NCBI GenBank assembly: GCA_025459285.1
Contig: JALOQY010000005.1
Span: 1-32,743 of the forward strand
DNA from: Planctomycetota bacterium
GTDB taxonomy: Bacteria; Planctomycetota; JAJSAM01
Length of the DNA stretch: 32,743 nt
Direction of reading: 5' to 3'
In this document: positions 1 to 32,743 of the stretch, piece by piece
Numbering within the stretch: the first letter of the stretch is position 1
Layout of the letters: each line of letters begins with the position of its first letter
Position numbers and translations under genes: made by a program
The notes under the pieces: model-generated
Told to the model about the DNA's origin: nothing
The model's input: the letters and a program-made list of their open reading frames with translations, nothing else
Database searches by the model: none

Positions 1-749
1 ATGGAGACGAAGCGGGTGAAGGTGAGCTGGGTCGGGCCGGACGGCGGGGGCTGGTTCGGCAGATGGACCGGCGCGGGCTTGCTGGGGGTGGAGGTGTTGC
101 TGCCAAGGAGGATGCCCGAGGCGAGGTCGTAGGTCCACGAGCTGCGGGCGCCGCCGGCCATCGACACGATGTACACGACGTCGATCGGCCGGTCGGCCCC
201 GGGGAGCTTCCCCTTGAGGACCCGGAAGCCCTCCTGGTTCACCAGGGGCAGCTTCGCGAGCGCCGCGGGATGGACCCAGAGGTCGAGGGCACAGGCGGCG
301 TGGGCGATCGTCCCGCCCAGCGGGGCCATCAGGAACGTGTTGTCGGTGCGGTTGATCGTGTAGAGCATCCCGTTCAGCGCCACGGCGTTGCGGCCCACGG
401 AGACCACGTCGAACTGCGAGTAGCCGTCGCCGGAGGCGCCCGCGTCGTCGCCCGGGCGCGGGTCGTCGTCGGTCTTGCGGTACTTCTTCCCGGTCTTCGC
501 GTCTTCCCAGTCGCCGTTCGGGTCCTCGATGAGCTGGTACCCGCTCTGGCGCACGGTGGCGGACGCGCCGTAGAAGGTCAGCCGGACGCCGGGCCGCACC
601 CACTCCGGGGCGCCCATGGCCTTCACCTCCGGGACGAGGAGGGAGAGGAGGCCGGCGTCGGCCTCGGCCTCCCAGGCGGGCGGAACCTGGGCGAGCGCGG
701 GCACGGCGGCGAGGAGGAGGAGCGGGGCGAGGCGATGGATCCGGACCAT
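1..749 (-). CDS. secreted hypothetical protein, 3' end outside the window
   Basis: Reverse-strand frame open from ATG at 749 to the window edge: MVRIHRLAPLLLLAAVPALAQVPPAWEAEADAGLLSLLVPEVKAMG..., a clear signal peptide. Not in the ORF track because no stop lies in the window. Confidence 0.75.
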   Translation of the reverse strand, partial: MVRIHRLAPLLLLAAVPALAQVPPAWEAEADAGLLSLLVPEVKAMGAPEWVRPGVRLTFYGASATVRQSGYQLIEDPNGDWEDAKTGKKYRKTDDDPRPGDDAGASGDGYSQFDVVSVGRNAVALNGMLYTINRTDNTFLMAPLGGTIAHAACALDLWVHPAALAKLPLVNQEGFRVLKGKLPGADRPIDVVYIVSMAGGARSSWTYDLASGILLGSNTSTPSKPAPVHLPNQPPPSGPTQLTFTRFVS

Positions 750-791
750 GGGATCCACGATACTCCGGCCGCCAAGATCCGGGTCCGGCGG

Positions 792-1988
792 TCAGGTGCC
801 GAGCCACTCCCTCCGCAGCGCGGCGAGAGAGTCCTCCCGGATCGCCCGGCGGATCCGCGCCATCAGGTCGAGCACGAAGTGGACATTGTGGATCGTGGCG
901 AGGCGGAAGAAGGTCAGCTCGTGGGCCAGGAAGAGGTGGCGGAGGTAGGCGCGGGAGTACGTGCGGCAGGTGGAGCAGGCGCAGGCCGGGTCGATCGGCA
1001 ACTCGTCGGTCTTGAAACGCGCTCCCCGGAGCTGGAACCGGAAGTTGTTCGCGGGTGCGCCACCCGAAGCCGGAGAGAGGTAGAGAATCCCCCGCCGCGC
1101 CTGCCGTGTCGGCGTCACGCAGTCGAAGGTGTCGATGCCCTTCTCGACACAGAGGAAGAGGTCGTCGATCCCGCCGATGCCGAGCAGATGGCGCGGCCGG
1201 CGGTCGAGGCGCGGGACGACCCAGTCGAGGATCTCGTGCATGTCGTCCTTCGACTTGCCGAGGCTGCCGCCGATCGCGATCCCGTCGAAGGGGCGCGAGC
1301 TCACGAAGTCCGCGCTCGCCTCGCGCAGGTCGCGGAACCAGCCGCCCTGGACGATCCCGTAGAGCGCCTGCCGCGGGTCGTGATCCCGCAGCGAGACCTC
1401 GGCCCAGCGGTGCGTTCGCTCGAGCGCACGCTTCGTGTACTCGTAGTCGGCGAGCGGGCTGGTGCACTCGTCGAAGGCCATGATCATGTCCGCGCCGAGG
1501 TCACTCTGGAGCCGCATGGAGCCCGCGGCATCCAGGAAGTGCTCGGACCCGTCGTAGACCGAGCGGAAGCGGACGCCCTCCTCGGTCACCTCCGCGAGAA
1601 CGGGCGACTTCCCGGCGGCCTCGGCGCGACCCGGGAAGATCGTCCCGAGCTTGTTCACGCCATGGGCCTTCCCGGCCCCGAGGGAGAAGGCCTGGAAGCC
1701 ACCGGAGTCGGTGAAGAAGGGTCGCGGGAAGCCCATGAAGCCGGCGAGTCCGCCGAACTTCCGGATCAGCTCCGCCCCCGGCCGGAGGGCCAGGTGGTAG
1801 GTGTTCGCGAGGGCGCACTGGGCGCCGAGGGCGAGCAGGTCCTCCGACGAGAGCGCCCGCACCGAGGCGCAGGTGGCCACCGGCACGAGGTACGGCGTGT
1901 CGATGGCGCCGCGCGCGGTGCGGATCCTCCCGAGCCGCGCCCGCGAGGCCCGGTCGTTCTTCAGCACTCGAAACCCGAACTCGCTCAT
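792..1988 (-). CDS. tgt: queuine/preQ1 tRNA-ribosyltransferase (tRNA-guanine transglycosylase)
   Basis: ORF 792..2024; likely start is internal M13 (MSEFGFRVLKND...). Motifs: FFTDSGGFQAFSLG, MAFDECTSP, GIVQGG, HLLGIGG, DTFDCVTPTRQARRG, and C-terminal zinc motif CACSTC...H. Confidence 0.93.
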   Translation of the reverse strand: MSEFGFRVLKNDRASRARLGRIRTARGAIDTPYLVPVATCASVRALSSEDLLALGAQCALANTYHLALRPGAELIRKFGGLAGFMGFPRPFFTDSGGFQAFSLGAGKAHGVNKLGTIFPGRAEAAGKSPVLAEVTEEGVRFRSVYDGSEHFLDAAGSMRLQSDLGADMIMAFDECTSPLADYEYTKRALERTHRWAEVSLRDHDPRQALYGIVQGGWFRDLREASADFVSSRPFDGIAIGGSLGKSKDDMHEILDWVVPRLDRRPRHLLGIGGIDDLFLCVEKGIDTFDCVTPTRQARRGILYLSPASGGAPANNFRFQLRGARFKTDELPIDPACACSTCRTYSRAYLRHLFLAHELTFFRLATIHNVHFVLDLMARIRRAIREDSLAALRREWLGT

Positions 1989-1995
1989 CGTGACG

Positions 1996-2060
1996 CACCT
2001 GGGGCCTGACCCCGAGTGTGTCATTTTGGACCATCTGGTGCCAGACCCCCGGAGTCATTT
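1996..2060. repeat. two imperfect direct copies of a REP-like unit (family B)
   Basis: CACCTGGGGCCTGACCCCGAGTGTGTCATTT (1996..2026) and CATCTGGTGCCAGACCCCCGGAGTCATTT (2032..2060); shared core CTGG-GCC-GACCCC...TCATTT. The GGGGCCTGACCCC core is self-complementary at its ends. Confidence 0.65.
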
Positions 2061-2094
2061 GCGGCGGGCGGGGCGGGCGACTACCTTCGAGGGT

Positions 2095-3924
2095 ATGGCA
2101 CGCGGGAAGGACAGCGGGCGGATCCGGCTCCAGCCGGCCGATTCCTTCGACCTCATCCGGCTCATCGCGAGGTCCCAGTCGGACCCCCGGAAGGCGGTGG
2201 CCGAGCTGGTGCAGAACTCCCTCGACGCGGGGGCGAACCACGTGCGCGTGAGCTGGTTCACGCACCAGGGACGGCGGGCGCTCTCGGTGTGGGACGACGG
2301 GCAGGGCGTCTTCCCCGACCTCGATCGCCCGGCCGCCCTCCGCACGATCGCCACGACCCTCGGCCGCTCCCACAAGGCGAAGCTCTCTCCGGCCGAGCGC
2401 CGGGAGCAGATGACGCTCGGCAAGTACGGCATCGGCCTCCTCGGCTTCTGGAGCGTCGGTGAGCGCATGGAGATCCGCAGCCGGGTGGCGGGGTCCGAGT
2501 TCTGGGTGCTCGAACTCGCGGAGGACGTCCGGGACGCCACCGTCCGGCGCCGGCCCGGCGGCCATCTGCCGCTAGACCCCACGATGACCGAGGTCGTGGT
2601 GACGCGCCTCCACCCGTCGGCGGAGGCCGCCCTCAAACCCCGGCGCCTCGCCGCTTATCTCGCGGGCGAGCTCCGGGGTCAGCTCCTCGACCGGACCGTC
2701 GAGTTGGAGATCATCGATCGGGTCGGTCGCGGACTGGCGCAGAAGCGACGCGTCGTCCGGCCCGTGAAGTACATGGGCATTCCCCTCACGCAGCTCGGCG
2801 AGCTCACCGTGGAGGGCTTCGCCGCGGCGCGCGTCGAGCTGTACCTGGTCCCGGAGGCCGAGGGCCGCCGGGGCATGGTCGCCCTCGCCTGCGGCGGCGG
2901 CACGGTCCTCCCGGACATCGCGCTCATGGACGGGCCGGAAGCGCCGCGCGCGCCGTGGTCGGCGGGTCGCTTCGAAGGGGTCATCGACTTCCCGGACCTG
3001 ACCGTGGCCCCGTCCACCCGGCGCGGCTTCGTGCCGGACGCGCCGGCCGAGGCGTTCCTCGCGGCCCTCCCGACCCTGGAGGCCCGGCTGCGGGTGATCC
3101 TCGACGAGGAGGCCGTGCGCCGCCGGGTGGAGGACGAGGCGGACGACGCGAAGGCGCTACGCCGGCTCTTCCGGCGCCTCCCGAAGTCCCTGCCGCACTA
3201 CACGCTGTTCGAGGTGGAGGGCCCGGGCCCCGGGCGTACCCCGGCGGGACCAGGAGAAACGATGCCGGAAGTGGAGGGTGAGGGGGCGGGCGTCGAAGCC
3301 GAGGAGTTCGAGCCCGCTGGCGCCGGCGGCTCCCCGGACACGGACCTCCTCTATCCTCCGGGCCCCCTCGCCGCCGTGGAGGTCCGGCCCCGGCGCAGCA
3401 CGCTGGCGCCGGGGGGCAGCCGCGCCCTGCGCGCCGTGGCGAAGGACGCCGACGGGCGCCGGATCGACGACGGCGTCGGGTTCGAGTGGCGACTCGCCGG
3501 TCCCGGGCAGCTCGCCGGGGACGGCGCCCGTGCCGTCTACCGCGCCCCGGACGATCCCGGCGAGGCGCGCGTCCGAGTGCTGGCGACCTCCGGCGCCGCG
3601 CTTGCCGAGGCCGAGGCGGCGATCAACGTGTCGGAGGATGCGGTGGAGGCCGGCGTCGCGGCGGGCGTCCCCGAGCCGAGGAAGGTCGAAGCCCCCGCCG
3701 AGGACTGGCGCTCCCGCTTCCGCGGGATCCGGTGGGACGTCAACACCGCCCACCCCGACTGGCTCCTCGTGCGCGACGACAAGCGGCGTCGCCTCGCCTA
3801 CCTCGCGCAGCTCTTCGCGAAGGAGGTGGTCCTCCGCAACTTCGGTGGGGAGGCCGGCGGCCAGATCCTCGAGCGGCTCGTGCAGGTGCTCACCCGCATC
3901 GGCGAGCCCGCGCGCCGGGCGTGA
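2095..3924 (+). CDS. GHKL (Hsp90/MORC-like) ATPase with Ig-like insert and conserved-looking C-terminal domain
   Basis: ORF 1801..3924; likely start ATG 2095 (MARGKDSGRIRLQPADSF). N box AVAELVQNSLDAGANHVRV, G1 VWDDGQG, G2 LGKYGIGLLGFWSVG. Ig-like stretch LAAVEVRPRRSTLAPGGSRALRAVAKDADGR...; C-terminus WDVNTAHPDWLLVRDDKRRRLAYLAQLFAKEVVL. Confidence 0.85.
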   Translation: MARGKDSGRIRLQPADSFDLIRLIARSQSDPRKAVAELVQNSLDAGANHVRVSWFTHQGRRALSVWDDGQGVFPDLDRPAALRTIATTLGRSHKAKLSPAERREQMTLGKYGIGLLGFWSVGERMEIRSRVAGSEFWVLELAEDVRDATVRRRPGGHLPLDPTMTEVVVTRLHPSAEAALKPRRLAAYLAGELRGQLLDRTVELEIIDRVGRGLAQKRRVVRPVKYMGIPLTQLGELTVEGFAAARVELYLVPEAEGRRGMVALACGGGTVLPDIALMDGPEAPRAPWSAGRFEGVIDFPDLTVAPSTRRGFVPDAPAEAFLAALPTLEARLRVILDEEAVRRRVEDEADDAKALRRLFRRLPKSLPHYTLFEVEGPGPGRTPAGPGETMPEVEGEGAGVEAEEFEPAGAGGSPDTDLLYPPGPLAAVEVRPRRSTLAPGGSRALRAVAKDADGRRIDDGVGFEWRLAGPGQLAGDGARAVYRAPDDPGEARVRVLATSGAALAEAEAAINVSEDAVEAGVAAGVPEPRKVEAPAEDWRSRFRGIRWDVNTAHPDWLLVRDDKRRRLAYLAQLFAKEVVLRNFGGEAGGQILERLVQVLTRIGEPARRA

Positions 3925-3991
3925 TCGCCCGTCACGACGCCGGCTCGGATGCTGGACCTCCGGTAGGACATAAAGTAGGATGATTCATACG

Positions 3992-4255
3992 ATGAACCGG
4001 CTGAAGATCAGCATCACTCTGCCTGCCGATCTCGTGGAACGAATCGACGAGGAGGCGGGACGGACGGCCCGCGCGAACCGGAGCGCCGTGATCGAGCGCT
4101 GGCTCCGGGCCGGCGCGCGCCGGCAGGCGGGGGAGAGGCTCCGGGAAGCAACCATCGCCTACTACGATTCCCTCCGGGCGGAGGAGAGGGCCGACGATGC
4201 GGCCTATGCCCGGGCCGTCGCCGAGAGTTCCCTCAGGCTCCGCTACGATGACTGA
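3992..4255 (+). CDS. ribbon-helix-helix antitoxin-like protein
   Basis: MNRLKISITLPADLVERIDEEAGRTARANRSAVIERWLRAGAR: classic RHH (CopG/MazE-like) N-terminus. The ORF track start at 3980 is possible. Confidence 0.82.
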   Translation: MNRLKISITLPADLVERIDEEAGRTARANRSAVIERWLRAGARRQAGERLREATIAYYDSLRAEERADDAAYARAVAESSLRLRYDD

Positions 4256-4592
4256 GCGACTCCCGCCCCCGCGTCGCGGACGACTCCATTGGGCGCTGCT
4301 CGGCAAGCGCCGGCCGGTGCTCGTCCTCTCGCCGGACTATCGCAACGAACGTGCCTCCGACCTCATCGTCATCCCCTGCTCCACGCGGCTCCGGGAGGCG
4401 CCGACCCACGTGCGGCTCGCGCGGGGACAGGGAGGGATCGCCGTGCCCTCCGTGCTGAAGTGCGAGCAGATCACGACGCTCCCGCGCGACGTGCTCGACC
4501 CGCGCCCGCTCGGCCCCCCGCTCGAAGGCGCGCTCCTGGCCGCCGTGGAGCAGGCCGTCCTGCGCGCCATCGGCGTCCCGGTCGGCTGCTGA
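4248..4592 (+). CDS. MazF/PemK-family toxin (mRNA interferase-like)
   Basis: GRLHWALLGKRRPVLVLSPDYRNERASDLIVIPCSTRLREAPTHV...VLKCEQITTLPRDVL; starts 8 nt inside the RHH gene, the typical TA overlap. Confidence 0.83.
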   Translation: MTERLPPPRRGRLHWALLGKRRPVLVLSPDYRNERASDLIVIPCSTRLREAPTHVRLARGQGGIAVPSVLKCEQITTLPRDVLDPRPLGPPLEGALLAAVEQAVLRAIGVPVGC

Positions 4593-4608
4593 CCGCGCCG
4601 GCCGACCG
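4579..4608. terminator. putative hairpin at the mazF-like stop codon
   Basis: CGGTCGGC (4579..4586) and GCCGACCG (4601..4608), perfect 8-bp arms, 14-nt loop, between convergent genes. No T-tract. Confidence 0.4.
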
Positions 4609-4632
4609 CCCTCCGCGAGCGAGGGCTGGAGG

Positions 4633-5100
4633 TCACCTCGGGTCCGCGGCGTCCGGGTCGGGCGGGGCCAGCGAGAGGAGCCTCGCGTCCTCGAGATCCA
4701 CGGGACGCCCTGCGGCGCGCTTCGACTCGATGAGATCTTCCCGGGAGACGACGGGGATCGCGACTCCGCGGAAGTCCATCGTGACTCTCCGTCCGACGGC
4801 CGTATCGAACTCGAGGCCGGGCGTTCGGGTCTGCACGTCTATGCGCACGCGGTCGCGGAAGATCGAGATCTCGTTCGAGAGGACGGCCTCCGGCGTCGTC
4901 AGGGCGGCCGTTCCAAGGCCTCCGGCGAGCATGGCTTCGAGGAGGCGGCGGGCGTTCTCAGGCGTGGCGCGGATCAGGATGTCGACGTCGAATGTGGTCC
5001 GCGGGACCCCATGCAGGATGGCGGCGACCCCTCCGATGACGAGGTAGTCGACCTCAAGGTCGTTCAAGCACTTGAACACGCCCCGCAATCGGTCGAGCAT
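4633..5100 (-). CDS. nucleotidyltransferase-fold protein (DUF6036/AbiEii-like)
   Basis: LNDLEVDYLVIGGVAAILHGVPRTTFDVDILIRATPENARRLLEAM: GG...TxDxD nucleotidyltransferase signature; 155 aa. Confidence 0.78.
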   Translation of the reverse strand: MLDRLRGVFKCLNDLEVDYLVIGGVAAILHGVPRTTFDVDILIRATPENARRLLEAMLAGGLGTAALTTPEAVLSNEISIFRDRVRIDVQTRTPGLEFDTAVGRRVTMDFRGVAIPVVSREDLIESKRAAGRPVDLEDARLLSLAPPDPDAADPR

Positions 5101-5254
5101 CTCTTCCCCGGGCCAGCTCAGGATGGAAGTGGAGAGCGAGGTCGGTGAACTCCACGAGGAGTTCCATCCGCTCCTCGGCGGTGAGCGACTGGAACCACCG
5201 GGCCTTTGCCTCGGGGGATTCCTCCGACCGGTCGTGGCTTACGGAGTCTGGCAT
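5054..5254 (-). CDS. small partner protein upstream of the nucleotidyltransferase
   Basis: 66 aa, MPDSVSHDRSEESPEAKARWFQSLTAEERMELLVEFTDLAL...; overlaps the nucleotidyltransferase start by 47 nt on the same strand. ARWFQSLTAEER resembles small ORFs seen before such genes (from memory). Confidence 0.55.
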   Translation of the reverse strand: MPDSVSHDRSEESPEAKARWFQSLTAEERMELLVEFTDLALHFHPELARGRDARPIAGRVQVLERP

Positions 5255-5313
5255 CCCCGGATTCTACCCCGAAGCGGCCGCCGGCCATCGGATCGCCGGC
5301 CGCGCGCCGGGGG

Positions 5314-6696
5314 TCAGAGGTCGATGCGGCGATCGAAGGTGAGGCGGGTGTCGAGGCGGGCGTCATAGCTCTCGAGGATCGTCTGGAAGTCGGGCACCGG
5401 CCGTCCCCGCCAGACCTCGGTCTTCCCCACGCGGACGACGACCTCCTTCGACGGGTCGATCATCCGGTCGTTGAGGAGGATCGAGAGGCCCTTCGGCCCG
5501 GGCATGACCGCCACCTCCAGCGTGATCTCGTTGGCCTCGATCTTCGCCCGGACGTACTGCCGGTCCACGGGCCGCTCGCACCGGAGCCAGTAGAACCACT
5601 GCTTCTGGATGCGGCCGCAGCCTTCGATCGCCCCTTCGAGCGGGAACGGGTCCTTCACGTACTCCCAAACCACCACCTTCGGGAAGGGGTCGCGCTTCTG
5701 CACCTCGATGTACTTGATGCCGGCCTCGGGCTCCCCCGGCGGGAAGGCGTGGGCGAGGCCCGGGTACGACGCGAACCGGATCTTCTCGTAGCCCCCGGGA
5801 TCGCGCTTCTTCAGGTCCTCGATCTCGTCGTTCGCGTAAAGGAACGTGCCCGGCATGCAGTTGTGGTCCTCGAGGCCCGTGTAGTACCAGACCGCGAGGT
5901 TGCGGACGTTCGGGAGGAAGCCGTGCTGGAGCGAGGCCACCTCCTCCTTCGTCGCCACCTGGCTCTGGGGCGCGGCCATGAGCACGCCGTGAGCCGGGAT
6001 CGCCCCGGCGAAGAGGTCCGGGTGCCGGCCGGCCATGTGGAACGAGCCGGTGGCTCCCATGCTGAACCCCATGACGTAGACGCGGTCGGGGTCGATCTCG
6101 TACTGGGCCTTCGCGATCTCGATGAGCGAGAGGACGAACCGCTCCCCATGCACCGTGTTCCATGTGTCGTGCACGAGCTGGATGCCCTGGGGGTACATGC
6201 CGAGGCAGTTCTTCGCGTGCCACTTCGTGGCTTCGCTCGCCGCGCCGGCGCCGGGGCCGCCGCCGTGCAGCCCGATCACGAGCCCCTTCCCGCGGCCCGA
6301 GCCGTTCAGGATGAACGAGGCTTCCCCGTAGGGCGTCTGGATCGCCGACTTCCCTCCCGCGCCGTGCCGGGGACCGTGCTTCTGAGCCGCCTTCGCGAGG
6401 ATCTTCACGATCTCGGCGAGCTTCCCCTCGGGGATCGGGCCGAACTTCTTCGCCTCCTCCACGAGGGCGGCGCGCGCCGAAGCGTCCCAGTCGGTGAAGC
6501 AGGTCTTCGGCCGGGCCTTCATCCACCGCTCGGCGAGGTCGGCGGCGGCCTTCGCGCTCTTCGCATCCCAGACGGGCGCGGCCTCCTGCGCCGCGGCGGG
6601 CGGACCGAAGAGGAGGAGAGCGAGGAGGAGCGCGGCGGCCGGACCACGGGCCGGGGTCGCCGCCGGGGGGAGGGATCGCGGGACCATGCGGTCCAT
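5314..6696 (-). CDS. secreted alpha/beta hydrolase (esterase/PHB-depolymerase-like)
   Basis: Likely start M53 or M56 of ORF 5314..6852: MDRMVPRSLPPAATPARGPAAALLLALLLFGPPAAAQ signal peptide; GLHGGG oxyanion region, GFSMG nucleophile elbow, PGLAHAFP candidate histidine. Confidence 0.82.
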   Translation of the reverse strand: MDRMVPRSLPPAATPARGPAAALLLALLLFGPPAAAQEAAPVWDAKSAKAAADLAERWMKARPKTCFTDWDASARAALVEEAKKFGPIPEGKLAEIVKILAKAAQKHGPRHGAGGKSAIQTPYGEASFILNGSGRGKGLVIGLHGGGPGAGAASEATKWHAKNCLGMYPQGIQLVHDTWNTVHGERFVLSLIEIAKAQYEIDPDRVYVMGFSMGATGSFHMAGRHPDLFAGAIPAHGVLMAAPQSQVATKEEVASLQHGFLPNVRNLAVWYYTGLEDHNCMPGTFLYANDEIEDLKKRDPGGYEKIRFASYPGLAHAFPPGEPEAGIKYIEVQKRDPFPKVVVWEYVKDPFPLEGAIEGCGRIQKQWFYWLRCERPVDRQYVRAKIEANEITLEVAVMPGPKGLSILLNDRMIDPSKEVVVRVGKTEVWRGRPVPDFQTILESYDARLDTRLTFDRRIDL

Positions 6697-6810
6697 GATA
6701 GGCTCGGCAGCGGTCGGAGCGATCATTCGGCGGGAGGAGACCATGGTTCCGGAGGACCTGGAACTGCGGCGGAGGAGGGGGCGCACAGGAGACCCGGAGC
6801 CGGCGGCGAT

Positions 6811-6835
6811 CGTTCGAAGGGGGCCCCGTCGAACG
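6811..6835. terminator. putative hairpin downstream of the cation transporter gene
   Basis: CGTTCGA (6811..6817) and TCGAACG (6829..6835), 11-nt GC-rich loop, just past the transporter stop codon. Confidence 0.4.
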
Positions 6836-6844
6836 GGGGCCGCG

Positions 6845-7486
6845 TCACCCACGGCAGACGCCGCCGGCGCAGCAGCCCTCGCCGCGCAACGCTTCGAGGC
6901 CCTCCTTCACCAGCCACGGGACCATGGCGAGGGCCGCGACCGGGTCGGCCTGCCACCAGCCGAGGAGCGCGTTCCCGAGGAGGCCGATGAGGAGCGCGAG
7001 GGAGAGCCACGCGCAGGCCAGCGTCTCCTTCGCCTCGGCCCGGAGCGCCCCGCTGCCCAGTTCGCGTGCCGCCCGGAACTTCCCGAGCGCGACGATGGGC
7101 ATGACGACCAGCGAGGCCACCGCGAGGAGGATCCCGACGAGACTCTCCTCCGGCGCGTCGCCGGCGAACAGCGTGAAACCCGCCTGGACGAGGACGTAGA
7201 CCGCAAGCGCGAGGAACGTCCCGCCGACGAAGCGATGGACGCGTCGTTCGGTCCTCTCGATCTCCTCCCGGGTAGACCGTCCGCGGGCCTCGACGGCGAG
7301 CCGCCAGAGGACCACGGCCGCCGCGGCGACCTCGATCACGCTGTCGAGACCGAAGCCGACGAGGGCGATGGAGCCGGCGGCAATCCCCGACCACACCGCG
7401 ATCACGGCCTCGACGCAGTTCCAGGCCATCGTGACGGCCACGAGCCGGATCGCGATCCGGGACCAGCGGACTCCGCGTTCTTCCAT
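6845..7486 (-). CDS. cation diffusion facilitator-like transporter lacking a long C-terminal domain
   Basis: MEERGVRWSRIAIRLVAVTMAWNCVEAVIAVWSG...GFGLDSVIEVAAAAVVLWRL...; several hydrophobic helices; C-terminal GEGCCAGGVCRG. Confidence 0.8.
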   Translation of the reverse strand: MEERGVRWSRIAIRLVAVTMAWNCVEAVIAVWSGIAAGSIALVGFGLDSVIEVAAAAVVLWRLAVEARGRSTREEIERTERRVHRFVGGTFLALAVYVLVQAGFTLFAGDAPEESLVGILLAVASLVVMPIVALGKFRAARELGSGALRAEAKETLACAWLSLALLIGLLGNALLGWWQADPVAALAMVPWLVKEGLEALRGEGCCAGGVCRG

Positions 7487-7491
7487 CGCGG

Positions 7492-8025
7492 CTAGCCTGC
7501 GAACAGCGCGCCGAGGTCGAGGGCGAAACCGGGGACCGCCCCGGAGCGGGGAACGCTGCCGGCGGCGAAGAGCCGGGTGCCGGCGGTGGTCACGATCTCC
7601 GCGCACCGCGTGTCGGGATCGACGAGCCAGACCTCCCGTACCCCGGCCCGGAGGTAGGTGCGCGTCTTCACGAGGCGGTCGCGCCGGGCGGTGGAGGGAG
7701 AGAGCACTTCCACGACGAGGACCGGCATCGCGATCTCGACGGCCCCGCGGCGGATCGGCGCGTCCTCCGGCAGGACCGCCACATCCGGCTGGAGGACGTT
7801 GTGCTCGTCCACGAAGACGTCGATGGGGGACTGGATGGCCCGCTCCCGGCCGAGGCAGGCCACCGTCTCGAGGAGAATCTCCCGGACCAGGCGTTGGTGC
7901 CACCCGGTGGGCGCCGGCTCCTTGACGAGGACGCCGTCGATCAGCTCGGCCCGGAAGCCCTCCGGGAGCAACATGTAGTCGGCCCGCGTGAACCGTGCTT
8001 CCTGGACGTTCTTCATGGTAACCAT
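7492..8025 (-). CDS. Uma2-family (DUF820) putative restriction-endonuclease-fold protein
   Basis: LLPEGFRAELIDGVLVKEPAPTGWHQRLV...LQPDVAVLPED...MPVLVVEVLSPSTARRDRLVKTRTYLRAGVREVWLVDPDTR; PD...EVLSPST...K...W.VD pattern. Start chosen at MVTMKNVQEARF. Confidence 0.88.
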   Translation of the reverse strand: MVTMKNVQEARFTRADYMLLPEGFRAELIDGVLVKEPAPTGWHQRLVREILLETVACLGRERAIQSPIDVFVDEHNVLQPDVAVLPEDAPIRRGAVEIAMPVLVVEVLSPSTARRDRLVKTRTYLRAGVREVWLVDPDTRCAEIVTTAGTRLFAAGSVPRSGAVPGFALDLGALFAG

Positions 8026-8286
8026 CCGGAGTATAGACGCATCCCGAAGTCCGCGGTGACGGGATTTCTCCTGTCTCGGGGCCGATGCTTCGGCCTGGTT
8101 GCGGGGTCCGGTGCCGGCATGGCGGTGGCTGTGCCCTCTCGAACAAAGAGGCCAGGCACGACGGGCGGCCGGCACGGAGGCGGCCCCCTTGATCCCGCTT
8201 CCGGCTCCGGCGGTTCCCGCCGTCTGTCACCAGCACGGCAAGGCGGACCGTTGCCCCGGGAGGCTTGTGGAGCGTACAATCCGGCC

Positions 8287-8964
8287 ATGGCCGGTCCTGA
8301 CAGCACGTCGTGGACGCTGATCCAAGGGGCGGCGAAGGGGGATACGGCATCCCGGGAGGAATTCGCCCGCCGCTATGAGCCGGTGGTCCGGGCCTTCCTC
8401 GCCGCCCGCTGGAGGGGAGGACGCCTGCTGGAGGAGATCGACGACGCGGTGCAGGAGGCGATGCTCCTTTGCCTCTCCCCGGACTCGCCTCTCGAGCACT
8501 TCGATCGGGAGCGCCCGGGGGGGTTCCGGGCCTACCTGTGGGGGGTCGTCCGGAACATCGCCCGTTCCTTCGAACGGGAACTCAAGAAGCGCGGCTTTCG
8601 GGTTCCGGCCAATCTGGAGGAGATCCCCGAAGACGACTCCTCCCTGGCAACGGTGTTCGACCGCGCCTGGGCGAGATCCCTCCTGTCACAGGCGGCGGCG
8701 CTGCAGCGGGAGCGGGCGCGCGCCGCGGGGGGCGGCGCAGCCGATCGGCGGATCGAGCTCCTCCAGCTCCGACTGGAGGACGAGCTTCCGATCCGGGAGA
8801 TCGCCGCACGCTGGAACGAGGATCCGGATCGCCTCCACCGCGAGTACGCCCGGGCTCGGGAGGACTTCAAGCACTGTCTCTTCACGGTCGTGCGCGAGCA
8901 CCACCCGGGAGGGGATGCCGAGGTCGAGAAGGAGTGTCTCCGACTGGTGTCGATCTTCGCCTGA
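8287..8964 (+). CDS. ECF-type RNA polymerase sigma factor
   Basis: MAGPDSTSWTLIQGAAKGDTASREEFARRYEPVVRAFLAARW...EEIDDAVQEAMLLCL...AYLWGVVRNIARSFERELKKR...; sigma-70 region 2-like order with a C-terminal region 4-like segment. Confidence 0.8.
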   Translation: MAGPDSTSWTLIQGAAKGDTASREEFARRYEPVVRAFLAARWRGGRLLEEIDDAVQEAMLLCLSPDSPLEHFDRERPGGFRAYLWGVVRNIARSFERELKKRGFRVPANLEEIPEDDSSLATVFDRAWARSLLSQAAALQRERARAAGGGAADRRIELLQLRLEDELPIREIAARWNEDPDRLHREYARAREDFKHCLFTVVREHHPGGDAEVEKECLRLVSIFA

Positions 8965-9044
8965 GCGGCCAGCGGTCCGTCGGGCAATTCGCGATGCTGC
9001 GCGCGCGGGCCGACGCGGGGGACGGCCGGGGTCGGGACGCGCGC

Positions 9045-12032
9045 TCAGGGCTCGCGAAGGGAGAGGCCCTTCGGACGCTTGAGGCTCCACGAGCCGACCA
9101 CCGGGCCACCCGCAGTGAAGGTGAGCCGATAGGTGCCCGTTCCCTTCACCAGCGACGCCGCGAGCTTCGCGCTTCCCGGCTTTCCCGTGACGGCGGTCTC
9201 GACATCCCCGTCCGGTCCTGTCAGGCGAAGGCTCGACGGGTCGAGGCCCGGTCCCTTGAGGCTCGCCTTCAGGAGCGCACCGGCCGTGGCCTCGAAGGCG
9301 ATCCACCCGTCCTCGACGACGCCCTTCCACTTCACGTTGGCCGGGGGCGGCTTCACACTTGCGAGGACCAGATACTCCCCTGTCTCGGAGCCTTCGCCCT
9401 CCTCACGCAGCACGAGGATGTACCGGCCCGTCGCCGGAGCCCGATAGCCGACGAGGCCTTCCACCCGGATTCCCGACCGCAGCCACTCACCGTCGGGCCG
9501 CGTGAGATCCATGACGATGGGAAACGTCGCCTTGCGATCAGGGGTCGCCGCCGCCTTCACCTTGAGCGTGACGATGTCCCCCGCCACCAGGTCGACTGCC
9601 ACGGCGTCGATGTCCCGGCGCTCGGAGAGCGTGCCGGCGAACGCTCCGGAGGAACCGAGCCAGGGCGGGTCGGCCTCGATCAGGAAGGACTGTGTCGGCG
9701 CCGAGAGACCCGACTGCATCCCCACCCGGTCACGCAGGACCGCCCGAACGGCGAACGGACCCGGTTCGGCCGGGCGCACCCCCGGCACGACATTCGTGGA
9801 CTCGAGTGACACCCAATCGCTGAAGGTCCTGCCACCATCCGTCGTCGTCCGGCAGGCGGCCACGCCCGACCCCCCGATGTTGTCGTGGGAGTCCACGGTG
9901 TACTCGATCGGCTCCGCCGGCAGGAGGTAGGGGCGTCCTCCGTTGATCCGCAGGGAGTCCAGCATCGGAGCGGTCAGGTCGACGACGATCGAGTCGGCGG
10001 CCGTGGCGGAGACGTTCCCGGCGCGGTCCCGGAACTGCGCATCGATCCCCTGCTCGCCGCTCCGAGTGGTCACGCTGAAGGTCGTCGAGTCCACCAGCGG
10101 GAGCCAGGCGTCGTCCCAGTTCGCGGACGCCAGGAGCTTGAGCCGGTACCACGCCACGCCGGATCCGCCCTCGTCATGAGCCGTGATCCCCACGCGGACG
10201 ACCGTCCAGCCGGCGAAGGCGGCGCCATCCTCGATCGTGACGGTCCCGGTAGGCGCCGTCCGGTCGAGGCCTACGGAGTCCGCCGCAACATCCGAGGTAT
10301 TCCCGGCATGGTCCTTCGCCTGGGCTTCCACCAGCTTCGGCCCGTCGCCCGCCGGGATGCTCCACGACAGGAAGTCCGTCGCCGGGGACCAGCCGGACCA
10401 GCCTTCCCCTTCGTTTCGCAGCCGGACATGGGAGACACCGGCAAGGGAATCCGTGAACATCAGGGCAACGTCCACGTCCAGGTCGTTCACCCACGGGACT
10501 CCGTCGTCGACGATGATCGTCCCCTCCGGCGGAGTCCGGTCGAGCAGGATGGAGTCCGAACGAGTCGATGAAGTCCGGCCCACCTCGTCGAGGAACTGGA
10601 CCTCCACGGTGTGGGCCCCCTCGACCGAGGGAAGCGTCCATGAGATCTTGGCCGCCAGGTCTTGCCAGTTGCCCCAGGAATCTCCTTTCGCGCGCAGGCG
10701 CATGGACTTCACGTCTTCCGCGCCGGCCATCCAGGAGACGCCGAGCGTCACCGAGGTGGACGCCGTGGCGATGGCACCGGAGTCGATGGTGATCGACCCG
10801 CCCGGCGCGGGGCTCAGGTAGGCGTGGACATGACCCAGGGTGACACCGTTGTGGACTTCCCAGGGGGCGCCGACCACAAGATCACCGTTCTCGTTCATGT
10901 CGGTCGAGTCGCCGAAGCCGCTTCCCTTGTTGTTCCCCGTCAACGTGTAGAGCAGGCTGCTGTCCGCACCGGAGTAGACCGCAACGGAGCCGGTGTCACC
11001 AGCCGGGGGATAGGCAAGCCACCCCGCGGCGACATCGGCGCAGCCGTCCTGGTCCACGTCCGCCCGGATGCTGACCTTCGGTCCCCGGTGGGCCTCGAAG
11101 TCCCTGGCGATGTAGTGAATCCGCCCTCCGTCGTAGCCGGAGAAGACGCTCACCGTGGGGCAGTAGATCGGCCCGACCAGTTTTCTCCCGGTGGCTGCCA
11201 CGTCGAGCCAGCCGTCTCCATCGACGTCCCCGCCGCCGGCGACCCGAGCGCCCATCCACCTGGCGTCCGTGTCTCCGGACCAGGAGTACAGTGTCGAGCC
11301 GTCCTTCCCGGAGTAGAGCCACACTCCGCCGCGGCCGGAGTTGGCCGACTTCGCCCCCACCAGTATGTCCGCGTGCCCATCCTTGTTGACATCTCCGCCG
11401 CCCGCGACGTTGAGGTAGGACATGACCGTGACCGGGCGAAAGCTGTGGAGCGTGGAACCGTCCTTCCCGGAGTAGACGATGGCGACATCGGTGTAGCCAT
11501 CCCAGGTCGCCGATCCGGCAACGATGTCGGGCCAGCCGTCGGCGTTCACGTCGCCCGCGCCCGCGACGCTGGACCCCATCCCGGAGCCATAGGGGCCGTA
11601 GAACTTGTGGAGGGTGGAGCCATTCTTGCCGGAGTAGACGTACACCACTCCGGAGTAGACGTCTTTCGAGTAAAGGCCGCTCGCACCCACGACGATGTCG
11701 GCGTACCCGTCCCGGTTCACGTCGCCCGGTCCCGCCACGCAGCCGTAGTTGTCAGGTGTCACTCCCGCGCTGAACGTGTACAGGGTCGAGCCGTCCTCGC
11801 CGGAGTAGACCCGGACAATGCCGGCCCGCGTCGAGTAGACCTGCCCTCCCACCGCGACGTCGGGGTGTCCGTCCCCGTTCACGTCGCCGAGCCAGGCGGC
11901 ACTGGTTCCGAGCGTGTCGTACTGGTTGTCGGCCCGGGCCGTCCAGGAGAGGTCCGGCGGGTCCATTCCTCCCGCGAAGACGAGCATGGAGATTCCGAAG
12001 GCTCCGAACAGGACCATCCCCCCGGTCCGCAT
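9045..12032 (-). CDS. large secreted FG-GAP/Ig-like repeat surface protein
   Basis: Signal peptide MRTGGMVLFGAFGISMLVFAGG; about seven FG-GAP/VCBS units (GDVNGDGHPDVAVGG, GDVNRDGYADIVVGA, GDVNADGWPDIVAGS, GDVNKDGHADILVGA...) then Ig-like repeats ending in LDRTPPEGTI / LDRTAPTGTV. ORF track start 12050. Confidence 0.88.
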   Translation of the reverse strand: MRTGGMVLFGAFGISMLVFAGGMDPPDLSWTARADNQYDTLGTSAAWLGDVNGDGHPDVAVGGQVYSTRAGIVRVYSGEDGSTLYTFSAGVTPDNYGCVAGPGDVNRDGYADIVVGASGLYSKDVYSGVVYVYSGKNGSTLHKFYGPYGSGMGSSVAGAGDVNADGWPDIVAGSATWDGYTDVAIVYSGKDGSTLHSFRPVTVMSYLNVAGGGDVNKDGHADILVGAKSANSGRGGVWLYSGKDGSTLYSWSGDTDARWMGARVAGGGDVDGDGWLDVAATGRKLVGPIYCPTVSVFSGYDGGRIHYIARDFEAHRGPKVSIRADVDQDGCADVAAGWLAYPPAGDTGSVAVYSGADSSLLYTLTGNNKGSGFGDSTDMNENGDLVVGAPWEVHNGVTLGHVHAYLSPAPGGSITIDSGAIATASTSVTLGVSWMAGAEDVKSMRLRAKGDSWGNWQDLAAKISWTLPSVEGAHTVEVQFLDEVGRTSSTRSDSILLDRTPPEGTIIVDDGVPWVNDLDVDVALMFTDSLAGVSHVRLRNEGEGWSGWSPATDFLSWSIPAGDGPKLVEAQAKDHAGNTSDVAADSVGLDRTAPTGTVTIEDGAAFAGWTVVRVGITAHDEGGSGVAWYRLKLLASANWDDAWLPLVDSTTFSVTTRSGEQGIDAQFRDRAGNVSATAADSIVVDLTAPMLDSLRINGGRPYLLPAEPIEYTVDSHDNIGGSGVAACRTTTDGGRTFSDWVSLESTNVVPGVRPAEPGPFAVRAVLRDRVGMQSGLSAPTQSFLIEADPPWLGSSGAFAGTLSERRDIDAVAVDLVAGDIVTLKVKAAATPDRKATFPIVMDLTRPDGEWLRSGIRVEGLVGYRAPATGRYILVLREEGEGSETGEYLVLASVKPPPANVKWKGVVEDGWIAFEATAGALLKASLKGPGLDPSSLRLTGPDGDVETAVTGKPGSAKLAASLVKGTGTYRLTFTAGGPVVGSWSLKRPKGLSLREP

Positions 12033-12117
12033 GTCACCCTCCCCCTCCACCCGGATCCCGCTTCAAGACAACCTCCACTATTCGATTGGCACGAGCGGGA
12101 CTTTTCGCGCCCGGAAA

Positions 12118-12160
12118 GTCCGCGGTTCCGCTCCGGGTTCCCGCGGAGGAAACCGCGGAC
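12118..12160. repeat. inverted repeat in the intergenic region
   Basis: GTCCGCGGTT (12118..12127) and AACCGCGGAC (12151..12160): perfect 10-bp arms, 23-nt spacer. Confidence 0.6.
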
Positions 12161-12512
12161 AGGCGCCGATAGGAGTCCGGAGGGGGAACCCTCCCGTGCG
12201 CCGGCGAGCGGCGCGCCAGGGCCTTCGGAGGAAGCATTCCTCATGGTGAACGGGAGCGGCGTGGTCCACGTGGTGGGCGGGGAGACCAAAGCGCCCCCAG
12301 CAACCGGAGCAGCGCCACGAACGTCGCCCTGTACTGGGTCGGTGCGACGAAGTACGTTCTCTTCGACCAACTGGCAACCCGTCGGCGTGAGCACTCATGC
12401 GCGCGGAGGCCCCTCGCCGGCGGGCAACTGACCGACCTGGGCCGGACTCCCTCTCGCCGCCTGCGTCCGCATGGAAGCGCGCGGCCCGGCAGGACCTTGC
12501 GCGGCCCGCCTC

Positions 12513-13553
12513 TCAGCGGGTCGCCGCGACGGCGCGGAGGGCGGTGGCGAGGGGCTTCGCGTCGATCTTTCCCTCGAACTTCGCGGCCGGGACGAGGCCG
12601 GGCTTCATCACGACAACGGCGGGGGTCTTCGAGAGGCCGAGGGAGGCAAAGTATTCCTCCTCCAGTTCACGGTCGACCTTCACCGCCGTGAGGAGGCGCC
12701 CCTGCTCCTGCACTGCCGGGTCGAGGAGAACCTCGATCTGGAAGCGCTTCGCGTCGGCGTCGTCCCGGTCCTTCTCGTCGAAGAAGAAGAAGAATGCCGG
12801 AGCCTTCGACACCGAAAGCGTCTCCTTCGCCACCTCCAGGTCATCGATCCACGGGAACGACCCGTCCTGACCAGGATGGAACCGCCCCTCCATCGCCCGG
12901 AGCCACGAGTAGTAGTAGGGAATGAGCTGGTCGGGGATCTCGTGGTCCAGCCCCTCCTGCGACAGGAAGTCGGCGCGGCGGACCTTGCCCTCGAGACGCT
13001 TCGGCGTCTCCTTCGCCGCCCCGAAGAAGCGGTCCTTCGACCCGACGAGGGCGAGGGCCGCCATCTCCCGCTTCGCCCGGGCGGGGACCTTCCCGCCACC
13101 GAAGCCCGATCCCATGAAACAGACCGTCGCGAAGGGGGGGGCGTCCTCGAAGACGAGGAACGGGAGGTGCATCCCGCCGCTGGAGAACCCCGTCGCATGG
13201 AGCCGGCCGGCGCCGATCCGGAGCTTCGGCAGCAGGTCCTTCACCACCCCCCGCACGATCTCCACGTCCGGCTTGTTCCAGGCCGGTCCCTTCGCCTGCG
13301 GGGCGAGGAGGATGAAGTCGTCCGGAACGAGCGGCTCGAACCACGAGGCGAGGCTCTCCCCCGTGGCGCCGGCGCCATGGAGGCAGACGAGCAGCGAGTA
13401 CTCCCGCTCCGGGTCCCACTTCGCGGGCATCTCCACGTGCCAGGAGAGCCCGCCGAGGCTCGCCGTGCTCTTCCCCTTCGGGAAGGGGCGCTCCTCCGCT
13501 CGAAGGCCCGCCGGGACCAGGAGGAGGATCAGGACGAAGAGGACCTTCCGCAT
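12513..13553 (-). CDS. secreted alpha/beta hydrolase with C-terminal thioredoxin-like region
   Basis: MRKVLFVLILLLVPAGLRAEE signal peptide; LLVCLHGAGATGESLASWF, GFSSGG elbow, LDHEIPDQ histidine; C-terminal APAFFFFFDEKDR...LLTAVKVDRELEEEYFASLGLSKTPAVVVMKPG. Confidence 0.82.
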   Translation of the reverse strand: MRKVLFVLILLLVPAGLRAEERPFPKGKSTASLGGLSWHVEMPAKWDPEREYSLLVCLHGAGATGESLASWFEPLVPDDFILLAPQAKGPAWNKPDVEIVRGVVKDLLPKLRIGAGRLHATGFSSGGMHLPFLVFEDAPPFATVCFMGSGFGGGKVPARAKREMAALALVGSKDRFFGAAKETPKRLEGKVRRADFLSQEGLDHEIPDQLIPYYYSWLRAMEGRFHPGQDGSFPWIDDLEVAKETLSVSKAPAFFFFFDEKDRDDADAKRFQIEVLLDPAVQEQGRLLTAVKVDRELEEEYFASLGLSKTPAVVVMKPGLVPAAKFEGKIDAKPLATALRAVAATR

Positions 13554-13747
13554 CGCCCCATTCTACACCGGCCCGTCGCCCATCGGCCCGGCCCGCCCCG
13601 GCCACCGCGAAGATGAGGTCGCCGAGCCCCGGGACCGCCGGATGCGACCTGATACGGGCGACTTCGAGACCGACGGGAGCAGGACCTTGCCCAAAGTGAG
13701 TGAGTTCCATGGGGCCGATCCGACCGCTCGATCAGGATTTGTGTCCG

Positions 13748-14044
13748 ATGCGCGTGCATGAGATCGAGTTTCTATCGGCCTACCGTGTCCGGCTGACCTT
13801 CTCGAACCGGCGGCGGAAGGTCGTCGACCTCGGGCCGCTCCTCGAGGGGCGGCTCTTCGCGGAGCTGCGCGATCCGGCGCGGTTCCGGCAGATCCGGATC
13901 GATCCGGAGAGCGGCGCCCTCTGCTGGCCGAACGGCGCGGACATCTGCCCCGACCTGCTCTACAGCGGGCGCGCGCCGGCCCAGCAGCCTGTCGGTCGGC
14001 GGGCCGCCGGCGGGGCCTCCCGCCGGCCGTGGACGATCCCGTAG
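13748..14044 (+). CDS. DUF2442-like protein with an aberrant C-terminal extension
   Basis: MRVHEIEFLSAYRVRLTFSNRRRKVVDLGPLLEGRLFAELRDPARFRQIRIDPESGALCWPNGADICPDLLY matches my memory of DUF2442; the remaining residues overlap the efflux gene end antisense. Confidence 0.72.
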   Translation: MRVHEIEFLSAYRVRLTFSNRRRKVVDLGPLLEGRLFAELRDPARFRQIRIDPESGALCWPNGADICPDLLYSGRAPAQQPVGRRAAGGASRRPWTIP

Positions 14045-17000
14045 AGGACCGGCAGGATCACGAGCGTCAGCACGAGCGAACTCGCGAGACCGCCGAACAC
14101 CACGGCCACGAGGGGCTTCTGCACCTCCGAGCCCGGTCCGGTGGAGGCCAGCATCGGGAGCAGCCCGAGCAGCGTCGTCAGTGTCGTCATGAGGATCGGC
14201 CGGACCCGCAGGAGGCAGGCCTCGCGGACCGCCTCCCCCACGGGCCGCCCGGCCGCCCGGAGCTGGTCGAGGAAGGTCACCAGCGTCAGGCCGTTCTGCA
14301 CGGCCACGCCGAGCAGCGCGATGAAGCCGATCGCCGCCGAGACGCTCAGGTTGATGTGGAAGAGCCGGATCGCGGCGATCCCCCCCACCAGCGCGAAGGG
14401 CAGGTTCACGAGGACGAGCAGGGCACTCCGGACGCTCCCGAGGGATGTGTAGAGGAGGAAGAAGATCAGGAGCAGGGCGACCGGCACCACGAGCCGGAGG
14501 CGCGCCATGGCCCGTGCCTGGTTCTCGAACTGCCCGCCCCACCCGAGGCGGTAGCCCTGCGGGAGGCCACGCTCCAGAGACGCGAGCTTCTCCTTCGCCT
14601 CCGCCACGAAGCTCCCCACGTCCCGACCGAGGACGTTCACCTCGACCACCAGTCGCCGGTTCCCGTCCTCGCGGCTGATCTGGGCCGGGACGGAGACCTC
14701 GGCGATCCGCGCGATGTCGCCCAGGGGGACGCGGTACCCGAGGGGGGACGGCACGAGCAGGTTTTCGAGATCGGGGATGCTGCGCCGGACCGCCTCCGGG
14801 TAGCGCACGAGAATGTCGCTCCGCCGCTGGCCCTCGTGGAACGTGGAGACGATCTTCCCGCCGACGCCGGCCTCGACGAGGAGGTTCACGTCGGCGACAT
14901 TCACCATGTGGCGTGCCATCTCGGCCCGATCGAGGTCGATCGCGATCTCCGAGAAGCCGGAGACCTGCTCGATCTTGATGTCGCGCGCGCCGCGGATCCC
15001 CGAGAGGACCGGGGCGATGCGCTCCGCCACCGCGCGGAGGACCTCCATCTCCTCGCCGAAGACGCGGATCGCCACATCGGACTTGATCCCGCTCACGAGC
15101 TCGTTCACGCGCAGCGCGATCGGCTGGGAGAAGGCGGGGCTGATGCCGGGGAACCCCTCGAGTTCTTCCCGGATCGCCTGCACGAGACCGGCCTTCGTCC
15201 GCCCGGGCGGCCACGTCTCCTTCGGCCGGAGCATCACGAAGATGTCGCTCTGCTCGGGCCCCATGGGGTCCTCGGAGATCTCCGCGCGCCCCGTCTTCGA
15301 GACGACGGTCTCGATCTCCTTGAACTTCGCGAGGAGGCGCCGCTCGATCTCCGCGCACTGCTTCGCGGAGCCGTCCACGGAGGCCGTCGGCAAGCGCACG
15401 ACGTTGATCGCGATCGCCCCCTCGTCGAGGGCCGGCAGGAACTCGGTCCCGATCCCGGGGACGAGCGCCGCGGCGCCGCCGAGAGCGAGCAGCGCGAGGA
15501 GCAGCGTGACGAAGCGGCCCCGGACCGCGAGGTCGAGCACCGGCCGGTAGGCCCGCCGGATCCCCCGCACGATCGGGTTGTCCGCGGACGGCCCCGCCCG
15601 CCGCCGTACGAGCATCGCCGCCAGGGGGGGCACGACGACGAGCGAGGCCACGAGCGAGCCGAGGAGCGCGAAGCACATGGTGAGGGCGAGCGGCTTGAAC
15701 ATCCGGCCCTCCATCGACTCGAGCGTGAAGAGGGGCAGGAAGACGATCAGGATGATCAGCGTCCCGAAGAGGACCGGCCGCGCCACCTCCCGCACCGCCT
15801 CGAGGGCGATCTCCGAGCGGCTCCGGGGATCGGCACCCTTCTCGCCGAGGTGCCGGGCGATGTTCTCGGTGACGACGATTGCGCCGTCCACCACCATGCC
15901 CACGGCGATCGACAGGCCCCCGAGGCTCATGAGGTTCGCCGTCACGTCCCGGGCCCCCATGATCAGGAAGGCGACGGCGGCGGTCACCGGCAGGGAGGCC
16001 GCCACGGTGAGGGCCGCGCGGAGATCGAAGAGTACGAGGAAGAGCACGGCGACCACGAGGAGCGCGCCCTGCCAGAGGGCGTCCCCCACGGTCCGGACGC
16101 AGGCCCGGATCAGGTCGGTCCGGTCGTAGAACGGCGTGATCGCCACGCCCGGCGGGAGCGTCCGCCGGATCTCCTCGACCTCCGCCTTCACGCGGTCGAC
16201 GACGATCTTCGAGTTGGCTCCCTTCAGCATGATCGCCATGCCGATGACGACCTCGCCGCGACCGTCCCGGGTGACCACCCCGTTCCGCGTCTGCGTCCCG
16301 GGGCCGACGCCGGCGACGTCGCCGAGGAAGACCGGCGTCCCATCCTCCGCGAAGAGAACGATCCGGCGCAGGTCCTCCAGGTCTCTCGCGAGGCCCCGGG
16401 AGACCAGGTTCACCTGCTCCTGGTCCTTGACGAGGAAGGAGCCTCCGGCGTTGGCGTTCCCGGCTTCGAGCGCCTCGATGACCTCCCCGAGGGAGATCCC
16501 GAGGTCGAGCAACCGGTCCGGGTCGGGGAGGACGTGGACCTGGCGGACGAAGCCCCCGAAGCTGTTCACCTCGTTGACGCCGGGGAGCTTCCGCAGTCGC
16601 GGCGCGACGAGGAAGTCCTGCAGGGCGCGCAATTCGACGAGATCCTGGCCTCCCGCCGCGAGCGGCTTGCCGCAAAGCCCGCACGCCCCCGGTTCCCTCC
16701 GCCACTCCTCCGGATGCTCCGCGCACGCGAAGCCGGCCTCCAGCACGTACTGGTAGATCTCGCCGAGTCCCGTGGAGATCGGCCCCATCTCCGGCTTGAT
16801 GCCGGTCGGGAGCCGCTCCCGCGCCGCCGCGAGCCGCTGGAAGACCACCTCCCGGGTGAAATACGTCTCGGCATCGTCCTCGAAGATGACGACCACCTGC
16901 GAGAAGCCGCTCTTCGAGAGGGAGCGGACCTGCCGGACCTGCGGGAGCCCGGCCATCTCCACCTCGATGGGCCAGGTCACGAGCCGCTCCACTTCCCCCG

Positions 17001-17172
17001 GCGCGAGACCCGGCGCCTCGGTGAGGATCATCACCTGGGTGTTCGACACGTCGGGGAAGGCGTCGATCGGTAGCCGGGTCCAGGCGACCGCCCCCGCACC
17101 GAGCAGGACGAGGGCGCCGGCGAGGACCAGCGCCTTCCGGGTCAGGGGCAGTCGGATCAGCGAATCGAACAT
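13960..17172 (-). CDS. heavy-metal efflux RND transporter (CusA/CzcA family)
   Basis: 1070 aa: MFDSLIRLPLTRKALVLAGALVLLGAGAVAWTRLPIDAFPDVSNTQVMILTEAPGLAPGEVERLVTWPIE...; characteristic HME-RND sequence throughout, multiple TM segments. Confidence 0.96.
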   Translation of the reverse strand: MFDSLIRLPLTRKALVLAGALVLLGAGAVAWTRLPIDAFPDVSNTQVMILTEAPGLAPGEVERLVTWPIEVEMAGLPQVRQVRSLSKSGFSQVVVIFEDDAETYFTREVVFQRLAAARERLPTGIKPEMGPISTGLGEIYQYVLEAGFACAEHPEEWRREPGACGLCGKPLAAGGQDLVELRALQDFLVAPRLRKLPGVNEVNSFGGFVRQVHVLPDPDRLLDLGISLGEVIEALEAGNANAGGSFLVKDQEQVNLVSRGLARDLEDLRRIVLFAEDGTPVFLGDVAGVGPGTQTRNGVVTRDGRGEVVIGMAIMLKGANSKIVVDRVKAEVEEIRRTLPPGVAITPFYDRTDLIRACVRTVGDALWQGALLVVAVLFLVLFDLRAALTVAASLPVTAAVAFLIMGARDVTANLMSLGGLSIAVGMVVDGAIVVTENIARHLGEKGADPRSRSEIALEAVREVARPVLFGTLIILIVFLPLFTLESMEGRMFKPLALTMCFALLGSLVASLVVVPPLAAMLVRRRAGPSADNPIVRGIRRAYRPVLDLAVRGRFVTLLLALLALGGAAALVPGIGTEFLPALDEGAIAINVVRLPTASVDGSAKQCAEIERRLLAKFKEIETVVSKTGRAEISEDPMGPEQSDIFVMLRPKETWPPGRTKAGLVQAIREELEGFPGISPAFSQPIALRVNELVSGIKSDVAIRVFGEEMEVLRAVAERIAPVLSGIRGARDIKIEQVSGFSEIAIDLDRAEMARHMVNVADVNLLVEAGVGGKIVSTFHEGQRRSDILVRYPEAVRRSIPDLENLLVPSPLGYRVPLGDIARIAEVSVPAQISREDGNRRLVVEVNVLGRDVGSFVAEAKEKLASLERGLPQGYRLGWGGQFENQARAMARLRLVVPVALLLIFFLLYTSLGSVRSALLVLVNLPFALVGGIAAIRLFHINLSVSAAIGFIALLGVAVQNGLTLVTFLDQLRAAGRPVGEAVREACLLRVRPILMTTLTTLLGLLPMLASTGPGSEVQKPLVAVVFGGLASSLVLTLVILPVLYGIVHGRREAPPAARRPTGCWAGARPL

Positions 17173-17211
17173 GGCCGTCGGCTCCCGCGCCGTGATGACT
17201 TCGAACCATTC

Positions 17212-17230
17212 CGGGGACGGACCGTCCCCG
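17212..17230. promoter_or_regulatory. near-perfect palindrome/hairpin between the adaptor and RND genes
   Basis: CGGGGACGGACCGTCCCCG: 9-bp arms around one base, in the gap between adaptor stop (17243) and RND start (17172). Confidence 0.5.
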
Positions 17231-17242
17231 CGTCTACTCCGC

Positions 17243-18862
17243 TCAGCCCGCGCCCATCTTCTCGCGCAGGACGTCGCTCTTCAGGACGAAGGCGCCCCCG
17301 GCGGCCACCACGGCCCCCTCGGGGATCTCGCCCGTGACCTCCACGCGGTCGCCGCCGCCGTCCCGCACTTCGACCGCGCGGCGAACCCACAGGTCGCCCC
17401 GCCACCTGAAGAACACGAAGCTTTGCCCCTCGTCGGTCAGGACGGCGTCTCGCGGCACGAGGAGGGCCTGCCGGCCGGCAGGGATCTCCACCGTGACGGA
17501 GACGAACATCCCCGGGCGCAACCGGCCGTCGTGGGCGGACACCACCACGCGGGCTTTGACGGTGCGCGTGCGGGGATCCACCTCGCTGCCGAGGAGGTCG
17601 AGGGTGCCCTCGATGGAGGCGCCCCGTGCAACAGCCGCCCGGACGTGAGCCGGGAGGGGGCCCGTCTCCGAGAGCGCCTCGACCACCTCCGGCAGATCGC
17701 GCTCGTAGAGGTCGCACCACACCCACAGGGTTGACAGGCCGGCGACCGTGAACAGGCTCTCCTCGGGGGTGACCGTCCTCCCCACGGAGGCGGCGCGCGC
17801 CGTCACGACGCCGTCGCGCGGCGCGCGGATCTCGAGCCGGGAGAACTCCTCGGGGAGCTTCCCGGCGCGCAGGTCGGCGATCTCATCCGGGGCGAGGCCG
17901 AACACCTTGAGGGCCTGCTCCGCGGCGAGGAGTGACACCTCGGCCAGCTTCCTCGCGTGGTCCGCCTTCAGACGGTCGATGCCCAGCGACAGGCGAACTT
18001 CCTCGAGGAGCGCCTCGTACTCGGCTTCGGCGGTCTCCATTTCCTGGCGGGCCTCCTCGCGCTCCGCGCGCGCCGAGATCCCCCGGGCCTCGAGCTCCGT
18101 CTCGCGCTCGTGCCGGAGACGGAGCATCCGGAGCCGCGAAGCGGCGCCCACCAGCTTCCCCCGCCACTCGCCCACCGGCCCCCCGGCCGGCAGCGCACGC
18201 CCCTCCCCCGGCGATTCGGCGCGCGCCGCGAGTCCCGAAACGAGCTCCTCGAGGGCCGTGGCCACCGCGGCGCTCCGACCGGACTCCTCCCGCGCCACCT
18301 CCGCGGCGGCCAGGGCCTCCAGGAAAGACGCCTTCGCCTGTCCGAATTCCCCCGAGCGGATCACGGCGAGCAGGTCGCCAGTCATGACGGCCGCCCCCAG
18401 ATCCACCTCGACGGAGAGGATCCGACCCGGGGCCGGCGAGGCGACGTCCACGACCCTCGACCGGTCCGTCTCCACCCGGCCGTTGAGTCGGAGGGGCCGC
18501 ACGACCTCCCGGCGCTCGGCGGTCCCCCCGCGGATCAGCGCCTTCTCGACCTCGGGCTCGAGCTTCACCACCCCGACCTCGAAGCGGCACCCGCCGCAAT
18601 CGACGGCCGGCACCCCGTGGTCGCAGGCGACGCTTCCGAGCCGGTCGAGCGGCACCTCGCCGTCGTCCCCGCCGGCGTGCGCGGAATGATCGTGCCCGTC
18701 CTCGTCGTCGTGCTCCGCACCGTGATCGTGGCCGTCGCCCGCAAAGTGGGCATCGGCCGGCGCCGCCCCGAATCGCAGCGCACCGGTGGCGAACAGGACG
18801 CCGAGGGCGGCCAGAAGCACGAGGGGCAGGGCCAGCAGGCCGAGGCTTCTCCGGATGTCCAT
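17243..18862 (-). CDS. efflux RND periplasmic adaptor subunit (CusB/CzcB-like)
   Basis: MDIRRSLGLLALPLVLLAALGVLFATG...; His/Asp-rich HFAGDGHDHGAEHDDEDGHDHSAHAGG, CDHGVPAVDCGGC; membrane-fusion features ...VDVASPAPGRILSVEVDLGAAVMTGDLLAVI, IRAPRDGVVTARAASVGRTVTPEESLFTVAGLSTLWVWCDLYERDL. Confidence 0.93.
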   Translation of the reverse strand: MDIRRSLGLLALPLVLLAALGVLFATGALRFGAAPADAHFAGDGHDHGAEHDDEDGHDHSAHAGGDDGEVPLDRLGSVACDHGVPAVDCGGCRFEVGVVKLEPEVEKALIRGGTAERREVVRPLRLNGRVETDRSRVVDVASPAPGRILSVEVDLGAAVMTGDLLAVIRSGEFGQAKASFLEALAAAEVAREESGRSAAVATALEELVSGLAARAESPGEGRALPAGGPVGEWRGKLVGAASRLRMLRLRHERETELEARGISARAEREEARQEMETAEAEYEALLEEVRLSLGIDRLKADHARKLAEVSLLAAEQALKVFGLAPDEIADLRAGKLPEEFSRLEIRAPRDGVVTARAASVGRTVTPEESLFTVAGLSTLWVWCDLYERDLPEVVEALSETGPLPAHVRAAVARGASIEGTLDLLGSEVDPRTRTVKARVVVSAHDGRLRPGMFVSVTVEIPAGRQALLVPRDAVLTDEGQSFVFFRWRGDLWVRRAVEVRDGGGDRVEVTGEIPEGAVVAAGGAFVLKSDVLREKMGAG

Positions 18863-18863
18863 G

Positions 18864-20195
18864 TCAGTCACTCCTTTCCATCGAGACCAGATCGCGACCG
18901 GTGATCCGCTCCACGTCGGCCCGCGCCGCGTGCCAGGCGGCCCGGGCGGTAACGAGACTCTCCTCCGCTTCGAGCAGCGTGCGCCAGGCGTCGAGAACTT
19001 CGAGGCTGCCGGTCTTTCCGAGTTCGAAGCTGTCCCGCGCCGCGGTGAGAAGGAGCCGCGCCGCCGGAACCACGCGCTCCGCGAGCGCCGCGACTTCACG
19101 GGCCGCGCCGGCAAGTGCATCGTGGGCGACCAGCAGTTCCTGCCGCAGCCCGACCTCGGCGGCGCGGGCCTCGGCCCGGGCCCGATCGAGTTCCGCCGCG
19201 GCCTCGAGGACGGCGCCTTCGTTCCGGTCGAAGATCGGCAGCGGAACCGAGACACCCACCGTGAAGAAAGCTTCCCCGGACTCCCGGGCGTGCCGGACGG
19301 AAGCCTGAAGGGTCAGGTCGGGGATCCGCCGGGCCTTCTCCAGAGCGAGGCGCGCCTTCGCCGCCTCCACTTCGGCGGCGAGGGCCCGAAGGCCGGGGCT
19401 GCCGGGGAGGAAGGCCTCGACCCGGGCGAGGGGTGGCGCCGGTCGGACCGCGCCGAGGTCCCCCGTCACCGAGGAGAAGGCCGCCCGGTCGCCTCCCCAC
19501 GTCGCGGCGAGCGCGTGACGCTTCACGTCGAGGTCCCGGCGCGCGCGCTCCTCCCCGAGCCGGACGAGTTCGCGTTCGAGGAGTGCCCGGCTCTCTTCCA
19601 CGCGGGGCGTCTGGCCCGCCGCGATCCGCTCCCCCACCGAGCGGGCGACCTCGTCGCCGAGTCGCGCGGTCGCTTCGAGTACGCGCAGGCGCTCCTGGGC
19701 CGCCAGCACCTCGTAGAAGGCGCGGGCCGCGCGGGCGAGCGCGCAAAGCCGGGCCGCCTCGTGTTCGTGGGCCGCCCGGTCGAGGCCGGCGCGCGCCTCG
19801 TCCTCATGGTGGCCGAGCTGTCCGGCGAGGAGGATCTCCTGGCTCAGGCCGACACCGAGTTCCGCGGCGTCGAAGCCGCCGTACCCGCCCTGCCCCCCGA
19901 ACTCCTCCGCTTCGAGGGAGAGCTCCGGGTTCGGGAGCCGGCCCGCGGAGAGCAGACGAGCCTCCGCGCTCCGGACGGCGAAGGACGCCCCGGCCAGTTC
20001 GGGGCTCCCGAGGAGCGCCGCGGCCAGCACGTCCGCCAGGGCGATCTCGCCGGTGGGCTCCGCGGGCGCCCCGGCGGCGGGCGAAGGCGGTCCACCCGGG
20101 TGATGTGGAGGCGGTGCGGGGTGATCGGGCGGGCCCGAGGCGCACGCGGCGACCAGCAGAAGTGCAGCGAGAACGGCGAGCCGACGATGTGACAT
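18864..20195 (-). CDS. TolC-family outer membrane efflux protein (CusC/CzcC-like)
   Basis: Lipoprotein signal MSHRRLAVLAALLLVAACASG; ...EIALADVLAAALLGSPELAGASFAVRSAEARLLSAGRLPNPELSLEAEEFGG...; stop lies 1 nt before the adaptor ATG. Confidence 0.92.
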   Translation of the reverse strand: MSHRRLAVLAALLLVAACASGPPDHPAPPPHHPGGPPSPAAGAPAEPTGEIALADVLAAALLGSPELAGASFAVRSAEARLLSAGRLPNPELSLEAEEFGGQGGYGGFDAAELGVGLSQEILLAGQLGHHEDEARAGLDRAAHEHEAARLCALARAARAFYEVLAAQERLRVLEATARLGDEVARSVGERIAAGQTPRVEESRALLERELVRLGEERARRDLDVKRHALAATWGGDRAAFSSVTGDLGAVRPAPPLARVEAFLPGSPGLRALAAEVEAAKARLALEKARRIPDLTLQASVRHARESGEAFFTVGVSVPLPIFDRNEGAVLEAAAELDRARAEARAAEVGLRQELLVAHDALAGAAREVAALAERVVPAARLLLTAARDSFELGKTGSLEVLDAWRTLLEAEESLVTARAAWHAARADVERITGRDLVSMERSD

Positions 20196-20249
20196 GGCGG
20201 AGTCCCGGAGAACGGGGAGCGGAAAGTGGGGCGGGGAGCGGCGTGGACT

Positions 20250-20576
20250 CTAGATCGTGAGGATCGGCAAGACCGGCGGGGTCGGTGGCGCGGCACGCTC
20301 CGGGGAGACCCGGAGAGCGATGCCCGTCCCGGGACCGTCCGAGGGGACGCACGCGCCGGGGGCCGGCGCGACGGTCGGAAGGGGCGCCGGGCGCGACGGA
20401 CCCTTCGCCACCGGGCTGTCGATGTCCTCGCAGTCGCCGGTATCGCTCTGGCAGGGGGCCGGAGAGTGGTGCTCGAGGTCCGCGTGGTTCCCCGGCGCGA
20501 CGCAGAGCACGAGACCCTGCGGCCAGAGGGTGACCACGGCGAGCGCGGCGAGAAAGAGGATCGGACGGACGGCCAT
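20250..20576 (-). CDS. small exported Cys/His/Asp-containing protein at the head of the efflux operon
   Basis: 108 aa: MAVRPILFLAALAVVTLWPQGLVLCVAPGNHADLEHHSPAPCQSDTGDCEDIDSPVAKG...; signal peptide then LCVAPGNHADLEHH, C and DCEDID motifs; same strand and 54 nt upstream of the TolC gene. Confidence 0.62.
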   Translation of the reverse strand: MAVRPILFLAALAVVTLWPQGLVLCVAPGNHADLEHHSPAPCQSDTGDCEDIDSPVAKGPSRPAPLPTVAPAPGACVPSDGPGTGIALRVSPERAAPPTPPVLPILTI

Positions 20577-20605
20577 CGGCCGGAGAGGGTAGGGGCTTCG
20601 TGCAC

Positions 20606-20625
20606 GCGGGGCAAGAAACCCCCGC
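20606..20625. terminator. short GC hairpin
   Basis: GCGGGG (20606..20611) CAAGAAAC CCCCGC (20620..20625) between divergent genes. Confidence 0.3.
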
Positions 20626-20686
20626 CAGCAGCCCGTCGACGCAAGCCCTCAGGCGCGCGGCAGCCCCTCGGCGACGGGCTGCTGGC
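20624..20686. repeat. REP-like inverted repeat (family A, copy 1)
   Basis: GCCAGCAGCCCGTCG (20624..20638) and CGACGGGCTGCTGGC (20672..20686): perfect 15-bp arms, 33-nt spacer. Confidence 0.8.
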
Positions 20687-20771
20687 AGCCGCCGGCGTCA
20701 ACGGGTAAAGGAGTCCCGTTCCCGGAGGATCGTGGTAAGAATAGGCTTTCCGTCCTCGCAGGGAGCAAACC

Positions 20772-22205
20772 ATGCACGAACAGATTGAAGAGCGATTCCG
20801 GGAGGTCGTGCCGGCGATCGACTTCTGCTCGCTCCGCGTCGTCCGGGAGGACTCCGAGACGATCCAGGTGCGGCAGGGGATCCTCCAGCCGGTAACGAGC
20901 CTCGCGGACACGGGAGCCATGGTGACGGTCCTCGACAAGGGGGGCATGGGCTACGCCGCCACGAGCGACCTCTCGAAGGCCGGGCTCCGGAAGGCCATCA
21001 GCGCGGCCCGGGGCTGGGCGCGCGCCACACGGAAGAAGAGCGTCGTCGACTTCCGCAAGGTGGCGACCCCCGCTCCGAAGGGAGAATGGAAGAGCCCGGT
21101 CGTGACGCCCTGGGAATCCGTGCCGCTCGCCGAGAAGATCGACCTCCTCAAGGCCCAGAACGCGAAGCTGAAGACCGACCCCCGCATCGTGGACTGGTCG
21201 GGGATGCTCTGGCACACGCGAAAGGAGCAGCTCTACCTGACCGCCGACGGCGGCCGGGTCCTCCAGGAGTTCCGCTACCTGATCCCGGGCCTCTCGGTGA
21301 CCGCCAACGAGGGCGCCGAAACCGTGAGCCGCAACTTCGGCGGCTTCGATCTCGGCCGGCAGGGAGGGATGGAGGTCCTCGGGGAGATCCGGTTCACCGA
21401 GCAGGCCGACACCATCGCCCGTGAGGTGCTGGAGCTCCTGTCGGCACCGAACTGCCCGACGGGCTCCATGGACCTCCTGCTCGACGCCGACCAGATGTAC
21501 CTCCAGATCCACGAGTCCATCGGCCACCCGCTGGAGCTCGACCGGATCCTCGGCGACGAGCGGAACTACGCCGGCACGAGCTTCGTGACCCTCGACATGC
21601 TCGGCACGTACCGCTACGGCTCCGACCTCCTGAACATCGCCTTCGATCCGACGATCCAGGACGAGTTCGCCACCTACGGCTGGGACGACGACGGGGAGCG
21701 GGCGGAAAAGACGTACATCATCCGCAATGGCATCCTGGAACGCGCGCTCGGCGGGGTGACCTCCCAGGCCCGGGCCGGGAAGCCCGGCGTCGCCAACTCG
21801 CGGGCCTGCTCCTGGAACCGCCAGCCGATCGACCGCATGGCGAACCTGAACCTGGAGCCCGGCGCCTCGACCTTCGACGAGATGGTCCGTGCGATCGAGC
21901 ACGGGGTCTGCATGAAGCGCAACTGCTCGTGGTCGATCGACGACAGCCGGAACAAGTTCCAGTTCGGCTGCGAGTATGGCCGCGTGATCCGCGACGGGAC
22001 ACTCGCGGAGGTGGTGAAGAAGCCCAACTACAAGGGCATCAGCGCCACCTTCTGGCGGAACCTGAAGATGGTCGGTGACCGCTCCACCTTCCAGGTTCTC
22101 GGGACCCCGTTCTGCGGGAAGGGCGAGCCGAACCAGGGCGTGAAGGTCGGCCACGCGACGCCGGCCTGCGTGTTCGGAAACGTGGACGTCTTCGGAGGAG
22201 TCTAG
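20772..22205 (+). CDS. tldD: TldD-family metalloprotease
   Basis: 477 aa with HESIGHPLELDRILGDERNYAGTSFV (HExxxH), ...TYIIRNGILERALGGVTSQARAGKPGVANSRACSWNRQPIDRMANLNLEPGAS...; RBS-like AGGGAG upstream. Confidence 0.93.
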   Translation: MHEQIEERFREVVPAIDFCSLRVVREDSETIQVRQGILQPVTSLADTGAMVTVLDKGGMGYAATSDLSKAGLRKAISAARGWARATRKKSVVDFRKVATPAPKGEWKSPVVTPWESVPLAEKIDLLKAQNAKLKTDPRIVDWSGMLWHTRKEQLYLTADGGRVLQEFRYLIPGLSVTANEGAETVSRNFGGFDLGRQGGMEVLGEIRFTEQADTIAREVLELLSAPNCPTGSMDLLLDADQMYLQIHESIGHPLELDRILGDERNYAGTSFVTLDMLGTYRYGSDLLNIAFDPTIQDEFATYGWDDDGERAEKTYIIRNGILERALGGVTSQARAGKPGVANSRACSWNRQPIDRMANLNLEPGASTFDEMVRAIEHGVCMKRNCSWSIDDSRNKFQFGCEYGRVIRDGTLAEVVKKPNYKGISATFWRNLKMVGDRSTFQVLGTPFCGKGEPNQGVKVGHATPACVFGNVDVFGGV

Positions 22206-22207
22206 TC

Positions 22208-23530
22208 ATGCAGGCCTACTTTGAGGAACTCGCCGACTTCCTGACGAAGAGCCTCCACAAGCGGGAGGTCTTCACCGCCGGCTTCTCCGGCGAGGATTCG
22301 GACTTCGTGCGCTTCAACCACGACAAGATCCGGCAGGCCGGCGCGGTTTCGCAGCGCTACCTGTCGCTGGACCTGATCCGGGGGGCGCGGCACGCCTCCG
22401 GAGCGGTGACCCTCACCGGAGGGAAGAACGAGGACCACCGGCGGGTGAAGGCGCTCCTCGCCGATCTCCGCGCCAAGCTCCCGAACCTCCCCGACGATCC
22501 GCACCTCCTCTACTCCACGGAAGTCCGGTCCACGTCGGAGACGGCACAGAACCGCCTGCCCGACGCGAAGGAGGCCGCGGTCGACGTCATGGCCGCCGGC
22601 AAGGGCCACGACCTCGTGGGGATCCTCGCGGCCGGCGGGATCCACGCCGGCTTCGCCAACTCCTTCGGCCAGCGCAACTGGTTCACGACGTACTCCTTCA
22701 ACTTCGACTGGAGCCTGTATCACGCCACGGACAAGGCAGTGAAGTGCGCATACGCCGGGTTCGACTGGTCGCCGGACGCCCTCCGGGAGAAGATGGCCGC
22801 CGCCGCCGAGCAGCTCGTCGTCCTCCGCCGGGTCCCGAAGACGATCCCCCCGGGCGATTACCGCGTCTACATGGCCCCGGTGGCCCTCGCCGACTTCGTT
22901 GGAATGCTCTCCTGGGGCGGCTTCGGGCTCAAGTCGCACCGCACGAAGCAGACCGTGCTCCTCCGGATGGCCGAGGCCGGCGCCACGCTCCACCCGTCGG
23001 TCACGATCCGCGAGAACACGAAGGAAGGGGTGTCGCCCAACTTCCAGGAGAAGGGCTTCCTGAAGCCGGACGCCGTAACGCTGATCGAGGGAGGACGCCT
23101 CGCCGACACCCTCGTCTCGCCGAGAAGCTCGAAGGAGTTCGACGTTCCCACCAACGGCGCCAACGGGATGGAGGCGCCGTCGAGCCTCGACATCGCCCCC
23201 GGCGACCTGAGAAGGGAGGAGATCCTCGCGCGGCTCGACACCGGCGTGTGGATCAACAACGTCTGGTACCTGAACTACTCCGACCGGCCCGGCTGCCGGA
23301 TCACCGGAATGACCCGGTTCGCCTGTTTCTGGGTGGAGAAGGGGCAGGTCGTCGCCCCCATCAACGTCATGCGCTTCGACGAGACGATCTACCGGGCGCT
23401 CGGCGAGAACCTCCTCGGGCTCACCCGGGAACGGGACATGCTCCTCGACTCCGGGACCTACGGCGGCCGCTCAACCGAGTCGGCGCGCGTCCCCGGCGCC
23501 CTGATCGACAAGTTCCACTTCAACCTCTGA
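22208..23530 (+). CDS. TldE/PmbA-family partner protein
   Basis: 440 aa, starts 2 nt after the tldD stop; DFVRFNHDKIRQAGAVSQRYLSLDLIRGARHASGAVTLTG... ; C-terminal GVWINNVWYLNYSDRPGCRITGMTRFACFWVEKGQ. Confidence 0.9.
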   Translation: MQAYFEELADFLTKSLHKREVFTAGFSGEDSDFVRFNHDKIRQAGAVSQRYLSLDLIRGARHASGAVTLTGGKNEDHRRVKALLADLRAKLPNLPDDPHLLYSTEVRSTSETAQNRLPDAKEAAVDVMAAGKGHDLVGILAAGGIHAGFANSFGQRNWFTTYSFNFDWSLYHATDKAVKCAYAGFDWSPDALREKMAAAAEQLVVLRRVPKTIPPGDYRVYMAPVALADFVGMLSWGGFGLKSHRTKQTVLLRMAEAGATLHPSVTIRENTKEGVSPNFQEKGFLKPDAVTLIEGGRLADTLVSPRSSKEFDVPTNGANGMEAPSSLDIAPGDLRREEILARLDTGVWINNVWYLNYSDRPGCRITGMTRFACFWVEKGQVVAPINVMRFDETIYRALGENLLGLTRERDMLLDSGTYGGRSTESARVPGALIDKFHFNL

Positions 23531-23570
23531 ACGCGACCGGGCGCACCGCGAACACCTCAAGTCGGCGGCG

Positions 23571-23601
23571 CCGGAAGACCGATGATAGACGGGTCTTCCG
23601 G
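23571..23601. terminator. strong hairpin downstream of the tldDE operon
   Basis: CCGGAAGACC (23571..23580) GATGATAGACG GGTCTTCCGG (23592..23601): perfect 10-bp stem, 11-nt loop, between the tldE-like stop and the pilin start. Confidence 0.6.
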
Positions 23602-23624
23602 TTGCCGTCAGATCGAGGTGCTTC

Positions 23625-24317
23625 ATGCGATCCGTCCGGGGTTTCACGCTACTCGAGCTGATGATCGTCATCGCGGTCATCGCCATCATCGCCGCCATCG
23701 CCATCCCCAATCTCCTCGCCGCCCGCCTCAACGCCAACGAGGACTCGGCGATCGCGACTCTCCGGAACCTCATTTCGGCGCAGTCCCAGTTCCAGTGCAT
23801 GGCCAAGGCCGACGTGAATCTGGACGGCACCGGCGAGTTCGGCGGGTTCCTCGAGCTGACCGGCGCGGGCGACGTCCGGGAGGATCCTCTCATCGGTCCC
23901 ATCCGCACGCCGGTGATGTCGGGGGGGTTCCGGCGGGTCACCACCGGCGGCTACACCGTCCGTTCGGGCTACTACTTCATGATCCTCCTGCCCGGCCCCA
24001 CCGGGGCGGGAGTCTGCCTCGACAGTGCCGCGGTGACCCCGGACGCGGTGGACCCTCGGCTCTCCGCGAGCTTCTGGTGCTGCTACGCCTGGCCCGAGAC
24101 CTACGGTTCCTCGGGCCGGCGCACGTTCCTCATCAACCAGAGCGGGGACATCGTCTTCACGGAACACGCGAACTACACGGGCGGGGAGGACCCCGCGCCG
24201 ATGCCCCCCGGAGCCGGCTTCCTCCCCCCCGGCGGAGGCGAGACCGATCTCATCGACGGCCTCCTCGCCGTGGGCGAGACCGGCTGCGACGGGAACCTCT
24301 GGAGGGAAGTCGATTAG
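23625..24317 (+). CDS. type IV pilin-like (pseudopilin) protein
   Basis: MRSVRGFTLLELMIVIAVIAIIAAIAIPNLLAARLNANEDSAIATLRNLISAQSQFQ: class III prepilin signal with G|FTLLE cleavage site. Confidence 0.92.
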   Translation: MRSVRGFTLLELMIVIAVIAIIAAIAIPNLLAARLNANEDSAIATLRNLISAQSQFQCMAKADVNLDGTGEFGGFLELTGAGDVREDPLIGPIRTPVMSGGFRRVTTGGYTVRSGYYFMILLPGPTGAGVCLDSAAVTPDAVDPRLSASFWCCYAWPETYGSSGRRTFLINQSGDIVFTEHANYTGGEDPAPMPPGAGFLPPGGGETDLIDGLLAVGETGCDGNLWREVD

Positions 24318-24383
24318 GGCCGGTGCGTCCGTGAGGACGAGGCCGGGAAGCACGCCGGGTCCGAGGGATGGCCCGGGCGGCCT

Positions 24384-24899
24384 CTACTTCGGCGCGCCGG
24401 GGCCGTCGGGGACGAGGCGGATCGAGACCGAGTTGATGCAGTACCGCCGTCCCGTGGGGGGCGGGCCGTCGTCGAAGACGTGGCCCAGATGGCCGCCGCA
24501 GCTCCGGCAGGTGACCTCCGTGCGGCGCATCCCGTACGAGAAGTCCTCCGACTCCTCCACCGCGAAGGCCTCGAGCGCTTCGAAGAAACTGGGCCAGCCG
24601 CAGCCGGAATCGAACTTGGCATCGGATCGGAACAGCGGCGTCCCGCAACCCGCGCAGAGGTAGGTGCCGGGCGTCTTCGTCGCCCAGTACTTCCCGGTGA
24701 ATGCCCGTTCGGTGCCCTTCTCCCGCAGGATCCCGTACTCCTCGGCGGTGAGGGTCTTCCGCCACTCTTCGTCGCTCTTCACGGTCTTCTCCGTTTTCCC
24801 CGCGAGGTCCGTACCCCGACCCGGCGCATCCGGTCTCGCGCACGCGGCGAGGAGGATCGGGACGATGATCAGGAGCGTCGCGCTCGCACGCTGTCGCAT
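24384..24899 (-). CDS. msrB: exported lipoprotein methionine-R-sulfoxide reductase
   Basis: Start M29 of [27 protein letters not shown] (lipobox LAAC); [62 protein letters not shown]. Confidence 0.95.
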
Positions 24900-24988
24900 G
24901 GCGCCTCCGGTTTGAGGGGTCCGGACCGGAACACCCGCCTCCGGACCCGGACCATGAGTAAACCACGGGCGCCACGCCGGCAAGAACG

Positions 24989-25004
24989 AGGCTGCTGGCA
25001 GCCT
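24989..25004. repeat. REP-like fragment (family A, copy 2, short)
   Basis: AGGCTGCTGGCAGCCT: 6-bp arms around CTGG; GGCTGCTGGCAGCC is identical to the right end of copy 1. Confidence 0.5.
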
Positions 25005-25075
25005 GTGGTAATCTCCTCAAGTCCACTTCCGGCGGTTCCGATCCGGATCTGGACCGATTCCGGAGTGGCTCGACC

Positions 25076-26656
25076 ATGAACATCCAGCGCCCGCGCTTCG
25101 CCGTCGTTCTGGTGACACTGCTGGCGATCGTATCGCCCTCTGCCGGTGGCGACACGGGGATGGAGCCGATCGGACCGCAGGAGCCGGACGCCCAGGAGCA
25201 GCTCGGCATCTACGAGCTGAACCTGGCCCGGCATGACCCGCCGGCCTACGGGCAGAAGATCGGCGTCGATCTGGACTCGGTGGAGCCCCGCGCTCCCCTC
25301 GCGGTGAGTCGCGAACTGACCGGATCCGCCCGGTATCACGCCCTCGAGATGCTGGCCTACCGCTACTTCAACCACGTGAGTCCCGTCACCGGGAAAGCCG
25401 CGAACCAGATGGCGGTGGACCACGGATACGACCTCTTCGGGAGTGGCCTCAACTACCCGTGGGAGGACGCGAACTACATCGAGTCCATCGCCTACGGCAT
25501 GAACGCTCTGCCCGACTTCCCGGCGGCGCTCGAGGGGCTCATCCGCGACCTCGGGGTCCCGAGCCTCGGCCATCGTCTCCACCTGCTCGCCATCAACCCC
25601 GGTTTCGTGAACCACCGGGAGGTCGGCCTCGGACGCGCCGCCGAGCTCTTCACCCGCTACTATGCCGTCCACACCGGCTACGTGCGTGCGTCGGACCTCT
25701 TCCTCACCGGTGTCGTCTACGAAGACCGCAATGGCAACGGCCGCTACGACCTGTCGGAGGGGATCGGCGGGGCGACCGTCTCCGCCGCGACCTACTCCAC
25801 GGAGACCATGACCCAGGGCGGGTGGTCCCTGCGCGTGCCGGCGGGGCGCTACCGCGTGACCTGCTCCGGAGGGGCCTTCGCGGGCGAAGCGTTCGCCGAC
25901 GCCGACGTGGTGGACGGGAACGTGGAGGTCGACTTCCGCAGCGGTCACACTCGCGGCATGGTGGATTTCGCACCCGCTCCCGACTTCCCGGTCTCCATCG
26001 AGGCGGCACCGCCCACGGGAACTGCGCCTCTCCAGGTCCTGTTCACCGCCCTGAGCTCCGCCGAGGATGCCGGCTACACCTGGACCTTCCCGGGGGGTGA
26101 GACCGTCGAGGGGCCGGCGGCCACGCGGGTGTTCGCGGCCGCGGGTCTCTTCCCGGTGACCGTGCGCGCGGAGTCCCCGACCCTCGGGCGGGAGCACGCT
26201 CTGGCGCTCGTCGCGGTGGGCGGAGAGGCCGGGGCCGGGGAGGGGACCACGCCCCCGGCGGACCGTTCCCTCCGGGTCCGGAAGCAGGTGGCGAAGGCCA
26301 ACCTGGCCCTGGCCGGCGCGGACCGACTGCGACTCCAGGCGACGATCACGATGCCGGAGGGCTTCATGCCCGGCGCGCACCCCGTGGCGGTCTCGGTGGC
26401 CGGGGTGACGATGACCTTCGTGCTCGACGCCAGGAACCGCGCGGTGGACGATCTGGGGAACCGGATCTCGCTCCGCTACCGTCGTCCGAAGGACGGCGGA
26501 CCGCTGGGGCCGAACATCCCGGCCCGTCTCGACGTGACTCTCCGCGGCGACTTCCGGGACGCCTTCCTGGCCGCCGGCCTCGGCGCCCTTCCCGTGAAGA
26601 CGACCCCGGTCACCACTCCCGCCGGCTTCCTCCTCCGCGAACTGGTCTATCGCTGA
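25076..26656 (+). CDS. secreted CAP/SCP-domain protein with SdrD-B-like and PKD-like domains
   Basis: Signal peptide; QLGIYELNLARHDPPAYGQKIGV...SRELTGSARYHALEMLAYRYFNHVSP (CAP), VVYEDRNGNGRYDLSEGIGGATVSA (SdrD-B-like), APLQVLFTALSSAEDAGYTWTFPGGETVEGPAATRVFAAAGLFPVTV (PKD). Confidence 0.85.
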   Translation: MNIQRPRFAVVLVTLLAIVSPSAGGDTGMEPIGPQEPDAQEQLGIYELNLARHDPPAYGQKIGVDLDSVEPRAPLAVSRELTGSARYHALEMLAYRYFNHVSPVTGKAANQMAVDHGYDLFGSGLNYPWEDANYIESIAYGMNALPDFPAALEGLIRDLGVPSLGHRLHLLAINPGFVNHREVGLGRAAELFTRYYAVHTGYVRASDLFLTGVVYEDRNGNGRYDLSEGIGGATVSAATYSTETMTQGGWSLRVPAGRYRVTCSGGAFAGEAFADADVVDGNVEVDFRSGHTRGMVDFAPAPDFPVSIEAAPPTGTAPLQVLFTALSSAEDAGYTWTFPGGETVEGPAATRVFAAAGLFPVTVRAESPTLGREHALALVAVGGEAGAGEGTTPPADRSLRVRKQVAKANLALAGADRLRLQATITMPEGFMPGAHPVAVSVAGVTMTFVLDARNRAVDDLGNRISLRYRRPKDGGPLGPNIPARLDVTLRGDFRDAFLAAGLGALPVKTTPVTTPAGFLLRELVYR

Positions 26657-26682
26657 CCGGGGACGCCCGGCGGACCACCCCG

Positions 26683-26747
26683 CTGGCAGCCCGTCGGGAC
26701 CAAGGGTCACACCGCAGAGATCGTCGTTGGCCCCAACGGGCTGCTAG
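26683..26747. repeat. REP-like inverted repeat (family A, copy 3)
   Basis: CTGGCAGCCCGTCGGGACCAA (26683..26703) and TTGGCCCCAACGGGCTGCTAG (26727..26747): 18 of 21 positions pair; right arm includes the stop codon of the minus-strand gene ending at 26744. Confidence 0.8.
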
Positions 26748-28921
26748 AGCGTCACGCGGAAGGACTGGCCGGGGGAAGCGCTGACCGTCACGCGGCTCTC
26801 GGCGGTTCGCGGGGGGTCGCCCGGCTTCGTCACCGTGATCGTCCACTCACCCGGAGGCGCGGCGACCCGGGCCACGCCCTCCCGGTCCGTCTGACCGAAC
26901 CGGTTTCCGAGGACACCGGACTCCGACGGACGGAGGAACACGAGCGCCCCCTCCACGGGGTTCCCCGCGGAGTCCTTCACCTCCACCCGGATCTCGATCG
27001 TCTCCTCGATCGTCACGTTCACGCCGCCGACCGTCTCTCCGGGACCGATGGAGAACTCCCCGGAGCGCCCCTCGCCCGTCCCCTTCCGGGCCACGACGCG
27101 GTAACGTCCCGGGGCCATGCCCTCGATCCGGAACTTCCCGTCCTTGTCCGCGGCGTTGGCGCGGAAGGAGGCGAAGCCCCGCGGGATCGCCCGGACCTCG
27201 CCGACGGGCTCGAGCATCACGTTGGCGCCGTTCGCCGGCTCCCCCGCCGAGGTGAGGACCACGCCCTCCACCTTCGCCGGGGAGACCCGGAGGACGACCT
27301 CCGCCGACTCGCCCTCCGCGACGGCGACCTCCTTCTCGGTGCCCGCGCAGGCCACGGTGTACCGGCCGGGCTTCACCTCGCGGAACTCGAAGCGACCCTC
27401 GTCGTCGGGCATCTCCATGATCGGCATGGCGATGCGGGCCCCCCCGGCCTCCTCCGGAGGGTCGACCGGCCGCAGCTCCACCATGTCGCGGTGCGGGCGG
27501 CCGGACTCGTCGAGCACCCGGCCGCGGACCGAGCTGCTCCGCGGATCCGTCAGGTCGAAGCGCGTCACCTGGCCTTCCCGGACCGTCACCGCCCCGGGGG
27601 GCGGCTCGTCCTCCTCCGGCGGGGTCTCGGCCCCGCCCGTCACCACCATGGTCATCGCGAAGGCAACGGTGCCCCGACCGGCACGGGGCCGGCTCACCCG
27701 GTAGAAGCCGGGATCGAGGTGCTCGGCCGTGTAGACCCCGTCATCGTTCGCCTCGACGCGGTCGCCGAAGTCGCCGTGGATCGTGAGACCGCGCTGGATC
27801 CGGCCGATCAACACTTCCGCCCGCGGCACCGGCTGGCCGTCGGCGCCACACACCCTCCCGGTGATCGTCCCGCCCTCCCCGAGCGCGATGAGGACCCCGG
27901 CGGCCTCCCCGTCCTCCCGGACCTCGATCCCCTCGGCGAGGCCGGTCGCGAGATTCTCGGCCGTGGCGGAGAGAGCGTAGGCACCGGGCTCGAGACCATC
28001 GATGATGAACGTGCCCTGCGCGCTCGTCGTCGCCGATCGGGCGCTCCCTATCCGGACCCCCGTCCCGCGCCGGCCGGAGATGAACACGTTGCCGAGACCG
28101 GTGGCCCCCGCCGCCGAGGCGGCGACGGTCGCGCCCGCGACCGGCTCGCCGGTCCGGGCCCGCGTCACCACCCCGGAGATCCGGCCGCCGGGGTCGAGCT
28201 GGATCACGACGCCGTCGGTGATGGCGCCCCTGACGACCTCGAAGGCTTCCGAGGCCCGCTCGACGTGGCCCGCGGACGAGGCGCGGCATAGACAGGTGCC
28301 CGCCGGGACGCCGTCGATCGAGAAAGAGGTCGTCCCGGCGGGGAACTGCTGCCGGGCGACTTCCCGCCCCCCGACCACGAACGGCCCACCGGTCCGCCCC
28401 GGCGCATCTTGCATGACGACCACCGTGTAGGGCCCGGCGAGGGGCGCGCCGCCCTTGCCGAGGACCGTCCCGGTGATCCCTCCGCCCTCGACGAGGATCA
28501 GCTTCAGGTCGGCATGCCGGTCCGGGACGAGGTCCACGGTGCCGGTCGCCGGGATGGCCGTCCGGCCAGCCGCGGCGCGAACCGGGACCTTCGTCCCTCC
28601 GGAGAGGCCCTCGAGCCGCGCCGTGCCATCCTCGCCGGTCTCGGCGGCGCGACCCGAAACCGTCACGCGGGCTCCCACCACCGGCGCGTTCGCCTCGTCC
28701 ACCACGAGCACGGTGAGGTCCGCGAAGCCCGGACCGGCCGGCACCTCCGGCACGTCCGGGATCGGAGGCAGCTCCCCGGCGGCGGCGGGTGCCTCCTCGC
28801 GGGGCGCCTCCGGGGCCGCTCCCGGTTCTCCAGAAGGGGCCTCCCGGCCGCTCCGGAGAGCGACGTAGACGAGGATCGCCAGCGCGGCGAGCAGGAAAAC
28901 GGGCAGAACGCGGTTTCCCAT
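26744..28921 (-). CDS. membrane-anchored multi-domain protein with carboxypeptidase-regulatory-like repeats
   Basis: MGNRVLPVFLLAALAILVYVALRSG N-terminal TM; repeated GxVxxxxGxPxxxAxVxL / PGRYxVxA units (VSGRAAETGEDGTARLEGLSGG, ISGVVTRARTGEPVAGATVAAS, VRGRVLDESGRPHRDMVELRPV, VEGVVLTSAGEPANGANVML, ...). Confidence 0.85.
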   Translation of the reverse strand: MGNRVLPVFLLAALAILVYVALRSGREAPSGEPGAAPEAPREEAPAAAGELPPIPDVPEVPAGPGFADLTVLVVDEANAPVVGARVTVSGRAAETGEDGTARLEGLSGGTKVPVRAAAGRTAIPATGTVDLVPDRHADLKLILVEGGGITGTVLGKGGAPLAGPYTVVVMQDAPGRTGGPFVVGGREVARQQFPAGTTSFSIDGVPAGTCLCRASSAGHVERASEAFEVVRGAITDGVVIQLDPGGRISGVVTRARTGEPVAGATVAASAAGATGLGNVFISGRRGTGVRIGSARSATTSAQGTFIIDGLEPGAYALSATAENLATGLAEGIEVREDGEAAGVLIALGEGGTITGRVCGADGQPVPRAEVLIGRIQRGLTIHGDFGDRVEANDDGVYTAEHLDPGFYRVSRPRAGRGTVAFAMTMVVTGGAETPPEEDEPPPGAVTVREGQVTRFDLTDPRSSSVRGRVLDESGRPHRDMVELRPVDPPEEAGGARIAMPIMEMPDDEGRFEFREVKPGRYTVACAGTEKEVAVAEGESAEVVLRVSPAKVEGVVLTSAGEPANGANVMLEPVGEVRAIPRGFASFRANAADKDGKFRIEGMAPGRYRVVARKGTGEGRSGEFSIGPGETVGGVNVTIEETIEIRVEVKDSAGNPVEGALVFLRPSESGVLGNRFGQTDREGVARVAAPPGEWTITVTKPGDPPRTAESRVTVSASPGQSFRVTL

Positions 28922-28988
28922 GGGGCGGCCTCCCACTATAGTGTGATTGTACGTGAAGGGGCGGCTCTCCGCCCCGCGGAGATTGCCG

Positions 28989-31373
28989 ATGCTGCGCTTC
29001 CTCGTCCAGACCGCCGGCGTCCCCGAGAGGACGCTGGATCTCGAAGGGTTCGAACTCACGGCCGGCTCCGACCCCTCGGCCGACCTCCATCTCGCCGACC
29101 CGGCGGCGTCGCTCCGCCACTTCCGGATCGAGGTCCGGGAGGGCGCGGCGTTTCTCCGGGACCTCGGTTCCGGCGGCGTCACGAAGGTGAACGGCGAGCC
29201 GGCGAGCCTCGTCCGGCTCGCCGTCGGGGACCTCGTGGAAGTGGGCCGCACGCGGATCATCTTCGCGCTGCAGACCGCGGGGCCCGCCGCGGCGGTAGCC
29301 GTCCCGCCGATCGCGGCCGCGCCGCCTCCGGCCTGGCCCGCGCCCGCGCCGGCGGTCACGGCGGCCCCGCCTCCCCCGGCGGCCCCCCTGCCGCTCCGGG
29401 GTCCCTCCGGACCGGTCTCGCCGCGCGGACCCTACCGCCGCGAGTCGTCACCGGTGGCCGCCGTGATCCTCGTCCTCCTCGCCGCCGCGGCCTTCGCGGC
29501 CCACCTCCTTCTGCGGCCCGAGGAAACCGCCCGCCGTCCGGCCCGCGAGCCGTTCACCCCGCCCTCCGTGGCGGCGGCGCGGGTCCCCGAGATCCGGCTC
29601 CCCGTGGCGGGCGCCGGGGCCGCGGGCTTCGACCCCTCCGCGGTGATTCCGGTCGTTCCGGTGGAGCCCGTCCCCGCGGTCCCCGAGCCGTCGCCGGAGG
29701 GGCCGACCGAGCCGAAGGAGCCTGCGGATCGCCCGCCCCCCGTCCCTCCCGACGACGCCTCGGCGCGCGCCGCCGCGGATCGGGCCCGGAGCGAACACGA
29801 GCGTGCCGAGCGCGAGCTCGCGGAGCGCACGCGGAGGGAGGCCGAGGCGCGCGAAGGGTACCGGAAGCTCGACGAGACCATCGGCGCGCGGGTGGCCCGC
29901 TACTCCTTCGCCGGCCCGCTCGCGGACCTCGAGGCGCTCCTCCCCTCGGTCCCCGAGGGCGAACTCCGGGGCCTCGTGCTGGGGCGGATCGACTCGCTCC
30001 GGCGCGCCTCCCGGGCCTTCGACCGCCTGCGGGCCGGGCTCGGCGGGGGCGACCGGAAACTCGCCCTGTCGAGCGGCCTCACGCTCGTTGTCACCGGCAC
30101 GGACGAGGAGGGCTTCCGGGCGAAAGTCTCCGGCGCCGAGATCCGCAAGAAGTGGTCGGAGCTGGACCCCGCGACGGTCCGCACCGCGCTGCGGACGATG
30201 GCCGGGGACGCGGAAAGCCGCCTCGACCTCGCGGCCTTCGCCGACCTCTACTCCCTCGACGGCGCGGAGGAGGACCTCGTGATCGCGTTCCGGGCCGATG
30301 CCTCGGTCCTTCGAGCGATCAACGACATGCTCGCACGCCGCCGCGGGACCTCCGTGCCCGCGGGCGGGTACGTGCTCCACGAGGACGAGTGGGTCACCGT
30401 GGAGGAGAAGGGCCACCTCGAGCGGGGGCTGGTGAAGCATGACGGCCGCTGGATGACGAAGGAGGAGGCCCTCGTCGCCCAGGGCTTCGTGAAGCACGAG
30501 GGGCGGTGGCTGAGCCCCGAGGACTACCAGGAGGTGCTCGACGCGAGGCGGGAGGCGGAAGAACTCGCGGCGAAGTACCTGCCCAAGGGCCTCATCGACC
30601 AGCCCGGCAACGGAGCGGCGGTGACCTGGGAGAAGGCCCGGGAGCTGAAGAGCGCCCACTACCGGATCCGGACGAACCTCTCGGAGGAGGTCGCGCGGGA
30701 CATCGCCTACACGATGGAGATCCTGCGCACGAACCTCGCGGGGATTTTCGGGCTGAAGGGCCGGGGCTCCACCTTCACGATCAACGTGGTGGGGACGCAG
30801 GACGAGTACCGGCGTGCCTGGCCACAATCCGGGGGAAGCCTCGGCTTCTGCTCGACCTCGGAGATCTGCACCTTCTACCAGCCGCCGATGACCACCGGCG
30901 TCCTGATGCACGAGGGGACGCACCAGATGGTGCGCTGGCTGGCGCCTTCCTGCCCGCGCTGGCTCCACGAGGGGATGGCCACGTTCTTCGAGTGCAGCCG
31001 CTTCGCGTTCGACGCGGACCGGAAGAAGGTGCGCCTCGAAGTCGGGCTGCTGAACGCGAACCGGCTGGCGGGTTTCCAGGCGGAGCTCGCCTCGAACCGG
31101 GCGGTCTCCCTGGAGACCTTCATGCAGGGCGACGGGGGCAACCACTACACGCAGGGCTGGGCGCTGGTCTACTACCTCGCCAAGGGCAGGGACGGTCAGT
31201 ACGCGCGCCGGCTCCAGCCGTTCCTCGAGGAGGCGCACAAGACGGACGTGGTGGACCGGTTCCGGAAGATCTTCCGGGTGAAGGACCTGAAGACCTTCGA
31301 GGCGGAGTGGCTCGCGTGGGTGAGAGCACAGAACCCCGCCGACGGCGTCTCCCTCGACTCCCGCCACCGGTGA
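28989..31373 (+). CDS. FHA domain - TM - coiled coil - DUF1570-like zinc metallopeptidase
   Basis: FHA: LEGFELTAGSDPSADLHLADPAASLRHFRIEVREGAAFLRDLGSGGVTKVNG; TM: VAAVILVLLAAAAFAAHLLL; gluzincin-like VLMHEGTHQMVRWLAPSCPRWLHEGMATFFE. ATG 28989 preferred over the track's TTG at 28947. Confidence 0.87.
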   Translation: MLRFLVQTAGVPERTLDLEGFELTAGSDPSADLHLADPAASLRHFRIEVREGAAFLRDLGSGGVTKVNGEPASLVRLAVGDLVEVGRTRIIFALQTAGPAAAVAVPPIAAAPPPAWPAPAPAVTAAPPPPAAPLPLRGPSGPVSPRGPYRRESSPVAAVILVLLAAAAFAAHLLLRPEETARRPAREPFTPPSVAAARVPEIRLPVAGAGAAGFDPSAVIPVVPVEPVPAVPEPSPEGPTEPKEPADRPPPVPPDDASARAAADRARSEHERAERELAERTRREAEAREGYRKLDETIGARVARYSFAGPLADLEALLPSVPEGELRGLVLGRIDSLRRASRAFDRLRAGLGGGDRKLALSSGLTLVVTGTDEEGFRAKVSGAEIRKKWSELDPATVRTALRTMAGDAESRLDLAAFADLYSLDGAEEDLVIAFRADASVLRAINDMLARRRGTSVPAGGYVLHEDEWVTVEEKGHLERGLVKHDGRWMTKEEALVAQGFVKHEGRWLSPEDYQEVLDARREAEELAAKYLPKGLIDQPGNGAAVTWEKARELKSAHYRIRTNLSEEVARDIAYTMEILRTNLAGIFGLKGRGSTFTINVVGTQDEYRRAWPQSGGSLGFCSTSEICTFYQPPMTTGVLMHEGTHQMVRWLAPSCPRWLHEGMATFFECSRFAFDADRKKVRLEVGLLNANRLAGFQAELASNRAVSLETFMQGDGGNHYTQGWALVYYLAKGRDGQYARRLQPFLEEAHKTDVVDRFRKIFRVKDLKTFEAEWLAWVRAQNPADGVSLDSRHR

Positions 31374-31396
31374 CGCATCGGCTGCCAGACCCCGGG
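31371..31396. repeat. REP-like unit (family B, copy 3)
   Basis: TGACGCATCGGCTGCCAGACCCCGGG matches TGACGCACCTGGGGCCTGACCCCGAG (1991..2016) at 20 of 26 positions; overlaps the upstream gene's TGA stop. Confidence 0.6.
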
Positions 31397-31408
31397 GCCC
31401 CCGGACCG

Positions 31409-32419
31409 TCAGGTGCGGGGGATGAAGCCGACCTTGCGCTTCACCTTGTCGAGGATCCGGCGGGCCCGGCGTTCGGCCCTCGCGGCGCCATCGCCAAGGA
31501 TCGCCTCGAGGCCCGCCTTGTCGGTCCGGAGCTGCCGGTAGCGCTCCTGGATCGGTGCGACGGCCCGCACCACCACCTCCGCGACCTCCTCCTTGAAGTC
31601 GGCGTAGCCCTTGCCGGTGAAGCGGGATTCGAGGCTCGGAATCGACTCGCCGGAGAGCGCCGCGTGGATCTGGAGGAGGTTGGAGATCGCCGGCTGGCTC
31701 TCCGGGGCGAAGCGGACCTCGGTGCCGGAGTCGGTCACCGCGCGGCGGATCTTGCCGCGGATCACGTCGGGGGCGTCGAGGAGCGCCACGTAGCTCCGCG
31801 GGTTCTCGTCGGACTTGGACATCTTCGAGGTCGGATCGGTCAGGCTCATGATCCGCGCCCCGACCTTCGGGAAGTAGGCCTCGGGTACCGTGAATACATC
31901 GCCATAGAGCTGGTTGAACCGCTGGGCGATGTCGCGGGTGATCTCGAGATGCTGCCGCTGGTCGTCCCCCACCGGCACGAGGTCCGCCCCGTAGAGCAGG
32001 ATGTCGGCGGCCATGAGCACGGGGTAGAAGAAGAGCCCGGACCGGATGTTCTCCCCCTGCTTCTTCGACTTGTCCTTGAACTGCGTCATGCGGGACAGCT
32101 CGCCCATGTAGGTGTGACAGCCGAGGAGCCACGCGAGCTCGGAGTGCGCCGGCACGTGCGACTGGACGAAGACCGTGCTCTTCACGGGGTCGATGCCGCA
32201 CGCGAGGTAGAGGCAGAGGAAGTCGAGGCAACGCCGGCGGAGCTCGGCCGGCTCCTGGGGCACGGTGATCGCGTGGAGGTCCACGACCACGAACAGGCAG
32301 TCGTACCGATCCTGCAGCTCGGCCCAGCTCCGGAGCGCCCCGATGAGGTTCCCGATCATCAGGTTGCCCGAGGGCTGGATGCCCGACAGCAGGACCGGCT
32401 TCCGCTCGGAATCCGACAT
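31409..32419 (-). CDS. trpS: tryptophan--tRNA ligase
   Basis: MSDSERKPVLLSGIQPSGNLMIGNLIGALRSW...; DLVPVGDDQRQHLEITRDIAQRFN, DPTSKMSKSDENPRSYVALLD (KMSKS). Confidence 0.96.
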   Translation of the reverse strand: MSDSERKPVLLSGIQPSGNLMIGNLIGALRSWAELQDRYDCLFVVVDLHAITVPQEPAELRRRCLDFLCLYLACGIDPVKSTVFVQSHVPAHSELAWLLGCHTYMGELSRMTQFKDKSKKQGENIRSGLFFYPVLMAADILLYGADLVPVGDDQRQHLEITRDIAQRFNQLYGDVFTVPEAYFPKVGARIMSLTDPTSKMSKSDENPRSYVALLDAPDVIRGKIRRAVTDSGTEVRFAPESQPAISNLLQIHAALSGESIPSLESRFTGKGYADFKEEVAEVVVRAVAPIQERYRQLRTDKAGLEAILGDGAARAERRARRILDKVKRKVGFIPRT

Positions 32420-32480
32420 GCGTTCCTCCGTGGTCCGGAAAAGGGTTTCCAGTCTAACCGGCAAGGGGTATTCCTCTGCC

Positions 32481-32743
32481 ATGCAGATCCGGACGCTCAG
32501 CGTCGTCATCCCGGTCTACAACGAGCGCGCCACCTTCGGCGAACTGCTCCGGCGCGTGGAGGCGGCCCGGATCCCGCTCGGTAAGGAGATCGTCCTCGTC
32601 GACGACGGCTCCACGGACGGCAGCCGCGATCTGGTGCGCGCCCGCGAGGGGCGCCCGGGCACCGTGGTGCGGCTCCACGCGAGGAACCGCGGGAAGGGCG
32701 CCGCCCTGCGGACGGGGTTCGAGGCGGCAACGGGCGATCTCCT
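32481..32743 (+). CDS. family 2 glycosyltransferase, 3' end outside the window
   Basis: ATG 32481: MQIRTLSVVIPVYNERATFGELLRRVEAARIPLGKEIVLVDDGSTDGSRDLVRA...NRGKGAALRTGFEAATGDL; GT-A DDGSTDG motif; open to window edge. Confidence 0.93.
   Translation, partial: MQIRTLSVVIPVYNERATFGELLRRVEAARIPLGKEIVLVDDGSTDGSRDLVRAREGRPGTVVRLHARNRGKGAALRTGFEAATGDL

Follow-up and report, generated by a model that had tools for sequence, protein, structure and literature searches.

The gene at positions 2095-3924 of the window, the whole 32,743-nucleotide stretch of Planctomycetota DNA analysed here, is real and intact, and is a member of an uncharacterised family scattered across many bacterial phyla. Its 609-aa product (P0001; Planctomycetota genome) contains, in order: a GHKL ATPase; an S5 domain; a long helix; a disordered linker; an Ig-like (Big_2-type) domain; and a C-terminal domain (CTD). 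The initial annotation, made from the sequence alone, had proposed a GHKL ATPase with an Ig-like segment and a distinct C-terminal domain, and this anatomy is borne out by Pfam, AlphaFold, Foldseek, a LigA profile match and the conservation of the CTD. With slightly less than even confidence, the protein is read here as a cytosolic, stand-alone GHKL ATPase of the paraMORC type that may act as an ATP-gated dimeric clamp on DNA, sometimes with an SNF2 translocase. The features of the gene are:

2095-3924, plus strand: whole gene, 609-aa ATPase of GHKL-S5-helix-linker-Ig-CTD architecture, P0001 (frame, Pfam, homologues, AlphaFold)
2116-2610, plus strand: GHKL (Bergerat) ATP-binding domain, residues about 8-172 (HATPase_c_3, AlphaFold, Foldseek)
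2203-2226, plus strand: N box, E37-x3-N41-x2-D44 (kept in 38/38 homologues covering the region)
2293-2307, plus strand: G1 box, D67-D-G69-x-G71 (D67, G69 and G71 in 38/38)
2419-2436, plus strand: G2 box, G109-x-Y-G112-I-G114 (G109 and G114 in 38/38; G112 in 37/38)
2611-3030, plus strand: S5/transducer domain, residues about 173-312, in which E192-L-R194 and R309 are invariant (AlphaFold, alignment)
3031-3189, plus strand: long helix, residues about 316-365 (AlphaFold)
3190-3354, plus strand: acidic, poorly conserved linker, residues 366-420 (pLDDT about 26-50; 22% identity)
3364-3633, plus strand: Ig-like (Big_2-type) domain, residues 424-513 (AlphaFold, LigA profile match, Big_2)
3667-3903, plus strand: CTD, residues 525-603, short strands then three helices (own model, conservation)
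3706-3759, plus strand: CTD signature WRSR...N-x-x-H-x-D (alignment; also found in RF-1-like proteins)

The open frame is unbroken over its 609 codons. The ATG at 2095 is the supported start, as homologues begin at about the same residue, and a longer frame from 1801 is not supported, because homologues start near residue 1 of the 2095 frame. A scan for promoters and terminators found none, and a putative repeat preceding the start codon was discarded, its frequency being no higher than chance. The AlphaFold model of the protein, built with 12 homologues, has a mean pLDDT of 76.

Pfam places HATPase_c_3 at residues 32-134 (E 1.8e-13), and its only other matches are weaker and fall on the same ATPase region. 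When motif conservation was counted in 39 aligned homologues, wherever the region was present, E37, N41, D44, D67, G69, G71, G109 and G114 were invariant, and G112 was replaced by C in a single homologue of 38. The protein thus carries the N, G1 and G2 ATP-binding motifs that define the GHKL superfamily, as the initial annotation had read from the sequence. By analogy with MutL and Hsp90, the N box residues would serve as general base and Mg ligand. In the AlphaFold model, and consistent with Foldseek, the GHKL domain is followed by an S5 domain, the arrangement expected of MORC and paraMORC proteins.

Foldseek comparison of the full protein, a check that the initial annotation had proposed, places the ATPase part closest among solved structures to the SMCHD1 ATPase (7.9e-12), Hsp90 and MORC2/3/4, with the Hsp90 matches nearly as good as those to MORC; topoisomerase VI-B chain 9o0g_D was also matched. 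By sequence, the best match is MutL. This and the matches to BbrUII/HgiDII restriction enzymes, Hsp90 and sacsin are confined to the ATPase region, and NCBIfam adds an HSP90-family ATPase match (2.7e-6). A search of the full model against viral structures returned Hsp90, rIIA and topoisomerases, which share the ATPase fold only. The earlier statement that the ATPase is not joined to a histidine kinase, MutL or GyrB architecture holds in Pfam scans of the protein and of the family. MutL identity itself was rejected (TIGR00585, 33 vs 180 bits, ATPase part only); a second, separate GHKL gene of the window genome reads as MutL.

The Ig-like domain had been predicted at about residues 420-520. The AlphaFold model has an all-beta domain there, with seven strands at 425-512 and pLDDT of about 90. 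At 426-515, the profile built from the family picks out an Ig-like domain of Leptospira LigA (E 8e-5), and Pfam Big_2 matches 2/39 members (best E 0.0012). These sequence matches back the assignment to the Big_2 Ig-like type independently. The domain is retained in all 39 aligned full-length members (occupancy 1.00). In five Chloroflexota relatives (L115, L208-L211), the alignment covers ATPase-S5 and then the CTD, skipping the Ig-like part, and the same part is skipped in a direct search of the L069 genome with the L115 protein. As these relatives carry the ATPase and CTD without it, the Ig-like domain is an optional, dispensable module, and the family core is GHKL-S5-CTD. The initial annotation had also called an Ig-like fold in a GHKL protein unusual. 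The fold is present, but it has a precedent in Methanosarcina mazei topoisomerase VI-B, which has an Ig-like C-terminal domain after its GHKL transducer (PMC11302465), and it is dispensable in the wider family.

The C-terminal block singled out earlier is a strongly conserved domain at about residues 525-603. Modelled alone, it reaches a pLDDT of 88 and comprises short strands followed by three helices, two of them long and making up most of the domain. Identity to the window protein is 44% in the CTD, close to the 45% of the ATPase and twice the 22% of the linker. R539, N550, H553, D555, Y569, L573, K576 and E577 are invariant and W538, S540, R541 and A575 nearly so, giving a family signature of W-R-[ST]-R, N-x-x-H-x-D and AKE. 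The CTD is common to the whole family, the Ig-less Chloroflexota members included. Searches by sequence against Pfam and PDB gave no match, and the fold search gave nothing significant; its few non-significant matches include several chains of TRAP1 (mitochondrial Hsp90), whose C-terminus the CTD resembles only at E 2.6 or worse.

Outside the ATPase family, the CTD profile finds only six weak matches in Planctomycetota (E 4e-5 to 9e-5). All six are GGQ-motif proteins (L167-L172), two of them confirmed RF-1 domain proteins, and they form one protein family, so they do not count as six independent events. Their C-terminal segment, like 'SELWRSRLRSGKVSVNPTHDDF', resembles the first 30 residues of the CTD, and profile-profile comparison (hhalign) of the CTD with the RF-1-like C-terminus aligns 32 residues at 96% probability. 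No such RF-1-like GGQ protein with a CTD-like segment occurs in the window genome. The similarity may stem from convergence, or a small hairpin element may be homologous. That the CTD is a recurring functional module of different machines, perhaps recognising one common target (RNA or the ribosome, for example), is a long shot; if true, the target of the ATPase might be linked to translation or RNA instead of being DNA.

An alignment-based scan of genome contigs found 62 loci. These span Planctomycetota, Acidobacteriota, Myxococcota, Eisenbacteria, Fibrobacterota, Nitrospirota, Spirochaetota and Pseudomonadota, with one Ig-less Chloroflexota member and two archaeal MAGs; as the loci come from metagenome bins, single taxon assignments may be wrong. 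About 60 loci, in eight bacterial phyla, have the GHKL-S5-Ig-CTD architecture, and the family reaches about nine phyla. Among Planctomycetota genomes, 14/392 carry the gene, the window genome included. Single-sequence scans of genome contigs and viral contigs returned no homologue, and the alignment-based search likewise gave none on viral contigs. A tree of 52 members separates, with full support, clade A (25, including the window protein) from clade B (27). No curated family in the searched libraries covers the full-length architecture, and a literature search found no single paper uniting these features. At L049 (G021:C68), the homologue is broken close to residue 156, its two parts lying in separate frames; either the genome or the assembly carries a frameshift. 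At L051:8351-9814 (G206:C2), the ATPase-S5 match runs to about residue 274 and is followed by unrelated sequence, through a domain swap or an assembly artefact.

The gene neighbourhoods differ between the two clades. Within two genes of the homologues lie 134 neighbours, and the SNF2 helicase is the only family recurring in more than three. The helicase profiled, that of L099, has an N-terminal SWIM zinc finger. By clustering, this SWIM-SNF2 family adjoins the ATPase in six clade-B loci of four sublineages (L084; L088/L095/L100; L094; L099), in differing orientations, and a decayed SNF2 helicase remnant lies beside the ATPase in L105. Under a random-neighbour model, four independent SNF2 adjacencies have P of about 1e-11, a rough estimate that uses frequencies in Planctomycetota and takes each genome to have 4,500 genes. 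SWIM-SNF2 also occurs in 6/14 ATPase-bearing Planctomycetota genomes vs 36/378 others (p 0.0017, with two genomes whose genes are adjacent included and kinship and genome size uncorrected).

In clade A, that of the window, no helicase adjoins the ATPase gene, and no neighbour is common to enough loci to matter. SWIM-SNF2 is found in 3/10 clade-A genomes, judged by shared SNF2 homology with orthology unproven, which suggests a weak genome-level link. In the window genome, the helicase (L122) is on another contig, G000:C281, at the contig end beside zwf/gnd-like genes. Because it sits apart, next to pentose-phosphate genes, any functional ATPase-helicase link in the window organism would be hypothetical.

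The immediate surroundings of the window copy are:

792-2024, minus strand: tRNA-guanine transglycosylase, housekeeping, divergent from the ATPase gene (TGT 9.1e-120)
3980-4255, plus strand: ribbon-helix-helix antitoxin, starting 55 bp past the ATPase stop codon (RHH_1 1.9e-7)
4248-4592, plus strand: PemK/MazF-like toxin overlapping the RHH gene, a type II toxin-antitoxin (TA) pair (PemK_toxin 4.5e-15)
4633-5254, minus strand: DUF6036/AbiEii-like nucleotidyltransferase (4633-5100) with an overlapping 66-aa ORF (5054-5254), TA-like (DUF6036 3.1e-7)

Of the two TA-like modules that had been noted here, the RHH and PemK/MazF pair is confirmed; the DUF6036 gene with its 66-aa ORF is TA-like, with weaker backing. 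The modules simply adjoin the ATPase gene, and a conserved link was not found. Related AbiEii/DUF6036-type nucleotidyltransferases are found no more than about 1 kb from the ATPase in the window (4633-5254), L070 (10856-11383) and L085 (7272-7778), three distant homologues, which are too few for a link. Farther out in the window are genes for an esterase, cation efflux, Uma2 and AcrB-type efflux, and a TldD/PmbA pair. The Uma2 family gene (7492-8025) matches the PADLOC candidate PDC-S03 (6.6e-24), and an FHA-domain protein with a DUF1570 region lies at 28989-31373. Overall, the gene context of the window does not look like a defence island.

Among the closest known systems are the paraMORCs (Iyer, Abhiman and Aravind 2008, PMC2292703). 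These share with the protein all GHKL motifs, an S5 domain, a family-specific C-terminal extension and a sporadic lateral distribution; the superfamily II helicase neighbour is shared by clade B only, with SWIM-SNF2 at 6 clade-B loci and none in clade A. The paper also reports MORC and paraMORC genes beside superfamily II helicases in restriction-type operons. The parts read mention no Ig-like module, unlike the proteins here, and no methylase, nuclease or restriction enzyme operon was found among the neighbours of the homologues. In paraMORC1-5, the C-terminal extension is an RE-fold, a TIR or HxH domain, or the extension specific to paraMORC1; the CTD has no Pfam match. The family may be identical to paraMORC1 or paraMORC5.

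The eukaryotic and prokaryotic MORCs and SMCHD1 supply the best structural matches for the ATPase-S5 part. Unlike them, the family lacks the S5 signature GhXhhpXXRhl (0/39 homologues), on which ground strict MORC membership was rejected, and no CW or hinge domain was seen. The order of GHKL, transducer and Ig-like domain, and the fold match to 9o0g_D, recall M. mazei topoisomerase VI-B (PMC11302465). In contrast to that enzyme, no H2TH was recognised, no topo VI-A adjoins and an extra CTD follows the Ig-like domain; this identity was rejected, as the protein has no match to the family and no topo VI-A is among the scanned window genes. VcSduA, of GHKL-type Shedu and modelled as an entwined dimer, is likewise encoded by one bacterial gene and joins GHKL to a C-terminal output domain (PMC12137116). 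Unlike VcSduA, the ATPase lacks the DUF4263 nuclease in Pfam and has no Pfam match beyond the ATPase, and Shedu membership was rejected. Similarity to BbrUII/HgiDII (NF050001) and MzaB is weak and limited to the ATPase domain, with scores far below the curated cut-offs (28.7/550 and 18.6/850 bits). Already known, then, is an Ig-like fold after a GHKL transducer; uncharacterised here is the CTD.

GHKL ATPases of the MutL, Hsp90 and MORC kind close as dimers upon ATP. If the protein is a paraMORC-type clamp, its cycle would involve: closure by ATP of the N-terminal GHKL-S5 arms of two subunits; extension of the clamp's reach by the long helix and linker; and action of the Ig-like module and CTD in holding the dimer together and/or binding a partner or nucleic acid. 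The modelled S5 domain, long helix and flexible linker and the conserved CTD fit such a clamp, in which the N-terminus would be the gate and the C-terminus the interface to the other subunit or a partner. DNA would be the most likely substrate, held or compacted as by MORC or MutL, and in one branch the adjoining SWIM-SNF2 translocase would probably load or push the clamp. DNA is favoured because the helicase neighbour belongs to a DNA translocase family and because restriction-type operons of MORC or paraMORC genes and superfamily II helicases are described in PMC2292703. The intact gene, the conserved ATPase motifs and family architecture, the predicted fold of each domain, the optional Ig-like module and the clade-B SNF2 adjacency are shown here, and ATP hydrolysis, dimerisation, DNA as substrate and the roles of the Ig-like domain and CTD are inferred from them. 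Counted against the clamp are the near-equal Hsp90 similarity, the missing MORC S5 motif, the window copy having no adjoining helicase, and the weak genome-level tie to SWIM-SNF2 in clade A.

The same Hsp90 similarity, both in Foldseek and in the NCBIfam match, speaks for a rival reading as a protein-remodelling chaperone, whose GHKL-S5 clamp would close on protein clients and whose Ig-like domain and CTD would bind clients and dimerise. The TRAP1 chains among the non-significant CTD fold matches and the solitary gene of clade A point the same way. This reading is nevertheless rather unlikely: the clade-B helicase adjacency points to DNA, MutL is the best sequence match and no chaperone genes are among the neighbours examined. 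Alternatively, the CTD itself could be a small enzyme, perhaps a nuclease, under control of the ATPase as in MutL or VcSduA, but with a new active site that the invariant R, N, H, D, K and E residues would form. Its invariant polar set lies within about 80 residues, and GHKL proteins often control a C-terminal nuclease (PMC12137116; PMC2292703). Such an enzyme is improbable, since the domain has no sequence or fold match to any enzyme, its two long helices are compatible with a dimerisation bundle and the invariant residues could be structural.

Single-gene defence against phages or plasmids, in which the GHKL clamp would sense or hold foreign DNA and the CTD or a partner would execute, is also a doubtful reading. 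Defence genes typically show such a sporadic spread over many phyla, paraMORCs are found in restriction systems (PMC2292703), a defence role is proven for the Shedu-type GHKL-nuclease fusion VcSduA (PMC12137116) and TA modules adjoin the window copy. Against this, PADLOC gives no full-length defence model match, only weak matches of about 18 bits to the ATPase region, and its matches among the neighbours are generic SNF2. Pfam recognises no nuclease or other effector domain, that of VcSduA included, and no copy was found on the searched plasmid and phage records or viral contigs. Individually named neighbours are mostly unrelated, metabolic or regulatory. The initial annotation had pointed to anti-phage systems and had named random housekeeping contexts of the homologues as evidence to the contrary, which is the outcome obtained. 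The clade-A neighbours examined (exonuclease I, an aminotransferase, DPP-IV, a periplasmic binding protein) are unrelated, and together with the PADLOC result and the absence of phage or plasmid copies they leave the anti-phage suggestion unsupported.

For the paraMORC-type clamp, candidate physiological roles are genome silencing, repair or defence. The newly defined, conserved CTD is a candidate addition to protein family libraries, and the ATPase with its SWIM-SNF2 helicase offers a compact bacterial pair for testing ideas on MORC-type DNA clamping.
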